Of a DNA stretch of 64,000 nucleotides, positions 1-64,000 are shown in pieces (positions within the stretch are counted from its first letter, which is position 1; each line of letters starts with the position of its first letter). Both the position numbers and the translations under genes were made by a program. The notes under the pieces were generated by a model. It saw only the letters and a program-made list of their open reading frames with translations, was not told where the DNA came from and did not search any database. The stretch is from Paeniglutamicibacter psychrophenolicus (lineage in GTDB: Bacteria > Actinomycetota > Actinomycetes > Actinomycetales > Micrococcaceae): positions 2,604,001 through 2,668,000 of the forward strand of contig NZ_JAGIOE010000001.1 of NCBI RefSeq assembly GCF_017876575.1, read 5' to 3'.

Positions 1-665
1 TGGGTTCGGCCTACGACAATGGGCCATTGAAGGGGCGTTCGGCAGCCACGACAGTCAATGCCGTAGTTTATTCTCCGGCTAGCGTGCCATTAGATCGCGC
101 TGAGGCATTGGCAGCTCTAGGACTTGAAAGTGAGCAGCGTTTTGCACTGATTCAGTTGGGCGCGGGGAACATAAATGACATCACTGAAGTTCGCCGCCAA
201 GTAGTAGCTGAAATCTCCGCATTTGCTGGTGACAGAGTTGTCCCTGTCTTGGCGTTTTCTCCGCTGAGCCGCGAACAAGTGGATATTGACGGGATCCGGA
301 TACTCCGAAGGTATCCGCTCGCTCCGTATTTACCAGCCTTCGACTTTGTGGTTTCTGCAGGCGGTTATAATAGCGTGCACGAGGTGGTTCGTTGGAACAT
401 TCCTGCCCTGATCATTCCGAATGATGCTGCTTCCACCGATGACCAGAATGCACGTGCTGACGGGGCCAGCGATTTACCGTATTGTTTTAAGGCTTCGTCG
501 GAGTCTGAGATCCGCGACGGTATCGAGAAGCTTGTTCGTATGACAGCACAATTCGAAGCGGAACTTCCAGTTGTCCCTGGTCAGTCCAAACTGGAGGCCA
601 TATCAAGGATTGATAGTGGCGAGGAAGCTGCGGAAACAATTCTAAACATGATTCAAGCTGGCTGA
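1..665 (+). CDS. Glycosyltransferase, GT28/MurG-like C-terminal part (5' end outside window)
   Basis: The frame is open to the left edge of the window, so the gene is cut and only about 220 C-terminal residues are seen. The visible part resembles the nucleotide-sugar binding half of GT-B enzymes such as MurG and family 28: a beta-strand start FALIQLGAGNI, a central FDFVVSAGGYNSVHEV segment that matches the conserved SAGGxNS/E signature, then PALIIPNDAASTDDQNARA, the usual ligand-binding stretch. The sugar and acceptor cannot be told. It ends 42 bp before a GT4 gene on the same strand and probably belongs to the same polysaccharide operon. The DNA is more A/T-rich than the housekeeping genes further right. 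Confidence 0.75.
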   Translation, partial: GSAYDNGPLKGRSAATTVNAVVYSPASVPLDRAEALAALGLESEQRFALIQLGAGNINDITEVRRQVVAEISAFAGDRVVPVLAFSPLSREQVDIDGIRILRRYPLAPYLPAFDFVVSAGGYNSVHEVVRWNIPALIIPNDAASTDDQNARADGASDLPYCFKASSESEIRDGIEKLVRMTAQFEAELPVVPGQSKLEAISRIDSGEEAAETILNMIQAG

Positions 666-710
666 AGTGCTTGCAATGTGTGATTCGCTTGAAAGAGATA
701 CGGTGCTGTG

Positions 711-1907
711 ATGCGCATCCAACTGCTAACACATTCTTTTGGACCCGAAATATCGCCACCTCAGCGCAGATGGAAGGCATTTGTCCAGACATTTCTGGCG
801 ATGGACGTCGACGTCGACGTCGTAGCACCAAATCGACGAGGCAGGGTAATCTGGCAACCATATGGTGCCCTCTATCAATCCGAGCCTTCGGGTCGATTCA
901 GACTTCACACATTCCCCTTTCGAATAAGCGCCATTCGCTGGCACACCAAGGTCTTGGCCCAATTTGCCATGGTTCTGGTCATGATTCCCAAGTCCATGTT
1001 CGCCCCGCGTCCGGACTTACTCATCGCCACTGTTCCAGCGCTTCCGACGTTGATCGCCGGATACTTGATTTCTAAGGTCAGACGCGTTCCCCTGGTCGTA
1101 GAAATGCGAGATGCATGGCCCGAGCTGTTGGAGGATTCAGGAATCGTTCGATGGAAGTTTGCTGAGAGACTATGTGTTCAAGCAATTAGGAGCATTCAGG
1201 CATCGGCTTCCCTTGTGATAACAGTGACTCCGGGCCACGCGCAACGGCTGATCAATGAGGGGCTTAGAGAAGTGAGAGTGGTTTCAAATGGTTATCGCTT
1301 CGCCTCACTGCCACACACACGGATTCGTCACTCGCAGGCCAGCTCAAAGCTTCGAGTCCTATATCTCGGAAACCTGGGAGAAAGTCAGGGTCTACAGGAA
1401 GTTCTGGACATCGCTGCAGTATCCCAAGACTGGATGGAACTAAGAATTGTAGGACAGGGCTCAGCATCGACTCGTTTGGAGTCCAGAGCAGCAGACCTTG
1501 GGTTGGTAGACGTTTTCGTTCCACCGGTACGCGGGGAGGACGTGCTGGAATGGTATGACTGGGCGGACACCTGTGTGGTATCCCTTCGCTCGGACTGGGA
1601 CAGCTTTGCATACACGGTACCGTCAAAGCTGTTCGAGCTGGCTGGCTACGGTTGCCACATTACGGGCCTCGTGAAGGGCGAAGCATCTGAGATAATAGAC
1701 AAATATGATCTTGGTATCAGTGTTGATGGTGATGTTCTGGCTGTATCACGGAAGTTACGAGAGAGCTCAACCGACATCAAAGAATGGAAATATGATCCAC
1801 AGTCCATGGAGACGTTTAGATCTGTCTACGACCTGGAATCTTTGGCTGTCGGCTATCACGAGTTGCTGACCGGCCATCTTGCGAAAATCAGAGAAGGACG
1901 TGCATGA
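711..1907 (+). CDS. Glycosyltransferase family 4 (WbuB-like)
   Basis: A GT-B glycosyltransferase of about 398 residues for surface polysaccharide assembly on the cytoplasmic side of the membrane. The N-terminus reads LTHSFGPEISPPQRRW, like WbuB/WcaI-type enzymes that begin with a glycine-rich donor loop. The C-terminal half has LRVLYLGNLGESQGLQEVLD and later VPSKLFELAGYGCHITGL, where the glutamate of SKLFE is the usual donor-binding residue of GT4 enzymes. A GTG at 708 directly precedes the ATG at 711; a purine-rich GAAAGAG lies upstream and either codon could be used. The stop overlaps the next start as ATGA, so the two are translationally coupled. Donor and acceptor are unknown. The run 804-822 is a GACGTC triple repeat encoding DVDVDV. 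Confidence 0.8.
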   Translation: MRIQLLTHSFGPEISPPQRRWKAFVQTFLAMDVDVDVVAPNRRGRVIWQPYGALYQSEPSGRFRLHTFPFRISAIRWHTKVLAQFAMVLVMIPKSMFAPRPDLLIATVPALPTLIAGYLISKVRRVPLVVEMRDAWPELLEDSGIVRWKFAERLCVQAIRSIQASASLVITVTPGHAQRLINEGLREVRVVSNGYRFASLPHTRIRHSQASSKLRVLYLGNLGESQGLQEVLDIAAVSQDWMELRIVGQGSASTRLESRAADLGLVDVFVPPVRGEDVLEWYDWADTCVVSLRSDWDSFAYTVPSKLFELAGYGCHITGLVKGEASEIIDKYDLGISVDGDVLAVSRKLRESSTDIKEWKYDPQSMETFRSVYDLESLAVGYHELLTGHLAKIREGRA

Positions 1908-3586
1908 TGCGAATAGGACGCATTCACGGGCTAAACGCTCTGGCTAGGCTTACCGTTCATGGACTACTTGAAGATCCAGCCCACTTTTTGTTGATGCTTT
2001 CTCGCCGTCTATCGACAGCATCCGGATTCTTGAAGCTGACTTCTTCGCTGGAAGGATTACTGGATTCAAGGTTCGTTCCAAAGACTAGGGGACGCCTTCG
2101 CGCGCTTTGTGCAATTCAGTTACTTCAAGGCCACCCGCAAGATGCGCTCAAGCGTATTGAGTCCGATCGTTCTTCAAGAGGACACGTGACTAGGTCCCGT
2201 GTCCTGGCTTTCCTCGGGGAGTATGAACTTGCTGTCAGTGAAGCGCGCTCCGGAGGGTTCCTTGGCCGCCGACTGGTGAGCTCCTACAGTTCAGAAATGT
2301 CTGTACTCGCTGGTCGATATGAGGGACTGAAATCGACTGGAGCACAGCTGGGGAGGCCTAAATTGGCCTTGCATCTGGTAACCAATTCGCTCCCTTCCAC
2401 AAATAGCGGCTACACGCAAAGAACACACAGTGTTTTATCCTCGATCCAAGACACAGGATGGGCCGTAGCAGCGTACTCGCGGATCGGGTATCCGTGGAAC
2501 GTCGGACAATTGCCGTCTGATGACATCTGCAAAGTCGACAATATAGAATACCGCCGACTTTTACCTCGGAGTTTACCGGCCGAGTTATCGCGACGGATCG
2601 ACTTGCAGACAAGCATGCTTCGTGAAGCTGTACGAATTCATTCTCCGGCGGTGCTACACACGACAACCGAGTTTGTGAATGGTATCTCGGTTGGAACCGT
2701 GGCCGCAGAGAATGAACTTCCGTGGGTATACGAAGTCCGTGGTCAATTGGCAGATACGTGGCTCTCGGCTTGTGACGAACGATCTGAACAATCATTCAGA
2801 TATCGAAATTTCAAGCAAGCCGAAGCCACTGTGGCTAATGCCGCGAGTGCTGTGATTACGCTCGGTGAGGCAATGAAGCAAGAATTGGTTGCGGGCGGGG
2901 TTGATCCTACGAAGATCTTAGTGTGCCCCAACGCGGTAGGGGAGGAATACATTTCAGAGCTGCCGGACAAAAATGAATGCCTAAATGAACTGGGCTTGAA
3001 CCCGGAGCATCTTTACATTGGAACCGTTTCGAGTCTAGTCGGATACGAAGGACTGGATCTATTGGTTTATTCATTCGCGGAGTTGTCAACAGAGTTTGAG
3101 GAACTCAGGTTATTGATTGTCGGTGATGGTACGGAACGTGCCTCGCTAGAGTCATTGGCGAAGGCTTTGGGCGTGTCAGACAGAGTGGTATTCCCCGGGC
3201 GGGTGGAGAAATCCATTGCTCGTAAATATCACAGGGTCATGGACGTGTTCGTAGTTCCTCGACGTGATCTTGCTGTGACCCGTGCAGTTACGCCCCTCAA
3301 GCCTGTCGAAGCGCTTGCATCCGAGGTTCCCGTCGTGGTTGCGGATTTGCCAGCCTTGCGTGAAATCGTTACCGACGGGGTGGACGGATATTGCTATCGG
3401 CCGGAGGACCAGTCTGACTTGGTTAGTAAGCTTCGACTACTATTGAACGATGCGAACCGTAGGCAACGCTTTGGTGCAGCTGGACGTCAAAAGGTATTGT
3501 CTACGCGTACTTGGGCCGGAAACGCTGCCAAGATAGCGGATCTGTATGGGTCGTTAACTGGTCGGCCCAAAAAGGCTTCGCAGTAA
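1904..3586 (+). CDS. Glycosyltransferase family 4 with helical N-terminal extension
   Basis: A 560-residue protein. The first 140 residues are helical and TPR-like (ALCAIQLLQGHPQDALKRI is a typical short repeat), with no catalytic motif. From about residue 150 a GT-B fold follows: LVTNSLPSTNSGYTQRTHS is the donor-side loop, VYEVRGQLADTW is typical of GT4 enzymes, and the C-terminal domain has YIGTVSSLVGYEGLDLLV, then RDLAVTRAVTPLKPVEALA, which carries the PxKxxE donor motif. It begins in an ATGA overlap with the upstream GT4. It probably adds one sugar of the polymer that also uses the wecB/wecC products just downstream. Substrate unknown. Confidence 0.8.
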   Translation: MMRIGRIHGLNALARLTVHGLLEDPAHFLLMLSRRLSTASGFLKLTSSLEGLLDSRFVPKTRGRLRALCAIQLLQGHPQDALKRIESDRSSRGHVTRSRVLAFLGEYELAVSEARSGGFLGRRLVSSYSSEMSVLAGRYEGLKSTGAQLGRPKLALHLVTNSLPSTNSGYTQRTHSVLSSIQDTGWAVAAYSRIGYPWNVGQLPSDDICKVDNIEYRRLLPRSLPAELSRRIDLQTSMLREAVRIHSPAVLHTTTEFVNGISVGTVAAENELPWVYEVRGQLADTWLSACDERSEQSFRYRNFKQAEATVANAASAVITLGEAMKQELVAGGVDPTKILVCPNAVGEEYISELPDKNECLNELGLNPEHLYIGTVSSLVGYEGLDLLVYSFAELSTEFEELRLLIVGDGTERASLESLAKALGVSDRVVFPGRVEKSIARKYHRVMDVFVVPRRDLAVTRAVTPLKPVEALASEVPVVVADLPALREIVTDGVDGYCYRPEDQSDLVSKLRLLLNDANRRQRFGAAGRQKVLSTRTWAGNAAKIADLYGSLTGRPKKASQ

Positions 3587-3663
3587 AAGGCAGGGTTTCC
3601 CGGCGGTATAAGTACTTACAAGACAGCCCCTGAGAATCAATTCGAATTGAAGGTAGCCATTAA

Positions 3664-4902
3664 ATGTGTGAAGTCGATGTCTGTGTAGTGGGGCTCGGGT
3701 ACATCGGGTTGCCCACTTCACTTGTTCTGGCCACAAACGGATCGAAGGTCCACGGGGTGGACGTCGCTGATTCGGTAACTTCACGGCTTCAGGCCGGCTT
3801 AGCAACGTTTGAGGAGCCGGGACTACAGGATGCGTTGGACGCTGCGATCGGCACCGACAATCTGACCGTTTCGGACAGGACAGTTCCAGCCTCGACATAC
3901 ATCATCGCCGTGCCAACGCCTATTGGTTCAGACAAGTCACCGGATACCTCTTACATTCAGGCGGCCGCAGTCCAGATTGCAGGGCATATCCAACCCGGCG
4001 GACTCGTAATCCTGGAAAGCACCTCACCGGTGGGAACCACTGAGTTCGTCGCAAAAACAATCTATTCACTTCGTCCAGACCTAGACTCGGGCGACCTCGC
4101 ATTCGCTCATTGTCCGGAACGAGTAATCCCCGGCAGCATGTTGCGAGAGATTACGGTGAACGATCGCATTGTCGGCGGTCTGAATCCTCAAGATGCGGCG
4201 CGAGCAGCAACGTTGTATCGAACCTTCTGCACGGGTGAAGTCCATTTAACTGATGCGAGAACTGCAGAGATTACAAAACTTGCCGAAAATTCATTCCGAG
4301 ACGTCAATATTGCCTTCGCCAACGAACTGTCCATGGTCGCAGAGGGACTTGGCATTGACCCCTGGGAAGTCATTTCATTGGCGAACAAGCACCCGCGAGT
4401 TAATATTCTTCAGCCTGGTCCGGGTGTCGGTGGGCATTGTATCGCCGTAGATCCGTGGTTCTTGATTTCATCAGCCCCGAACGAAACCAAGCTGATCAAA
4501 GCAGCACGGATAGTGAATGATTTCAAGCCTTCGTTTGTAAGCGAAAAAATCAAGCGCGAATTGGAATCGAGCGACGGTACGAGTGTTGCTATCCTTGGGC
4601 TGGCGTTCAAGGCAAACGTCGACGACTTACGGGGATCGCCGTCGGTTGAAATCGTCGAGGAACTCGCTTCAAGTCGGCCGGACTTGCTTATACGGGTGGT
4701 GGAACCGTTTATCACCGACCTACCCTCAAATTTTCGGCAATACTCCAATATTCGGCTCGACTCATTGGAAGCGTGTCTAGAAAACGAGGAATTAATCGTC
4801 CTGCTGGTCGACCACGATCTATTTAAGAAGGTAGATATGTCGTTGCTAGCGACAAAACGCATAATTGACACTCGCGGAATGTGGCGTGAATTGAATGTCT
4901 GA
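3664..4902 (+). CDS. wecC: UDP-N-acetyl-D-mannosamine dehydrogenase
   Basis: A member of the UDP-glucose/GDP-mannose dehydrogenase family, 412 residues, the usual length. It oxidises UDP-ManNAc to UDP-ManNAcA with two NAD+. The N-terminal Rossmann domain starts VCVVGLGYIGLPTSLVLA. The C-terminal domain has the catalytic cysteine in GPGVGGHCIAVDPWF (about Cys259), with LAENSFRDVNIAFANEL providing the conserved Asn/Lys region. The adjacent wecB homologue, which makes UDP-ManNAc, favours this substrate over UDP-glucose. The ATG at 3664 follows a GAAGG ribosome site. An uncharacterised 77-bp gap separates it from the GT4 gene. WecC and WecB overlap by 8 nt. A UDP-GlcNAc/GalNAc dehydrogenase is the main alternative. 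Confidence 0.9.
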   Translation: MCEVDVCVVGLGYIGLPTSLVLATNGSKVHGVDVADSVTSRLQAGLATFEEPGLQDALDAAIGTDNLTVSDRTVPASTYIIAVPTPIGSDKSPDTSYIQAAAVQIAGHIQPGGLVILESTSPVGTTEFVAKTIYSLRPDLDSGDLAFAHCPERVIPGSMLREITVNDRIVGGLNPQDAARAATLYRTFCTGEVHLTDARTAEITKLAENSFRDVNIAFANELSMVAEGLGIDPWEVISLANKHPRVNILQPGPGVGGHCIAVDPWFLISSAPNETKLIKAARIVNDFKPSFVSEKIKRELESSDGTSVAILGLAFKANVDDLRGSPSVEIVEELASSRPDLLIRVVEPFITDLPSNFRQYSNIRLDSLEACLENEELIVLLVDHDLFKKVDMSLLATKRIIDTRGMWRELNV

Positions 4903-6109
4903 ACCTGTGAATCGCAAGAAGAAGCTCTTGGCTATCTTTGGTACCCGTCCCGAAGCCATCAAAGTGGCACCAATCGTTGAGGCAGCCCGACGCTCTGAAT
5001 TCCTTGAATGCTCTGTCGCCGTTACGGGGCAGCATCGCGAAATGTTAGATCAGGTCAACGAACTGTTTGGAATCACTCCCGATTACGACCTAGACGTATT
5101 TGCGCCTGGACAAACGCTTAATCGGTTGGTGTCGAGAATTATTGATGGTTTGGACAATGTCTTTAATGATTGCGAACCGGATGCCGTTATTGTCCAAGGT
5201 GACACTACGAGTGCCGTTGCTGGGGCAATTGCTTCCTTCTACCGCGGCATTCCTGTCATTCATGCTGAAGCCGGGCTACGAAGTTACAACCTGATGTCTC
5301 CCTTCCCAGAAGAGGCAAACCGCAAACTGGCGAGTCAACTTGCGGTGCTCCATCTGGCGCCAACGATGTTCAACAAGCACAACCTCATCCGTGAGGCAAT
5401 CGACGAAAGCACGATTGTTGTTACGGGAAATACGGTGATCGACGCTCTTTTCAAAACGCTTGAGAACAAGATCGCCTTCTCTGATGAGCGGCTAAATCTC
5501 CTAGAACTTTCGGGCAGGCGCATAGTCACAATAACCACTCATCGTCGAGAGAACCACGGTGAGAAAATGAGTGGAATTGCACGGGCAATCGCTCAACTTG
5601 CTCTCATGGAGCCAGACGTGGAGTTTGTACTACCACTCCACCTCAACCCAGCCGTACGCGATCGGATCATTCCAGAAATCGTAGGATTTGCCAACGTAAC
5701 AGTGACCGATCCATTGAACTACGCGGAATTCACGAAACTGCTGAACATCTCAACCGCAGTTCTGACAGACTCCGGAGGTGTCCAAGAGGAGGCTCCAAGT
5801 CTGGGCAAGCCGGTTCTGGTCATGCGTTCGAACACCGAGCGTCCCGAAGGAATCGTAGCCGGTACGGTAAAACTTGTCGGAACACGCCCTGAGGACATTG
5901 TGCGTGAAATGCGCGCGGTGCTAAATGACTCGGATCTTTACACGGCTATGGCCAGCGCGATAAACCCTTACGGTGATGGTCGAGCCGCCGAGCGTAGCCT
6001 CACTGCTATCGAGAAGTTGCTGGGCCTTAGCCACGGTGGTGAAGAGTTCGACTCTTGGAAACCAAATGCAGATGACTTGCGTCGGGCTACAAACCTTATA
6101 GAGCTGTAA
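4895..6109 (+). CDS. wecB: UDP-N-acetylglucosamine 2-epimerase (non-hydrolysing)
   Basis: It converts UDP-GlcNAc to UDP-ManNAc in the cytoplasm and feeds the WecC dehydrogenase encoded just upstream. The protein has 404 residues. The start MSEPVNRKKKLLAIFGTRPE carries the family GTRPEAIK motif. VTGQHREML, VQGDTTS, HAEAGLRS, PFPEEANR, TTHRRENHG and LTDSGGVQEEAPSLGKPVL are all present in order, so the active site looks complete. The start lies inside the last codons of wecC. It is the last gene of the polysaccharide operon; the IS element begins about 57 bp downstream, so any further operon genes may have been displaced. Confidence 0.93.
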   Translation: MSEPVNRKKKLLAIFGTRPEAIKVAPIVEAARRSEFLECSVAVTGQHREMLDQVNELFGITPDYDLDVFAPGQTLNRLVSRIIDGLDNVFNDCEPDAVIVQGDTTSAVAGAIASFYRGIPVIHAEAGLRSYNLMSPFPEEANRKLASQLAVLHLAPTMFNKHNLIREAIDESTIVVTGNTVIDALFKTLENKIAFSDERLNLLELSGRRIVTITTHRRENHGEKMSGIARAIAQLALMEPDVEFVLPLHLNPAVRDRIIPEIVGFANVTVTDPLNYAEFTKLLNISTAVLTDSGGVQEEAPSLGKPVLVMRSNTERPEGIVAGTVKLVGTRPEDIVREMRAVLNDSDLYTAMASAINPYGDGRAAERSLTAIEKLLGLSHGGEEFDSWKPNADDLRRATNLIEL

Positions 6110-6168
6110 TCAGCGATGCCAAGCTGGCGAAACCACGATCGGGTTCGACGGCTCAGGTTTTAGATTTT

Positions 6169-6186
6169 AGACTGAGGTTACGTTAG
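6169..6186 (+). repeat. IS left inverted repeat
   Basis: Left terminus of the IS, matching the reverse complement of 8123-8140 at 14 of 18 bases (shared core ACTGA.GTTACG). It may extend outward to 6166. Confidence 0.7.
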
Positions 6187-6226
6187 GGAATTGCCTCGGA
6201 ACCGCGTGGTTCCGGGGCAATTTCCC
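6186..6226 (+). terminator. Hairpin just inside the left end of the IS
   Basis: GGGAATTGCCTCGGAACC, spacer GCG, then TGGTTCCGGGGCAATTTCCC. The arms pair over about 17 bp with one bulge and one mismatch. It lies between the left terminal repeat and the transposase start and is followed by a T-rich CTTTC run. It may stop transcription entering from wecB, or hide the transposase ribosome site in read-through RNA. Several IS elements use such a protective hairpin; its role here is inferred. Confidence 0.55.
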
Positions 6227-6306
6227 TTTCTTGGCCGAAAATTATAGCCACTAAAATAATGGCCAAACCCCTTCCATGTCCGGTCAAACAAGCGTAGATT
6301 GTGTGC

Positions 6307-8061
6307 ATGGAACCAAGCGCACGGGCGATGCATGTAGCCATCAACACCTCACGCCGGGTCAACAAGGCAGGCGTCGAGGTCGAATACCGCTCGGCCCTGG
6401 TGCGCCGCACCTTCCGCGAGGGCGGGAAGGTCAAGCACGAGACCCTGGGCAACATCTCCTACCTGCCCGAACGCGCCATCCAGGACCTGAAGGCCTCCCT
6501 GAACGGCAAAACCATGGTGGATGCCGAGGCCCGGATGCAGATCCTGCGCACCGTGCCCCACGGACACCTCGACGCGATCCACGCCATGGCCCGGGGCCTG
6601 CGCTTCGAATCCCTCCTCGGTCCCGCCTGCCGGAACCGGGACCTGGTCATGGGCCTGCTCGCCGCCCGGATCTGCAAGCCGACCTCCAAGCTCGCCACCC
6701 TGAATTGGTTCACCGACACCACCCTGGGCGTGGACCTCGGAGCGGTGAGCTCCGATGAGCTCTACGCAGCCATGGACTGGCTGCTCGAGCAGCAGCCGCG
6801 CATCGAAAAGCAGCTCGCCCGCACCCACCTCGGCCGCGAACACAACCCCGAGGGCCTGGCCCTGTTCGACCTGTCCTCCTCCTGGGTCACCGGAACCCAC
6901 AACCCCCTGGCGAAGTTCGGGTATTCCAGGGACAGGAAACGCGGCTGCGAACAGATCGAATACGGCATGCTCGCCACCGGCGCCGGACTACCCATCGCCG
7001 TGCGCGTCTTCCCCGGGAACACCTCCGACCCGGCCTCGTTCATCCAGATCGCCTCGGAGATCCAGGACCTCTCCGGCGTCCAGAACCTGGTCATGGTCGG
7101 GGACCGCGGCATGATCACCAACGCCCGGGTCGAGGACCTCAAAAAGGACACCGACTTCTCCTGGGTCACCGCGCTGCGCAACACCGATATCCAGGCCCTC
7201 GCCGAGGACAAGGGCCCCCTGCAGATGAGCCTGTTCGACGAACAGAACCTCGCCGAAATCACCCACCCGAAATACCCGGGAGAACGACTCATCGCCTGCC
7301 GCAACCCCGCCCTGGCAGCCAAGCGCGCCCACAAACGCACCAACCTGCTCGAGGCGACCGAGGAAATGCTCGAAGCCATCAAGAAGTCCGCGGACGCCGG
7401 CCGGGTCAAGGGCGCCGGGCAGATCGGGGTGAAGGTCGGCAAGGTCGCCGGCAAATACAACATGGCCAAGCACTTCGACCTCACGTTCACCGACACCACG
7501 TTCACCTACGAACGCAATCAGGAATCCATCAAACGCGAGGCCGACCTCGACGGCATCTATGTCATCCGCACCAACGTCCCCGCCGATACGATTGACGCCC
7601 CCGAAGCGGTGCGCACCTACAAGTCCCTGGCCAATGTCGAGAAGATCTTCAAGACCCTCAAGACCCGGGATTTGGGCATCCGCCCCATCCGCCACTACAC
7701 CGAAAACCGGACCCGAGCCCACGTGTTCCTCTGCATGCTCGCCGCCCACCTGACCTGGCACCTGCGCACCGCCCTCGCACCGCTGACCTTCACCGACGAG
7801 AACCGACCCGTGCCCGAGGAGCCGGTGGCCAAGGTCCGCCGCTCCGCCGCCGCGGCGCGCAAGGCCAGCACCCGGAAACTCGAGGACGGCACCACCGCCA
7901 CCAGCTACCAGGACCTGCTCACCCACCTGGCCACCAGGACCCGGAACACCACCAGCGTCCCGGGCACCGAGGCGACCTTCGAACTGCTTTCCCTGCCCAC
8001 ACCCCGCCAACAAAGGGCCATGGACCTGATCGACCTCCACGCCAAAAACCACGGAAAGTAG
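6307..8061 (+). CDS. IS1634-family transposase
   Basis: A DDE transposase of 584 residues that catalyses IS excision and insertion. The likely catalytic residues are visible: D in LALFDLSSSWVTG, D in VMVGDRGMI, and E in YKSLANVEKIFKTLK. The N-terminal region (EVEYRSALVRRTFREGGKV) and the C-terminal HVFLCMLAAHLTWHL are typical of this IS4-like superfamily. No frameshift or stop breaks it, so it may be active. Possible starts are GTG 6301, ATG 6307 and ATG 6328; 6307 is chosen without a strong ribosome site. It is transcribed away from wecB and towards the convergent two-component operon. Confidence 0.88.
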   Translation: MEPSARAMHVAINTSRRVNKAGVEVEYRSALVRRTFREGGKVKHETLGNISYLPERAIQDLKASLNGKTMVDAEARMQILRTVPHGHLDAIHAMARGLRFESLLGPACRNRDLVMGLLAARICKPTSKLATLNWFTDTTLGVDLGAVSSDELYAAMDWLLEQQPRIEKQLARTHLGREHNPEGLALFDLSSSWVTGTHNPLAKFGYSRDRKRGCEQIEYGMLATGAGLPIAVRVFPGNTSDPASFIQIASEIQDLSGVQNLVMVGDRGMITNARVEDLKKDTDFSWVTALRNTDIQALAEDKGPLQMSLFDEQNLAEITHPKYPGERLIACRNPALAAKRAHKRTNLLEATEEMLEAIKKSADAGRVKGAGQIGVKVGKVAGKYNMAKHFDLTFTDTTFTYERNQESIKREADLDGIYVIRTNVPADTIDAPEAVRTYKSLANVEKIFKTLKTRDLGIRPIRHYTENRTRAHVFLCMLAAHLTWHLRTALAPLTFTDENRPVPEEPVAKVRRSAAAARKASTRKLEDGTTATSYQDLLTHLATRTRNTTSVPGTEATFELLSLPTPRQQRAMDLIDLHAKNHGK

Positions 8062-8080
8062 CCAGAGAACCGGAACCAAA

Positions 8081-8118
8081 AACGCCAGGATCCCCGACAA
8101 TCCGGGGATCCTGGCGTT
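8081..8118. terminator. Transposase 3' hairpin
   Basis: A perfect 16-bp inverted repeat (AACGCCAGGATCCCCG and its complement) with a 6-nt loop, 19 bp after the transposase stop. It is followed by a T-containing stretch and can act in both directions, towards the transposase and towards the convergent response-regulator transcript. Confidence 0.75.
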
Positions 8119-8122
8119 CTGT

Positions 8123-8140
8123 CTGTCGTAACTTCAGTTT
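8123..8140 (-). repeat. IS right inverted repeat
   Basis: Right terminus of the IS, the partner of 6169-6186. It may extend outward to 8143. Confidence 0.7.
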
Positions 8141-8159
8141 AGACGATGGCCTATATCGA

Positions 8160-8849
8160 CTATGGACTAACTACTCCTGTTTCATAGGCGATGACCACGG
8201 CCTGCACCCGATCCCTCGCATTCAACTTGGCCAGGATATGGCCCACATGTGTCTTGATCGTTGCCTCGGACAAGAATAGCTCGGCCGCGATCTCCGGATT
8301 GGACTTGCCGTTGGCCATGAGCCCAAAGACCTCGCGTTCACGCGGGGTCAATGACTCCACGGCCTTGACGTGCGCGCTGTTCGGGAGCGTCAAGCGCCGT
8401 AGCATGGGGGCCACATGATCCAAGAGTCTGCGTGTCGTTGAGGGTGCAATGACAGCATCTCCGCGGAAGACCGTGCGGATCGATTCGAGGAGCTCCTCCG
8501 GAGGAGCGTCCTTGAGGAGGAATCCGCTGGCTCCGGCCTGGATTGCGGAGAGCGCATACTCGTCCAAGTCAAAGGTGGTCAGTACGATGACCTTCGGGCC
8601 CGGGGCACCAGTGGCTTGCTTCGCAAGCAAGTACTCCGTTGTCTCTATCCCGTTCATTTCGGGCATGCGCACGTCCATGAGGATGACGTCGGCGCCAGCC
8701 AGCGCCGGTGAAGCGATGGCTTCACGGCCATTCGAGGCCTCGGCAACGACTTCAAGGTCGAATTGGGAATTGATCAGCATTCGGAAGCCACTTCGAACCA
8801 ATAGCTGGTCATCGACGAGTGCAACCCGAATGGGGTTTTCTTTGGGCAA
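8160..8849 (-). CDS. Response regulator, NarL/LuxR family
   Basis: A 229-residue two-component DNA-binding regulator. The receiver domain (1-120) has the acidic pair in ALVDDQ and phospho-acceptor Asp59 in ILMDVRMPEMNG, plus the conserved K in GFLLKDAPPEELL. A LuxR-type helix-turn-helix occupies the last 65 residues: LTPREREVFGLMANGKSNPEIA then SEATIKTHVGHIL. It is encoded 5 bp after the histidine kinase stop, so the two form an operon. The start is a TTG with AGGA upstream. Kinase-regulator pairs of this kind often control cell-envelope or lipid stress genes, but no target is visible here. The IS lies directly downstream. Confidence 0.92.
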   Translation of the reverse strand: MPKENPIRVALVDDQLLVRSGFRMLINSQFDLEVVAEASNGREAIASPALAGADVILMDVRMPEMNGIETTEYLLAKQATGAPGPKVIVLTTFDLDEYALSAIQAGASGFLLKDAPPEELLESIRTVFRGDAVIAPSTTRRLLDHVAPMLRRLTLPNSAHVKAVESLTPREREVFGLMANGKSNPEIAAELFLSEATIKTHVGHILAKLNARDRVQAVVIAYETGVVSP

Positions 8850-8854
8850 GATTT

Positions 8855-10114
8855 CTAGTCCTCGGTGTAGGGGATAAATACGTCAACATGAAATCCGCCG
8901 CCAGCCTTTGGCTCGGCTCGCACACGGCCATCGTAGAGGGCGACCCGTTCGGCCATGCCGAGCAGTCCCTGTCCGGCGTCCGATGTGCCGAGGGCTCCGG
9001 CTCCGCGGCCGTTGTCAGAAATGGCCAGCTGCAGTCCCTTGCTGTTCCAGACGAGGCTCACGCTTGCCGTGGTCGAAGGTCCAGCATGTTTCAAAACATT
9101 GGTCAGTGCCTCCTGCAACGCCCTGTACGCGGTGAGCTCTGCGCCCGCAGGCAGCGCACGTCGGGAGGTTCCTTCTTGCGTGTAGCTAATCTCGAGCCCG
9201 CTCTTTCGTGTGGTTTCCAGCAGCTCGGGAACATCCACGAGTGTTGGGAGCGGCCTCGTTGAAGCTTCATCGCCGCCACGCAGCACACCCAACAGTCTGC
9301 GCATCTCTTGTAGGGAGCTTCGTCCGGTCTGGGCGATCGTGGCAAGCGTTTCCCTGGCAATCTCCGGGGCGTGTTCACTCGCGTAGCGTGCACCATCGGA
9401 TTGGGTGATGATCACCGAAAGGGAGTGGGCAACAATGTCATGCATTTCCCGAGCTATGTGGTTGCGTTCGTCGGCGGCAGCCAACGCACGTTCCTGTTCC
9501 CGCTCAGTCTCGAGCCTCCGGGTGCGGTCCTCGAGTGTTTGCAAGGTAAGGCGTCGTGTACGGGCCAAATCCCCAAATGTCCAGGCGACCAGAACCACGA
9601 GTCCTAGGCCGATGAAGTTGAGAACCAAGCCTTCAATCGAATTGCCGCCGGCCCAGACGCCAATCCGAACACTGGCCAACAGGGCACCAACGAATCCCGC
9701 GGCCAGCCCGGCGAAAGATTCCCAACGTTTGCCGAATGCCGCCAATGTATAGACCGTAATTGGCACGGCAATCTGGGAAGGCAGGAGCTCGCTAGTGAAC
9801 ACAACTTGGATGAGATGGGCGAAGATGATGATTCCGGCTGTCAGCGCGGGCCGTCTCCGTCGCCAAATGAGAGGCAGCGTTTGCAGCGATCCCAAGACGA
9901 ACATCATCCAGCCGTTTCCTGAGATGCCAAGCATGATGCCGGCAAGGAATCCGAAAACGAGCCATATTCCGAGGCCAAAGATGAGATCGACCTTGTTTGG
10001 ATTCTCGCGAATCCACTTGTCTATGGTGCGGTGTGGCGTCATCGGTTCCTGCGTTGGCAACTGGGGGTTAGCTTCGTCCCCAAGCCTACGGGGCGAACGC
10101 AGGGGATGCCTCAT
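8855..10114 (-). CDS. Sensor histidine kinase, HisKA_3 (DesK/LiaS-like)
   Basis: A membrane sensor kinase of 419 residues. Residues about 43-185 contain several hydrophobic helices (for example LIFGLGIWLVFGFLAGIML and GLGLVVLVAWTFGDL), a coiled linker follows (TLEDRTRRLETEREQERAL), then the dimerisation domain with phospho-His225 in REMHDIVAHSLSVI. The C-terminal ATPase region has ALTNVLKHA (N box) and SDNGRGAGALG (G1 box). No extracellular sensing domain is seen, so it probably senses within the membrane. A start at residue 25 (MTPHRTIDKW) is also possible. It is divergent from leuB, with 96 bp between. The partner regulator follows immediately. Confidence 0.9.
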   Translation of the reverse strand: MRHPLRSPRRLGDEANPQLPTQEPMTPHRTIDKWIRENPNKVDLIFGLGIWLVFGFLAGIMLGISGNGWMMFVLGSLQTLPLIWRRRRPALTAGIIIFAHLIQVVFTSELLPSQIAVPITVYTLAAFGKRWESFAGLAAGFVGALLASVRIGVWAGGNSIEGLVLNFIGLGLVVLVAWTFGDLARTRRLTLQTLEDRTRRLETEREQERALAAADERNHIAREMHDIVAHSLSVIITQSDGARYASEHAPEIARETLATIAQTGRSSLQEMRRLLGVLRGGDEASTRPLPTLVDVPELLETTRKSGLEISYTQEGTSRRALPAGAELTAYRALQEALTNVLKHAGPSTTASVSLVWNSKGLQLAISDNGRGAGALGTSDAGQGLLGMAERVALYDGRVRAEPKAGGGFHVDVFIPYTED

Positions 10115-10171
10115 GCCGCAGCATGAATTTTGGGCCTGTCCAGCAACGAACTGTTCATATTTTGAGACAGG

Positions 10172-10200
10172 TTGCTCACATAGTGATACGAGTCGATAAA
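10172..10200 (+). promoter_or_regulatory. Candidate leuB promoter, near-leaderless
   Basis: TTGCTC (10172-10177), 17-bp spacer, GATAAA (10195-10200). The expected transcription start falls at about 10207-10211, at or just before the leuB ATG, and no ribosome site precedes that ATG. This fits a leaderless mRNA, common in actinobacteria. Confidence 0.4.
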
Positions 10201-10210
10201 CTCATGTGTC

Positions 10211-11269
10211 ATGAGCGAATCCTTGAATATTGCCGTCATTCCAGGTGATGGCATTGGTCCTGAAGTTATTGCCGAAGCCGTTAAGGTCCTGAAGAAGGCC
10301 ACGGAAAGCACCGATGTCCAACTGGTGCTGACCGACTACAAACTCGGCGCCGAGCACTGGCTCGAAACGGGGGAGACCCTGCCCGAGGAAACCCTCGCCG
10401 CGCTGCGCACGCATGATGCCATCCTGTTTGGTGCAGTTGGTGCGGCACCGGGGGATACCCTTATTCCTTCCGGCCTGATTGAACGCGAACTGCTGCTCAA
10501 GCTGCGCTTCAGCCTTGACCACTTTGTGAACCTGCGTCCATCCAAGCTGTACCCCGGCGTCCCGAGCCCGTTGGCCGAACCCGGCGAAATCGACTTCATC
10601 GTTGTCCGCGAAGGAACCGAAGGTCCCTACGTTGGCAACGGAGGCGTACTCCGTGCCGGCACGCCGCATGAAATTGCCACCGAGGTGTCCATCAATACCG
10701 CGCACGGTGTCGAGCGAGTTGTACGTGACGCGTTCCGTCGCGCCAATGAGCGCACGCGCAAGCACGTGACCCTGGTCCACAAACACAACGTCCTGGTCTA
10801 CGCCGGCCACTTGTGGCGCCGCACCGTTGAAGCAGTCGCGCAGGAATTCCCGAACGTCACCCACGATTACCTGCATGTGGATGCCGCAACGATCTTCATG
10901 ACCACCAATCCCTCACGTTTCGACGTCATAGTCACCGACAACCTCTTCGGTGACATCCTCACCGACCAAGCCGGCGCAATCACCGGCGGCATTGGCCTGG
11001 CCGCTTCGGGAAACATCAATATGGATCGCACCGCACCGTCGATGTTCGAACCGGTGCATGGCTCGGCACCGGATATCGCCGGACAGCAGAAGGCCGACCC
11101 CACCGCGGCAATCCTTTCGGCAGCTCTCCTGCTTGACCACGTCGGCCTGTCGGAGGCGGCTCGCCGAGTGGAAGAAGCCGTGGAAAGCGACATTGCATCG
11201 CGCGACGAAATGACCGACCCGCGCACCACGGCCGAGATTGGCGATGCAATCCTCGCTGCACTGGCTTAA
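10211..11269 (+). CDS. leuB: 3-isopropylmalate dehydrogenase
   Basis: Third enzyme of leucine biosynthesis: it oxidises and decarboxylates 3-isopropylmalate to 2-oxoisocaproate with NAD+. The protein has 352 residues, the actinobacterial length. [13 protein letters not shown] is the N-terminal nucleotide motif. [13 protein letters not shown] holds the substrate loop. The metal-binding aspartates sit in [16 protein letters not shown], and [13 protein letters not shown] is the NAD-specificity loop. It starts with ATG but has no evident ribosome site. A stem-loop follows the stop and ilvE comes next, which catalyses the final transamination of the pathway. leuC/leuD are about 11.5 kb away, near an IclR regulator. 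Confidence 0.95.
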
Positions 11270-11305
11270 GCTGGAGCGTAGGTTCACTTAGGAACCAATT
11301 CTTAG

Positions 11306-11333
11306 GGTGGCAAGCCCTTATGGGCTTGCCACC
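11306..11333. terminator. leuB 3' hairpin
   Basis: A perfect 12-bp stem (GGTGGCAAGCCC and complement) with loop TTAT, 36 bp after leuB. No T-run follows, which is common for actinobacterial terminators. It could reduce read-through into ilvE. Confidence 0.65.
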
Positions 11334-11368
11334 GCAACACCCTGTCGAAGAGGAAGCCTGACGGCATT

Positions 11369-12463
11369 ATGGAATTCACCGAAGTTCTCTCAACACACCG
11401 TAAAAGCGATCAGGAACGTGCCGATGTCTTGGCCAACCCAGGTTTTGGGGATTTCTTCACCGACCACACAGCTGTCATCGACTGGGCGGCCAACGAGGAC
11501 GGCCGGAATGGCAACTGGAGCAATGCGCGCATTGAACCTTACGGTCCCATTGCCATGGATCCTGCGGCATCGGTCCTGCACTACGGCCAGGAGATCTTTG
11601 AAGGACTGAAGGCATACCGTCACGCGGACGGAAGCATCTGGACGTTCCGTCCGCATGCAAACGCCGCGCGGCTCAACCGTTCGGCCGAACGCTTGGCACT
11701 TCCCACGCTTGATGAAGAAGTCTTCGTCGAGTCGTTGCGCCGACTGGTCAAGGCCGATGTGCAGTGGGTCCCCTCGGGAGACGGTGAGGCACTGTATCTC
11801 CGCCCGTTCATGATCGCCACCGAGGCCTTCCTGGGTGTTCGTGCGGCTCGCCAGGTTTCCTACCGCGTCATCGCATCCCCTGCAGGTAACTACTTTGGTG
11901 GGGAACTGAAGCCGGTGGGGATCTGGGTGTCCCACAACTACGCCCGAGCCGGTCGCGGCGGCACGGGTGCTGCCAAGTGCGGCGGCAACTACGCAGCATC
12001 CCTGATTGCCCAGCTTGAAGCCGAAGAGAACGGTTGCAAGCAGGTGCTGTTCCTGGACCCTTTCAATGACGAGGCAGTGGAAGAGTTGGGCGGCATGAAC
12101 GTCTTCTTCGTCATGAAGGGCGGCAAGCTCGTAACGCCACGACTGACCGGAACCATCCTTGAAGGTGTCACGCGTTCCTCGATCATCCAGCTGGCCAAGG
12201 ACCGCGGCCTTGAAGTTGAAGAACGCACGATCACCCTCGGTGAATGGCGAGAAGGAATTGCAAGTGGCTACATCGAGGAAGTCTTTGCCTGCGGGACTGC
12301 AGCCGTCATAACGCCGATCGGTGTGTTGAAAAATGGTGACGAGCACATTGGCGATCCCGATGCTCCCGCCGGGGCAGTGACGATGGCATTGCGCACCGAG
12401 TTGCTCGGCATCCAGACCGGCGTCATTGAGGATCGCCACGGCTGGCTGGAACAGCTCGCGTAA
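11369..12463 (+). CDS. ilvE: Branched-chain amino acid aminotransferase
   Basis: A PLP class IV (fold type IV) aminotransferase of 364 residues that transfers the amino group from glutamate to the 2-oxo acids of leucine, isoleucine and valine. The PLP lysine is about Lys203 in TGAAKCGGNYAASL. IFEGLKAYRHADGSIWTFRP and the later EVFACGTAAVITPIG are family signatures for phosphate and carboxylate binding. ATG 11369 is preceded by AGGAAG at some distance. It lies directly downstream of leuB, and the pair is conserved in actinobacteria. A strong hairpin follows the stop. Confidence 0.95.
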   Translation: MEFTEVLSTHRKSDQERADVLANPGFGDFFTDHTAVIDWAANEDGRNGNWSNARIEPYGPIAMDPAASVLHYGQEIFEGLKAYRHADGSIWTFRPHANAARLNRSAERLALPTLDEEVFVESLRRLVKADVQWVPSGDGEALYLRPFMIATEAFLGVRAARQVSYRVIASPAGNYFGGELKPVGIWVSHNYARAGRGGTGAAKCGGNYAASLIAQLEAEENGCKQVLFLDPFNDEAVEELGGMNVFFVMKGGKLVTPRLTGTILEGVTRSSIIQLAKDRGLEVEERTITLGEWREGIASGYIEEVFACGTAAVITPIGVLKNGDEHIGDPDAPAGAVTMALRTELLGIQTGVIEDRHGWLEQLA

Positions 12464-12478
12464 TTGCAGGATATTTGA

Positions 12479-12511
12479 AGAGGGTGGGATTCGAATCGAA
12501 TCCCACCCTCT
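12479..12511. terminator. ilvE 3' hairpin
   Basis: A nearly continuous inverted repeat (AGAGGGTGGGATTCGA and complement) with a minimal centre, 15 bp after the ilvE stop, followed by a C/T-rich TCTGCTTGTC. Confidence 0.75.
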
Positions 12512-12550
12512 CTGCTTGTCGGACGTGAAACCCGTACGAAGTTTCATAGA

Positions 12551-13675
12551 ATGAATTCCATGCGCATATTGGTCACCGGCGGCGCCGGGTACATCGGATC
12601 CCACACAGTGTTGCTTCTTCTGGAAGAAGGGCACGAGGTCCATGTCTATGACAACCTGAGCAACTCATCGCCCGAGGCTTTGCGTCGGGTCGGTGAGATT
12701 GCGGGGCACCATGCGCAGTTACATGTCGGGGACTTGCTGGACCAGGTCAAGCTTGACAACGTGTTTTCCACCGTAAAGCCCGAAGCCGTCATCCACTTCG
12801 CGGGCCTGAAGGCAGTCGGGGAATCGGTGGAGTTCCCCTTGCGCTACTACCGCAACAACGTCACCGGAACCCTCAATCTTCTTGAATCAATGGACTCGCA
12901 TGATGTCCATACGCTGGTGTTCAGTTCTTCCGCCACGGTCTACGGAGATGCCGGTGTCGTTGAATACCGGGAGGACTTGAAGCTGGATGCGGTCAATCCC
13001 TATGGTCGTACCAAGATGCACGTCGAGCAAATGCTCGAGGACGTTGCCGGTTCCAATGACAAATGGCATATCGCCCGGCTTCGCTATTTCAACCCGGTCG
13101 GCGCGCACGAATCAGGCCGCATTGGGGAAGACCCCACGGGTATCCCCAACAACCTGATGCCATTCATTTCCCAGGTTGCCGTTGGGCGCCGTCCGATCCT
13201 GCGGATTTTTGGAGATGACTATCCGACTCCGGATGGCACCGGTGTCCGGGACTACATCCACGTCGTGGACCTGGCGGCTGCGCACCTGGCAGCGCTCGAG
13301 TATTGTATCGATCATTCCGGGGCCCACGCCTGGAACATTGGCACCGGCCATGGAAGCTCCGTCCTCGAAGTTATGCACGCTTTCGAGAGGGCATCGGGGC
13401 GCGACATTCCCTTTGAGTTGGTAGACCGCCGCCCGGGCGACCTTGCCGAGTACTTTGCCGACCCCACGCTTGCCAGGGAAGAGATCGGCTGGAAGGCGGA
13501 GCGCGGCTTGGAAGAGATGGTGGCCGACAATTGGCGCTGGCAAGCTGCCAACCCCGACGGTTACCCGGAGGAAGCACCGCGCGATTCCGAAGATGACGAG
13601 ATGCAAAATAGCACTATGGGCAAGTCGTCCAAGACGAAAGGCGATCCTGACGTCGACGAAACCACTAAGCTGTAA
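12551..13675 (+). CDS. galE: UDP-glucose 4-epimerase
   Basis: An extended short-chain dehydrogenase/reductase that interconverts UDP-glucose and UDP-galactose with bound NAD. ILVTGGAGYIGSHTVLLLL is the Rossmann motif. SSSATVYGD holds the catalytic Ser/Thr, and Tyr151 with Lys155 in YGRTKMH form the catalytic pair. RYFNPVGAHESGRIGEDP is the substrate loop of true GalE. The protein has 374 residues, with about 30 extra, charged, probably disordered residues at the C-terminus (SEDDEMQNS...KTKGDPDVDE) that the common 337-residue form lacks. The start may instead be the ATG at 12560. Its product can feed galactose-containing envelope polymers. Confidence 0.93.
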   Translation: MNSMRILVTGGAGYIGSHTVLLLLEEGHEVHVYDNLSNSSPEALRRVGEIAGHHAQLHVGDLLDQVKLDNVFSTVKPEAVIHFAGLKAVGESVEFPLRYYRNNVTGTLNLLESMDSHDVHTLVFSSSATVYGDAGVVEYREDLKLDAVNPYGRTKMHVEQMLEDVAGSNDKWHIARLRYFNPVGAHESGRIGEDPTGIPNNLMPFISQVAVGRRPILRIFGDDYPTPDGTGVRDYIHVVDLAAAHLAALEYCIDHSGAHAWNIGTGHGSSVLEVMHAFERASGRDIPFELVDRRPGDLAEYFADPTLAREEIGWKAERGLEEMVADNWRWQAANPDGYPEEAPRDSEDDEMQNSTMGKSSKTKGDPDVDETTKL

Positions 13676-13678
13676 CCC

Positions 13679-14440
13679 ATGCGTATTGCTCGTTTTGTCG
13701 TTGACAGTGACCCCATGTACGGCGTCGTGGAAGATGACGAGGTCATCGTCATCGCCGGAGACCCGTTCTTCCAAGGAATCAAGCCAACCGGTGCTAAGCA
13801 CAAGCTTGAGGACGTCCGCCTGCTCGCCCCGATCATTCCCCGCTCCAAGGTCGTGTGCTTCGGACGCACTTATGCAGACCATGCCGCCGAGCTCGGCAAC
13901 GCCGTGCCGGCCGAGCCGTTGATGTTCCTCAAGCCGAACACCGCGGTTGTCGGTTCCGGGGATCCCATCACCTTGCCGAGTTTCTCCGAGGAAATTTCCT
14001 ATGAAGGCGAGCTTGCAGTGGTCATCGGACGCATCTGCAAGGACGTCCCGGCCGAGAAGGCCCAAGACGTGATCTTTGGCTACACCATTGCAAATGACCT
14101 CACTGCGCGTGACGCCCAGCGTACGGACGGCCAGTGGGCCCGTGCCAAGGGCTGGGACGGCTCCTGCCCGCTGGGTCCGTGGATCCAGACCGAGCTGGAC
14201 CACGACGACACGCAGCTGACCACCCGCCTGGACGGAAAAGTCGTCCAGGACGGCAACACCTCCGAAATGGTGTGGGGCATCAACGACCTGGTTGCCTATG
14301 CATCCCAGGCCTTTACCCTTCTTCCCGGCGACGTGATCCTTACCGGCACACCCGCAGGCGTCGGCCTGGTCACCGAAGGCCAGCGCGTGGAAGTCGAGAT
14401 CGAGGGAATCGGTACGCTGGGCAACACGTTCCGCCGCTGA
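13679..14440 (+). CDS. Fumarylacetoacetate hydrolase family protein
   Basis: A 253-residue FAH-fold enzyme. Proteins of this family cleave or decarboxylate 2-oxo acids, for example acylpyruvases and oxaloacetate decarboxylases; the exact substrate cannot be read. VVCFGRTYADHAAELG starts the catalytic domain. The metal-binding acidic residues are in EEISYEGELAVVIGR and ANDLTARDAQR. The C-terminal GDVILTGTPAGVGLV is the family's final signature. It begins 3 bp after galE and is probably cotranscribed. The gene just ahead of gltX is an FAH-family protein in many actinobacteria, so the location is conserved. Confidence 0.88.
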   Translation: MRIARFVVDSDPMYGVVEDDEVIVIAGDPFFQGIKPTGAKHKLEDVRLLAPIIPRSKVVCFGRTYADHAAELGNAVPAEPLMFLKPNTAVVGSGDPITLPSFSEEISYEGELAVVIGRICKDVPAEKAQDVIFGYTIANDLTARDAQRTDGQWARAKGWDGSCPLGPWIQTELDHDDTQLTTRLDGKVVQDGNTSEMVWGINDLVAYASQAFTLLPGDVILTGTPAGVGLVTEGQRVEVEIEGIGTLGNTFRR

Positions 14441-14463
14441 TCTCCCTGCCTGATCGCTCTTGA

Positions 14464-14490
14464 GTTTGGCCCCGGTTTTCGGGGCCAAAC
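14464..14490. terminator. Hairpin after the FAA hydrolase gene
   Basis: A perfect 10-bp stem (GTTTGGCCCC and complement) with loop GGTTTTC, 23 bp after the stop. No T-run. It separates galE-FAH from gltX. Confidence 0.65.
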
Positions 14491-14570
14491 GTGGTTAAGG
14501 GTAAATGGGTTGCGACGACATCTGCATGCTGGCCGGTTGATTTCCTGTCGCGGCATAGAATGGTCACATC

Positions 14571-16076
14571 ATGACTGATGTATCCCTCATTCCCACCGTG
14601 ACCGATGAAACCCCCGTCCGCGTACGCTTTTGCCCGTCTCCGACCGGCACACCGCACGTAGGCCTGATTCGCACCGCCCTGTTCAACTGGGCCTATGCGC
14701 GCCACACCGGCGGAAAAATGATCTTCCGCATTGAAGACACCGACGCCAAGCGAGACTCCGAAGAGAGCTACCACCAATTGCTTGATGCGTTGGATTGGCT
14801 CGGGATCACCTGGGATGAGGGTGTCAACGTCGGGGGACCGCACGAGCCATACCGCCAGTCCCAGCGCGGCGACATCTACCAGGATGTCATTGCCAAGCTG
14901 CGCGCCGGCGGGCACGTGTACGAATCCTTCTCCACCCCCGAGGAGGTCGAGGAACGCCACAAGGCAGCAAGCCGCGATCCGAAACTGGGCTACGACGGCT
15001 ACGACCGCGACCTGAGCGAAGAGCAGATCGCCGCCTTCCGTGCCGAGGGTCGCGAGCCGGTGTTGCGCGTGCGCATGCCGGATGAAGATCTGACCTTTAC
15101 GGACCTGGTCCGCGGCGAGATCACCTTCAAGGCCGGTTCGGTTCCGGACTTCGTGGTGGTCCGGGCCAACGGCCAGCCCCTCTACACGCTGGTCAACCCG
15201 GTTGATGACGCGCTGATGGGAATCACCCACGTGCTCCGTGGCGAGGATCTGCTTTCCTCCACCCCGCGCCAGATTGCCTTGTACCGTGCCCTGATTGCCA
15301 TTGATGTTGCGAAGTACATGCCGCTCTTTGGCCACTTGCCATACGTGATGGGCCAGGGAAACAAGAAGCTTTCGAAGCGCGACCCCGAATCGAGCCTCTT
15401 CCTTCACCGGGACCGCGGCTTCATCCCGGAGGGCCTGCTGAACTACCTGTCGTTGCTGGGCTGGTCGCTGAGCGCGGACGAGGACATCTTCACCCGGGAC
15501 CAGCTCATCGAGGCATTCGACGTCCACGACGTGCTGTCGAACCCGGCTCGCTTTGACATCAAGAAGGCCGAGGCCATCAACGGCACCCATGTGCGCATGC
15601 TGGAGCCGGAAGACTTCCGTGCCCGCTTGGTTCCCTACCTGCAGGCCCATGGCTTGGTGGGGGAGACGCTCACCGACCGCCAGAATGAGATCCTTGCCGA
15701 GGCTGCTCCGCTGGTCCAGGAACGCATCACGCTCCTGGGCGAGGCACCGGAAATGCTCGAGTTCCTCTTCAGTGAGGATTCGTCCATTGAACCGGCAGCC
15801 GATGCCTTGAAGGGTCTCCCGGAGAACACCGCCGAGGTTCTAGACGCCGGTCTGGCCGCGTTGGAGGCTGCACCCCAGTGGAATGCCGAGACCATCCAAG
15901 ACGTCTTGAAATCCGCCTTGGTCGAGGGGCTTGGCATCAAGCCTCGCCACGCCTTCGGACCCATCCGCACTGCGGTGTCGGGCAAGCGCATCTCCCCGCC
16001 GCTCTTTGAATCCATGGTGATCCTGGGCAAGGAATCATCCTTGAGCCGCGTACGCGCATTCCGGGCCACCCGGTAG
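14571..16076 (+). CDS. gltX: Glutamyl-tRNA synthetase
   Basis: A class Ib aminoacyl-tRNA synthetase of 501 residues that charges tRNA-Glu. In actinobacteria it also mischarges tRNA-Gln for GatCAB amidation. The HIGH-type motif is in [18 protein letters not shown] (about residues 22-40) and the KMSKS-type motif is [11 protein letters not shown] at about residue 265. [13 protein letters not shown] starts the anticodon-binding helical domain. It lies upstream of the tRNA-Gln and two tRNA-Glu genes it acts on, a conserved actinobacterial arrangement. A HAD hydrolase follows. Confidence 0.96.
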
Positions 16077-16143
16077 CCAGGAGCAAACGAGAATCGTGCA
16101 TAACGCGACCAACGCCCTCAACCCAACTCGCGGAGCATCTTCC

Positions 16144-16866
16144 ATGGCCCGGGTTGAGGGCGTTCTCTTTGACATTGATGACACCCTGGTGGACCTGAAC
16201 TCCGCTTCGATCATGGGCTTTCACCAGCTCACCGCAGAAGACTTCCGGGATATTCCAGCTGCACTGCGCGAGCATGCAGCCCACGACTATGCGGATGACT
16301 GCGCGGGGGCTTACGAGCGCTACATGGCCGGGGAACTGACATTCCTTGGCCAGCGCGCCGAACGAATCCGCCGGGCCTATGGGCTTGTTGGTGTGGAAGC
16401 GCCACCGGCCGAAGCCATTGCAGTGTGGAGTGCCCTCTACGAGGACGTGGTTCAAAGCATGTGGGCGCCGTTCCCCGATGTCCATGATTGCCTTGACGAA
16501 CTGGATGCGCTTTCCATTCCCTACGGAGCCGTCAGCAACAACGTGGAGGACTACCAGCGCAACAAGCTGTTGCTGGCAGGTCTCGAGCGCATCGCGGTGC
16601 TCGTGGGCTCGGACACCGCCGGTGCGCCAAAGCCGGATCCACGTCCTTTCCATGCCGGCTGCCGGCTCTTGGGCACCAGCATCGGCGCCACGTTGTATGT
16701 GGGCGACAACCCGGTCAACGATGTGCAGGGCGCCAAGTCAGCGGGGTTGCAGGGAATCCTGCTGGATCGTGCGGCAGATCACACAACCGGGTCTGGCGGA
16801 ATCCTGCAAAATCTCGGGTTGCTAGCTTCGCTAATCCGCGGAAATTCGGGGTTTTTGGGCACCTAG
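16144..16866 (+). CDS. HAD-superfamily hydrolase
   Basis: A small phosphatase-type enzyme of about 240 residues. Motif I is in GVLFDIDDTLVDLNS (nucleophile Asp and general acid Asp). Motif II is the VSNNVED region, and motif IV is GATLYVGDNPVNDVQGAKSAG (metal-binding aspartates). The large cap between motifs I and II is helical, as in phosphoglycolate phosphatase relatives. The substrate is unknown. ATG 16144 is chosen because GGAG lies 9 nt upstream and the DxD motif then falls in the first 12 residues; a GTG at 16096 with a distant AGGAG would add 16 residues. Likely cotranscribed with gltX. Confidence 0.8.
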   Translation: MARVEGVLFDIDDTLVDLNSASIMGFHQLTAEDFRDIPAALREHAAHDYADDCAGAYERYMAGELTFLGQRAERIRRAYGLVGVEAPPAEAIAVWSALYEDVVQSMWAPFPDVHDCLDELDALSIPYGAVSNNVEDYQRNKLLLAGLERIAVLVGSDTAGAPKPDPRPFHAGCRLLGTSIGATLYVGDNPVNDVQGAKSAGLQGILLDRAADHTTGSGGILQNLGLLASLIRGNSGFLGT

Positions 16867-16886
16867 GCACCTAGTGAGCCCCCGAT

Positions 16887-16916
16887 TTGTACTTTCCGCA
16901 GATCCGCCGGTATAGT
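16887..16916 (+). promoter_or_regulatory. Candidate promoter of the tRNA-Gln/Glu cluster
   Basis: TTGTAC (16887-16892), 18-bp spacer, TATAGT (16911-16916). The tRNA-Gln 5' end is about 65 bp further on, leaving room for a leader removed by RNase P. The region 16867-17406 has no protein gene and holds only the tRNA cluster and its hairpins. Confidence 0.55.
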
Positions 16917-16981
16917 TATTTCTCGTGCTGAGGCGCAGGAAAGCTTCCGAAAAGGAAAGCCGGAGAGCGAGTCAAGCGCTG

Positions 16982-17053
16982 TGGGGTATGGTGTAATTGG
17001 CAACACACTGGTTTCTGGTACCAACATTCTAGGTTCGAGTCCTGGTACCCCAG
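16982..17053 (+). tRNA. tRNA-Gln(CTG)
   Basis: A 72-nt cloverleaf. The acceptor stem TGGGGTA pairs with TACCCCA, the D arm is GTGT...ACAC, the anticodon loop TTCTGGT has anticodon CTG, and the T arm is CTAGG TTCGAGT CCTGG. The discriminator is G and no CCA is encoded. The acceptor starts with U1-A72, as in other tRNA-Gln. The outermost anticodon-stem pair appears to be a C-A mismatch. Confidence 0.92.
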
Positions 17054-17084
17054 CGTCACGGTCTTCGCGAAAGCGGGGACCGGT

Positions 17085-17114
17085 CTGCTTGGGGGATGAA
17101 AGTCCTCCAAGCAG
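17085..17114. terminator. Hairpin between tRNA-Gln and the first tRNA-Glu
   Basis: CTGCTTGGGGGA pairs with TCCTCCAAGCAG over 12 bp with one G-T pair, around loop TGAAAG. It may be a weak terminator or a processing signal in the tRNA precursor. Confidence 0.45.
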
Positions 17115-17121
17115 AGCATAC

Positions 17122-17194
17122 GGCCCCATCGTATAGCGGCCTAGTACGCTGCCCTCTCACGGCGGTAACGCGGGTTCGAATCCCGCTGGGGTCA
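17122..17194 (+). tRNA. tRNA-Glu(CTC), copy 1
   Basis: A 73-nt cloverleaf. The acceptor GGCCCCA pairs with TGGGGTC, the anticodon stem CTGCC-type arm carries loop CTCTCAC with anticodon CTC, and the T arm is CGCGGG TTCGAAT CCCGC-like. No encoded CCA. Identical in sequence to the copy at 17244-17316. Confidence 0.94.
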
Positions 17195-17243
17195 CGATTC
17201 AATTGAATCGGACGGCAACAGTCCTAAAACGTTGCAGCTATGC

Positions 17244-17316
17244 GGCCCCATCGTATAGCGGCCTAGTACGCTGCCCTCTCACGGCGGTAACGCGGGTTCG
17301 AATCCCGCTGGGGTCA
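17244..17316 (+). tRNA. tRNA-Glu(CTC), copy 2
   Basis: An exact second copy of the upstream tRNA-Glu, 49 bp after it. The shared block also includes the preceding C. The anticodon is CTC. It probably arose by tandem duplication. Confidence 0.94.
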
Positions 17317-17326
17317 CCAGCGCAAA

Positions 17327-17360
17327 GGTTCCAAACCAAGGTTTGGAACCCTTTGTATTT
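17327..17360. terminator. tRNA cluster terminator
   Basis: An 11-bp stem GGTTCCAAACC / GGTTTGGAACC with a two-base centre AA, followed by CTTTGTATTT. It lies 10 bp after the second tRNA-Glu. Confidence 0.75.
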
Positions 17361-17406
17361 AACGGCTACTTTAGATTTTTTCCGGGTAACTCCGCACAGC
17401 TTGCGG

Positions 17407-19242
17407 ATGAAAAGCCCATCTCTTTGGCATGATGTAGTGGTGACTACTAGTAATGGCTCTGGACCCGAAGGTTCGCCACACCTCTCTGCCGTTCCAGCAG
17501 ACATGGAAGCCATCAATCTGCTCACCGAGGTCCGAGCCGAACTTTCGGGCAACATCCTTCCCCTGGACATTGCGGGTATTGCCCAGATCCGCGAGAACGC
17601 CCGCACCGCGGTGGAGCAGCTCGACGACTACATCCTGCCGCGCTACCGCAGCCTGGATGCTCCGCTGCTCGCCGTTGTCGGCGGATCCACCGGCGCAGGA
17701 AAGTCCACGCTCGTCAACGCGCTTGTGGGCCACCCGGTGACCCGCGCCGGCGCGATCCGGCCAACGACACGCCAGCCCATCCTTTTGCACCACGAGCTGG
17801 ATCGCCCCTGGCTGGAAAACGACAGGATCCTTCCAGGCCTGCGCCGCATCACCGGAACCGCTGTTGGCCGCAACCAATCGATTCCGGCGAGCCAAGCCGG
17901 TGCCACCCCGGATGCCGCCCTGACCGATTCAATCATCCTGCTCCAAGACGATGCCGTACAGCGCGGTCTGGCGATCCTTGATGCCCCGGACGTGGACTCC
18001 ATCTCGGATGAAAACCGCCGCCTCGCCGGCCAGCTGCTGGCCGCGGCAGACCTATGGATCTTTGTCACCACCGCCAACCGGTACGCGGACGCCGTTCCCT
18101 GGAAGTTGCTATCGGAGGCTGCTGGCCGCAACATCACCGTCGCCGTGGTCCTGGATCGGGTCCCGGCCGGAGTCGAGGACGAGATTTCAAATGACCTGCG
18201 TGGCATGCTCCAGCGAGAAGGGCTGGGCGGGGCCGAGCTCTTTGTGGTTCCAGAGCGCGAACTGGACGAGATGGACATGCTGCCGGGTATCGCCGTTGCG
18301 CCACTGAAGACGTGGCTGGGCGAACTGGCGGACACCAGCGAATCGCGCGCCGCCATAGCCCGCCAGACCCTTGCCGGGGTCCTCGGCCAGCTTGCCGATC
18401 GTGGGGACGTCATTGCCGTGGCCATGGGGGAGCAGGAAGCAAGCGGCAGCAGGCTGGCCCAATACGCGGATGAAGCCTTTGCCCAGGCCCACGCCGGAAT
18501 CCTGGCCAGCGTTCAAGACGGAACCTTGCTGCGCGGCGAGGTCCTGGCGCGCTGGCAAGACTTTGTGGGAACCGGTGAATTCTTCCGATCACTCGAGTCA
18601 GGGATCGGCAGGTTGAGGGATCGGATCGGTGCCTTCTTCACCGGCAAGCCCAAGCCCGTCGACAACGTCGAGGCCGCCATCGAAAGCGGCCTGCATGCCG
18701 TCGTCGTCGACCAGACGGCCAAGGCGAGCGAAACCACGGAAGAACGGTGGAGAGCCGATCCTGCAGGCAAGGCCCTGGTCGGCACAGCCAATCTGGGAGC
18801 CCTCTCCGAGGGATTCTCCGACAGGGTTGCCGAGCAGGTAAGAGCCTGGCAGGGCGACCTGATGGGCATCATCCGCACCGAGGGGGCCAACAAGCGCATG
18901 ACTGCCCGCATGGTCTCCTTTGGCGTCAACGGGGTTGCCGTTGCGCTCATGGTTGTGGTCTTTGCGTCCACCGCCGGCCTGACAGGGCTGGAAGTCGGTA
19001 TTGCAGGAGGTTCGGCCGTGGTCGGGCAAAAGCTTCTCGAGGCGATTTTTGGGGAGGACGCCGTGCGCAGACTCACCAAGCGTGCCAAGGATTCCCTGGC
19101 GACCCGGTGCACCAATCTTCTCGAGACGGAAAAGGAACGTTTCCTTGTCCGCCTTCAAGGCATTCCCACCGCTGAGGACGCCAAACGAATGAAACAGAAC
19201 TCGGCGGCCATACGCCGACTGGCCCGGGAGCAGGGTGCATGA
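17407..19242 (+). CDS. Dynamin-like GTPase, first of a pair
   Basis: A large GTPase of about 611 residues. The P-loop is VVGGSTGAGKSTLVNALVG, switch I is in RPTTRQPILL, and the G3 motif is in ILDAPDVDSISDENR. The Thr/Asn region is TANRYADAVPW and a G4-like element is VVLDRVPAG. The rest is helical with coiled-coil character, and near the C-terminus a hydrophobic hairpin (GVAVALMVVVFASTAGLTGLEV) suggests membrane association. It may act in membrane remodelling or stress protection, as bacterial dynamin-like proteins do, but no function is shown. ATG 17407 is chosen; starts further upstream would run through tRNA-Glu, and 17503 is also possible. The next GTPase overlaps by ATGA. Confidence 0.78.
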   Translation: MKSPSLWHDVVVTTSNGSGPEGSPHLSAVPADMEAINLLTEVRAELSGNILPLDIAGIAQIRENARTAVEQLDDYILPRYRSLDAPLLAVVGGSTGAGKSTLVNALVGHPVTRAGAIRPTTRQPILLHHELDRPWLENDRILPGLRRITGTAVGRNQSIPASQAGATPDAALTDSIILLQDDAVQRGLAILDAPDVDSISDENRRLAGQLLAAADLWIFVTTANRYADAVPWKLLSEAAGRNITVAVVLDRVPAGVEDEISNDLRGMLQREGLGGAELFVVPERELDEMDMLPGIAVAPLKTWLGELADTSESRAAIARQTLAGVLGQLADRGDVIAVAMGEQEASGSRLAQYADEAFAQAHAGILASVQDGTLLRGEVLARWQDFVGTGEFFRSLESGIGRLRDRIGAFFTGKPKPVDNVEAAIESGLHAVVVDQTAKASETTEERWRADPAGKALVGTANLGALSEGFSDRVAEQVRAWQGDLMGIIRTEGANKRMTARMVSFGVNGVAVALMVVVFASTAGLTGLEVGIAGGSAVVGQKLLEAIFGEDAVRRLTKRAKDSLATRCTNLLETEKERFLVRLQGIPTAEDAKRMKQNSAAIRRLAREQGA

Positions 19243-20879
19243 GCCGTCGCCGTCAAACCACGACCACCAGCCCGCTCGAGCTTCGACTTGAAGCCTTGAA
19301 GGAAGCCACAGAGTTGGGAACCGACCGCATCGAACCTGCGGTGAGTGAAGCTTCCTGGAAGATGCTCGAACGAGCATCAACGCGCAGGACGCTTTCCGCT
19401 GAACACACCGTGGTGGGATTCTTTGGAGCCACCGGCAGCGGAAAGTCATCATTGTTCAATGCCGTTGCCGGACAGGACCTCGCGAGGGCGGCAGCAACCA
19501 GGCCAACCACAAGTCAGCCACTGGCCGGGATCTGGGGCCGCGCCGGTTCCGATCCACTGCTTGATTGGTTGGGTGTCCAAGAACGCCATGTACTTGACGC
19601 GCCATTGCGCCTGGAAAAGAAGGGAATCTTTGGATCGGAAAAAGAAGCCAGCGGGCTGATCCTCCTTGACCTGCCGGACTTCGACTCCACGGTCGCAGCA
19701 AACCGCGAGATTGCCACCAAGCTTGCTGGGCAGGTCGACGTGTTGATTTGGGTCCTTGATCCGCAAAAATACGCGGATGCTGCAGTGCACCACGACTTTA
19801 TCCGACCGCTGGCAACCCACGGTTCGGTCACCCTGGTAGTCCTTAACCAGATCGACAAGCTCAGGGACAATGAGCGTCAACCGGTGATGGATTCCTTGCG
19901 CTCGATACTCTTGGCAGACGGCTTGGCCAACCCTCGGCTACTGGGGGTCTCGGCGCTGACCGGCGAAGGCCTGGACCCATTGCGCCAGGAAATTGCCCGA
20001 GTGGTCACTGAACGCGGTGCCACAACACGCAGGCTAACCGCCGATGTGGCAAGCATCGCCGAGCGGATGGGCGAAGGCTCTTCCATGGAAGAACTTGAGC
20101 TTCCCTCGGAGCCCGCGAAGAAGGCGCTCACAGGTGAGCTGGCAGCAGCAGCCAGTGTCGGCACCGTGGTGGATGCCGTGCGAAGCTCCTATCGCCTTGA
20201 CGCACACAAGAAAACCGGCTGGCCGCTGACCCGGTGGCTGGCCAAAGTTCGTCCGGATCCGCTGCGCCGGCTCAACCTGAAGAGCACGGAAGTGAACCCA
20301 AAGCTCAACCGCACCTCCTTGCCTGCCCCCGGTGCCGCACAAAAAGCACAAGCCGATTCCGCGGTCCGCCGCTATGCGGACCAGGCCAGTGAGGGTGCAC
20401 CCGAAGCCTGGCAGGGTTCAATCCGGCGTGCCGCGCGAGCGGGCCAGGAAACCCTGCCCGATGAATTGGACCAAGCCATTGCCAACACCGATATCGGCGC
20501 CACGAAGGGCGCCTGGTGGTGGCCGGTGGTCTCCGTCATCCAATGGATATCGCTTGTCACCGCCCTGGCCGGCGGCCTCTGGCTGGGGGCGTTGTTCGCT
20601 GCGCAATACTTCCAATTCTCTTTGCCCGAGGTTCCCAAGATCGAAGGGTTCCCCGTCCCCACGCTCATGGTCGTCATAGGCATATTATTGGGAATCGTCC
20701 TGGGGCTTGCCACGGGACTGGTTGCCCGGATTGGTGCGGCGGGGCGTGCCCGAAAGGCCCGAAAAGCTCTACAAGCCTCAGTCGCAAAAGTCGCGAGCCG
20801 AGCGGTCGTTGAACCAGTCGGCGCTGAAATCACCAGACACAATCTTTTTATTGGAGCCTTGGAACGTGCCAGAAACTAA
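19239..20879 (+). CDS. Dynamin-like GTPase, second of a pair
   Basis: A 546-residue GTPase, coupled to the previous gene by a 4-nt overlap. G1 is GFFGATGSGKSSLFNAVAG, switch I is RPTTSQPLAG, G3 is LLDLPDFDSTVAANR, G4 is VVLNQIDKLRDN, and SALTGEGLDPL is G5-like. The C-terminal part has two hydrophobic segments (about residues 425-455 and 470-500: WISLVTALAGGLWLGALF and MVVIGILLGIVLGLATGLVA), so it is probably a membrane protein. Bacterial dynamins often act as two different subunits made from adjacent genes, and this pair has that layout. The end overlaps thiL by 14 nt. Confidence 0.8.
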   Translation: MSRRRQTTTTSPLELRLEALKEATELGTDRIEPAVSEASWKMLERASTRRTLSAEHTVVGFFGATGSGKSSLFNAVAGQDLARAAATRPTTSQPLAGIWGRAGSDPLLDWLGVQERHVLDAPLRLEKKGIFGSEKEASGLILLDLPDFDSTVAANREIATKLAGQVDVLIWVLDPQKYADAAVHHDFIRPLATHGSVTLVVLNQIDKLRDNERQPVMDSLRSILLADGLANPRLLGVSALTGEGLDPLRQEIARVVTERGATTRRLTADVASIAERMGEGSSMEELELPSEPAKKALTGELAAAASVGTVVDAVRSSYRLDAHKKTGWPLTRWLAKVRPDPLRRLNLKSTEVNPKLNRTSLPAPGAAQKAQADSAVRRYADQASEGAPEAWQGSIRRAARAGQETLPDELDQAIANTDIGATKGAWWWPVVSVIQWISLVTALAGGLWLGALFAAQYFQFSLPEVPKIEGFPVPTLMVVIGILLGIVLGLATGLVARIGAAGRARKARKALQASVAKVASRAVVEPVGAEITRHNLFIGALERARN

Positions 20880-21885
20880 TGTACTGACCGTCGGGAGCCT
20901 TGGGGAAAGCGGGCTTTTGGCAAGGATCCTGCCTCGCCTCAAAGGTGCACCCGCCCTGCTTGGACCAGGAGACGATGCCGCACTGATCTCGGCGCCGGAT
21001 GGCAAGTTCGTGATCACTGTGGACACCCTGGTGCAGAACCAGGATTTCCGGTTGCGCTGGCCCAGCGGATTTGAAAGCAGCGGCTTTGACGTTGGGTGGA
21101 AGTCGGCCGCCCAGAACCTGTCGGATGTGAATGCCATGGGGGCCTTCGCTACTTCCGCGGTGATTTCCCTGACCCTGCCGCATGACACACCGGCATCCTG
21201 GGTGGAAGAACTGGCGGAGGGATTCAGCGCGGCCGTTCGCGACCTTGGCGCCAGCCATTGTGCCATTGCCGGGGGAGACCTCGGGCGGGGGAGCGAGCTA
21301 TCCATCACGGCGGCCGTCACGGGAAGCCTTGCGACAGAAAAGCCGGTGTTGCGCAGCGGTGCAAGGCCGGGTGACGTGCTGGCGGTCAACGGTGTCTTGG
21401 GCGTTGCCGCCGCAGGCCTGGCTCTGCTTGACTCGCCGGTCTCTTACCTTGAGTGGACCGAAGCGGAGCGGGTGCTGGTCTTTGGCCAGCGTTGTCCGGC
21501 ACCGCCATTGGCTGCCGGGCCGGAAGCTGCCCGTGCCGGAGCGACCGCCATGATGGATCTCTCGGACGGTTTGCTCAAGGACGGGCGCCGGATGGCGATT
21601 GCCAGTGGCGTGGATATTGATTTCGACACCCAGGAAATGGGCCAAGACCTTGAACGCCTGGCTCCCGCTGCTGAACGCCTTCAAAGGAATCCCATGGATT
21701 GGGTGCTCGGGGGAGGAGAAGACCACGGATTGCTGGCCACGTTCCCGAGTGCGGAGGATCTGCCGCAGGGTTTTCGGGTGATAGGTATGGTCAAGAAAAG
21801 CGCCAGCGGCACCAATGGGCCCTTGGTGTGGCTTGATGGCAAGCAAACGCAATCGGCACAGGGGTTTGACCACTTCGAAGGGTGA
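20866..21885 (+). CDS. thiL: Thiamine-monophosphate kinase
   Basis: It phosphorylates thiamine monophosphate to thiamine diphosphate with ATP, the last step of cofactor synthesis. The protein has 339 residues. The PurM-like ATP-binding start is LLGPGDDAALI, followed by TVDTLVQNQDFRLRW, KSAAQNLSDVNAMGA, and GGDLGRGSELSIT; MMDLSDGLLKDGRRM and GGGEDHGLLATF complete the fold. GTG 20866 has GGAG about 9 nt upstream and lies within the last codons of the GTPase gene, so it is translationally coupled. The long open stretch upstream in the same frame is GTPase coding sequence. In many actinobacteria thiL lies instead after ddl-DUF3515. Confidence 0.92.
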   Translation: MPETNVLTVGSLGESGLLARILPRLKGAPALLGPGDDAALISAPDGKFVITVDTLVQNQDFRLRWPSGFESSGFDVGWKSAAQNLSDVNAMGAFATSAVISLTLPHDTPASWVEELAEGFSAAVRDLGASHCAIAGGDLGRGSELSITAAVTGSLATEKPVLRSGARPGDVLAVNGVLGVAAAGLALLDSPVSYLEWTEAERVLVFGQRCPAPPLAAGPEAARAGATAMMDLSDGLLKDGRRMAIASGVDIDFDTQEMGQDLERLAPAAERLQRNPMDWVLGGGEDHGLLATFPSAEDLPQGFRVIGMVKKSASGTNGPLVWLDGKQTQSAQGFDHFEG

Positions 21886-21967
21886 GCGAGCCCAGCCTCT
21901 GAATTCTCCCAATGACGGGAAAGTCCAGAAAACAAGGTGATGCCCGGCCTGCAAATGCGCGTTCTTG

Positions 21968-22687
21968 CTAATCCCCGGTCTTGCGCAAGGCCTCACTCAA
22001 GGCGTTGGCAGTCTGGACCACCACTTCCTGGTGCGCCCGGCCCGGCTGGCGGGAAAGACGTTCGATCGGCCCGGACATGGAAACCGCGGCAATGACACGA
22101 CCCGAAGGCCCACGCACTGGAGCCGAGACCGAAGCCACGCCGGGCTCACGCTCGCCGAGGCTTTGGGCCCAGCCGCGTCGCCTCACACCGGCAAGAATGG
22201 TGGGGGTGAACCGGGCACCCTGTAGCCCGTCCAAGAGACGTTCGTGGTCTTCCCACGCGAGCAGGACCTGGGCCGCCGAACCGGCCTTCATGGAAAGCTG
22301 GGTCCCCACGGGAATGGTGTCACGCAAGCCAACGGGACGTTCCGCGGAAGCCACGCACACGCGATAGTCTCCCTGCCGGCGGAACACCTGGGTGCTTTCG
22401 CCGGTGGAGTCGCGCAATTGGAGCAGCAGGGGGCCGGCCGCTGCTATCAGGCGATCCTCACCGGCGGCCGAGGCAAGCTCGACGAGGCGCCCACCCAGCA
22501 CGAACCTGCCGTGGATGTCCTTGCCCACCAACCGGTGGTGGACCAGGGCCTGTGCCAGGCGGTGCACGGTGGGCCGCGAGATCTTGGTCAGCGACACGAG
22601 CTGGGCCAGGGAGGTGGGTCCCGCCTCAAGCGCATTGAGGATAAGGGCCGCTTTGTCGATGACGCCAACGCCACTTGATGTGTCCAT
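21968..22687 (-). CDS. IclR-family transcriptional regulator (LtbR/NdgR-like)
   Basis: A 239-residue regulator divergent from leuC. The N-terminal winged helix-turn-helix is VIDKAALILNALEAGPTSLAQLVSLTKISRPTVHRLAQAL. The C-terminal effector domain includes PVGTQLSMKAGSAAQVLLAWED and GPSGRVIAAVSMSGP. In Corynebacterium and Streptomyces an IclR protein beside leuCD (LtbR, NdgR) controls leucine and other amino-acid genes; position and type match that role here. ATG 22687 is preferred; a start at 22708 would put codons over the likely operator at 22699-22720. Confidence 0.88.
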   Translation of the reverse strand: MDTSSGVGVIDKAALILNALEAGPTSLAQLVSLTKISRPTVHRLAQALVHHRLVGKDIHGRFVLGGRLVELASAAGEDRLIAAAGPLLLQLRDSTGESTQVFRRQGDYRVCVASAERPVGLRDTIPVGTQLSMKAGSAAQVLLAWEDHERLLDGLQGARFTPTILAGVRRRGWAQSLGEREPGVASVSAPVRGPSGRVIAAVSMSGPIERLSRQPGRAHQEVVVQTANALSEALRKTGD

Positions 22688-22698
22688 AGTTTGATATT

Positions 22699-22720
22699 GC
22701 AGTCTCACTATTTGAGATGC
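22699..22720. promoter_or_regulatory. Candidate IclR operator between ltbR-like gene and leuC
   Basis: GCAGTCTCACTATTTGAGATGC is an imperfect inverted repeat (GCA.TCTCA / TGAGATGC around a CTATT centre). It sits between the divergent regulator and leuC. IclR operators are short imperfect palindromes in such positions. Not tested. Confidence 0.4.
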
Positions 22721-22799
22721 AAGTCCGTGTACTGGATATTACGTGGGTGCCGATGGAACAGTTGAGACATAGGATTTTTATCAAGTGAGGGAGTCGGTC

Positions 22800-24257
22800 A
22801 TGGCCGCACACCAGGCAGCACAGACGCTGGCCGAAAAAGTATGGAATTCGCACGTGGTGCGCAAGGGAGAAGGGGCCGGCGCTGCGCGCCAGCCTGATCT
22901 GATCTATATCGACCTGCACCTGGTTCACGAGGTGACTTCCCCGCAGGCCTTTGAGGGCCTTCGCCTTGCCGGGCGCCCGCTGCGCCGACCGGATCTGACG
23001 ATCGCCACCGAGGACCACAACACCCCGACGCTTGACATCGACAAGCCGATCGCCGACCTGACCAGCCGCACGCAGATCGAGACCCTGCGCAAGAACTGCG
23101 CCGAGTTCGGTGTGCGCCTGCACTCCCTCGGTGACAAGGAACAGGGCATTGTCCACGTGGTCGGCCCGCAGCTGGGCCTGACCCAGCCTGGCATGACGGT
23201 TGTCTGTGGCGATTCCCACACCTCGACCCATGGCGCCTTCGGCGCCCTGGCCTTTGGCATCGGAACCTCCGAAGTCGAGCACGTGATGGCGACCCAGTCG
23301 TTGTCCTTGAAGCCTTTCAAGACGATGTCCATCAACGTCGAGGGAACGCTGAAGCCGGGGGTGAGCGCCAAGGACATCATCCTGGCAGTGATCGCCAAGA
23401 TCGGCACCGGCGGCGGCCAGGGCTACGTCCTGGAGTACCGCGGCTCGGCCATCCGGGCGCTTTCCATGGACGCCCGCATGACCATTTGCAACATGTCGAT
23501 CGAGGCCGGCGCCCGCGCCGGCATGATCGCACCGGATGCAACGACCTATGAATACCTCAAGGGCCGCCCGCACGCACCGCAGGGCGCCGACTGGGATTCG
23601 GCCGTGGCCGAATGGGACACGCTGGCAACCGACGAGGGCGCAGGCTTTGACGCCGAGGTGTTCCTGGATGCCGATACCTTGGAACCCTTTGTCACCTGGG
23701 GCACCAACCCGGGCCAGGGCGTCTCGCTCTCCGAGACCGTGCCGGCACCCGAAGACTTCGAGGACGAAAACGCCCGCGCGGCCTGCGAGCGTGCACTCGA
23801 GTACATGGACCTGAAGGCCGGGACGCCCATGAAGGAAATCCGGGTGGACACCGTCTTCCTTGGTTCCTGCACCAACAGCCGGATGGAAGACCTCCGCGCG
23901 GCCGCTGCGATCATCGAGGGTCGGCAAAAGGACCCCGAGATCCGCATGATTGTGGTCCCGGGTTCCGCACGGGTTCGCCTCGAGGCCGAGGCCGAGGGTT
24001 TGGACAAGATCTTCAAGGAATTTGGTGCCGAATGGCGCTTTGCAGGGTGCTCGATGTGCCTGGGCATGAACCCGGACCAGCTCGCGGAGGGGGAGCGTTG
24101 CGCGTCCACGTCCAACCGCAACTTCGAGGGTCGCCAGGGCAAGGGTGGCCGAACCCACTTGGTCTCCCCGCTTGTCGCCGCGGCCACCGCCATCCGTGGG
24201 ACCCTGTCCTCGCCGTCCGACTTGGATGCCCCTTCCGCGTCCGCAAAAGTAGCCTAA
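22800..24257 (+). CDS. leuC: 3-isopropylmalate dehydratase, large subunit
   Basis: The aconitase-family large subunit, 485 residues. With LeuD it isomerises 2-isopropylmalate to 3-isopropylmalate. It binds a [4Fe-4S] cluster: the first cysteine is in [13 protein letters not shown] and the other two are in [46 protein letters not shown] is the active-site core (given here as motif groups [18 protein letters not shown]). ATG 22800 is chosen because GAGGGAG lies just upstream; a GTG at 22785 would start inside that ribosome site. leuD follows after 9 bp. Confidence 0.95.
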
Positions 24258-24266
24258 GGATTCATC

Positions 24267-24869
24267 ATGGAGAAAATCACCACCCATACCGGAATCGGCG
24301 TCCCGCTGCGCCAAAGCAATGTCGACACCGACCAGATCATTCCGGCCGTTTACCTCAAGCGGATCACCCGCACCGGGTTTGAGGACGCACTCTTTGCCGG
24401 CTGGCGCAAGGACTCTTCCTTCATCCTGAACCAGGAGCCGTTCTCCAAGGGCTCCGTCCTGGTGGCTGGCCCCGACTTCGGCACCGGATCTTCGCGTGAA
24501 CACGCGGTGTGGGCCCTGAAGGACTACGGATTCAAGGCCGTCCTTTCGTCGCGTTTCGCTGATATCTTCCGTGGAAACTCCGGCAAGCAGGGACTGGTTG
24601 CCGCCGAGGTGGCCCAGAGCGACATCGAGTTGATCTGGAAGGAAATCGAGAACCATCCGGGCACCGAGGTCACGGTCGACCTCGAGGCACGTACGGTCAC
24701 CTGCGGATCGATCATTGCCCCGTTCGCAATTGACGATTACACCCGGTGGCGCCTAATGGAGGGGCTTGATGACATCGGCCTGACCCTCCAGCATGAGGAA
24801 GAGGTCACGGCCTTCGAAGCCCAGCGTCCGGCCTTCAAGCCAACCACCCTGCCGGCACGTTACTCCTGA
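24267..24869 (+). CDS. leuD: 3-isopropylmalate dehydratase, small subunit
   Basis: A 200-residue partner of LeuC. It forms the swivelling domain that completes the active site. [22 protein letters not shown] at the start (DTDQIIPA motif) and [17 protein letters not shown] hold the substrate-binding serine and arginine. [12 protein letters not shown] matches the rest of the family. It is cotranscribed with leuC. A strong terminator lies about 120 bp after the stop, in the 209-bp gap before murA; nothing else is seen in that gap. Confidence 0.95.
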
Positions 24870-24989
24870 GTATTAGCTGACCGCGTAACCGGCTCTCATG
24901 TTCCGCTCATAGTCGCTGATCACCCGTGGATTACCGGGATTTCAGCAATTGTGGCGGGGGAGGACGCGACCGGCGTTACATCTTCCATG

Positions 24990-25014
24990 CAGCCCCCGGC
25001 AATGCCGGGGGCTG
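24990..25014. terminator. leuCD terminator
   Basis: A perfect 11-bp stem (CAGCCCCCGGC / GCCGGGGGCTG) with loop AAT, followed by TATGCTTGCTT. It separates leuCD from murA. Confidence 0.75.
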
Positions 25015-25078
25015 TATGCTTGCTTAGTCTTACCTTCGGTTTCGAAGGCCAAACAATTGTGGTGAGGTTCTTAAGTTC

Positions 25079-26407
25079 ATGGCGAAAGTCCTAACGATTC
25101 ATGGTGGCGTGCCACTCAAGGGAAAAGTGACCGTCAGGGGTGCCAAGAACCTGGTTCCCAAGGCCATGGTTGCGGCTCTTTTGGGGGATTCACCCTCTGT
25201 CTTGCGAAACGTCCCGGAAATCAAGGACGTTGCCGTTGTCACGAGCCTTCTGAAGATCCATGGTGTCACCGTGACCAAGGACGAGGCCACGGGCGACCTG
25301 ACCATGGATCCCAGCGGCACCAAGACCGCCACGAGCAATGAGATCGATACCCATGCCGGGGATTCCCGCATCCCGATCCTTTTCTGCGGACCCTTGCTCC
25401 ACAGCCTGGGCGAGGCACTGATCCCCAACCTTGGCGGTTGCAAGATCGGCGACCGGCCCATTGACTTCCACCTTGACGTGCTGCGCCACTTCGGTGCCGA
25501 GATCGACAAGGCCGGCCCGCTGGGCACCAGCATCCGGGCCCCGCACGGGCTGACGGGTGCCAAGATCTCCCTGCCGTACCCGAGCGTTGGCGCGACCGAA
25601 CAGGTGCTGCTGACCGCCGTGCGTGCCAAGGGCACCACCGAGGTTGAGAACGCGGCCATTGAGCCGGAGATCCTTGACTTGATTTCTTTGCTCCAGAAAA
25701 TGGGCGCAATAATCACGGTGGGCCGCGACCGGGTCATTCGCATCATCGGTGTCGAAAGCCTCAGCGGCTACAACCACAAAGCCCTGCCGGACCGCAACGA
25801 GTCCGCTTCCTGGGCCTCGGCCGCATTGGTCACCAAAGGTGACATCTACGTCGAAGGCGCGGCCCAGCGTGACCTGACCGCCTTCCTTCACACCTACCGC
25901 CAGATCGGTGGCGAGTTCGAGGTCACCGACGGCGGCATCCGATTCTTCCACCCGGGTGGGGAGCTCAAGCCCCTCATCCTTGAAACCGACGTGCACCCGG
26001 GCTTCATGACCGACTGGCAGCAGCCGCTGGTTGTGGCGCTGACCCAGGCCACCGGCGTTTCCATCATCCACGAAACCGTGTACGAAAACCGTTTCGGCTT
26101 CACCAGCGCCTTGGTGGAAATGGGTGCCCGCGTCCAGCTGCACAGCGAATGCCTCGGGGCGATCCCGTGCCGTTTCGGCCAGCGCAACTTCCAGCACTCC
26201 GCCGTGATCACCGGGCCGACCCCGCTGGTTGGCGCAGACATTGACATCCCGGACCTGCGCGGCGGATTCTCACACCTGATTGCTGCACTCGCGGCCGAAG
26301 GCACGAGCCACGTCACCGGGATCGAACTGATCAACCGCGGCTACGAAAAGTTCATGGACAAGCTCACTGACTTGGGTGCGCGCGTCGAGATGAATGAAAT
26401 CGCCTGA
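25079..26407 (+). CDS. murA: UDP-N-acetylglucosamine 1-carboxyvinyltransferase
   Basis: First committed step of peptidoglycan synthesis: it transfers enolpyruvate from PEP to UDP-GlcNAc. The protein has 442 residues. RGAKNLVPKAM near residue 20 holds the conserved Lys-Asn pair. The general-acid cysteine is about Cys121 in LGGCKIGDRPIDFHL, so fosfomycin sensitivity is expected on that criterion. PGFMTDWQQPLVVAL carries the catalytic aspartate, and YENRFGFTSALVEMGA and DLRGGFSHLIAALAAEG complete the family motifs. It is located after leuD, as in many Micrococcaceae, and heads an operon with plsC, gpsA and ddl. Confidence 0.93.
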   Translation: MAKVLTIHGGVPLKGKVTVRGAKNLVPKAMVAALLGDSPSVLRNVPEIKDVAVVTSLLKIHGVTVTKDEATGDLTMDPSGTKTATSNEIDTHAGDSRIPILFCGPLLHSLGEALIPNLGGCKIGDRPIDFHLDVLRHFGAEIDKAGPLGTSIRAPHGLTGAKISLPYPSVGATEQVLLTAVRAKGTTEVENAAIEPEILDLISLLQKMGAIITVGRDRVIRIIGVESLSGYNHKALPDRNESASWASAALVTKGDIYVEGAAQRDLTAFLHTYRQIGGEFEVTDGGIRFFHPGGELKPLILETDVHPGFMTDWQQPLVVALTQATGVSIIHETVYENRFGFTSALVEMGARVQLHSECLGAIPCRFGQRNFQHSAVITGPTPLVGADIDIPDLRGGFSHLIAALAAEGTSHVTGIELINRGYEKFMDKLTDLGARVEMNEIA

Positions 26408-26426
26408 TCCGCATAGGCTGACTTGC

Positions 26427-27194
26427 ATGAAAGAATCTCGCGGTACAGAAACCGCGTTTGCAATAGCGGCCGGAATCGTTCGGCCGATCATGAACCTCAT
26501 GATCAGCCGAACGTGGCGGGACTTCGACAAGTTGCCCGAGGGCGGTTTCATCCTGTGCCCCAACCACGTGACGGAAATCGATCCGCTGGTCGTGGGCCAC
26601 GCGATCTACAGCTCCAAGCGCTACCCGCGGTACCTTGCCAAGGAGTCCTTGTTCAAGGTGCCGGTGCTCGGTACGATCCTGCGCAACACCGGACAGGTTC
26701 CCGTTGCCCGCACCTCTGCGGGAGCATCCCAGTCGCTGAAGGCCGCACGCGAGGTCCTTGACGCCAATGGCGTCATTGTCATTTACGCCGAGGGTACCTT
26801 GACTCGGGACCCGGACCTGTGGCCCATGCGTGGGCACACCGGTGCCGCGCGACTTGCCCTGCAGACCGGTGCCCCCGTCATTCCCATGGCCCATTGGGGT
26901 GCCCAGGAATTGTTCCCCCGCTATGCCAAGGGCCTCAAGCTCTTTCCCCGCAAACGGGTAACGGTAATTGCCGGGGATCCGGTTGACCTTGATGACTTGC
27001 GGGATGTTCCCTTGACGCGAACGGTCCTCCTCGAGGCCACCGAACGCATCATGCGTGCCATTGCCAAGGATGTGGGCGTCTTGCGTGGCCAGAAGGCTCC
27101 GGATGTCCTTTGGGATCCGGCCGACCACGGCCAGGCAGCCCAGGGCCGCAATTTCGACAACGGGACTCCGCCGAACGAAACAAAGGACAAATAG
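26427..27194 (+). CDS. plsC: 1-acyl-sn-glycerol-3-phosphate acyltransferase
   Basis: A 255-residue membrane-associated acyltransferase that makes phosphatidic acid from lysophosphatidic acid and acyl donor. The HX4D catalytic motif is CPNHVTEIDPLVVG. GQVPVAR and VIYAEGTLTRDPDLWPM are the glycerol-phosphate binding motifs, and TGAPVIPMAHWG is motif IV. An amphipathic or hydrophobic N-terminal stretch precedes the catalytic domain. ATG 26427 is chosen, 19 bp after murA; an open extension upstream would overlap murA. The stop directly abuts the gpsA start. Together with gpsA it supplies phospholipid precursors. Confidence 0.9.
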   Translation: MKESRGTETAFAIAAGIVRPIMNLMISRTWRDFDKLPEGGFILCPNHVTEIDPLVVGHAIYSSKRYPRYLAKESLFKVPVLGTILRNTGQVPVARTSAGASQSLKAAREVLDANGVIVIYAEGTLTRDPDLWPMRGHTGAARLALQTGAPVIPMAHWGAQELFPRYAKGLKLFPRKRVTVIAGDPVDLDDLRDVPLTRTVLLEATERIMRAIAKDVGVLRGQKAPDVLWDPADHGQAAQGRNFDNGTPPNETKDK

Positions 27195-28226
27195 ATGAGG
27201 CCCGCACCAAGGATGATTGCCGTCATGGGCGCCGGAAGCTGGGGAACCACCTTTGCCAAGGTGCTTGCCGACTCGGGTGCCGATGCAGGCACCGAGGTCA
27301 TGATCTGGGCCCGCCGCGACGAAGTCGCCGTGGAGATCAACACGCGCCACACCAACTCCCGCTACCTGCGCGAAACGAAGCTGCCTGGCAACATCACCTC
27401 ATCTTCCAGCGCCGCCGAGGTCCTGGCCGGTGCCGAATTGGTGGTCCTGGCCGTCCCTGCCCAAAGCCTGCGCGAGCAGCTACGTTCCTTCAAGGAATTC
27501 CTGGAACCCAACGCCGTGCTCATGTCCCTGATGAAGGGCCTTGAACGCGACACGGATGCCCGCATGAGCGAAGTGATATCCGCCGAGGTGGAAATTTCAC
27601 CGGAACGAATCGCTGTTCTTTCCGGCCCCAACCTGGCCATGGAAATTGCCCGCAAGCAGCCGACCGCTTCGGTGGTGGCTTGCACCGACATCGAGACGGC
27701 GACGTGGATTGCCACTCTCTGTTCCACGGACTACTTCCGCCCGTACACCAACACCGATGTCATTGGCGTTGAAATCGGGGGCATTGCCAAGAACGTCATT
27801 GCCCTGGCCGTGGGCATCTGTGACGGCCTGGGCATGGGGGACAACACCAAGTCCTCAATCATCACCCGCGGCCTTGCCGAAACCACGCGTCTGGCCTTGG
27901 CACTTGGCGGAAGCTACGAAACCCTTTCCGGCCTTGCCGGCCTGGGCGACTTGGTCGCCACCTGCTCCTCCTCGCTTTCCCGCAACAACACCGCGGGTCG
28001 GCTGCTGGGCCAGGGCCTCTACCTGGACGAGGTCAACGACCGCATGTCACAGACCGCGGAAGGCATCAAGTCGGGGCGGGCAGTGCTGGACCTGGCGACG
28101 CGCCACAACGTGGAAGTACCCATTACCGAGGCCGTGGTCATGGTTCTGGAAGGCACGCTCAGCGTGGAGAACATGGGAGCACGCCTGCTGGGGCGTCAAC
28201 TAAAGTCTGAAGGTGAACTCAAATGA
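27195..28226 (+). CDS. gpsA: Glycerol-3-phosphate dehydrogenase [NAD(P)+]
   Basis: It reduces dihydroxyacetone phosphate to sn-glycerol 3-phosphate. The protein has 343 residues. The Rossmann motif is IAVMGAGSWGTTFAKVLA, LSGPNLAMEIARKQPTASV is typical of GpsA, and the catalytic lysine lies in VEIGGIAKNVIALAVGICDG. The start follows the plsC stop with no gap and the end overlaps ddl by ATGA. Its product serves both phospholipid synthesis and the TagD reaction that makes CDP-glycerol in the wall-polymer cluster 16 kb downstream. Confidence 0.95.
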   Translation: MRPAPRMIAVMGAGSWGTTFAKVLADSGADAGTEVMIWARRDEVAVEINTRHTNSRYLRETKLPGNITSSSSAAEVLAGAELVVLAVPAQSLREQLRSFKEFLEPNAVLMSLMKGLERDTDARMSEVISAEVEISPERIAVLSGPNLAMEIARKQPTASVVACTDIETATWIATLCSTDYFRPYTNTDVIGVEIGGIAKNVIALAVGICDGLGMGDNTKSSIITRGLAETTRLALALGGSYETLSGLAGLGDLVATCSSSLSRNNTAGRLLGQGLYLDEVNDRMSQTAEGIKSGRAVLDLATRHNVEVPITEAVVMVLEGTLSVENMGARLLGRQLKSEGELK

Positions 28227-29347
28227 GTCAAGTAAACAACCACAAGCCCCGGGTCATGCTGCTCTTCGGAGGCCGCTCATCCGAACACCCGGTCAGCTGC
28301 GTCACCGCCGCCGGCGTTCTTGAAGCAATCGACCGCGACAAGTACGAGGTCGTACCCGTGGGCATCACCCGCGAGGGAGCTTGGACCCTGGTGGACCAGG
28401 ACGTCACCACCTGGTCGCTGGCCAACAGCCAGAAGCCCGAGGTGACCGCCGGAACCGAGGTCCTTCGCCTGACGGGCGAACCCGGCAGCCACGAACTGCT
28501 CGCCTCGGATCCGACACATGTTGTGCGCAGCCTGGGCGACATTGACCTGGTCTTCCCATTGCTGCATGGTCCGTTCGGCGAGGACGGGTCCCTGCAGGGA
28601 ATGCTGGAAATGGTGGACGTCCCCTATGTGGGTTCCGGCATTGCCGCCAGTGCCATTGGCATGGACAAGCACTTCATGAAGGTGGTCTTCGAGGCGGCTG
28701 GATTCAAAGTGGGCCCCTATGTTGTCATCCATGACAAGCAATGGGAACGCGACCAGGATGCCTGCCTGGAATCGGTGAGAAGCCTGGAATACCCGCTATT
28801 CGTCAAGCCGGCCCGCGCGGGATCTTCCGTGGGCATCAGCCGGGTGGATACACCCGATGGACTTGTTGCCGCCATTGAGGCGGCACGCATCCACGATCCA
28901 AAGGTGATTGTGGAAGCCGGCATCGTGGGACGTGAAATCGAGTGCGGTGTCCTTGAGGGACGCGGCTCGCTGCCGCCACGTGCATCTATGCCCGGCGAGA
29001 TCGTGGTGGACAATGCCGGCCACACCTTCTACGACTTTGATGCCAAATACGTGGACGGAGCTGCCGCGCAGCTCAGCTGCCCCGCGGTCCTTGATGCAGC
29101 AGCCACGGAGGAAGTGCGGCGGCTGGCAGCCGACGCCTTCGACGCCGTGAATGCCGAGGGCCTGTCTCGTGTTGATTTCTTCTACACGCCAGAGGGCAAA
29201 TGGATCATCAACGAGATCAACACCATGCCCGGCTTCACCCCGTCAAGCATGTACCCGCACATGTGGTCCAAAACCGGATTGGGCTACGCGGAACTCATTG
29301 ACGAATTGATCCACCTGGGACTGAACCGGAAAACGGGTCTTCGCTAG
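28223..29347 (+). CDS. ddl: D-alanine--D-alanine ligase
   Basis: An ATP-grasp enzyme of 374 residues that joins two D-alanines for the peptidoglycan stem. VMLLFGGRSSEHPVS is the first-alanine loop, HGPFGEDGSLQGMLE follows, KPARAGSSVGISRV is the ATP-grasp loop, and the metal-binding end is IINEINTMPGFTPSSMYPHM. It ends the murA-plsC-gpsA-ddl operon at a strong bidirectional hairpin and is convergent with a DUF3515 lipoprotein gene. The serine/tyrosine region of the omega loop looks like an ordinary D-Ala-D-Ala ligase rather than a D-Ala-D-Lac enzyme, but that was judged only by eye. Confidence 0.94.
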   Translation: MSQVNNHKPRVMLLFGGRSSEHPVSCVTAAGVLEAIDRDKYEVVPVGITREGAWTLVDQDVTTWSLANSQKPEVTAGTEVLRLTGEPGSHELLASDPTHVVRSLGDIDLVFPLLHGPFGEDGSLQGMLEMVDVPYVGSGIAASAIGMDKHFMKVVFEAAGFKVGPYVVIHDKQWERDQDACLESVRSLEYPLFVKPARAGSSVGISRVDTPDGLVAAIEAARIHDPKVIVEAGIVGREIECGVLEGRGSLPPRASMPGEIVVDNAGHTFYDFDAKYVDGAAAQLSCPAVLDAAATEEVRRLAADAFDAVNAEGLSRVDFFYTPEGKWIINEINTMPGFTPSSMYPHMWSKTGLGYAELIDELIHLGLNRKTGLR

Positions 29348-29366
29348 GATCCGTGCCGAATGAATA

Positions 29367-29405
29367 AGGGGTGTTTAGCCAAGTAGATCTTGGCTAAACA
29401 CCCCT
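29367..29405. terminator. Bidirectional terminator between ddl and DUF3515 gene
   Basis: A perfect 17-bp stem (AGGGGTGTTTAGCCAAG and complement) with a 5-nt loop TAGAT; the flanking TGAAT/ATTCA extends it with a short bulge. It lies between two convergent genes and can serve both. Confidence 0.85.
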
Positions 29406-29427
29406 CATTCACGTTCCAGCAATTTTG

Positions 29428-29895
29428 CTAGGGGACATCCACGGTCTTGCTCACCGTCGAGCACGTGCGCTCGGCAGGGATCTTTGACGCTGCCGATGAC
29501 AGGGTCGCCAGAACCGTGCTGGAAGGGATCACATTGGGATCGAACACCAATTCGGTGGCCGGGATCCTCCCGTAGGTGGTCAAGGTCCACGCCTCGTCGC
29601 CTTCCTTGGCCAACCAGTCAACCCCGTTCACGCTGACGCATGGATCGGTTGACGGCGGCGGGGGAGTGACCCCGCAACGCAGCACCAACTGGGCAGGGTC
29701 GCCCCACACTGCGGTGGCCTGGCTATTGGTCTGGCGCTTTTGCTGGTCCGAGATCTCCGGCGGAAGCACCACCATCATTTCGGCACACAACGGGTTGCCT
29801 GCATCGTCCGCTGGCTGGACGTTGGCAATGGATGCGCAACCGGACAAGACAAGCAGTCCTGCCATCGAGGCGACCGTGACAGTGGCAAATCGCAT
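29428..29895 (-). CDS. DUF3515 family lipoprotein
   Basis: A 155-residue exported lipoprotein of unknown function. The N-terminus has a short signal and lipobox, MAGLLVLSGCASI, with lipidated Cys20. The mature part has the family's paired cysteines (PLCAEMMVVLPP, LVLRCGVTPPPP, STDPCVSVNGVDWL, ERTCSTV), suggesting disulphides outside the cell. The start is set at 29895 so that the signal peptide begins the protein; an upstream open stretch adds 28 unlikely residues. In many actinobacteria DUF3515 sits after ddl on the same strand; here it is convergent. Confidence 0.85.
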   Translation of the reverse strand: MRFATVTVASMAGLLVLSGCASIANVQPADDAGNPLCAEMMVVLPPEISDQQKRQTNSQATAVWGDPAQLVLRCGVTPPPPSTDPCVSVNGVDWLAKEGDEAWTLTTYGRIPATELVFDPNVIPSSTVLATLSSAASKIPAERTCSTVSKTVDVP

Positions 29896-30044
29896 AGGAA
29901 GACTCTTGCGGGCTGCGTTTTGTCTGGGAGCCGTCTGTGAGTTGTGGGAATCTAAGCTACTAAAAATCAATCTGGGCACTAAAACAGCCTACCGGTCGTG
30001 GGACATGACTAGGATGTAAAGGAGTATTTGCTAGAGAGGCATGG

Positions 30045-31091
30045 ATGACACATTTGAACGGGTCCTTCGAGGACGCAGGCTACGAATCACCACAAAAGAA
30101 GAAACGCACCGGGCTGATGATATTGCTGGGTGCAGTATCTCTGGTCCTTATTGCACTTCTGGTAGCCGGGGGGTACCTGTTCTCGCTTGCTCGCAGCTTT
30201 GACAACAACACCACCAAGCTCACGGACGCATTTCCGGAGGAAACCCTGCGCCCGCAAAAGGCGGAGGCTGCCAAGGACGCGGTCAACATCCTGCTCCTGG
30301 GAAACGACACCCGGGCCAAGGACCAAGGCGAAGAGAACTTTGCCTCGCTGCCCAACGGCGGCCGTTCCGACACCATGATGCTTGTCCACATCCCGGCGAA
30401 CCGCGAGGGTGTTTACGTCACCTCGATCATGCGCGATACCTGGTTGGATATTCCGGGCCACGGCAAGGCAAAAGTGAATGCCGCCTTTGCCTACGGCGGA
30501 GTGGCACTGGCCGTGCAAACACTTGAAGGCCTGTTGGACACGCGTATTGACCACGTGGCTTCCATCGATTTCGAAGGATTCAAGGGACTGACCGATGCGC
30601 TCGGTGGAGTCCAGATCAATAACCCGATCGCCTTTAAGCAGAACCTCAAGAACGGATTCGTGTTCCCCAAGGGAGTGCAGACGCTCGATGGTGACCAGGC
30701 ATTGGCATTCGTCCGTGAACGCTACGCATTCAAGGACGGCGACTACCAGCGCGTGCGCAACCAGCAGCTTTACGTCAAGGCAGTCATGAGCACATTGATG
30801 TCCAAGGAAACCCTGACGGACCCCGCCAAGATCTCCGAGACGGTCAAGGAATTCGCACCATATGTCGCAGTCGACGAGACCCTCGACGCCGTCAAGGTCG
30901 CCAAGCTTGGCGCCACCATGGCCAACGTCCGCTCCAACGACATGCACTTCTTCACGCTCCCCAACAAGGGGACGGGGCGTTCCGCCGACGGCCAGTCCAT
31001 CGTGATTCCCGACATGGCAGTGATTTCGGACTTTGCAGACGCCTTGAAGCAAGACAAGGTGGGACAATTTGTAGAGGACAACGGTCTCTAA
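30045..31091 (+). CDS. LCP (LytR-CpsA-Psr) family wall-polymer ligase, copy 1
   Basis: A membrane-anchored phosphotransferase of 348 residues that transfers lipid-linked wall polymers to peptidoglycan. A cytoplasmic Lys/Arg segment is followed by one transmembrane helix (LMILLGAVSLVLIALLVAGGYLF), and the catalytic domain faces outward. LLLGNDTR, RSDTMMLVHIP, SIMRDTWLDIPGHGKAKVNAAFAYGG (conserved Arg/Asp for pyrophosphate and Mg binding) and FVRERYAFKDGDYQRVRNQQ are the LCP signatures. GAGAGG precedes ATG 30045. It is clearly paralogous to the LCP gene at 38522, with the same domain order and many shared motifs. It is transcribed divergently from DUF3515 and the DhaL gene follows. Confidence 0.93.
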   Translation: MTHLNGSFEDAGYESPQKKKRTGLMILLGAVSLVLIALLVAGGYLFSLARSFDNNTTKLTDAFPEETLRPQKAEAAKDAVNILLLGNDTRAKDQGEENFASLPNGGRSDTMMLVHIPANREGVYVTSIMRDTWLDIPGHGKAKVNAAFAYGGVALAVQTLEGLLDTRIDHVASIDFEGFKGLTDALGGVQINNPIAFKQNLKNGFVFPKGVQTLDGDQALAFVRERYAFKDGDYQRVRNQQLYVKAVMSTLMSKETLTDPAKISETVKEFAPYVAVDETLDAVKVAKLGATMANVRSNDMHFFTLPNKGTGRSADGQSIVIPDMAVISDFADALKQDKVGQFVEDNGL

Positions 31092-31098
31092 GGATCCA

Positions 31099-32076
31099 GT
31101 GATCACTCACACCATGAACCAAAAAATCCATGCCAATTCCAAGGCCATGTCAACGTGGCTTGAGCGAATGGTCAAGAGCCTGGGAAACCACAGCGACCGC
31201 CTGAACGCGATCAATATCTTCCCGGTGGCGGACGGTGACACCGGCAGCAACCTCTACCTGACCGCACGCAGCGCCCATGACGCGATTTCCAAGTTGGAAA
31301 CCGAGAACATTGGTGAGCTTCTCACCATGGCATCGCGCGCCGCCATGGAATCGGCCCGTGGAAACTCGGGAACACTGCTGGCAGTCTTCCTGGCGGGCCT
31401 GGCCGAGCCCCTGTGCGGAGTGGAACGTATGACCGCCCCGGCCTTGGCCACGGCACTGGAGCGCGGCAAGGTCAGGGCCTGGTCTGCCCTGAGCGACCCG
31501 GTCTCCGGAACCATGCTCTCGGTCATGGAAGTTGTCGCTTCCACGGCCCGGTCCACCCACCGAGCCAGCGCATTGGAGCCGGAAAGCAAGGCGGCACTCG
31601 TTGAACTGCTCGATGCCCTGTGCGTCGCGGCGGAAGCTGCCGTGGTGGCCACGGAGAACGAACTCGGGGCACTGCACGACGCCAAGATCGTCGATGCCGG
31701 TGCCGTGGGCATGCTGATCATCCTGGACGAACTTCGAGGTTCCCTTCTGGGACACATCATCGACCCCGACGAATACTCAAACCTCCACGGCTACGACATC
31801 CAGGACCCCCACATCCACCAGGACGTCTCCACGGAAACCGGCGTCGAAGTCATGTGCACCATCAGCCTCGATGCCCTGGGTGCGGCCACCTTGCGCGGGC
31901 AGCTGGACACCATTGGCGACTCCGTCATCATGAGCCCGGTCAACCCCACTGAAGACGGCTACCGCTGGCGCGTCCACGTCCACGTACCCGAAGCCGAGAG
32001 CGCTCTGGAAGTCATCCGAAGCCTGGGTTCTCCGGTCAACGTCTCGGTGACCGACCTTTGCACGCATGACGGATGA
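31099..32076 (+). CDS. DhaL (DAK2)-domain protein, FakA-like but short
   Basis: A 325-residue protein with the ATP-binding domain of dihydroxyacetone kinases and fatty-acid kinase FakA. The Mg-nucleotide motif is NIFPVADGDTGSNLYLT, and AMESARGNSGTLLAVFLAGLA and KIVDAGAVGMLIILDEL complete the domain. About 100 residues after DhaL resemble the FakA middle region, but the C-terminal half of full-length FakA (about 550 residues) is missing. The activity is therefore uncertain. AAGGA precedes the GTG at 31099; ATG 31114 is the alternative. It overlaps recG by 11 nt. A DAK2 gene upstream of recG is conserved across Gram-positives. Confidence 0.82.
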   Translation: MITHTMNQKIHANSKAMSTWLERMVKSLGNHSDRLNAINIFPVADGDTGSNLYLTARSAHDAISKLETENIGELLTMASRAAMESARGNSGTLLAVFLAGLAEPLCGVERMTAPALATALERGKVRAWSALSDPVSGTMLSVMEVVASTARSTHRASALEPESKAALVELLDALCVAAEAAVVATENELGALHDAKIVDAGAVGMLIILDELRGSLLGHIIDPDEYSNLHGYDIQDPHIHQDVSTETGVEVMCTISLDALGAATLRGQLDTIGDSVIMSPVNPTEDGYRWRVHVHVPEAESALEVIRSLGSPVNVSVTDLCTHDG

Positions 32077-34279
32077 CCAAGACTTCACCAGCCATACGCC
32101 ATTAGACTCCGTCCTTGGCGTTGCTTCCGCACGCAAGGTGGAAACCGCGTTCGGATACACCACCGTCGGCCAGCTACTGGGACATTTCCCCCGCCGCTAC
32201 ATGGAAATCGGAGAGCTGTCCAAGATTTCGGAACTTCCCGTCGGGGAAGACGTCACGATTGTTGCCGAAGTGAAATCGGTGAACCAGCGGCGCATGCACT
32301 CGCGGTCAGGATTCCTGCTTGAAGTTGTCGTCAGCGACGCTCTGGGACCCGAACAATCAATCTTGCGGATGTCCTTTTTCAACGGATACGAAGCCAAGCG
32401 TGACCTGCAGGTCGGATCCACCGCCATGTTCAGCGGCAAGGTCACCATCTACCGCAACCATCTGGAACTCACCCACCCCGAGTACTCCATACTCGATACG
32501 GCAGAAGAAGCCGATCCGCGGCCGATCCCCATTTACCCGGCCACCGCCAAGTTTCCGAACAAGAAGATTCGGGAGACCATGGAGCTCGTGCTTTCCCGGA
32601 TGAGGCCAGAGATTTTCGAGGAATTCATTCCGGAACAGGTACTGGAATCCCAACGGATTCCAGGCAGGGCCACGGCTTTTGAAAACATCCACAGACCACA
32701 GACCGTTGCCCAAGGCTATGCGGCCAGAAAACGCTTTGCCTTTGAGGAAGCCTTCTTGCTCCAGCTCGCGCTGGCTCAACGCCGCGCCCACCGGATGCAA
32801 CAGCCAGCTATCGCCCGTCACGGAGCCCCAGCAGGTCTGCTGGAAGCCTTCGACGGCTCGCTTCCCTTCACCCTCACTGACGGCCAGGTACTGGCCGGAA
32901 TGGAAATCGCGGAAGATCTCGTACGCGGCCACCCCATGAATCGGCTGTTGCAGGGGGAAGTCGGCTCGGGCAAGACCCTGGTGGCACTGCGGGCGATGCT
33001 GCAGGTCATTGACTCCGGCGGGCAAACCGCCTTGCTCGCACCCACCGAAGTGCTCGCACAACAGCACTACCAATCCATCAAGAAATTGCTTGGTTCCCTG
33101 GGCGCAGGCGGCGAACTTGGATCGGATCCCCGTGCCACCCGTGTTGACGTACTGACCGGATCGGCCGGGACCGCCGAACGCAAACGCGTGCTGCTTGGTG
33201 CCGCCTCGGGGGAAACCGGGATCCTGGTGGGCACACACGCACTGCTCTCGGACGTGGTCAAATTCGTGGACCTTGGCCTGGTGGTCGTTGACGAGCAACA
33301 CCGCTTCGGTGTCGAGCAACGCGACGTTTTGCGATCAAAGGCGGATACGCCGCCCCACATGCTGGTCATGACCGCCACGCCGATCCCGCGCACCGTGGCC
33401 ATGACTGTCTTTGGCGACCTTGAAGTCAGCTTGATGAAAACCTTGCCCCCAGGACGGGCACCCATTTCAACCCACCTGGTTCCACTCCAATTGCCACGGA
33501 TGCAGGAACGGCTTTTTGCCCGCATCGCAGAGGAAACGGCCAAGGGCCACCAGGTGTATGTGGTGTGCCCGCGCATCAGCGAAAAGGCGGTCGAGGACGA
33601 CTTCCTTCCGATGCCTGTGGAACTTGGCTCCAACGACGCGAGCTCAGATGCCAGCGCGAAGCCGGCATCGATGACCGTCGAGAAGATGATGGACATACTG
33701 ACCACCATGCCCATCTTTGCGAACACCGGCATCCGCGCCCTTCACGGGCGCATGGCAAGCGACGAAAAAACCGAAGCCATGAATGCCTTTGACAGGGGCC
33801 GTGCCTCCATTTTGGTCTCGACCACGGTGATCGAGGTCGGGGTGGATGTGCACAATGCCACGCTCATGGTGATCATTGATGCGGAGAATTTCGGGATCTC
33901 GCAATTGCACCAGTTGCGTGGTCGTATTGGGCGAGGCGGCCTGCCGGGCACCTGCCTGATGACCACGTGGCTGGATGCGGAGCATCCTTCGGTGGTGCGG
34001 TTGCGGGCAGTTGAATCCACCACTGATGGATTCCTCTTGGCCGAGTCGGACCTGAACGAACGCCGTGAAGGCGACATTCTGGGGGCGAGCCAGTCCGGCT
34101 CCCGGTCCACGCTCAAGGTCCTGCGCGTCATGAAAGACGCCAAGCTCATTGCCCGGGCCCGGGACGCGGCCGAGGCCATCGTGGACGGCGGTGGCGGGCT
34201 CGGGTCCTATCCCAGGCTTCAAGCCGCCGTCGAGGCATGGGTAGACGAAGACATGCAAGCATTCCTGGAAAGGGGATAG
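32066..34279 (+). CDS. recG: ATP-dependent DNA helicase RecG
   Basis: A superfamily 2 helicase of 737 residues that remodels stalled replication forks and Holliday junctions. The N-terminal wedge/OB-fold DNA-binding domain covers about residues 50-160 (TIVAEVKSVNQRRMHS). The helicase core has Walker A GEVGSGKTLVALRAML, LLAPTEVLAQQHY, DEQH in VVVDEQHRFGVEQR, MTATPIPRTVAM, then C-terminal ALHGRMASDEKTEAMNAF and QLRGRIGRGG. ATG lies within the last codons of the DhaL gene, and rsmD follows after 7 bp, so the genes form one operon. Confidence 0.96.
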   Translation: MTDDQDFTSHTPLDSVLGVASARKVETAFGYTTVGQLLGHFPRRYMEIGELSKISELPVGEDVTIVAEVKSVNQRRMHSRSGFLLEVVVSDALGPEQSILRMSFFNGYEAKRDLQVGSTAMFSGKVTIYRNHLELTHPEYSILDTAEEADPRPIPIYPATAKFPNKKIRETMELVLSRMRPEIFEEFIPEQVLESQRIPGRATAFENIHRPQTVAQGYAARKRFAFEEAFLLQLALAQRRAHRMQQPAIARHGAPAGLLEAFDGSLPFTLTDGQVLAGMEIAEDLVRGHPMNRLLQGEVGSGKTLVALRAMLQVIDSGGQTALLAPTEVLAQQHYQSIKKLLGSLGAGGELGSDPRATRVDVLTGSAGTAERKRVLLGAASGETGILVGTHALLSDVVKFVDLGLVVVDEQHRFGVEQRDVLRSKADTPPHMLVMTATPIPRTVAMTVFGDLEVSLMKTLPPGRAPISTHLVPLQLPRMQERLFARIAEETAKGHQVYVVCPRISEKAVEDDFLPMPVELGSNDASSDASAKPASMTVEKMMDILTTMPIFANTGIRALHGRMASDEKTEAMNAFDRGRASILVSTTVIEVGVDVHNATLMVIIDAENFGISQLHQLRGRIGRGGLPGTCLMTTWLDAEHPSVVRLRAVESTTDGFLLAESDLNERREGDILGASQSGSRSTLKVLRVMKDAKLIARARDAAEAIVDGGGGLGSYPRLQAAVEAWVDEDMQAFLERG

Positions 34280-34286
34280 ATCCACA

Positions 34287-34886
34287 ATGAGTCGTATCGT
34301 GGCCGGCGCCGCCGGAGGCACACCACTTAAGAGCGTTCCGGGAGACTCAACCCGGCCCACCACCGACCGCGTCAAGGAAGCGTTGTTTTCCAGGCTCGAG
34401 AGCTATGACGTGCTGGCCAACGCCAGGGTCCTTGACCTGTACGCGGGCGCTGGGTCACTGGGCGTCGAGGCAGCAAGCCGCGGGGCCCGTACCGTATTGC
34501 TCGTGGAGCTTGCGCCCAAGGCTGTCGCCGTGTGCCAGGCCAATGCCGGACTCGTGAACAAGGCCCTGCGCAATGATTTGGTTAGCGTTCGGCGTGGCTC
34601 GGTCGATTCCGTCCTTGATTCTTTTGCCCCGGTTCCCGGCGCGAGCGCGGGAAAGACCTGGGACTTGGTATTCATGGATCCGCCGTACCCGCTGACAAAC
34701 GAAGAACTCGCCAAGACCCTGGAAAAGGTTTCGCTGGTGCTCGACGTCGGGGCAACCGTGGTGGTTGAACGCTCGACCCGATCCGCCGAACCCACTTGGC
34801 CCGCTGGTCTGGAGAAATTTGCGGACAAGAAATACGGCGAAACCCGACTATGGTTTGCCGAACCCGTCCAGGTCGCTGCCGAATAG
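34287..34886 (+). CDS. rsmD: 16S rRNA (guanine(966)-N(2))-methyltransferase
   Basis: A SAM-dependent methyltransferase of 199 residues that modifies G966 of 16S rRNA. MSRIVAGAAGGTPLKSVPG and RPTTDRVKEALFSRLE are the typical RsmD N-terminus. VLDLYAGAGSLGVEAASRGA is the SAM-binding motif, and VFMDPPYPLTNEEL is the N-methyltransferase DPPY motif. It is usually followed by coaD in actinobacteria; here two minus-strand genes intervene. Its 3' end overlaps the convergent spermidine-synthase-like gene by 39 bp. Confidence 0.94.
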   Translation: MSRIVAGAAGGTPLKSVPGDSTRPTTDRVKEALFSRLESYDVLANARVLDLYAGAGSLGVEAASRGARTVLLVELAPKAVAVCQANAGLVNKALRNDLVSVRRGSVDSVLDSFAPVPGASAGKTWDLVFMDPPYPLTNEELAKTLEKVSLVLDVGATVVVERSTRSAEPTWPAGLEKFADKKYGETRLWFAEPVQVAAE

Positions 34887-35627
34887 CACCGTTCCCGGGT
34901 GCGGGCCCGCTGCCCGCAGACGATCGACCATAGCCATGTCGATTTTCGATTGGGTGCCGGCCAGAATCATGTTTCCCGGATACTTTCGGGAGAAGATCTC
35001 GGTCGGCGCACTGGCGATCAGCGTTTGAAAGACCTGCGACATGGCCCGGATCTGGGAGTCCGCAAAAGAAAAGGGGGGATCGTCGCCCACATTGATCAGC
35101 ACGATGCCTTCGGGGCGCAGCAAAGCATTCATCTCGGAATAGAAGCCGGGAACGGTCAAATGATCCGGTGCCCCGGAACCGCTGAAGATATCCAGGACGA
35201 TGATGTCGAAATTCTCACCGGCTAATTCCTCGGTCAGTACTCGCCGTGCGTCCCCAATGATTGTCTTGAGGTTCTTGGGGTCGCCCATGGGGAGAGCGTC
35301 AAGGACAAAGTCGAGCAATTCTCGCTCGAGGTCAACGGCAACATGCAGGCTCCCGGGACGCAACTTCTCGATGTAGCGCGCCAACGTCAATGCGCCCGCT
35401 CCGAGATGAAGGACCCGCAAGGGGGCTCCGGGAACTGCGTGCTCGTCAACATGGTTGGCCAGCCTTCGCAGGTACTCGTAGAAGATTTGCTCGGGGTGAT
35501 CCACATTGACGTGGGATTGTTCCGCGCCGCCCAGGGCCAAGACCCAGGCGCCCGGTACAAAGGCATCCTCCTCCAAGGTGGCGTGGGCCCCAAGGTTGCT
35601 GAGCCAGCGGCTGGCACGTTGCACCAT
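34848..35627 (-). CDS. Spermidine-synthase-like methyltransferase-fold protein
   Basis: A 259-residue Rossmann-fold protein of the polyamine aminopropyltransferase-like group. VLHLGAGALTLARYIEKLRPG is motif I, VAVDLERELLDFV binds the nucleoside, IIGDARRVLTEELAGENFDIIVLDIFSG covers motif II and the catalytic-loop aspartate region (shown in two parts: IIGDARR and IIVLDIFSG). It lacks the N-terminal beta-sheet domain of true SpeE, so the product is uncertain. The 3' end overlaps rsmD by 39 bp on the opposite strand. It lies 2 bp after the aminotransferase stop and is likely cotranscribed with it. Confidence 0.78.
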   Translation of the reverse strand: MVQRASRWLSNLGAHATLEEDAFVPGAWVLALGGAEQSHVNVDHPEQIFYEYLRRLANHVDEHAVPGAPLRVLHLGAGALTLARYIEKLRPGSLHVAVDLERELLDFVLDALPMGDPKNLKTIIGDARRVLTEELAGENFDIIVLDIFSGSGAPDHLTVPGFYSEMNALLRPEGIVLINVGDDPPFSFADSQIRAMSQVFQTLIASAPTEIFSRKYPGNMILAGTQSKIDMAMVDRLRAAGPHPGTVLFGSDLDGFGKP

Positions 35628-35629
35628 CG

Positions 35630-36841
35630 TCAGCCACCCAGCTTTGCGGTGAGCAGGGACAGCCGTCGGGACGCCTCGATGAGGAGCTCCGGCTTCTTGC
35701 AGAAGGCAAAGCGCATCAAGGTGCGGGTGCGCTCTGCGGCCTCTTCATGGCAGAAGACGGACAACGGGATTCCTGCGACACCAATTTTTTCGGGCATTTG
35801 GCGTGCCAACTCCAAAGCGTTGTCAAAACCAAGGGGTGCCACGTCGGCGACGATGAAGTATGTTCCCTGCGGTCGGTAAACTGTCATGCCGGCCGATTCA
35901 AGGCCCTTGGCCAACACCTCGCTCCGATCACCAAGGTCCTTGGCGAAATCAGTAAAGAATCCGGTCTGGCTAGCCAATGCCTCGGCGACCGCCGGTTGGA
36001 ATGCCGTGCCGGAAGAGTAGCTGAGGAACTGCTTGACCGTTCGTACTGCAGCGATCAGCTCGGCCGGGCCAGTGGCCCATCCGACCTTCCAGCCGGTGAA
36101 CGAAAAGGTCTTGCCCACCGAGGAAATGGTGATGGTGCGATCCCAGGCACCCGGAAGGGTAGCGATAGGGATATGGGAAAAACCAAAAGTGAGGTGCTCG
36201 TAGACCTCATCCGAGACGATGAGGCAATCGTGCTGTTTGGCCAAGGCCACGATCTCAGCGAGCAGCTCCCGGCCGAAGGCGGCACCGGTGGGATTATGTG
36301 GGTTGTTCAACACCACCACCCGTGTGCGCGCGTTGAACGACTTGCGGAGTTCCGTGAGGCCTGGCTGGAAATCCGGCGCGTTGAGCGCGACAGTCTTGTG
36401 GACTCCGCCAGCCAAGCCGATGGTTGCACCGTAGGAGTCGTAGTACGGCTCAAAGGTGATGACCTCGTCTCCGGGCTTCACGAAAGCCAGAATGGCCGCG
36501 GCGATCGCTTCGGTGGCACCAGTGGTGACGACCACTTCGTTCTCGGGGTTGACGTCCAACCCGTAGAACCGTTTCTGGTGATCCGAGATGGCCATGCGGA
36601 GGGGGAGTATTCCGGAACCCGGGGCATATTGGTTAAGGTGCCCTGAAATACCTTGGGCAGCCATGGCCTTGAAGACTCCAGGCCCGTCGGTGTCGGGGAA
36701 TCCTTGTCCCAGGTTGATGGCCTGGTGCTTCGCAGCGAGGGCGGTGATCTCCTCGAAGATGGTGACACCAAGATCACCGTTGGGGGAGAGTAGGTTGGCG
36801 CCAGCAGCCATGCGCTGCCAAGGAAATTCGAATAGGGGCAT
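35630..36841 (-). CDS. Class I/II pyridoxal-phosphate aminotransferase
   Basis: A fold-type I aminotransferase of 403 residues. INLGQGFPDTDGP is the N-terminal substrate-binding loop, NNPHNPTGAAFG, VSDEVYEHLTF and the PLP-lysine segment SSVGKTFSFTGWKVGW are all present. It is close to the DapC/kynurenine-oxoglutarate/methionine group; succinyl-diaminopimelate, glutamine or aromatic substrates are all possible. It is divergent from coaD across 117 bp and begins an operon with the spermidine-synthase-like gene. Confidence 0.88.
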   Translation of the reverse strand: MPLFEFPWQRMAAGANLLSPNGDLGVTIFEEITALAAKHQAINLGQGFPDTDGPGVFKAMAAQGISGHLNQYAPGSGILPLRMAISDHQKRFYGLDVNPENEVVVTTGATEAIAAAILAFVKPGDEVITFEPYYDSYGATIGLAGGVHKTVALNAPDFQPGLTELRKSFNARTRVVVLNNPHNPTGAAFGRELLAEIVALAKQHDCLIVSDEVYEHLTFGFSHIPIATLPGAWDRTITISSVGKTFSFTGWKVGWATGPAELIAAVRTVKQFLSYSSGTAFQPAVAEALASQTGFFTDFAKDLGDRSEVLAKGLESAGMTVYRPQGTYFIVADVAPLGFDNALELARQMPEKIGVAGIPLSVFCHEEAAERTRTLMRFAFCKKPELLIEASRRLSLLTAKLGG

Positions 36842-36958
36842 GCCCCTATTATCCCGTCATCGACCGGCCCCGTGGGCAACCCACCGGTAAACGACACGTT
36901 GTGTCAACAAACCATTGGAAGCAACTGTGCCTATAGCCGAGTTGATAGATTGCAAGGT

Positions 36959-37435
36959 ATGCGTCGAGCCGTCTGCCCCGGGTCATTTGACCCCATCCAT
37001 AATGGTCATGTTGAGATCATTGCCCGTGCCAGCAACCTCTTTGACGAGGTTATCGTGGCGGTGTCAACCAACTATGCCAAGAAATATCGTTTCGAACCCG
37101 AGGAACGCCTCGAAATGGTTCGGGAAACGATTGGGGGTCTGCGTGGCGTCAGCGTTGAGCCAATGGGTGATGGACTGCTCGCCGATTTTTGCAAGCTGCA
37201 CGGGGCCGACGCGATCGTCAAGGGCCTTCGATCCACCGTTGACTACCAGTATGAGACCCCCATGGCAGTTATGAACCGCCACCTGACCGGCGTCGAAACG
37301 GTGTTCTTGGCCGCCGATAATCGCTATACGCATCTGTCGTCTTCCTTGTTGAAAGAAGTTGAATCCCTCGGTGGTGACGTGGCTGATTACTTGCCACGAA
37401 CCGTCCTCAAGAGACTTCGAAGTAGCTCACAATAG
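36959..37435 (+). CDS. coaD: Phosphopantetheine adenylyltransferase
   Basis: It transfers AMP from ATP to 4'-phosphopantetheine in coenzyme A synthesis. The protein has 158 residues, the normal length. The nucleotidyltransferase HxGH motif is in CPGSFDPIHNGHVEII, YRFEPEERLEMV follows, GLRSTVDYQYETPMAVMNR is the pantetheine site (GLRS motif) and THLSSSLLKEV is the ISSS-like motif. ATG 36959 has AAGG just upstream; longer open stretches upstream are not conserved. In most related genomes yceD-rpmF-rnc follow within a few hundred bases; here a 14-kb wall-polymer block is interposed. Confidence 0.95.
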   Translation: MRRAVCPGSFDPIHNGHVEIIARASNLFDEVIVAVSTNYAKKYRFEPEERLEMVRETIGGLRGVSVEPMGDGLLADFCKLHGADAIVKGLRSTVDYQYETPMAVMNRHLTGVETVFLAADNRYTHLSSSLLKEVESLGGDVADYLPRTVLKRLRSSSQ

Positions 37436-37484
37436 GCCCAAATGGTTTCGATGTTTATGCATTGGATGACGTAAAGTCGAAGGC

Positions 37485-38381
37485 ATGACTCAAAGTAGGC
37501 GTGTAATTAAGGCCGTTATCCCTGCGGCAGGTTTGGGGACGCGTTTCCTGCCGGCGACCAAGGCAATGCCCAAGGAAATGCTGCCTGTCGTTGACCAGCC
37601 AGCCATTCAATATGTTGTAGCAGAGGCGTCGAAGGCCGGACTCACCGATGTACTGATGATTACCGGGCGAAACAAGCGCGCGCTGGAAGATCACTTTGAC
37701 CGGGTACCGTCCCTGGAAGCAACGCTCGAGGCCAAGGGTGACACCGAGAAGCTGCAGCAGGTGCAGGGCGCCACGGCTCTCGGTGATATCCACTACATCC
37801 GACAGCGTGATCCGAAGGGGCTCGGACACGCCGTCCTCTGCGCCAAGCAGCATGTCGGTGACGAGGCCTTCGCGGTGTTGCTCGGTGATGACCTCATTGA
37901 CGAACGCGATGAGCTCCTCTCGATCATGATCGATGTGCAGGAGAAGACCGGTGGTTCCGTCATTGCGCTGATGGAAGTCGAACCGGCCCAAATCAGCGCC
38001 TATGGCTGTGCTGACGTCTCGGCCGTTGACGGGGAAGAGTACGTCAAGGTCAACGGGTTGGTGGAAAAGCCTGCTATTGAGGATGCCCCGTCAAACCTAG
38101 CGGTCATCGGGCGTTATGTTCTTCACCCGCGTGTTTTCGAGGTTCTCGAAGAGACGAAGCCAGGACGTGGTGACGAGATCCAGTTGACCGACGCGCTGGA
38201 GACCTTGGCCGTGGCGGATGGCCCGGGCAGTGGCGTTCACGCGGTAGTCTTCCGCGGTCGCCGCTACGACACGGGCGACAAGCTGAGCTACCTTCAAGCG
38301 GTTATTTCCTTGGCAACCGAACGGACGGACATAGGTCCGGAACTTCTTCCATGGCTCAAGGACTTCGTCGCCGGGCGCTAG
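37485..38381 (+). CDS. galU: UTP--glucose-1-phosphate uridylyltransferase
   Basis: It makes UDP-glucose for envelope polysaccharides. The protein has 298 residues. IPAAGLGTRFLPATKAMPKEMLPVVD is the nucleotide-binding start (shown as AAGLGTRFLP and KEMLPVVD). GLGHAVLCAKQHVGDEAFAVLLGDDL and VEKPAIEDAPSNLAVIGRYVL carry the sugar-phosphate and metal sites in the family order. It opens the wall-polymer block. A terminator with a T-rich tail follows, so it may be a single transcription unit. Its product can feed GalE and the glycosyltransferases of the cluster. Confidence 0.95.
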   Translation: MTQSRRVIKAVIPAAGLGTRFLPATKAMPKEMLPVVDQPAIQYVVAEASKAGLTDVLMITGRNKRALEDHFDRVPSLEATLEAKGDTEKLQQVQGATALGDIHYIRQRDPKGLGHAVLCAKQHVGDEAFAVLLGDDLIDERDELLSIMIDVQEKTGGSVIALMEVEPAQISAYGCADVSAVDGEEYVKVNGLVEKPAIEDAPSNLAVIGRYVLHPRVFEVLEETKPGRGDEIQLTDALETLAVADGPGSGVHAVVFRGRRYDTGDKLSYLQAVISLATERTDIGPELLPWLKDFVAGR

Positions 38382-38395
38382 GATTCTTGTAGTTG

Positions 38396-38444
38396 GCAAG
38401 GCTAACCCAGCATCCTCACAGGGGTGTTGGTTAGCCTTGCTTTG
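38396..38444 (+). terminator. galU terminator
   Basis: An 11-bp stem GCAAGGCTAAC / GTTAGCCTTGC with a 23-nt loop that can itself pair partly, followed by TTTGTTTGT. One of the few terminators in the window with a clear T-rich tail. Confidence 0.75.
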
Positions 38445-38521
38445 TTTGTGCGAAAGTTGTCGACCGAAACATTGCCTCGAGTCGTCCAAGGCTTCTCGTT
38501 CCGGTTTTATGGAGACGTTGA

Positions 38522-39577
38522 TTGACTGACAATAGAGAATTTGAAGGCGGTTACCTACCGCGGCGGCTGGCCCGTCGAAAGAAACGTACAGGCCTTGTTG
38601 TGCTTCTGGGCGCGATTGCCGTGGTGGTCGTGGCGGCGGTTGTGGCCAGCACCTACCTGGGTAGCCTTGCCCAGACGTTTGACAACAAAACGCAGGTTAT
38701 TGCCGAGGCTTTTCCTGACGAAGAGACGCGCCCGATCAAGAACCCAGATGACGGTTCCTTGAATTTTCTGTTGCTGGGCGTCGACCACGGCGCAGACGGC
38801 AGTGAAACGTCCGACCTGCTTCAGGGCGGTGGCACGGATCAGCGGTCAGACTCGATGATGCTGATGCACATTCCGGAGGATCGCAAGGGCGTCTACGTGA
38901 TGTCGATCGTGCGGGACCTCTACACCGACATCCCTGGGTATGGACGCCAAAAAATCAATGCCTCCATGGCGCTCGGTGGGGTCCCCCTCGTGGTTCAAAC
39001 GATCGAAGGCATGCTGGATACCAAGATCGACCACGTGGCCATGATTGACTTCGATGGCTTCAAGGAACTTACAACAGCACTTGGCGGAGTCACAGTTCAC
39101 AACGACATCGAGTTCTACTCGACAGACAGCAAAAAGTACTTTTACCCTGTGGGTGATGTCGTCCTCAAGGGAAATCAAGCTTTAAGATTCGTCCGCGAAA
39201 GAAAGCCCTTCGTCGACGGAGACTACCAACGAGTGAAAAACCAGCAGAAATTTATCAAGGCTGTCATGAACGGATTGCTGTCCAAAGACACCTTGACCAA
39301 TCCAGCTACGGTCTATGAGGTCATTGACAAGATATCCCCATATCTGTCGCTGGATGATGGTTTTGATGCGGCAACAGCCGCTGGACTGGGGCTTCAGTTG
39401 AAAGACCTGCGAGCTCCCAACATCGAAATGTTCACGTTGCCAACAGCCGGAAGCAGTACGTCTCCTAGCGGGGAATCGATCGAACTGCGAGATGAAAAGG
39501 CCATTGAGGAGATCGGTAAGGCGCTCCGAACTGACACCCTTAAGACTTACTTGGACAGCGCAAACTTAGAGCACTGA
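38522..39577 (+). CDS. LCP (LytR-CpsA-Psr) family wall-polymer ligase, copy 2
   Basis: A 351-residue membrane-anchored ligase, paralogous to the LCP at 30045. The Arg/Lys-rich N-terminus RRLARRKKRTG is followed by one transmembrane helix (LVVLLGAIAVVVVAAVVAS). The extracellular catalytic domain has LLLGVDHG, RSDSMMLMHIP, SIVRDLYTDIPGYGRQKINAS, and FVRERKPFVDGDYQRVKNQQ. The start is TTG at 38522 with GGAG seven bases upstream. Being directly upstream of the TagGH-type exporter, it probably attaches that polymer to peptidoglycan. Codons become somewhat more A/T-rich towards its end. Confidence 0.93.
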   Translation: MTDNREFEGGYLPRRLARRKKRTGLVVLLGAIAVVVVAAVVASTYLGSLAQTFDNKTQVIAEAFPDEETRPIKNPDDGSLNFLLLGVDHGADGSETSDLLQGGGTDQRSDSMMLMHIPEDRKGVYVMSIVRDLYTDIPGYGRQKINASMALGGVPLVVQTIEGMLDTKIDHVAMIDFDGFKELTTALGGVTVHNDIEFYSTDSKKYFYPVGDVVLKGNQALRFVRERKPFVDGDYQRVKNQQKFIKAVMNGLLSKDTLTNPATVYEVIDKISPYLSLDDGFDAATAAGLGLQLKDLRAPNIEMFTLPTAGSSTSPSGESIELRDEKAIEEIGKALRTDTLKTYLDSANLEH

Positions 39578-39711
39578 GCAGTGATGCGTAGATCACACAA
39601 CGTGAAATGGGACGATGCCAATCGGCCTTCAGTACGCGCATCTACTAGACTTCAATAGGTTCGCCGGCCAGAGCCGACGAGAAAACCGTGATCAACGAGG
39701 TAACGAAAACT

Positions 39712-40560
39712 ATGACAGCTGCCGAATATGCGGCGCAGTACGGCCTGAACAGGGTCGGTGCTCGCCCGAGCCTGGTGAGCTATCTGAAACAGGCTTGGGG
39801 CCGGCGCGACTTCGCCTATGAACTCGCCAAAAGCCGTGTCCAATCGGAGAACCAACGAAACCGCCTCGGCATGTTGTGGGTAGTCATCAAGCCAACGATG
39901 AATGCGCTCATGTATGGGTTTATCTTCGGAATCCTGCAGGGCGGGAGCCGAGGTCATGATTTTCCCGTTTACGTCGTGATTGGCGTATTCCTCTTTGAGT
40001 TTTTTTCGGGATCCTTATCCACTGGAGCAAAGGCTATTACCGGGAATGCGGCGTTGGTGCAATCGCTGGCTTTCCCGCGTATCACACTAGTGATTTCCGC
40101 AGTAATCCAGCAATTCTTGACCCTGGTCCCCATGGTTGTAGTCATGTACGTGTACTGCATGATCTTGGGAACATATCCACGTTGGAGCTGGCTGATGATC
40201 GTTCCCATGTTGGTTATGTTCACTATGTTCAACACCGGCATGGCCTTGATTTGTGCTCGGTTGACCGTGCACATTCGTGATTTCACGCAGATTCTTCCGT
40301 TGATTACGCGGATGCTCTTCTTCACCTCCGGCGTGCTCTTCCCCGTCGAGAAGGTCCTGAATGCATTCCCTTTCCTCGTGCGGATGTTTGATTTCCATCC
40401 GATCTATCAGGCACTTCAGGTTGCTCGCGGATCCATCATGAATGGTGTGGAGTACCCGTCGTTCTATTGGATTGTCATGGCAATCTGGGCCGTGGTCGCC
40501 CTCGTTGGCGGCACCATCTACTTTTGGGCTGCTGAGGAGCGTTATGGTCGAGTTGACTAG
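39712..40560 (+). CDS. ABC-2 type polymer export permease (TagG/Wzm-like)
   Basis: A membrane subunit of about 282 residues for exporting a lipid-linked teichoic-acid-like or O-antigen-like polymer. A cytoplasmic N-terminal amphipathic segment (RDFAYELAKSRVQSENQRNRLGMLW) is the gate-helix signature of TagG/Wzm proteins. About six membrane helices follow, including FFSGSLSTGAKAITGNAALV and TRMLFFTSGVLFPVEKVL, where the latter is the usual loop before the last helices. The start may be GTG 39688 or ATG 39712; GAGG lies 11 nt before the latter. The 3' end overlaps the ATPase gene by 17 nt. Confidence 0.88.
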   Translation: MTAAEYAAQYGLNRVGARPSLVSYLKQAWGRRDFAYELAKSRVQSENQRNRLGMLWVVIKPTMNALMYGFIFGILQGGSRGHDFPVYVVIGVFLFEFFSGSLSTGAKAITGNAALVQSLAFPRITLVISAVIQQFLTLVPMVVVMYVYCMILGTYPRWSWLMIVPMLVMFTMFNTGMALICARLTVHIRDFTQILPLITRMLFFTSGVLFPVEKVLNAFPFLVRMFDFHPIYQALQVARGSIMNGVEYPSFYWIVMAIWAVVALVGGTIYFWAAEERYGRVD

Positions 40561-41407
40561 TTTTGATGATCTGATCAATCCCCGCTTACATGGCAAGTTC
40601 GAGCCTGAGCCCGTATACGATGTGCCGTCCGAAGCCCCTTCGGAGAAAGCATCGATTGCGTTGGACGAGACTCGTACCCCCGTGGTCATTGTCGATAACC
40701 TTCACGTCAAATACCAGGTCTACTCGAGCGGAAAATCGGTGGGAGCAGCGGGCGCCAAGCGCCTCCTGCAGTCGTCAACTCGCGGCATCCGTGAAGTCCA
40801 CGCCGTGAAGGGCGTCTCTTTCGTGGCATACGAAAATGAGTCAATCGGCGTGATTGGCTCGAATGGTTCAGGCAAGTCGACGCTGATGCGTACGATCACC
40901 GGGCTTACCACGCCTGCGGAGGGGTCTGTTTATGCTTCGTCCCGTCCAAATATGTTGGGCGTCGGCGCGGCATTGATTCCGGATCTCTCCGGGGACAAGA
41001 ACATCATGCTTGGCGGCCTGGCGCTCGGTTACAACCGCCAGGAAATCAATGAGATGCGCGAAGACATCACCAAGTTCGCAGAACTTGAGGAATTCATTGA
41101 CTTGCCCATGCGCACGTACAGCTCCGGTATGTCGGCTCGATTGAAGTTCGCCATCGCGGCTTCAAAACAGCACGACATCCTCATCGTTGATGAGGCCTTG
41201 GCGGTCGGCGATGCGCGCTTCCGGAAGCGCAGCGAGGCAAAGATCCGCGAGATTCGCGAAAACGCGGGAACGATCTTTCTGGTTTCCCACTCCATGAATT
41301 CAATCTTGGATACCTGCAATCGCGTGATCTGGATTGAGAAGGGTGTCCTGATGATGGACGGGGATTCCAAGACCGTCGTCGACGCCTACAAGGCCAAAAA
41401 GAAGTGA
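40544..41407 (+). CDS. ABC polymer exporter ATPase (TagH/Wzt-like)
   Basis: The ATP-binding subunit paired with the upstream permease, 287 residues. After an acidic, probably disordered N-terminal extension of about 45 residues come Walker A (IGVIGSNGSGKSTLMRT), the Q-loop region, the signature (YSSGMSARLKFAIA) and Walker B (DILIVDEALAVGD), then the H-loop (FLVSHSMNSI). It stops soon after the nucleotide-binding domain, so it lacks the carbohydrate-recognition C-terminal domain of Wzt from O9a-type systems; this fits teichoic-acid type exporters. ATG 40544 overlaps the permease end. The next gene overlaps as GTGA. Confidence 0.92.
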   Translation: MVELTSFDDLINPRLHGKFEPEPVYDVPSEAPSEKASIALDETRTPVVIVDNLHVKYQVYSSGKSVGAAGAKRLLQSSTRGIREVHAVKGVSFVAYENESIGVIGSNGSGKSTLMRTITGLTTPAEGSVYASSRPNMLGVGAALIPDLSGDKNIMLGGLALGYNRQEINEMREDITKFAELEEFIDLPMRTYSSGMSARLKFAIAASKQHDILIVDEALAVGDARFRKRSEAKIREIRENAGTIFLVSHSMNSILDTCNRVIWIEKGVLMMDGDSKTVVDAYKAKKK

Positions 41408-42450
41408 CTGCAGCAAGGGCCTTGGGAGTTTCCTATGTGATGCCGGTGCTTAACGAAGCAGGGTACCTACGAGATGCCGTCGTCAGCGTGCTTGGCCAGG
41501 ATTATGCCGGCGACAAGGAAATCGTCCTGGCACTTGGCCCCAGCACCGATTCCACTGACGATGTCGCTGCGGCGTTGGCAGCCGAAGACTCCAGGGTCAA
41601 GCTGGTCCATAACCCCCAGGGACGCACTCCGATAGGCCTGAATCTGGCCATAAAGGCCTCGCAGTACCCGATCGTGGTGCGCGTGGATGCCCACAGCGAA
41701 TTGACACCCTCGTACACGGCACGGGGAGTGGACACCATGTTTCGCGTGGATGCCCACGACGTCGGGGGACTCATGGACGCGAAGGGGAAGAATCCGCTCC
41801 AGCGTGCCATAGCCGCCGCATATCATTCGCCATGGGGACTGGGTGGTGCCGCGTATCACAGCGGTGCCCCGGAAGGTCCTGCCGAATCCGCCTACCTCGG
41901 TATTTTTCGCCGCGAGGTCTTTGACGAGGTCGGCTACTACGACGAGTCGCTGCACCGTGCCCAGGATTGGGAACTGTGCCTGCGCATTCGCCAAGCCGGT
42001 TACAAGGTATGGTTCGACCCTGAACTAGAGACCTCCTATTTCCCGCGCGACAAGTACAAGGCGCTGGGCGCGCAGTCGTATGCCTCCGGTGTCTGGCGGG
42101 GCGAGTTGTCACGTCGTTACCCGGACGGAAAATCGATCCGCCACGATCTTCCGCCGCTCATGGTTGTCGGGACCACTCTGGGTGCCGTTGCTTGGGTGAT
42201 TGACCCGTGGCTGACGGTGGAGGCACCCAATGCCGTGCGGGTCGCACTAAACCTGCTGAAACTCGCCCCGGTGGGATACGCGGGCCTAGTGGTTTTTGCG
42301 ACGCTGACCGGCAAACGAACCACCTTGAAGGAAAAGCTTTTGATGCTTGGCGTTTTCCCGACTATTCACTTCCCGTGGGCCGTTGGCTTCGTCAAAGGTC
42401 GTGTGTATGGTGCCCAAGGCACCTTGGACAGGGGGCGGGTGCGTTCATGA
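41404..42450 (+). CDS. Glycosyltransferase family 2 (ExoA-like)
   Basis: A 348-residue GT-A enzyme. SYVMPVLNEAGYLRDAVVSVLGQDY is the N-terminal donor-binding strand (given as VMPVLNEAGYL). The metal-binding DXD-type motif is in VVRVDAHSELTP, GGAAYHSGAP is near the acceptor site, and EVGYYDESLHRAQDWELCLRI contains the ED-like catalytic region. The last 100 residues contain two hydrophobic helices, so it is membrane-attached. It starts with GTG in a 4-nt overlap with the ABC ATPase and overlaps the next gene by ATGA. It probably adds a sugar to a lipid-linked polymer intermediate. Confidence 0.85.
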   Translation: MTAARALGVSYVMPVLNEAGYLRDAVVSVLGQDYAGDKEIVLALGPSTDSTDDVAAALAAEDSRVKLVHNPQGRTPIGLNLAIKASQYPIVVRVDAHSELTPSYTARGVDTMFRVDAHDVGGLMDAKGKNPLQRAIAAAYHSPWGLGGAAYHSGAPEGPAESAYLGIFRREVFDEVGYYDESLHRAQDWELCLRIRQAGYKVWFDPELETSYFPRDKYKALGAQSYASGVWRGELSRRYPDGKSIRHDLPPLMVVGTTLGAVAWVIDPWLTVEAPNAVRVALNLLKLAPVGYAGLVVFATLTGKRTTLKEKLLMLGVFPTIHFPWAVGFVKGRVYGAQGTLDRGRVRS

Positions 42451-43271
42451 ACAATGAAACCATCCGGCCCAGCAACCCGACGCTCGAGCAGCTACGCGCA
42501 GTGTGTCAGCCTCCCGAAGTCCGCGCCCGGCGCAATGCCGAGCACTGGACTGCGGAGCTCTACCTGCGCCACATCTCCATCTACTTGACGGCCGTCCTCG
42601 TGCGTACACGCATCAGCGCCAATGGCGTTACCGGGCTCATGATCCTGGCAGGTTGGCTTATGTCGGCGGCACTTCTGATCCCCGGTGTGTGGGGGCCGCT
42701 TTTGGCAGTGGTCCTGTCGCAGGTGCAGCTCTACTTCGACTGCAGCGATGGCGAAGTGGCCCGTTGGAGGGGCACCCAGTCTCCGCGCGGCATCTTCATC
42801 GACATGGTCGGCCACCACACCACCGAGGCCCTTATTCCCATAGCCTTGGGCTACCGAGTGTTCCTTGAGCTGCAGACGCAGGGTGCAGATGCAGCCCTGG
42901 CGTGGCCGACGCTCTTTGTTGCGGCGGTTCTTTCGGTTCTGCTGGTGCTGAACCGTTCCCAAAGCCTTATGGTGCATGCCGCTCGCAGCATGGCCGGGTT
43001 GGGCAAGCTCCCGGACACGGCCGAGGCACGCGCGGTGTCGCAGACCAGTCTGGTCGGAAAGCTGCGCTCCGCAGCCCGCTTCCTTCCCTTCCACAAGATG
43101 CTCCATGCTGTGGAACTCAGTCTCCTCATCTTGGTTCTTTCGGTAGTCTCGGCAATCGTTGGCGTTCCCGGTATCGCCGAGAAATGGATGCTATGGATCC
43201 TTTTGCCGGCAGTGGTCCTTGTGAACATCGGGCACTTTGTGGCGACCATGGCCTCGTCGCGGTTGCGGTGA
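42447..43271 (+). CDS. CDP-alcohol phosphotransferase with altered catalytic motif
   Basis: A polytopic membrane enzyme of 274 residues in the family that transfers a phospho-alcohol from CDP-alcohol to an acceptor (PgsA, PssA). The motif reads DCSDGEVARWRG then GIFIDMVGHHTTEA, which fits D-xx-DG-xx-AR-x8-G-xxx-D-xxx-[D], except that the last Asp is His. Around it are about five hydrophobic helices, for example ISANGVTGLMILAGWLMSAALLIPG region and LILVLSVVSAIVGVPG. In this cluster it may move a phospho-alcohol onto a sugar or lipid in the wall polymer. ATG 42447 overlaps the upstream stop; the open stretch further upstream belongs to the preceding GT2 gene. Confidence 0.82.
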   Translation: MNNETIRPSNPTLEQLRAVCQPPEVRARRNAEHWTAELYLRHISIYLTAVLVRTRISANGVTGLMILAGWLMSAALLIPGVWGPLLAVVLSQVQLYFDCSDGEVARWRGTQSPRGIFIDMVGHHTTEALIPIALGYRVFLELQTQGADAALAWPTLFVAAVLSVLLVLNRSQSLMVHAARSMAGLGKLPDTAEARAVSQTSLVGKLRSAARFLPFHKMLHAVELSLLILVLSVVSAIVGVPGIAEKWMLWILLPAVVLVNIGHFVATMASSRLR

Positions 43272-43275
43272 TCCA

Positions 43276-44169
43276 TTGAATACTTCATCAGGAAACTTGC
43301 CCATCGTTGGTGTCGTTGTGCTGACCATGGGAAATCGTCCCGAGGAGTTGGACCGGGCCCTCCGCAGCTTGCTTGGGCAACGCGACGTTCTGCTCGATGT
43401 CGTGGTTGTGGGAAACGGCTGGGATCCGTGCGGATTGCCCCCCAACGTCAAAGCGCACTTCCTTGAAGACAACCTCGGCATTCCGGCGGGTAGGAACGCC
43501 GGGGTTCCACTGGTTTCGGGGGAGTACCTGTGCTTCCTTGATGACGACTCTTGGTTTCTTGATGATGACTTCCTGGATGAGGCTATTTCCAGATTCAAGC
43601 TGCACCCAAAGATGGGGCTACTTCAGCCACGGATCACGGACCCTGAGCGAGACGATGATCCCACTCGCTGGATTCCACGCTTAAACAAGCGAACAGCCGA
43701 GGAGTCCAGTCGCGTCTTCCATGTGGGTGAAACCTGCCTGATGATGCCACGTTATATTTTCGATGAAACCGGAGGATGGGCAGGCGGATTCTGGTACGCC
43801 CATGAAGGAATCGAATTGGCTTGGCGTGTTTGGGATACAGGTCATCACGTTTGGTATGCCGGGGACATGAGAATTGGGCACCCGGTAGTCGATCCGCGAA
43901 GACACGAAGAATTCTATAGACTCAATGCCCGCAACCGAGTCTGGTTGGCCCGACGAAACCTGCATTGGCCCTTCAGCTGGTTGTACGTTTCGAGTTGGGC
44001 TTTGCTCGAGACTGCCCGGCTGCGCAAGGAACCCGGAGCTGTCCGACAGTACTTCAGTGGATGGCTCGCCGGTTGGCGCGAAGATCCTTGGTATTCAACC
44101 CCTCGCCCTAAACTTAAATGGGCGACTCATCTGAGGATGCTGCTGGCCGGCAGACCACCTGTTATCTAA
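43276..44169 (+). CDS. Glycosyltransferase family 2
   Basis: A GT-A fold enzyme of about 297 residues. VGVVVLTMGNRPEELDRALRSLL opens the donor domain (VVLTMGNRPEEL), NLGIPAGRNAGVPLVSGEYLCFLDDDSWFLDDD carries the metal-binding DDD (CFLDDDSWF), and a HEGIELAWRVWDTGH segment is the catalytic base region, as in rhamnosyl- and galactosyltransferases. No membrane helix is evident. The start is uncertain: TTG 43276 gives no overlap; a GTG at 43237 would overlap the CDP-alcohol gene by 35 nt. It shares a cluster with tagD. Donor unknown. Confidence 0.83.
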   Translation: MNTSSGNLPIVGVVVLTMGNRPEELDRALRSLLGQRDVLLDVVVVGNGWDPCGLPPNVKAHFLEDNLGIPAGRNAGVPLVSGEYLCFLDDDSWFLDDDFLDEAISRFKLHPKMGLLQPRITDPERDDDPTRWIPRLNKRTAEESSRVFHVGETCLMMPRYIFDETGGWAGGFWYAHEGIELAWRVWDTGHHVWYAGDMRIGHPVVDPRRHEEFYRLNARNRVWLARRNLHWPFSWLYVSSWALLETARLRKEPGAVRQYFSGWLAGWREDPWYSTPRPKLKWATHLRMLLAGRPPVI

Positions 44170-44222
44170 GACCCTTGAATTCTGCGCTTTCTGGCGCATC
44201 AAAGCAGCATATGGAGCTGAAC

Positions 44223-44684
44223 ATGGCAAAGACAGTCTTGACGTACGGTACCTTCGACCTCTTCCACATTGGACACTTGAACATCCTCAAGCGACTGAAG
44301 GAAAAGGGCGATCGCCTGATTGTCGGGGTATCTACCGACGAATTCAACGCCATCAAGGGAAAGAAGCCGATCGTTCCATTTGAACAGCGCATCGAGATCG
44401 TCAGGGCCATCCAATACGTTGATGAAGCCATTCCGGAAGATAACTGGGACCAGAAGCGCCTCGACATCGCCAAGTATGATGTTGACGTTTTTGGCATCGG
44501 CGAGGATTGGAAGGGCAAGTTCGACGACTTGGGCGACAAAGTTGAAGTTGTGTACCTACCACGCACTTCGGGTATTTCCACCACTGAATTGAAGCGCGTA
44601 CTGAGCGCATTTGATGAACGCCACGTCGCGAAGCTCAAGGACACCTTGGATAGCCTAAGCCAAATCGTCAAGGAACTGAGCTAG
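44223..44684 (+). CDS. tagD: Glycerol-3-phosphate cytidylyltransferase
   Basis: It makes CDP-glycerol from CTP and sn-glycerol 3-phosphate, the donor for glycerol-phosphate wall teichoic acid. The protein has 153 residues. VLTYGTFDLFHIGHLNIL holds the HxGH motif, KPIVPFEQRIEIV is conserved, and YLPRTSGISTTELKRVL is the RTxGISTT signature that marks TagD-type enzymes. ATG 44223 has GGAGC six bases upstream; the extra upstream residues in frame are not conserved. GpsA supplies its substrate. Its product is the expected donor for the CDP-glycerol transferase domains encoded downstream. Confidence 0.93.
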   Translation: MAKTVLTYGTFDLFHIGHLNILKRLKEKGDRLIVGVSTDEFNAIKGKKPIVPFEQRIEIVRAIQYVDEAIPEDNWDQKRLDIAKYDVDVFGIGEDWKGKFDDLGDKVEVVYLPRTSGISTTELKRVLSAFDERHVAKLKDTLDSLSQIVKELS

Positions 44685-44744
44685 CAGTCCAACGCCCACC
44701 TCGTCCGGGTCCCTCAGCGGTTTTGGGTGTTCCGGTGCATGTAA

Positions 44745-47700
44745 ATGGACGTGTTGGTCAAAGCTCACGTCGAAGTAAATCTAGAAATTAGGCTTGAATT
44801 GGAAAAGTACTTTGTCAAGGCCATCCTGGCGGTAGGCCGGCGTCTTGAGCACCACGGCAAATGGAACGCAGCGATCCGGCTGTACCTTGGTGTTCTGCGT
44901 CGGGCTTGGACCAAGAGTCCTGCAATCAGGTATCGGCTTGGGTACTGTCAATTCAAGGTTGGACAGCTCGATGTTGCTGAAAAAAACATTCGCCGTGCCA
45001 TTAACCGCCGACCGCTTAAGACACTCTGGAAGTACCAACTCGCCCACGTTCTGCGGCGCAAGAGACAATTTGACGAGTCCCTCGAACTTTTTGAATTTTG
45101 TGTAACTGAGGAACCAGGGCGCCTGCAGTGGCGAATCCAATGGGCCATTTGTGCAGTTACTGCCAAGCAGCATGCCATGGCCGTTAAAGTGTTTGAGGAC
45201 GCAGCCCACGATTTCCCTGGAGAAACGTCGGTACTGGATACATTTGCTGCGCAGCTGCGAAGAATGGGCCAGCGATGGCGAGAGCTGGAAGTGCTCACCG
45301 AGGCACTGCCCCATTTCGAAACACAGGCTTCTTGGCACATCCGCTTGGCCGAAACCTGCGCCTTCATGTCTCGTTTTGACGATGCGGTAAGACACTACGA
45401 AATCGCAAATCAACTGGAACCGGGGAAGTCCAGTCCCTGGTACGAGCAGGGCTTTGCCTTGAGCCAGCTTGAGCTTTCGGATGGAGCAACAGAAGCATAC
45501 GCAAACGCGGTGCGATTCTCCGACAAGGAGGATGCCCAAATCTTCGGTGTTGGAGTCCTTCATCAGGAACGTTCCCGTTGGGCGCTGGCCGCAAGTGCAT
45601 ATGAGAGCCAAGTGGTAGATCCTGATGTGGCCGGTCTGCTGCACATGCGTTTGGGCGAATGTTATGCACGGCTGTATCAGTGGGACAAGGCCATAACCTC
45701 GCTTCGCCGTTCCGTGGAAACAGACCCTGGACTTGTGAAGGCACGAGTCATGCTTGCGAAGGCACTGATGCGAGCAGGCGAGGCTGACAATGCTTCCCAG
45801 GTACTAGCAGCCACGGGAAATGAAGATGGCTCTGGTGCCGTTGATTTTCAGTTCCTTCGGGCATTCGCCTTGCGAGATGCCCATGATCTTGACGGTGCTG
45901 CCGACACTTTCGAGAACGTGGCCACGCTCCTCGGCTACTTTGAAGCGGACGATGACCCAACTGTGGCAAATAGCCCAGGAGAAAGACTTCTGGAAGAAGG
46001 CCGCGAAGCCGAATCGCGTGGATCATGGCTCGAAGCTGCAGAAGCCTACTCGGCCGCCAATGACCGGAACGACAGCCTGTCCCCAGGTTGGTTTGCCCTT
46101 GAAGGGCGCGCGTGGCAGCGTGTGGGTGATGCCCAGAAGGCCAACGACGCATTCACCGAAATGACCACATCCGGTCGTGTTTCATTCGTGGCACCCGGAC
46201 CGCATTTAAAGACGGCCAACAGGCGTCGGGCTGCGCTCTTTGTCGAGTACTCAACTCGGCTCCCACTGGCTGACGATGTTGTGCTCTTCGAATCGAGCCA
46301 CGGCAAGTCCATCCATTGCCACCCATACGCGATATTCTCCCAAATGCAGGAAGACCCGCGTTTCAAGGGCAAGAAGTATGTCTGGGTCTTCAACCAGCCA
46401 GACGAGATCCCCCCATATATGGTGGGCAAGCATAACGTCATTTTTGTCCGGCAGCATTCCAGCCTCTATGTCAAGTACTTGGCCACGGCAGGATATCTGA
46501 TCAACAACGCTACGTTCCCCATCTACTATGTGCGACGTGATGGACAGAAGTATCTCAATACGTGGCACGGTACGCCCCTGAAGCTCATGGGCAAGCTCGT
46601 TCGCGAAGGAGTTGCTGAGCATCGCAATGTTTCCAGGAACTTCCTCCAAAGCACACACATGATTGTGCCCAACGAGCACACCAAGGACTCGTTGGTGCGT
46701 GACCACGATCTTTCCGGGATCATGCCAGCCAAGGTCGCGAAGGTCGGCAGCCCCCGGGTTGACCAGATGGTCAACGCCACGGAGGAACAGAGAGCCGAGC
46801 TGCGTGAGAAGCTGGGTATCCCGGCTGACAGCCGCAAGCCAGTGGTCCTTTTTGCACCGACTTGGCGCGGTCAACTCAAGGACCAGGAATTTGATTCCGA
46901 GTCACTGGTGAACGACATGAAGGTACTGGGCAACCTGGACGTTCATCTCTTGTTCCGCGCCCACCGCTTCGCCGAAGCCGCAATCGGTGACGTCGAGCTG
47001 GACGCCACCGTGGTGCCCGCAGAGGTCGACACGAATGAGCTGCTGGCCGTCGTTGACGTCTTGCTTACCGATTACTCGAGTGTCTTCTATGACTTCCTGC
47101 CAACCGGTCGTCCCATCGTTTTCTACACCCCCGATCTGGCCGAGTACCAGGATTCCCGTGGTCTGTACTTCGAACCAGACACCTGGCCCGGCCCTGTACT
47201 GGCTGACATTCATGACGTTGCCCAGGCGATTCAGCGCCAGTCGAACCGGGAAACCAGCCTCAATGACGTCGTTTACGCGGAAAACGTCGAAAAGTTCGCA
47301 TCAATGGAAGATGGCCACGCCACCCAGCGTGCCCTGGACTTCTTCTTCGATGACGATGACACCCATGTGTTTGCCCCCGATCCGGATGAGAGAACTTCGC
47401 TGCTGTTCTTCCAGGGCCCGTTCAAGCCCAACGGTATTGCCACCGCCTTCACGAATCTGGTTTCAGCGCTCGACCCTGAGAAATATCGTGTAATCGTTGT
47501 AGGCGACGCGGATGCAATCCATCGAGACGAAGACGCGGTGGCAATTCTGCGAAGTCTCCCTTCACACGTTCAACTGATCCCTCGTGCGGGCTACACGCTG
47601 ATGACAGCGGAAGAACGCTGGGTTTCCGAGCGCTACCACTCCAACAACGGTTTCGACTCGGCCGGTGCTGAAGAGGTCTACTCGGAAACCATGCGGCGTG

Positions 47701-48599
47701 AGTTCCTTAGGTGCTTTGGCGGGGCAAAATTCGATGTCGTCATCGACTATGAGGGCTACTCCCGCTTCTGGGCTGCACTGTTGGGGGGAGCGCAAGAAAG
47801 CGCCGGCAAGACCTGCATCTACCTGCATAACGACATGGTTGGTGAATGGCTGCTGCGATTCGGTCGGCTACCCGCCTTGTTTGCCCTGTATCCAAAATAT
47901 GATGCTCTGGTGTCCGTCACGCAAAGCGTCGGGCAGCAGAACAAGGACCGGCTTAGCCAGCGATTTGGTCTCGATGACGACGCTTTCGTCGTCAGCGACA
48001 ACTTAATCGATCTGACGAAGCCGGTGGCGTGGTCCACGCTCGAGGAGCCAGCCGTTGAATTTGCTGGCGACGACCTAACCATCTTTGCCAACATGGCTCG
48101 TCTGTCTCCCGAGAAGGGCCAATTGAAGCTCCTGGAGGCCTTTGATGAAGTTCACCGACTTCACCCGAAGACTCGCCTACTGCTCATTGGTGATGGCCCG
48201 TTGCGCTCGTCCCTTGAACGGGAAATCATCCGACGCGAACTGTCGGCTGCCGTCAAGATAACCGGCTTGCTCGGCAATCCCTTCCCGACATTGAAGACCG
48301 CTGACTGCTTTGTCTTTTCTTCAGAATATGAAGGTCAGGGACTTGCCATGGTGGAAGCCATGATGCTCGGATTACCTGCGATCTCGACCGATGTCGTTGG
48401 TTCTCGCAGCGTGTTGGAGGGAGGATTCGGCCTCTTGGTCGAGAACTCCGCCGCGGGTCTGTCTGAAGGAATGACCGCATATTTGTCTGGATGGACCCCC
48501 AAACGCGACTTTGATCCAGAGATCTACCAAAAGGCTGCACTCGAACAATTCGAGGAATTGGTCGCGAATACGCCGTCCATTCAACAACGGGTTGGCTGA
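44745..48599 (+). CDS. TPR + CDP-glycerol glycerophosphotransferase + GT4 fusion
   Basis: A 1284-residue, apparently tripartite protein. Residues about 20-470 are helical TPR-like repeats (for example IRYRLGYCQFKVGQLDVAEK, HMRLGECYARLYQWDKAITS). Residues about 505-880 match CDP-glycerol:poly(glycerophosphate) glycerophosphotransferases such as TagF and TagB: YLNTWHGTPLKLMGK (His608), VGSPRVDQM, VVLFAPTWRG, HLLFRAHRF (His740), LLTDYSSVFYDFL and PIVFYTPDL. Residues about 890-1284 form a GT4 domain with ANMARLSPEKGQLKLLEAF and SSEYEGQGLAMVEAMMLGLP. It may extend and glycosylate a glycerol-phosphate polymer in one polypeptide. ATG 44745 lies 60 bp after tagD without a strong ribosome site. A long hairpin follows the stop. 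Confidence 0.87.
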   Translation: MDVLVKAHVEVNLEIRLELEKYFVKAILAVGRRLEHHGKWNAAIRLYLGVLRRAWTKSPAIRYRLGYCQFKVGQLDVAEKNIRRAINRRPLKTLWKYQLAHVLRRKRQFDESLELFEFCVTEEPGRLQWRIQWAICAVTAKQHAMAVKVFEDAAHDFPGETSVLDTFAAQLRRMGQRWRELEVLTEALPHFETQASWHIRLAETCAFMSRFDDAVRHYEIANQLEPGKSSPWYEQGFALSQLELSDGATEAYANAVRFSDKEDAQIFGVGVLHQERSRWALAASAYESQVVDPDVAGLLHMRLGECYARLYQWDKAITSLRRSVETDPGLVKARVMLAKALMRAGEADNASQVLAATGNEDGSGAVDFQFLRAFALRDAHDLDGAADTFENVATLLGYFEADDDPTVANSPGERLLEEGREAESRGSWLEAAEAYSAANDRNDSLSPGWFALEGRAWQRVGDAQKANDAFTEMTTSGRVSFVAPGPHLKTANRRRAALFVEYSTRLPLADDVVLFESSHGKSIHCHPYAIFSQMQEDPRFKGKKYVWVFNQPDEIPPYMVGKHNVIFVRQHSSLYVKYLATAGYLINNATFPIYYVRRDGQKYLNTWHGTPLKLMGKLVREGVAEHRNVSRNFLQSTHMIVPNEHTKDSLVRDHDLSGIMPAKVAKVGSPRVDQMVNATEEQRAELREKLGIPADSRKPVVLFAPTWRGQLKDQEFDSESLVNDMKVLGNLDVHLLFRAHRFAEAAIGDVELDATVVPAEVDTNELLAVVDVLLTDYSSVFYDFLPTGRPIVFYTPDLAEYQDSRGLYFEPDTWPGPVLADIHDVAQAIQRQSNRETSLNDVVYAENVEKFASMEDGHATQRALDFFFDDDDTHVFAPDPDERTSLLFFQGPFKPNGIATAFTNLVSALDPEKYRVIVVGDADAIHRDEDAVAILRSLPSHVQLIPRAGYTLMTAEERWVSERYHSNNGFDSAGAEEVYSETMRREFLRCFGGAKFDVVIDYEGYSRFWAALLGGAQESAGKTCIYLHNDMVGEWLLRFGRLPALFALYPKYDALVSVTQSVGQQNKDRLSQRFGLDDDAFVVSDNLIDLTKPVAWSTLEEPAVEFAGDDLTIFANMARLSPEKGQLKLLEAFDEVHRLHPKTRLLLIGDGPLRSSLEREIIRRELSAAVKITGLLGNPFPTLKTADCFVFSSEYEGQGLAMVEAMMLGLPAISTDVVGSRSVLEGGFGLLVENSAAGLSEGMTAYLSGWTPKRDFDPEIYQKAALEQFEELVANTPSIQQRVG

Positions 48600-48629
48600 G
48601 ACGGCGGAGTATAGGCTTCCAGAATGACA

Positions 48630-48675
48630 AGAGGGCTGGTGGTCGGCGCATAAATGCTCCGACCACCAGCCCTCT
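48630..48675. terminator. Bidirectional terminator between convergent polymer genes
   Basis: A perfect 17-bp stem (AGAGGGCTGGTGGTCGG and complement) with a 12-nt loop, between the fusion gene and the convergent CDP-glycerol transferase-like gene. The rest of the 137-bp gap shows nothing else. Confidence 0.85.
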
Positions 48676-48736
48676 GTCTGTATCGACGCTATCGAACTGA
48701 AGAAGATCTTAAGTTGTTTGAACCCACCTTGGGCAA

Positions 48737-49966
48737 CTACGCGTCCACTCGGTCGGTGTCGAGCGACGGCTGCTTTCCCATGACTGACAAAGACTCCGTG
48801 ATGAACCGCTGCATGCTGGCGCCGGACGCAGTCTCACCGAAGTAGTGCTCGACAAGTTCAATGAAATCGTGGTCTTCACGGGCTACGAGTTCGGTGATCA
48901 AGGCAACAGCGTTGCTTGCTTCCTGGCTGGACAAGGCCGGAAGCTTGAGCAGGGCCGGCGAATCGGAAACTGCCGCATTCTCATTCTTCGGCGTTGTGAC
49001 GATGATTGGCTTTCCAGTGGCCAGCCAGTCGTAGGCGACTGCGGATATGTCGGTGACACAGATATCGGCGCATGCCCATTGCCATCCCCAGGAGTCGGAC
49101 TCGTCGTAGACATAGCTGGGAGCGCCAGTTTTCCGGTTTAGGATGAAGGAGACACGAATGCTTTCGAGTCCGGCTTTGTAGGCATGGCTGTTTATGCCGC
49201 TGCGTGGGTGTGGGCGGAAGATGACGTTGTACTTGCCGCTCTCGACGAGTGCCTTGATCATGGATGTTCCGTGGCTAGTCACCGAGCCGTAGCTCATCGA
49301 GGGGCGATCGCCTTCCCATGTGGGAGCGTAGAGGACAGTCTTGTAATCGGCATTCAACACGACGGGCGCCGGGTACTCCACATCGATTTGGGGTCGTCCA
49401 ATTAGCCTTGTACGTTCAATCGCGTCATAACGTAGCAGATTCTTGGCCAATCGGTCGCGAGCCGCTTGGCCCGCGGAAAATACGTAGTCGTAGGCCTTGA
49501 GCTGATTTGACCACATATAGGCCTTTTCGCTCTCACCATGGCTGATGAAGACGTGGGCGGGGTCATTAAATCGCATCATTTGGAAATTGCGGATGTTCTG
49601 ATTGACGTAGAACACCGCACGGATGTCCTGCGTTTCGAGCATCTCTTCGATGTCAGCGATCGTGGGAGCGTAGTAGATAGGCAAGGGCGACTCGCCAAGT
49701 AGCGCAATTGCGGTTTCTGGATTGCGAACAAGAATGACAACGGGTGCGAATTCCGACAATCGCCGCAGGGGTTCATACCATTGGCGGATCTGATACGCGT
49801 TGACCATGGGGTCGGCAAAATAGAGTGCCGCTTGATACCGGTCTGTCCCTGCAGGGAGATGGGTGAACACCTGCGGAGATGCCTTGATTGCGCTTATAGA
49901 CTTGCGTTTGTTGATGCGGTGCACAACGTTGCTCGTCAACGTGTTGGCTACCTTAAGGGGATTCAT
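48737..49966 (-). CDS. CDP-glycerol glycerophosphotransferase-like protein, paralogue A
   Basis: A 409-residue GT-B-like protein related to the TagB/TagF catalytic domain. The core includes AVFYVNQNIRNFQMMRF, FISHGESEKAYMWSNQLKAYDYVFSAG, LIGRPQIDVEYP, VLYAPTWEGDRPSMSYGS, VIFRPHPRSGINSHAY and ICVTDISAVAYDWLATGKPIIV. The His of SHGE and the His of RPHPR correspond in position to the two catalytic histidines of TagF. ATG 49966 is chosen because GAAAGGA lies just upstream; 24 extra residues before it are unlikely. It is clearly paralogous to the next minus-strand gene. No membrane helix or DXD is seen. Substrate (glycerol- or another polyol-phosphate) is unknown. Confidence 0.83.
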   Translation of the reverse strand: MNPLKVANTLTSNVVHRINKRKSISAIKASPQVFTHLPAGTDRYQAALYFADPMVNAYQIRQWYEPLRRLSEFAPVVILVRNPETAIALLGESPLPIYYAPTIADIEEMLETQDIRAVFYVNQNIRNFQMMRFNDPAHVFISHGESEKAYMWSNQLKAYDYVFSAGQAARDRLAKNLLRYDAIERTRLIGRPQIDVEYPAPVVLNADYKTVLYAPTWEGDRPSMSYGSVTSHGTSMIKALVESGKYNVIFRPHPRSGINSHAYKAGLESIRVSFILNRKTGAPSYVYDESDSWGWQWACADICVTDISAVAYDWLATGKPIIVTTPKNENAAVSDSPALLKLPALSSQEASNAVALITELVAREDHDFIELVEHYFGETASGASMQRFITESLSVMGKQPSLDTDRVDA

Positions 49967-50073
49967 CCGTTTTCCTTTCGGCCATGTTGCCCTTTGGCCA
50001 CAGACAAGTCTATTGGCAACGGCAAAAAACTCTGGCACGCCATCAATTGGTGGGCCATAGGGGTCATAGATTT

Positions 50074-51246
50074 CTAGATCAGGGCGTCAATGGTTGTCCT
50101 GAGCCGAGCGACTCCAGCGCCAACCTCCAGCTCGCCAAAGTGATGGTGAACAAACTCCTCGATACCGGCCATGGGGCCCTCATCCAGGGCATCAATGAGT
50201 TTGTGTCCGATGGGGATGGTGTCGTCTATGTCGAGGTGGCGGGCGACTTCCCACAGCGGGCTGTTGTTCATGGCCGTGTGCATAGCACTAGGTAGGCTGA
50301 CGAAATATGGACGCTTTAGGACACTGAAGTCAATGGCCATCGCCGAGACATCGAAGATGGCAACATCTGCGGAAGCCATCGCTGGATTGCAATCGAGGCC
50401 TCTGTCGATAAGGTGGCCAGCGGAAGGATTGGCTTTGCGTGCTGCTTCAATGAGATTCCGGATGTTTCGGTCGGCCTTACGCGTGGATGCGCTGCGCATG
50501 CCAGTCCTTGGATGTGGCCGATAGATCAGGCGTAGAGACTCGTCCTCCAGTATCTCGGCTGTCCATGCTTCGCCGCGGCCCGCTACAGAGCTGTAGGCCA
50601 TCGCGGGGCGATCGCCCTCCCACGTTGGCGCGTAGAGCACTGTCCTACGCCCCGGGATGCCCCGGAACGGACTTGCTGCCAGCAACTGGTCGAGCTGCGG
50701 GCGGCCGATGAGCTTCAGATGCGATTCGTGGAAGAGCGGCAGCGAAGTCATGATGCGATCGGCAGAAGCCTGCCCGGCGACGAAGCAGTAGTCATAGGCT
50801 TTGAGCTGGTTGGAAGTCATAGAAGCTTTCTCGCTTTCCCCATGACTTAGGTGGATATGCCTTACATTCGGAATTCGAAGCACCGAAAAGTTGGAGAGGT
50901 TGTTGTTGACGTAAAACATGGCCTGAAGGCCCCACTCAACGGCTAGAGGCTCAATCGCATCGGCACTGCCAGCTAACCTAATAGGCAGCTGACTAATCTT
51001 GGCCAACTCCAGTGCAGCCACCGAGTCTTTCATCAGGATGATGGTTGGCAGTTCGTTCGCCAACTGCTCAAAAACAGGCAACCACTGCCGAATCTGGTAA
51101 AGGTCGCCGGCCGAACCTCCAAAATATATTGCCAACATTGGCTTTTCGATGGACCACTTGGCACCAAGGACCTGTCGCGCCTTCTTTGCAGCCAGAATGT
51201 GAGCAAGTCGGTCGGTCATGGGCGATAGTCTTTGAATCAGTGGCAT
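50074..51246 (-). CDS. CDP-glycerol glycerophosphotransferase-like protein, paralogue B
   Basis: A 390-residue paralogue of the preceding gene, with the same motif order: AMFYVNNNLSNFSVLRI, LSHGESEKASMTSNQLKAYDYCF, KLIGRPQLDQLL, VLYAPTWEGDRPAMAYSS, LIYRPHPRTGMRS, and DVAIFDVSAMAIDFSVLKRPYFV. ATG 51246 is chosen because the rest of the open frame runs back over the divergent yceD promoter and coding region and encodes no conserved sequence; ATG 51219 is the alternative. B is promoter-proximal and A follows 107 bp later, so they are probably cotranscribed. Both point away from yceD and towards the fusion gene. Confidence 0.83.
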   Translation of the reverse strand: MPLIQRLSPMTDRLAHILAAKKARQVLGAKWSIEKPMLAIYFGGSAGDLYQIRQWLPVFEQLANELPTIILMKDSVAALELAKISQLPIRLAGSADAIEPLAVEWGLQAMFYVNNNLSNFSVLRIPNVRHIHLSHGESEKASMTSNQLKAYDYCFVAGQASADRIMTSLPLFHESHLKLIGRPQLDQLLAASPFRGIPGRRTVLYAPTWEGDRPAMAYSSVAGRGEAWTAEILEDESLRLIYRPHPRTGMRSASTRKADRNIRNLIEAARKANPSAGHLIDRGLDCNPAMASADVAIFDVSAMAIDFSVLKRPYFVSLPSAMHTAMNNSPLWEVARHLDIDDTIPIGHKLIDALDEGPMAGIEEFVHHHFGELEVGAGVARLRTTIDALI

Positions 51247-51284
51247 GGGTTCAAGCCTACCGACTCGTCTGGCATGGTTCCCGT

Positions 51285-51314
51285 TTGGGTTCTTATCTTG
51301 GATCAGGCTAAGAT
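51285..51314 (+). promoter_or_regulatory. Candidate promoter of yceD-rpmF-rnc
   Basis: TTGGGT (51285-51290), 18-bp spacer, TAAGAT (51309-51314). It lies in the divergent interval after paralogue B and places the expected start of transcription near 51321, about 25 bp before the apparent yceD translation start. Confidence 0.5.
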
Positions 51315-51346
51315 GTAATGTCGGTCTATGTTCTACAGGAGTCATC

Positions 51347-51967
51347 ATTAGCGAAAAGCGTTCAGATCGTTCGTCGTCACACGGCATCGATCGCAGTTCG
51401 CCCTTGGTTTTTCTAACCACGGATCTCGGGCGCAGCCCGGGAAACATGACGACCCTTGATGAGGTGGTCGCCGCACCGGCTGAAATCGGTGTTGCACTCA
51501 TCGGAGTCCGTGAAGGGTCAGAAATTGACCTCGATCTGCGATTCGAAGCCGTGCACGAGGGCATTCTGGTTTCCGGAATCGCCACCGTCGAAATCGACGG
51601 TGAATGCGGCCGGTGCTTGGAAGCCATCGCGTATGACTTCGATGCCGACATTCAAGAACTCTTCTACTACGAGGGCTTACACGAGTTCACCGAAGAAGAA
51701 GAGCTTGACCAGTATCAGGTTGTAGACGATCGTATCGATCTCGAACCTGTGCTCCGGAATGCAGTGGTGACCGCGCTGCCGTTCCAACCGGTATGCCGGG
51801 AAGACTGTGCAGGGCTTTGCTCCGAATGTGGAAAAAGCCTGAATGAGGATCCTGAGCATCACCATGAGGTCTTGGATCCTCGTTGGGCAGCGCTTGCCGG
51901 GCTGACCGACATCGTCGCAGAGGACGCGACACAGAGTACACATTCAGTCGAGAGAGAAGAGAAGTAG
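51347..51967 (+). CDS. YceD/DUF177 family protein
   Basis: A protein of about 206 residues encoded just before rpmF, a nearly universal bacterial arrangement. The conserved start region [17 protein letters not shown], the centre [23 protein letters not shown] and the C-terminal [23 protein letters not shown], a likely metal-binding cysteine cluster, all match DUF177. It is thought to be linked to 23S rRNA or L32 maturation. No ATG, GTG or TTG lies where the family and the AGGAG at 51337-51341 predict the start; an ATT at 51347 is 5 nt after that site, and TTG 51404 or ATG 51446 would cut into conserved sequence. The start is therefore tentative. Confidence 0.85.
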
Positions 51968-51969
51968 CC

Positions 51970-52173
51970 GTGGCTGTCCCGAAGAGGAAGATGTCCCGCT
52001 CAAACACTCGCGCCCGTCGCGCCCAGTGGAAGGCAACCGCGCCTACCCTGGTGAAGACCATGGAAAATGGCCGCGTCACCTACAGCCTGCCGCACCAGGC
52101 AAAGGTTGTCACGGATTCCGCAGGCACCGAGCTGTTCCTTGAATACAAGGGTCGCAAGGTCGCAGACGCGTAA
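51970..52173 (+). CDS. rpmF: Ribosomal protein bL32
   Basis: A small subunit of the large ribosomal particle, 67 residues. The N-terminus (V/M)[20 protein letters not shown] is the standard actinobacterial L32 start, with GTG at 51970, 2 bp after yceD. It contains no cysteine, so it is the zinc-independent (C-minus) form. The extended N-terminal basic tail binds rRNA. rnc follows after 9 bp, in the same operon. Confidence 0.95.
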
Positions 52174-52182
52174 GTCTGTCTG

Positions 52183-52884
52183 ATGCCTTCAACAGAAGAG
52201 CTTTTGAAGCGTCTCGGGGTCAATATTGACCCCGAGACGCTTCGTCTTGCCCTCACACACCGTTCTTACGCCTACGAGCATGGTGGCATTCCCACCAACG
52301 AACGCCTCGAGTTCCTGGGGGATTCGGTCCTCGGCTATGCCGTCACCGACCACCTCTACAAGAACTACCCGGATCTGCCCGAAGGCGATCTGGCCAAGCG
52401 TCGCTCCGCAGTGGTCAGCACCCGTGCCTTGGCTGGCATAGCCCGTTCCCTGGGCGTGGGGGAGTTCATCCTCCTGGGCCAAGGCGAGATTCTGACCAAT
52501 GGCAAGGACAAGTCATCAATACTTGCCGACACCATGGAATCCCTCATCGGTGCAACGTTTCTGAACCACGGCATTGAAGTTGCCCGGCAAATGGTCATGC
52601 GACTGATCCTGCCGCTGCTGCACGACGTGGATGTCCTGGGCGCCGGCACCGACTGGAAGACGGCCATCCAAGAGATCGCCGCGGCCAAAAAGCTTGGCAA
52701 CATCGAGTACCGGGTCACGGGTTCCGGCCCTGACCACCAACGCACCTACCAAGCCGTGCTGCACATCGGCGGCACCGCCTACGGCGCGGGTACCGGACCT
52801 TCAAAGAAGGAAGCCGAACAGGAATCCGCTGCGGTGTCCTGGAAGATGGTTCGCCCACACGATGAATCCACCGAGGCAAAATAA
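52183..52884 (+). CDS. rnc: Ribonuclease III
   Basis: A double-strand-specific endoribonuclease of 233 residues that processes rRNA precursors and some mRNAs. The catalytic signature NERLEFLGDSVLGYAVTDH carries the conserved Glu/Asp. ADTMESLIGATFLNHG holds the second metal site, and the C-terminal double-strand RNA-binding domain begins at DWKTAIQEIAAAKKLGNIEY and ends with GTGPSKKEAEQESAAVSW. ATG 52183 is 9 bp after rpmF. Codons 9-20 (LKRLGVNIDPETLR) lie in a perfect 38-bp palindrome, which is unusual for a coding region and probably regulatory. mutM follows after 3 bp. Confidence 0.95.
   Translation: MPSTEELLKRLGVNIDPETLRLALTHRSYAYEHGGIPTNERLEFLGDSVLGYAVTDHLYKNYPDLPEGDLAKRRSAVVSTRALAGIARSLGVGEFILLGQGEILTNGKDKSSILADTMESLIGATFLNHGIEVARQMVMRLILPLLHDVDVLGAGTDWKTAIQEIAAAKKLGNIEYRVTGSGPDHQRTYQAVLHIGGTAYGAGTGPSKKEAEQESAAVSWKMVRPHDESTEAK
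52206..52243. repeat. Perfect 38-bp palindrome inside the rnc coding region
   Basis: Half-site GAAGCGTCTCGGGGTCAAT (52206-52224) is exactly repeated as its complement at 52225-52243. In mRNA it can form a stem of up to 17 bp with a 4-nt loop, starting 23 nt after the rnc ATG. It is a good candidate for RNase III cleavage of its own message, and hence autoregulation. Confidence 0.9.
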
Positions 52885-52887
52885 GCA

Positions 52888-53805
52888 ATGCCAGAACTGC
52901 CTGAAGTAGAGGTGGTGCGGCGCGGCCTGGATGACTGGGTCGTTGGCCGCACCATCGAGTCGGTCCAGGTTGTTGACCCGCGGTCCGTCCGGCGACACGT
53001 GGACGGTCCATCCGACTTCGCCGCGAGCCTCACCCACGCTCGCATTTCGGGTGCCGTGCGCCGCGGAAAATTCCTCTGGATGCCGTTGGACGGATTGTCC
53101 ATCCCCAGCGCACTGGTGGCGCACCTGGGCATGAGCGGTCAGCTTCTGGTGGAGGAACCCGCGGCACCGGATGAAAAGCACCTCAAGGTGCGCCTCGAAC
53201 TATCCAGTGAGGCCAACAAACCCGGCCAGTTGCGGTTCATTGACCAAAGAATCTTTGGCGGAATGTTTCTCTCGCCCATGGTGCAAACCGGTGACCATTT
53301 CCCGGGTGGCATCGGGTCCGAGGATCCATTGATCCCGGAGGCTGCCGCGCACATAGCTCGGGATGTGCTGGACCCGGCGTCCACTCCCGAAACGCTCTAT
53401 GAAGCCCTGCGCAAGAAAAACACACAGCTCAAGCGCGCCATCCTCGACCAGCAAGTGATCTCCGGTGTGGGCAACATCTACGCGGACGAGGCCCTGTGGG
53501 TGGCCAAGCTCCATGGGCTGCGCTCCACGGCCACGATCCGCCGTCCGGACGTTGCCCGGCTTCACGCCGCGCTTGTAGACGTCATGGGCCGGGCGCTGGA
53601 CGCGGGCGGCACCAGCTTCGATGCGCTCTATGTCAACGTCAACGGAGCTTCCGGATACTTTGACCGGTCATTGAACGCCTACGGCCGTGAAGGCAAGCAG
53701 TGCCTGCGCTGCGCCGAGCAAGGCCTCATGTCGCTGATTCGTCGCGACCCGTTCATGGGGCGATCTTCCTACAGCTGCCCCAGGTGCCAGCGCAAACCCC
53801 GCTAG
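52888..53805 (+). CDS. mutM: Formamidopyrimidine-DNA glycosylase (Fpg)
   Basis: A bifunctional DNA glycosylase/AP lyase of 305 residues that removes 8-oxoguanine and formamidopyrimidines. The N-terminus (M)[14 protein letters not shown] places the catalytic proline at residue 2. [32 protein letters not shown] (helix-two-turn-helix) and a C-terminal zinc finger, CLRC then CPRC separated by about 20 residues, are all present. It lies 3 bp after rnc. A short GC-rich hairpin (CCCCGCT / AGCGGGG, 53797-53824) overlaps its stop. The next gene is convergent. Confidence 0.95.
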
Positions 53806-53832
53806 GCCGATCTGTCCAGCGGGGCTTCACAT

Positions 53833-54651
53833 TTACCTACCGCTGATCTCGGAAACAACCTTGTCGTTGAACGGTGTCCACGCTTCCACTGCCCACGGAC
53901 CAAAGGGCTTGTCTGTCAACGTCACGCAGGCGGCGTCCAATGCCGGGTCTACCCACAGGAACGTGCCGGCCTGGCCAAAGTGTCCGTAGGTCTCCGGCGA
54001 GTTCAACAGCCCGGTCCAGTGCGGGGACTTCTCGGAACGTATTTCGAAACCCAGGCCCCAGGTATTGTCGGTTTGGCGCCCATAACCGGGCAGGATCCCG
54101 GAAAGCCCCGGGAACACCGCGTGCGTGGCTTGGGAATGGGTTTGCACATCCAAGAGCGTGGGACTCTGCAATTCGGTTGCGAATAGCACCAGGTCGCCCA
54201 GCGTGGAGATGCCATCCGCGGCAGCGCTGCCGTCGAGGGACGTTGAATCCATGCCCAGGGGCTGCAGGACCGCCTCGCCCAGGTAGTCCGCGAAGCTCAT
54301 CTCCGTGGCCTGTTCCAGGGTCTCTGCAAGCACCTCAAAGCCGACATTTGAATACAGGCGCCGGTCCCCGGGGGCAAAGCGCACCTTGCGTTCGGCAAAG
54401 TCGTAGCCGGAGGTGTGTGCCAACAGATGCTTGACCGTGGATCCCTCGGGACCGGCCGGGGTGTCAAGCTCAAAGGCACCCTCTTCAAGGGCCACCAGGA
54501 ACGCATAGGAACTGAGCAACTTGGTGACCGAGGCCAGCGCAAAGCGATGATCCGCATCGCCATGCGATCCCAAGACCGTTCCGTCCGCAGCAACAACGGC
54601 GGAGGCCGCATGTGTCGAAGGCCATGAATCAATGGCCAAAAGACTCTTCAA
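53833..54651 (-). CDS. Serine hydrolase, beta-lactamase/class C family
   Basis: A cytoplasmic or secreted esterase/beta-lactamase-like protein of about 272 residues. The Ser-x-x-Lys motif is in FALASVTKLLSSYAF, the Tyr-x-Asn motif is RRLYSNVGFEVLA, and a His-x-Gly motif appears in YGHFGQAGTFLW, all in the right order. No signal peptide is evident. TTG 54651 has AGGAG eight bases upstream; an ATG at 54669 is the alternative. It is convergent with mutM and divergent from smc. Substrate unknown. Confidence 0.82.
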   Translation of the reverse strand: MKSLLAIDSWPSTHAASAVVAADGTVLGSHGDADHRFALASVTKLLSSYAFLVALEEGAFELDTPAGPEGSTVKHLLAHTSGYDFAERKVRFAPGDRRLYSNVGFEVLAETLEQATEMSFADYLGEAVLQPLGMDSTSLDGSAAADGISTLGDLVLFATELQSPTLLDVQTHSQATHAVFPGLSGILPGYGRQTDNTWGLGFEIRSEKSPHWTGLLNSPETYGHFGQAGTFLWVDPALDAACVTLTDKPFGPWAVEAWTPFNDKVVSEISGR

Positions 54652-54710
54652 GGGGTCTGCTCCTAGCATCCGTGATGAAAATACCTATACGCCGGGCTTG
54701 ACCTACGCCA

Positions 54711-54729
54711 TCGAGTCGGAGCGACTCGA
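54711..54729. promoter_or_regulatory. Perfect inverted repeat upstream of smc
   Basis: TCGAGTCG, spacer GAG, CGACTCGA. It directly precedes a TAGGAT (54730-54735) that could be the -10 box of an smc promoter, 53 bp before the smc start. It could be an operator or a leader hairpin. Confidence 0.4.
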
Positions 54730-54787
54730 TAGGATGGAAGGCAGCCCATCGACCACTTTAGCCACCAAATACCCAGGACGCCCCCAC

Positions 54788-57700
54788 GTGCATTTGAAAA
54801 CACTCACCGTTCGCGGATTCAAGTCTTTCGCCTCGGCGACGACCTTTGAATTCGAACCGGGTGTCACCGCGGTGGTGGGGCCCAACGGTTCGGGCAAATC
54901 GAACGTCGTGGACGCCTTGGCTTGGGTCATGGGGGAGCAGGGTGCCAAGACGCTGCGCGGCGGCAAGATGGAAGACGTCATTTTCGCAGGGACCTCCGGC
55001 CGGGCGCCGTTGGGGCGCGCCCACGTCTCGCTGACGATAGACAACAGCGACGGCGCGCTACCCATTGAATACGCCGAAGTCACGATCTCCAGAACCCTGT
55101 TCCGCGCGGGCGGCTCCGAGTACGCCATCAACGGCAATTCCTGCCGCTTGCTGGACATCCAGGAGCTTCTATCTGATTCCGGCCTTGGCCGCGAAATGCA
55201 CGTGATTGTCGGCCAGGGGCAGTTGGATCGGATCCTGCATGCCACACCCGAGGACCGCCGTGGGTTCATCGAGGAAGCAGCCGGCGTGCTCAAGCACCGG
55301 CGCCGCAAGGAAAAAACCGTTCGAAAACTCGACGCCATGCAGGGGAACCTGAACCGGCTCGAGGACCTCACCGGTGAAATCCGCCGCCAGCTCACCCCCT
55401 TGGGAAAACAAGCCAAGATTGCCCGCCGCGCACAGGCCGTCCAATTCGAGGTGCGGGATGCCAAGTCTCGACTCATGGCAGACACCCTGGTGACGCTGCG
55501 CACGGCCCTGGAAAAAGACATTGCCGACGAGGCCACCCAGCGGGCTGCCCAGCAGGTCGTCCAAGGACGGCTTGAAGAATCCAGGACGGAACTCACCGGC
55601 CTGGAGGTGGCCGCCGCACACGCCACTCCGGCACTAAACAAGTCCCGGGACCTCTGGTTCGGGCTGACGTCCACCAGAGAACGATTCAGGTCCCTGGGTG
55701 CTTTGTCGGCCGAACGCTCACGCCTGCTGGGTACCGACGGCCCCGAATTCGACCCAAGCCGCGATCCCGACAGGCTGGAGTCGCAGGCCGAACGCCTCGG
55801 CGACGAACTCGAGGAACTGGAAGAAAACCTTGAGATGCGCCAGGAGCTGCTGGAAGAGGCACTCGAAACCAAAACGGAAGCCGAGGAAGCCGCCCACGCG
55901 GAGCAACAGCGCCTGACCAACGAATTGCGCACGGCCGCTGACCGCCGCGAAGGATTGGCGCGGCTGGCCGGACAGATCGGCGCATCCCGCAGCAAGGCCG
56001 AAGCCACCGAAGGGGAACTGGGCCGCCTGAGGCAGTCCCTGACGGGCTGGGCCGAGCGCCGCGAGGGAACCGCGAACGAGTTTGCCGCCCTCGAACAACA
56101 GGCCGCCTCCGTCCAGGGCGGCGAGGAGGACCTAGACACGGCCTATGAGAATGCAGCCGACCGCCACGAGGCCCTGGTGGCCAAGATGGATGCCCAGCGG
56201 GTGGCCGAGCAGGAACTTGCAACCACGCTCGGTGCCCTGCGAGGAAGGCTTGAGGCGCTGCGCATGGGGGCAGTCCGCAAGGATGCCTCCGAAGAAATCC
56301 TTGCCGGTGGACACGAAGGTTTGTTGGGTCGTCTTTCGCAATACCTTGAGGTTGAAAACGGCTATGAAGTTGCCGTTGCCGCTGCCTTGGGTCCGGTTGC
56401 CGAAGCCATTGCCGTGAAGGAACTTGACCACGCCTTGGCAATCCTTGGGGACCTGCGGGAAACCGACGGCGGCCGGGTGCACTTGGTCAACGGCAACCTG
56501 GATGCAGCAACACCGCCCAACATTGCAGCTCCCCTTGGAAAGCACGTCCTTGAGGTCATCGGAACCCCCGAGGCGCTGGCTGGAACGCTATCGCACCTGC
56601 TTCACTCCACGGTGGTCGTGGCCGACCTATCCGAAGCCCGGCAGCTGCTGGAGAACGACCCGCATTTGAGGGCCGTGACACTGGCCGGAGACCTCCTTAC
56701 CTCGGGCACCGCCAGCGGCGGAACCACGGCCGCCCCCTCCTTGATTGAACAGAACGCCGCCATCAGTGAAACCGAGGTCGAGCTGTCAGTGGTTGACGAG
56801 AAGCTCGTAGCCATGCGCCTCGAAGCCGCGGATCTCACCGCCCAGCTCATGGCGGCGGAGGAAGCCGCGGATGCGGCGCTGAGCCGGCTGCACGATTCCG
56901 ATGCCAGGATCTCCGCCGTGGCCCAGCGCATGGAGCATCTTGGTTCCTTGCTGCGCCAGGGCCACGGTGAGCGAGAACGCCTCGAACAACAGATCACTGT
57001 GGCGCAGGAAAAGCTCGAAGTGGAGCAGGAAAAACTCGCCGAACTTGTCGAACGCCTGGACATGGCCCAGGAAGCACCCGAAGACCACGAACCCGAAACG
57101 GACCAACGCGACGAGCTTGCTGCTGCCGCCTCCGCGGCCCGGCAGAAGGAACTCGACGCCCGCTTGGCACTGCGCAGTGCGGAGGAACGCGCCAACGCGT
57201 TGCGCGGCCGCGTCGAGTCGCTGAAGCGGGCGGCGGAGACCGAACGCCGGGCTCGTGCCGAGGCACAGCGCCGCGCCGAGATCCGCCGAAGCCAGGCATT
57301 GGCAGCTCGAGAGGTCTCGACCAAGGTCCAGCGCGTCATTACCTTCATGGACGTGTCGATCGAGCTTGCAGACAGGGAACGGGAGCAGCTCCAGCAGCGG
57401 CGCGAAGAACTGGAAGCAGAACTTTCACTGGTCCGCGCGCGGGTGGACAAACTGGGCCACGAACTGGCCGAACTGACCAACTCGGTGCACCGCGACGAAA
57501 TGGCGCGCGCCGAGCAGCGCCTGCGGATCGAGACGCTCGAGAACCGGTCCATTGAGGAACTCGGGCTCACCAGCGAGCACCTCGTTGAAAACTTTGGGCC
57601 TCACCTGCCGGTGCCCCAGCCGCCCCCTGAAGATGACAAGTGGGCCGCCCTCCGCCAGGAAGTCGACGACGAGGGCAACACAGTTCCCGAGGGAATTGCC

Positions 57701-58372
57701 TTTGACCGTGCCGAGCAGGAAAAACGGCTGAAGAAGGCCGAAAGGGACCTTTCGGCCTTGGGCCGGGTAAACCCGTTGGCATTGGAAGAGTTCGCCGCGC
57801 TCGAGGAACGGCACAAGTTCCTGACCTCCCAGTTGGAGGACTTGAAGAACAGTCGCAAGGACCTGCTGGACATCATCAAGGACGTTGACGAGCGGGTCGA
57901 GCGGGTTTTCACCGAGGCCTACAACGACACCGCGGCGCAATTCGAGCGGGTCTTCGGCCGTCTCTTTCCCGGGGGAGAGGGACGTCTTGTCCTTACCGAC
58001 CCGGACAACATGCTCACCACCGGCATCGAAGTCGAGGCACGCCCCGCAGGGAAGAAGATCAAACGCCTCTCCCTGCTCTCGGGCGGGGAAAGGTCGCTGA
58101 CGGCGGTTGCCTTGCTGGTAGCCATCTTCAAGGCCCGGCCTTCACCCTTCTACGTCATGGACGAGGTGGAAGCGGCGTTGGACGACACCAACCTGGGTCG
58201 GCTGATCACGATTTTTGAGGAGCTGCGCGAGTCGAGCCAGTTGATTGTGATCACCCACCAGAAGCGCACCATGGAAGTCGCGGATGCGCTTTACGGCGTG
58301 ACCATGCGTGGAGACGGAGTTTCCATGGTGATCAGCCAACGCGTTGATCGCGCGGAAGCCCAAAGCGCATAG
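54788..58372 (+). CDS. smc: Chromosome segregation protein SMC
   Basis: The SMC ATPase of the condensin complex, 1194 residues, normal length. It opens (V/M)HLKTLTVRGFKSFASATTF, with Walker A GPNGSGKSN at about residue 34. Long coiled coils flank a hinge around residues 510-670 (LVNGNLDAATPPNIAAPLGKH area). The C-terminal head has the signature LSGGERSLTAVALLVAIF and Walker B FYVMDEVEAALDDTN. The start is GTG 54788; longer upstream reading would run over the divergent hydrolase gene. mutM-smc-ftsY is a conserved order, here interrupted on both sides by other genes. Confidence 0.96.
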   Translation: MHLKTLTVRGFKSFASATTFEFEPGVTAVVGPNGSGKSNVVDALAWVMGEQGAKTLRGGKMEDVIFAGTSGRAPLGRAHVSLTIDNSDGALPIEYAEVTISRTLFRAGGSEYAINGNSCRLLDIQELLSDSGLGREMHVIVGQGQLDRILHATPEDRRGFIEEAAGVLKHRRRKEKTVRKLDAMQGNLNRLEDLTGEIRRQLTPLGKQAKIARRAQAVQFEVRDAKSRLMADTLVTLRTALEKDIADEATQRAAQQVVQGRLEESRTELTGLEVAAAHATPALNKSRDLWFGLTSTRERFRSLGALSAERSRLLGTDGPEFDPSRDPDRLESQAERLGDELEELEENLEMRQELLEEALETKTEAEEAAHAEQQRLTNELRTAADRREGLARLAGQIGASRSKAEATEGELGRLRQSLTGWAERREGTANEFAALEQQAASVQGGEEDLDTAYENAADRHEALVAKMDAQRVAEQELATTLGALRGRLEALRMGAVRKDASEEILAGGHEGLLGRLSQYLEVENGYEVAVAAALGPVAEAIAVKELDHALAILGDLRETDGGRVHLVNGNLDAATPPNIAAPLGKHVLEVIGTPEALAGTLSHLLHSTVVVADLSEARQLLENDPHLRAVTLAGDLLTSGTASGGTTAAPSLIEQNAAISETEVELSVVDEKLVAMRLEAADLTAQLMAAEEAADAALSRLHDSDARISAVAQRMEHLGSLLRQGHGERERLEQQITVAQEKLEVEQEKLAELVERLDMAQEAPEDHEPETDQRDELAAAASAARQKELDARLALRSAEERANALRGRVESLKRAAETERRARAEAQRRAEIRRSQALAAREVSTKVQRVITFMDVSIELADREREQLQQRREELEAELSLVRARVDKLGHELAELTNSVHRDEMARAEQRLRIETLENRSIEELGLTSEHLVENFGPHLPVPQPPPEDDKWAALRQEVDDEGNTVPEGIAFDRAEQEKRLKKAERDLSALGRVNPLALEEFAALEERHKFLTSQLEDLKNSRKDLLDIIKDVDERVERVFTEAYNDTAAQFERVFGRLFPGGEGRLVLTDPDNMLTTGIEVEARPAGKKIKRLSLLSGGERSLTAVALLVAIFKARPSPFYVMDEVEAALDDTNLGRLITIFEELRESSQLIVITHQKRTMEVADALYGVTMRGDGVSMVISQRVDRAEAQSA

Positions 58373-58529
58373 GCTGGCGTCGGGATTGCTATTCGACGTC
58401 GTACGGATCTCAACTCTGGGCGAAGCCACAGTTCACGACCAGGGTTTTGTCTATCGGATCATCTAGTGTTGGAGGTTACTGCTGAGCGGGATGGGCGTAG
58501 CTCGCCAATAATTGAGGTGTGGGGAACAG

Positions 58530-59948
58530 ATGACCTTAAGAAAACTATTTGCCAAGGGATCGAAAGCTTTTTCCCGTTTCTCCTATTCGAACACGGCAAA
58601 GCTTACGGGCATTATTGTCAGTGTCATTCTTCCCGTTTACAACACGGAAAAGTACCTTCCAGCGATGCTCGATAGCTTGGTAGCCCAGGATCTGCCGTCG
58701 AAGAATTTTGAAGTCATTGCCGTCGACGACGGATCGACGGATTCCAGCGGGGCGATACTGGATGACTACGCCCAACGGTTCAGCCATTTTCATGTGATTC
58801 ATCAAGAGAACAGTGGATGGGCGGGAAAGCCGAGAAATGTCGCACTCGGGCTGAGCCGTGGCACCTATGTCTTCTTTGCTGATGCGGACGACCTCCTTGC
58901 ACCCCAAGCGTTAAGGAGGATGGCTGAGTTCGCCCAACAGCACCAGCTGGATGTAGTCATGCCCAAGGTCGTGGGTATCGGTGGACGTAAGCAGACCTCA
59001 AGCTTGTATGCAAAGACAAATCCATCAGCGACGCCACTCCAGGCGCTTAAGTCATTGACACCGCAGAAGCTTGTGTCACGTTCACTTATCGAATCTAATC
59101 AACTTCGATTTGTTGAGGAACCGGTGAGGCTTGAGGACGGCATGTTCATGGTGGCATGCTATCTGAAGGCGAAAAGGATCGGGGTGATTTCAGACTTTGA
59201 TTTCTACAGTCTGAGGAAGCGGGCCGATGGCTCGAATATCAGTTTTCGTCCCCTGGTGCCGCACGAATATACAGCTTCGATCGGGAAAATTGCCTCCATC
59301 ATAAATGCGATGGCGAAAAGCCAGGAACTAGCAGAATCCATGGTCCTGTCTCTTTGGGCCCGTAAGGGCCTCAAGATCTATGAACCTCCGCGATTCAAAC
59401 GCTATTCCGAGAAGATCCGAGGGCAGTGGCTGGAAGCCCATGCGGCTTTCCTCGAGGCCTTCATCTCAGCCGAGCTCTCCGGACGTCTCGCCGATATCCA
59501 TCACCGGAAGACTGAAGCGATTCGCAGTAAAGACATGTCAGCTGTTCTGGCAACGAACGAGCTGGAAGCCGTGCTGACTCAGCCCGTTACAGTGGGTGCT
59601 GCAGTCGTCGTGGACGGCGCCCTCGTGATCACAGGAATGGTGCCAGGAACAGGACTTGATAGGGTCCGGATTACCGCGGAGCCGCGTGGCAAGAGAGGTA
59701 TCATAACCGCGGAAGCCATACTCATCGTGGCTAACGGTGAGTTCACTTGGACCATGCCTTGCCCTTCACGTGCCTTTGGCATCCTCGACTTTTTTGTGCA
59801 GTCGATCACGGAGGAACTTTCGGGTCCCAACCGACGTTTGGCTGCAGCACAGGGAACGTACGTTGCCGGCGGTCAGCTTGAACCTTACCAAACCAAGAAC
59901 GGGTACTTCAGCGTGCGAATTTCCACTCCTGAGGTCCGACCGGACTAG
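58530..59948 (+). CDS. Glycosyltransferase family 2, teichoic-acid type
   Basis: A 472-residue enzyme. The GT-A domain has IVSVILPVYNTEKYLPAML, VIAVDDGSTDSSGAIL, NSGWAGKPRNVALGLSRGTYVFFADADD (DXD as ADADD) and LVSRSLIESNQLRFVEEPVRLEDGMFM, with the ED catalytic pair. A helical middle and a beta-rich C-terminal domain of about 100 residues (ALVITGMVPGTGLDRVRITA) follow, a layout like the TarS/TarP group that adds sugars to teichoic acid. ATG 58530 has GGGGAA upstream; TTG 58512 is possible. The 157-bp gap after smc shows nothing else. Its presence here, away from the tag cluster, suggests wall-polymer decoration. Confidence 0.82.
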   Translation: MTLRKLFAKGSKAFSRFSYSNTAKLTGIIVSVILPVYNTEKYLPAMLDSLVAQDLPSKNFEVIAVDDGSTDSSGAILDDYAQRFSHFHVIHQENSGWAGKPRNVALGLSRGTYVFFADADDLLAPQALRRMAEFAQQHQLDVVMPKVVGIGGRKQTSSLYAKTNPSATPLQALKSLTPQKLVSRSLIESNQLRFVEEPVRLEDGMFMVACYLKAKRIGVISDFDFYSLRKRADGSNISFRPLVPHEYTASIGKIASIINAMAKSQELAESMVLSLWARKGLKIYEPPRFKRYSEKIRGQWLEAHAAFLEAFISAELSGRLADIHHRKTEAIRSKDMSAVLATNELEAVLTQPVTVGAAVVVDGALVITGMVPGTGLDRVRITAEPRGKRGIITAEAILIVANGEFTWTMPCPSRAFGILDFFVQSITEELSGPNRRLAAAQGTYVAGGQLEPYQTKNGYFSVRISTPEVRPD

Positions 59949-60001
59949 TCCTGCAGCCTACGTCAACTGTGTGAGGCGTTGCCTGAATATTGGGTTTTTG
60001 G

Positions 60002-61276
60002 CTAACTGATTGTGGGTGTGTCCAGGTTTGAAGTCTCGCGCTTCTCCTTGACCAGCAGCCAGGCCAAGACACCGAAGAAGCCCAAGGCTCCGCTAACGGT
60101 AAATGCCCATCCGAAGCCCACTTGGTCGGCAATGAGGCCAGCAAGGATAGGGCCAATGATGGAACCAAAGTCCGTGGCCATCTGGAATGTAGCCAAGACC
60201 TTGCCTCCGTTTCGTCCTTGACCCACCACATCGGCAATGGCAGCCTGCTGGGCCGGCCCCATGAGACCGGTGCCGACGCCGCCAATGACGGATAGAGCAA
60301 TGAACCACGGGATGTTGTCGACCCAGCCGATTGCGGCCGTGGAGAGCGACGCGATCGACAGCCCCACCAGAATCGGGAGCCTCCGTCCGTAGGTGTCGGT
60401 GAGCCTGCCGGCGACGGTCAACGCCGCACCGTTGCCAACGGCAAAGATTGCCAGCGCCAGGCCAGCCAACAACGTTCCCTTCGAGGCAAACGCGGCGACG
60501 GCAAAGAGCGGGATCAAGGACATCCGTACGCCAAAGGCCATCCAGCCGTTTGTGAACCCGGACACCAGCGCCGCCTTGAAGGAGGCAGCGCCCCAGGCCT
60601 CGGACAACGGGATTCGTTCAACCGCGACGGCTTCTTCAGCTGCACTTTTCTCGGTGGCCCCGCGTGAATGCGACAGGGAAAAGTAGACGATTGATGCGGC
60701 AACAATGAGTGCACCGCCGTAAATGAAGAACGGAATCCGGAAACCCATGCCGGCCGCAAAGGAGCCCAGCACCGGCCCTGCAACATTTCCCAGCAGGAAC
60801 GAACCGGAATACAACCCGGCGATCCGGCCCCGGATCTCCCTCGGCGACATCCGGGCAATCAGGGCCATGGCCGAGACCGTAAACATGGTTGAGCCCAGTC
60901 CGCCCAATCCGCGGAAAATGAGTAGCTGGGTGTACGACTGCGCAAAGCCGCACAGGATCGTCGAGGCGGCGACAATCAACACACCAGTGACATAGACGGT
61001 GGGTTCCCCCAGCCGATCGGTCAGCTTCCCGCTGACGGGTGCGAAGATCAGCCGGGCAAAAGCGAAGATGCTGACAATGACGCTGGCGGCGGCAACACCG
61101 ACGTTAAAGCTGGTGGCAAATTGGGGAAGGATCGGAGCAATGAGCCCAAATCCCAAGGCAACAACAAAGGCGGCCGCGACAAGGACGCGGATTTCTCGGG
61201 GGACCGACGGCAATTTCCGTAAATCCGGATTAACCGGTTTTTCTGGGAAATCGGAAGTCGAAGCATTCTTAGGCAT
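60002..61276 (-). CDS. Major facilitator superfamily transporter
   Basis: A 12-helix inner-membrane transporter of 424 residues. The first helix region is VLVAAAFVVALGFGLIAPILPQFA, an MFS A-motif is in FAPVSGKLTDRLGEPTVYV, and a second copy of the motif is VAGRLTDTYGRRLPILVG. It resembles multidrug efflux pumps of the DHA1 type; substrate unknown. Neighbours do not suggest a role. It is divergent from ftsY with only 36 bp between the starts. A 53-bp gap separates it from the convergent GT2. Confidence 0.9.
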   Translation of the reverse strand: MPKNASTSDFPEKPVNPDLRKLPSVPREIRVLVAAAFVVALGFGLIAPILPQFATSFNVGVAAASVIVSIFAFARLIFAPVSGKLTDRLGEPTVYVTGVLIVAASTILCGFAQSYTQLLIFRGLGGLGSTMFTVSAMALIARMSPREIRGRIAGLYSGSFLLGNVAGPVLGSFAAGMGFRIPFFIYGGALIVAASIVYFSLSHSRGATEKSAAEEAVAVERIPLSEAWGAASFKAALVSGFTNGWMAFGVRMSLIPLFAVAAFASKGTLLAGLALAIFAVGNGAALTVAGRLTDTYGRRLPILVGLSIASLSTAAIGWVDNIPWFIALSVIGGVGTGLMGPAQQAAIADVVGQGRNGGKVLATFQMATDFGSIIGPILAGLIADQVGFGWAFTVSGALGFFGVLAWLLVKEKRETSNLDTPTIS

Positions 61277-61312
61277 AGGTAAGACAAGTTTAGTCTGTGA
61301 GAAGCTAGGACA

Positions 61313-62500
61313 GTGTCAGAACAACTTAACTTGATCATTGTCCTCGTTGCAGTGGTTGCCGTCATCGGTATTGGTGCTGCCTTCTTCCTTGTGCGTGGCC
61401 GTAAGGCACCCAAGGGAACGTACACCGGTCCGCGCGACGCCAACGACCCAGCGCCAACGCTCACCACAGATGCACCATCCACCGAAGCCCCGGAGGCATT
61501 GGTCCCGGCCGAGGCCGCGGAAATCGAAATTGTGGACGAAACCGCCGGCAAGGTGCTCGTCCCCACCGATGTCCCCGAACCGGTCCAGGGGCGTCTGGCG
61601 CGGCTGCGTGCCCGCCTGAGCAAGTCCAACACCGTCCTGGGCAAGGGCTTGCTCGCCCTTTTGAGCCAGGACAAGATCGACGAAGACGTCTGGGACGAAA
61701 TCGAAGAGACTTTGCTCTTGGCAGATTTGGGCACCGAACCGACCCTTGAGCTCGTGGACGCCTTGCGCGAACGTGTCAAGGTTGAAGGCAGTCGGGACCC
61801 GCAGCGGGTCCACGACATGCTCCGCGAGGAACTCATCAAGCTGGTCGACCCGACCATGGACCGCAACTTCATCCCGGTTCGCCATGCGGATCGCCCGAAC
61901 GTGATCATGGTTGTTGGCGTCAACGGCGTCGGCAAGACCACCACCATCGGCAAGATGGCCCGAGTGCTGGTTGCGGAGAACAAGGACGTCCTCCTCGGTG
62001 CAGCCGATACCTTCCGTGCCGCTGCAGCCGAACAGCTGGCCACCTGGGGCGACCGCGTGGGGGTACCCACCGTCAAGTCCGACGTCGATGGCGCCGACCC
62101 GGCATCCGTTGCCTTTGAGGCAGTGACCGCCGGCATCGAGCAGGAGGTCGACATCGTCATGATCGACACCGCCGGCCGCCTGCAGAACAAGGTCGGCCTG
62201 ATGGACGAACTTGGCAAGATCAAGCGAGTCATTGAAAAGAAGGCAACCGTAGACGAGGTCCTATTGGTCCTGGATGCGACCACCGGGCAGAACGGCCTGA
62301 ACCAGGCCAAGGTCTTCTCCGAGGTCGTCAACGTCACCGGCATCGTCCTCACGAAGCTCGACGGCACCGCCAAAGGCGGCATCGTCGTGGCCATCCAGCG
62401 TCAGCTCGGTGTTCCGGTCAAGCTGGTCGGCCTGGGCGAAGGCCCGGACGACCTGGCACCGTTTGATGCCGAAGCGTTCGTCGACGCACTACTGGATTAA
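61313..62500 (+). CDS. ftsY: Signal recognition particle receptor FtsY
   Basis: The SRP receptor GTPase, 395 residues. It guides ribosomes making membrane proteins to the translocon. An N-terminal membrane helix (LIIVLVAVVAVIGIGAAFFLV) and an acidic linker of about 70 residues are typical of actinobacterial FtsY. The NG domain has the P-loop VVGVNGVGKTTTIGKMA, LGAADTFRAAAAEQLATW, MIDTAGRLQNKVGLMDEL, VLDATTGQNGLNQA and TKLDGTAKGGIVVAI. GTG 61313 has AGGAC upstream. A hairpin follows the stop. Confidence 0.96.
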   Translation: MSEQLNLIIVLVAVVAVIGIGAAFFLVRGRKAPKGTYTGPRDANDPAPTLTTDAPSTEAPEALVPAEAAEIEIVDETAGKVLVPTDVPEPVQGRLARLRARLSKSNTVLGKGLLALLSQDKIDEDVWDEIEETLLLADLGTEPTLELVDALRERVKVEGSRDPQRVHDMLREELIKLVDPTMDRNFIPVRHADRPNVIMVVGVNGVGKTTTIGKMARVLVAENKDVLLGAADTFRAAAAEQLATWGDRVGVPTVKSDVDGADPASVAFEAVTAGIEQEVDIVMIDTAGRLQNKVGLMDELGKIKRVIEKKATVDEVLLVLDATTGQNGLNQAKVFSEVVNVTGIVLTKLDGTAKGGIVVAIQRQLGVPVKLVGLGEGPDDLAPFDAEAFVDALLD

Positions 62501-62529
62501 TCCTGCAGATCAGAGACACCTTTGATGCC

Positions 62530-62571
62530 TGCGAACGGCGGTCATGGAACCATACATGGCCGCCGTTCGCA
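62530..62571. terminator. ftsY terminator
   Basis: A 17-bp stem (TGCGAACGGCGGTCATG pairing with its complement with one G-T pair) and an 8-nt loop, 29 bp after ftsY. Confidence 0.75.
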
Positions 62572-62667
62572 TATCCAGAGAAATTGGGTATGAAGCATTG
62601 ATCTTCGGGTGGACGGGGTGTAGATCTTTAGACACGGGGAAGTCTGGAATAACTTGGGGGGAATATT

Positions 62668-63375
62668 GTGGGGAAGTTATTGCGTTTGGGGATGACTTTG
62701 TGGCTTGCGCTTGCCTTGGTTGGGTGTGGAGGCTCAACGAACCAATCAGATATCAGTCAGTCGGCGGCCGCCCAATCATCTGCTGAAGCGCTGAAGGCTG
62801 AACAAACAAGGAAAGCTGCTGCGTCATCTTATGAAGCTGCACAAGAATCGGCTCTCGCCGAAGAACAGGCTGCTGCCGAATCGTCAGCTGCTGCACAAGC
62901 CGAAGCAGATGAGCTGGCCGCTGAGGCATCTGCAGAAGCCGAAGCGGAGGCAAGTGCTAAAGCTGAGGCAGAGGCGGCAGCCGCTGCAGCAAAAAAGAGC
63001 AAACTGGCGATTAGGAACGCAGAGCCAGTCAGTGCCCGCAAACTAGCAAAGCTTGTCAAAAACCCGGACAACTACAAGGGTGACGTGATTGTTGTCTATG
63101 GTGAAATCACACAATTTGATGCAGCCACAGGTACATGTTCTTTCCGCGCTAATATTGCGAACTCCCGGAAATACGAAACTTGGGATTATGAGTACAATTC
63201 GCTATTTACTGCTGGCGACGGTGTCGAGGATTGTCCCGCCTTGGATGATTTTGTGGCCGATGATCAGGTCAAGATGACTGCGACATCGTTGGGTTCGTTG
63301 AGCTATGACACCCAGATCGGTGGCAGCACAACTGTGCCGTATTTCCAAGTGGAAAAGATTTCGATGCTCAAGTAG
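62668..63375 (+). CDS. Lipoprotein with Ala/Glu/Ser-rich helical stalk
   Basis: An exported lipoprotein of 235 residues, not assigned to a known family. The signal peptide ends in a lipobox LALVGC with Cys20. Residues about 30-110 are almost only Ala, Glu, Ser and Lys, with a pattern expected for a long helix or coiled coil spanning the wall. The C-terminal 120 residues (AKLVKNPDNYKGDVIVVYGEITQFD, given as KLVKNPDNYKGDVI) form a beta-rich domain with two cysteines, resembling OB-like domains of Gram-positive lipoproteins, but the function is unknown. GTG 62668 has GGGGGGAA upstream. It is more A/T-rich than ftsY, a possible later arrival. A terminator follows. Confidence 0.75.
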   Translation: MGKLLRLGMTLWLALALVGCGGSTNQSDISQSAAAQSSAEALKAEQTRKAAASSYEAAQESALAEEQAAAESSAAAQAEADELAAEASAEAEAEASAKAEAEAAAAAAKKSKLAIRNAEPVSARKLAKLVKNPDNYKGDVIVVYGEITQFDAATGTCSFRANIANSRKYETWDYEYNSLFTAGDGVEDCPALDDFVADDQVKMTATSLGSLSYDTQIGGSTTVPYFQVEKISMLK

Positions 63376-63416
63376 ACAGGTATAGAAGTCCTCATTCGAG
63401 CATTCATTTAATGTTG

Positions 63417-63441
63417 GGCGGCCACGCAGAACGTGGCCGCC
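63417..63441 (+). terminator. Lipoprotein gene terminator
   Basis: A perfect 10-bp stem (GGCGGCCACG / CGTGGCCGCC) with loop CAGAA, followed by TTTCTC. Confidence 0.8.
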
Positions 63442-63516
63442 TTTCTCATGCCACCAAGATTCGGAAACAAGCACGCAATGTGACAGACACGAGCCTTTTA
63501 CTTCAAAGCCGATTCG

Positions 63517-63554
63517 GTAACCACCGCGAAACGGTTGGTCGAATCGCATGTAAC
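63517..63554 (+). promoter_or_regulatory. GlnR-like box upstream of amt
   Basis: GTAAC-6 nt-GAAAC (63517-63532), the half-site pattern gTnAC-n6-GaAAC used by actinobacterial GlnR. Another GTAAC lies exactly 33 bp after the first (63550-63554), in phase with the 11-bp spacing. It is 65-102 bp before the amt start. Nitrogen control is expected for amt, but which regulator this organism has is not visible. Confidence 0.45.
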
Positions 63555-63618
63555 ACCGCCACGGAATTCTTGAATCAGGCGAGAAAGACTCGCGAGCGAT
63601 TCAGGGAGGCGTTAGACA

Positions 63619-64000
63619 TGGAGCTAACAACGACTCAGGTATGGATGATGGTGTGTGCCGCGCTCGTCCTGCTGATGACCCCGGCACTGGCATTCTTCTA
63701 CGGGGGCATGACCCGGGCCAAGAGTGTGCTGAACATGATGATGATGAGTTTCTCGGCCATTGCCCTCGTCACCGTGGTGTGGGTGCTCTGGGGCAACTCC
63801 ATGGCAGGCGGAGGCGCAAGCCTTGGCGGCCTCATGGGAAATCCGGCAGACGGGTTCGGGATGGGATCCATGCTCGGCACCGACGGCTTCATTGCCGCCG
63901 GTTACGGAGCGACCTTCGCGATCATCACCGTTGCACTGATTTCCGGGGCCGTGGCGGACCGCGCAAAATTCAGCGCCTGGATGGTATTCGTTCCCGTCTG
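63619..64000 (+). CDS. amt: Ammonium transporter (3' end outside window)
   Basis: The first 127 residues of an Amt/Rh channel, cut by the right edge. The translated start is MELTTTQVWMMVCAALVLLM, followed by TPALAFFYGGMTRAKSVLNM, the highly conserved first-helix signature of Amt, then a second helix VTVVWVLWGNSM. ATG 63619 has GGGAGG eight bases upstream. Amt moves ammonium across the membrane and is usually followed by glnB and glnD in this order in actinobacteria. The gene shows no sign of damage in the visible part. Confidence 0.93.

Follow-up and report, generated by a model that had tools for sequence, protein, structure and literature searches.

Why should a stretch of DNA that reads identically on both strands lie within the first codons of the gene for RNase III? 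RNase III takes long perfect stems as its substrates, and its feedback is a textbook case of control, the E. coli site being rncO in the rnc leader. The symmetry found at the start of rnc in Paeniglutamicibacter psychrophenolicus could, in principle, belong to the DNA, to the protein sequence, or to an RNA structure in the message of the enzyme itself. Here, we examine these possibilities using the window, i.e., the whole 64,000-nt stretch of DNA that was analyzed, and rnc genes from related actinomycetes.

Self-cutting by RNase III has been described in several bacteria. For Streptomyces coelicolor, the work of Xu, Huang and Cohen (2008), as described in PMC10126417, PMC2936110, and PMC5775266, places rnc (absB) in a SCO5570-L32-rnc operon whose polycistronic transcript is cut by RNase III once inside rnc and once upstream, both cuts falling, according to a review, in the loop regions of stem-loops. 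The same sources describe a point mutant in which the transcript is more abundant and longer-lived, the cutting by purified AbsB of its own mRNA, and an antisense RNA to rnc. In an RNase J mutant of S. venezuelae, the 3' half of the rnc mRNA is reported to rise, which was read as clearance after an internal RNase III cut (PMC12096830). S. aureus RNase III is described as cutting its own coding sequence near +296 and lowering its own level, at a stem said to be conserved among staphylococci (PMC3386247), and the feedback of the E. coli enzyme is described as acting via a cut in its own 5' UTR (PMC8708148). In the open-access literature, we found experiments on actinobacterial RNase III autoregulation only for Streptomyces, and no cleavage or expression data for Paeniglutamicibacter.

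The palindrome and its predicted hairpin

The stretch from 52206 to 52243 is identical to its own reverse complement (arms 52206-52224 and 52225-52243), which confirms the perfect 38-bp palindrome that the initial annotation had placed at rnc codons 9-20, beginning 23 nt past the A of the ATG (Table 1). None of the other eight perfect inverted repeats in the 64-kb window (arms of at least 11 nt, loops of at most 8 nt) is as long, and the site is the sole match to itself in the 4.9-Mb genome at up to three mismatches. The number of exact 38-nt palindromes expected in 4.9 Mb of random sequence is ~2e-5 (4^-19 per center, with composition ignored). As RNA, the 60-nt stretch around the palindrome is predicted to fold into an 18-bp stem (17 Watson-Crick pairs and one U-G) with a 4-nt loop, where a near-perfect hairpin of ~17 bp had been proposed; its predicted energy is -38.8 kcal/mol, with z = -8.9 relative to dinucleotide shuffles of the 60-nt stretch.

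Table 1. Features of the rnc locus, with positions in the window.
Feature	Positions	Strand	Description	Basis
rpmF (ribosomal protein L32)	51970..52173	+	Upstream gene; ends 9 nt before rnc	Named by eye and by analogy with S. coelicolor SCO5570-L32-rnc
rnc (RNase III)	52183..52884	+	233 aa, ATG start	Pfam Ribonucleas_3_3, Ribonuclease_3, dsrm
5' arm of predicted RNA stem	52205..52222	+	18 bp, including U-G at base	Fold, covariation
Palindrome / RNA hairpin	52206..52243	+	rnc codons 9-20 plus 1 base on each side	Sequence, fold
Predicted loop	52223..52226	+	4 nt; variable, often unpaired in relatives	Fold, alignment
3' arm of predicted RNA stem	52227..52244	+		Fold, covariation
mutM/fpg-like gene	52888..53805	+	Downstream gene; protein starts MPELPEVE; stem-score control	Named by eye

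A covariance model of the hairpin gives rnc 71 bits, or 51 bits when the palindrome is read on its other strand, against 22.6 bits for the next-best place in the genome; within this genome, a strong model score is confined to rnc. An Rfam scan of 51400-53300 (E <= 10) returned four matches, all to other families and far below their gathering scores, and none to an rnc-leader family. A reading of the palindrome as an intrinsic terminator was rejected, since no U run follows 52243 on the 3' side and a terminator scan calls no site at the palindrome.

Pairing and codon choice in relatives

Relatives were taken as the best 80 of 197 encoding stretches from a protein search, comprising Micrococcaceae (including Paeniglutamicibacter, which is the closest genus in protein identity) and Microbacteriaceae. 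An LTHRS motif is present in all 80, as well as in the window's own copy, and the sequences were aligned in a fixed register upstream of it. Two loci, L001 and L082, represent the window's own genome, and the protein of L002 is identical; L193, L199, L200 (no anchor), and L281 were left out. In a wider survey of 197 Micrococcaceae genomes, the hairpin model matches 196, spanning 31 of 31 genera; an rnc search also matches 196 of the same 197, with one genome (G523) missed by both searches. The coordinates of hairpin match and rnc agree in the five rows compared by eye, and the rnc anchor lies at the expected distance in all 29 loci taken as best model matches (L222-L250).

The initial annotation had proposed to ask whether relatives retain the stem through paired base changes, and across Micrococcaceae and Microbacteriaceae they do. 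In a diversity alignment of 40 of the 81 loci, chosen by us and including 4 of 28 Curtobacterium, 95.7% of 680 stem cells are paired; shuffles reach 81.9% and slid registers 35-49%. Both sides have changed in 11 of the 17 pairs, and none of 500 shuffles scored as high on any of five measures. A deeper set holds 101 Micrococcaceae rows, 73 of them distinct, and includes the best model matches (L222-L250), loci cut around model matches (L271-L279), and loci delimited by their rnc coordinates and mostly drawn from divergent genera (L251-L270 and L280-L290). At distances 4-17 from the center, 1007 of its 1022 stem cells pair, 962 as Watson-Crick and 45 as G-U, next to 3 A-C and 12 other cells; in the 73 distinct rows, the loop-proximal pairs at distances 0-3 are variable and pair less well.

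Changes were counted by parsimony on an rnc tree built from the part of the gene 3' of the hairpin. The 73 distinct Micrococcaceae rows yield 28 pair-keeping double changes, compared with 0-2 in six slid registers; a further 31 single changes also keep the pair, 9 changes break it, and 1 restores it. In 51 taxa that include Microbacteriaceae and were selected for a best stem at the canonical apex (distances 2-17), 27 double changes were counted versus 1-4 in slid registers. All 47 distinct non-Curtobacterium rows of the first set, taken with no apex filter, contain 588 Watson-Crick, 27 G-U, 3 A-C, and 40 other cells. The excess of G-U over A-C in the deeper set (45 versus 3) points to the sense mRNA as the molecule that folds and is selected. 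As judged from these alignments, the palindrome is an RNA hairpin under strong selection, and the earlier proposal that the stem is a candidate RNase III self-regulatory element gains support from its covariation in relatives.

The pairing extends to the choice of amino acids. In 70 of 73 rows, a Gly codon is matched through its silent third base to the first base of the codon opposite (10,000 shuffles gave a mean of 31 and a maximum of 46), and this base thereby predicts the residue that it faces, with GGG facing Pro, GGC facing Ala, GGA facing Ser, and GGT facing Thr or, by U-G, Ala. Elsewhere in the stem, facing residues swap jointly with the pair kept, from R/T to Q/L in three Tersicoccus loci, to S/A in L257, and to H/M in L274; the double replacement of K/L by Q/F in L272 leaves one base unpaired. 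Because facing codons and amino acids change together while pairing is kept, the RNA steers the protein.

Synonymous conservation over 29 Micrococcaceae loci averages 0.87 in the stem (12 codons) versus 0.67 for 46 codons. Shuffling synonymous codons within each gene provided a null for the stem, with a pass set at p <= 0.01; the tested stretch starts at the first possible start codon at most 135 nt before the anchor and may include a little sequence from upstream of the true start. All 30 Micrococcaceae pass this test; among the controls, 13 of 1087 windows taken from the same genes and 2 of 81 mutM starts do so.

Immediately after the 3' arm (52243-52248), the codons CGT CTT are used with little variation in the first Micrococcaceae set, where CGT encodes every Arg (present in 28 of 29 loci) and CTT every Leu (in 29 of 29). 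The larger Micrococcaceae set retains CGTCTT in 52 of 73 rows, and replacements of it often come without matching changes, for which reason a possible small alternative hairpin, formed by the 3' arm with the downstream CGTCTT, was set aside by eye.

Stems in other lineages

The hairpin is common to most Microbacteriaceae other than Curtobacterium, and the synonymous-shuffle test is passed by 16 of 24 of these, by 1 of 3 Tersicoccus, and by both f3 genomes. Curtobacterium genes show the canonical stem in various states of erosion, and they have a stem of different sequence whose apex is displaced ~51 nt upstream and falls at or over the likely start codon. This relocated stem is near-perfect, with 21-27 pairs (e.g., L033, L034, and L049; 27 in L033), and 24 of 28 Curtobacterium pass the shuffle test at another place than the canonical stem. 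As for the f3 genes, L144 has a 38-pair stem spanning 90 nt at the first rnc codons (-72.6 kcal/mol), with an apex ~20 nt upstream of the usual one, and L143 has a very long hairpin over the first rnc codons that does not rank in the top three by length for that gene.

Seventeen genes that we assigned as Streptomyces-like (f5) by inference fold a bulged stem whose codons nearly coincide with those of the Micrococcaceae hairpin. Its apex lies at most ~4 nt from the Micrococcaceae apex in three genes examined closely and in 13 of the 17 in a wider test. What sets these genes apart is folding energy alone, with z from -2.0 to -4.7 in all 17; other windows of the same genes also give low z, and none of the 17 passes the gapless stem test under synonymous shuffles; over the whole folding-energy test, 7 of 193 genes were unscored owing to a stop or ambiguous codon in the fixed window. 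Of 106 genes from groups other than Micrococcaceae, Microbacteriaceae, and f3, just 2 pass the stem test (for instance, f6 0/9, f79 1/11, f81 0/5, f85 0/8, and f8 1/7), so such control is not universal.

A scan of 296 genomes across the phylum found a model match at E <= 0.01 in 68. An rnc signature is present in only 6 (L082-L086 and L096) of the 30 loci fetched, suggesting that most weak matches outside the order are unrelated stems; the 24 loci lacking the signature were dropped before rnc was counted. In the same order, 4 of 11 genomes have no hairpin-model match, and one (G237, locus L107) has a match without the rnc signature. Imperfect stems that match or exceed the hairpin in pair number are frequent in other parts of these G+C-rich genes, such as one of 20 pairs and weaker energy in the window's own rnc (L001). 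Thus, the number of pairs alone is not the mark of the element; what is special is a gapless, covarying stem. The distance from start codon to stem also differs, from 23 nt here to ~35 nt in Leifsonia-like genes, 0-6 nt in Curtobacterium, and ~30-70 nt in three Streptomyces-like genes, in which the start codons were guessed.

A putative self-cleavage site and its alternatives

From the published self-cutting in Streptomyces and S. aureus, as far as the sources describe it, and the covariation seen here, we infer an in-frame feedback site, and we consider it likely that the hairpin is a cis-acting RNase III autoregulatory site inside the gene. The genes rpmF and rnc presumably share one transcript, and, by analogy with those systems, RNase III would also cleave in this organism. 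The enzyme would recognize and cut the predicted hairpin in its own rnc message; a cut at codons 9-20 would destroy that message, and excess RNase III would lower its own mRNA in a negative feedback. The upstream rpmF would be spared because the cut would fall downstream of it.

The closest known system is that of S. coelicolor, where rnc also lies behind the L32 gene and its transcript is reported to be cut inside rnc. A long stem-loop in the rnc coding sequence is what the locus has in common with this type; the stem here is kept by compensatory change (our own criterion for a functional stem), and the Streptomyces-like stem has nearly the same apex as the one here, although the published cut is given in the sources by description, without a coordinate. 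In contrast, the Streptomyces-like stem is bulged and of other sequence, whereas the stem here is gapless with family-wide covariation, and the reported S. coelicolor cut falls in loop regions rather than being the classic cut within a stem. S. aureus likewise has an RNase III target stem inside the rnc coding sequence, but the site described near +296 is a bulged helix cut on one side, and so differs in both place and shape. The E. coli leader site shares with our proposal the feedback of RNase III via its own mRNA; unlike the present stem at codons 9-20, it lies in the 5' leader, and no Rfam rnc-leader match was found here.

Autoregulation via the rnc coding sequence is known already; neither a family-wide element that steers amino acids nor its relocation was found in the open-access literature searched or in Rfam. 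With somewhat less confidence, but still leaning in favor, we propose that the rnc message carries a substrate of its own product in frame in several actinomycete families. This substrate would dictate residues of the enzyme (the Gly wobble base fixing Pro, Ala, Ser, or Thr five residues on, and R/T changing to H/M, Q/L, or S/A together) and would have been rebuilt at new places with new sequences between lineages, as a recurrently re-evolved self-cleavage operator.

A hairpin that acts in the RNA by a route other than RNase III cleavage could also keep rnc translation low, by slowing ribosomes or by blocking initiation or re-initiation after rpmF, and the position of the stem 23 nt past the ATG, together with the relocated Curtobacterium stem at or over the likely start codon, would suit such a role. 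We regard this as unlikely, given that the start-to-stem distance differs between lineages and that the strong score is found only in the gene for a double-stranded RNA nuclease, in which the stem is most naturally read as an RNase III substrate. Likewise, the earlier suggestion that the stem hides early rnc codons from ribosomes is not favored as the main role in Micrococcaceae, because 23 nt of coding sequence precede the stem and lineages differ in how far it lies from the start codon.

It is quite improbable that the stem serves as a processing site that splits rpmF from rnc-mutM instead of as a feedback switch. This reading agrees with the placement of rpmF directly upstream and with the second cut reported upstream of rnc in the S. 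coelicolor transcript. However, a cut inside the rnc coding sequence would destroy that message, so that feedback would follow even under the processing reading.

The perfect symmetry of the DNA might otherwise mark a palindrome bound by a dimeric regulator, and the antisense RNA to rnc reported in S. coelicolor would accord with a structure on the antisense strand. Both are very improbable, since pairing is conserved rather than sequence, G-U cells exceed A-C cells on the sense strand by 45 to 3 (27 to 3 in the unfiltered first set), and Curtobacterium uses another sequence at another place; the covariation without fixed sequence and the G-U excess also weigh against the DNA-binding site that had been raised initially. 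Least credible of all is a functionless by-product of protein sequence and codon bias, or of template switching that perfects quasi-palindromes, for although the residues that face each other allow for symmetry and double changes on one branch could come from template switching, synonymous shuffles fail to reproduce the stem, its codons are kept (0.87 versus 0.67), the hairpin occurs in 196 of 197 genomes, facing amino acids change jointly with pairing kept, and 59 pair-keeping changes against 9 breaks are far from equal rates.

The presence of the stem in all 196 Micrococcaceae genomes with detectable rnc offers a natural system in which to measure how RNA structure competes with protein sequence in one frame, and a direct test of whether the putative autoregulatory site is ancestral and changes its place. 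A recoded rnc would probably escape hairpin control.

Further hairpins were noted elsewhere. In Arthrobacter citreus, A. koreensis, and relatives (L014, L017, L018, L019, L020, and L022), the rpmF-rnc gap contains an additional long hairpin, ~95-145 nt before the LTHRS codons and with 23 pairs in L014; this hairpin may be a terminator, or it may offer RNase III a second site comparable to the one described upstream of rnc in S. coelicolor. Within the window, a 33-nt inverted repeat at 12479-12511 (arms 16, loop 1) lies between ilvE-like and galE-like genes on the + strand, both named by eye, and is probably a terminator. Another at 29367-29405 (arms 17) is in no reading frame of at least 100 aa, one at 8081-8118 (arms 16) overlaps the beginning of a minus-strand frame of 370 aa that matches no Pfam entry, and one at 57734-57759 (arms 12) lies in an smc-like frame.
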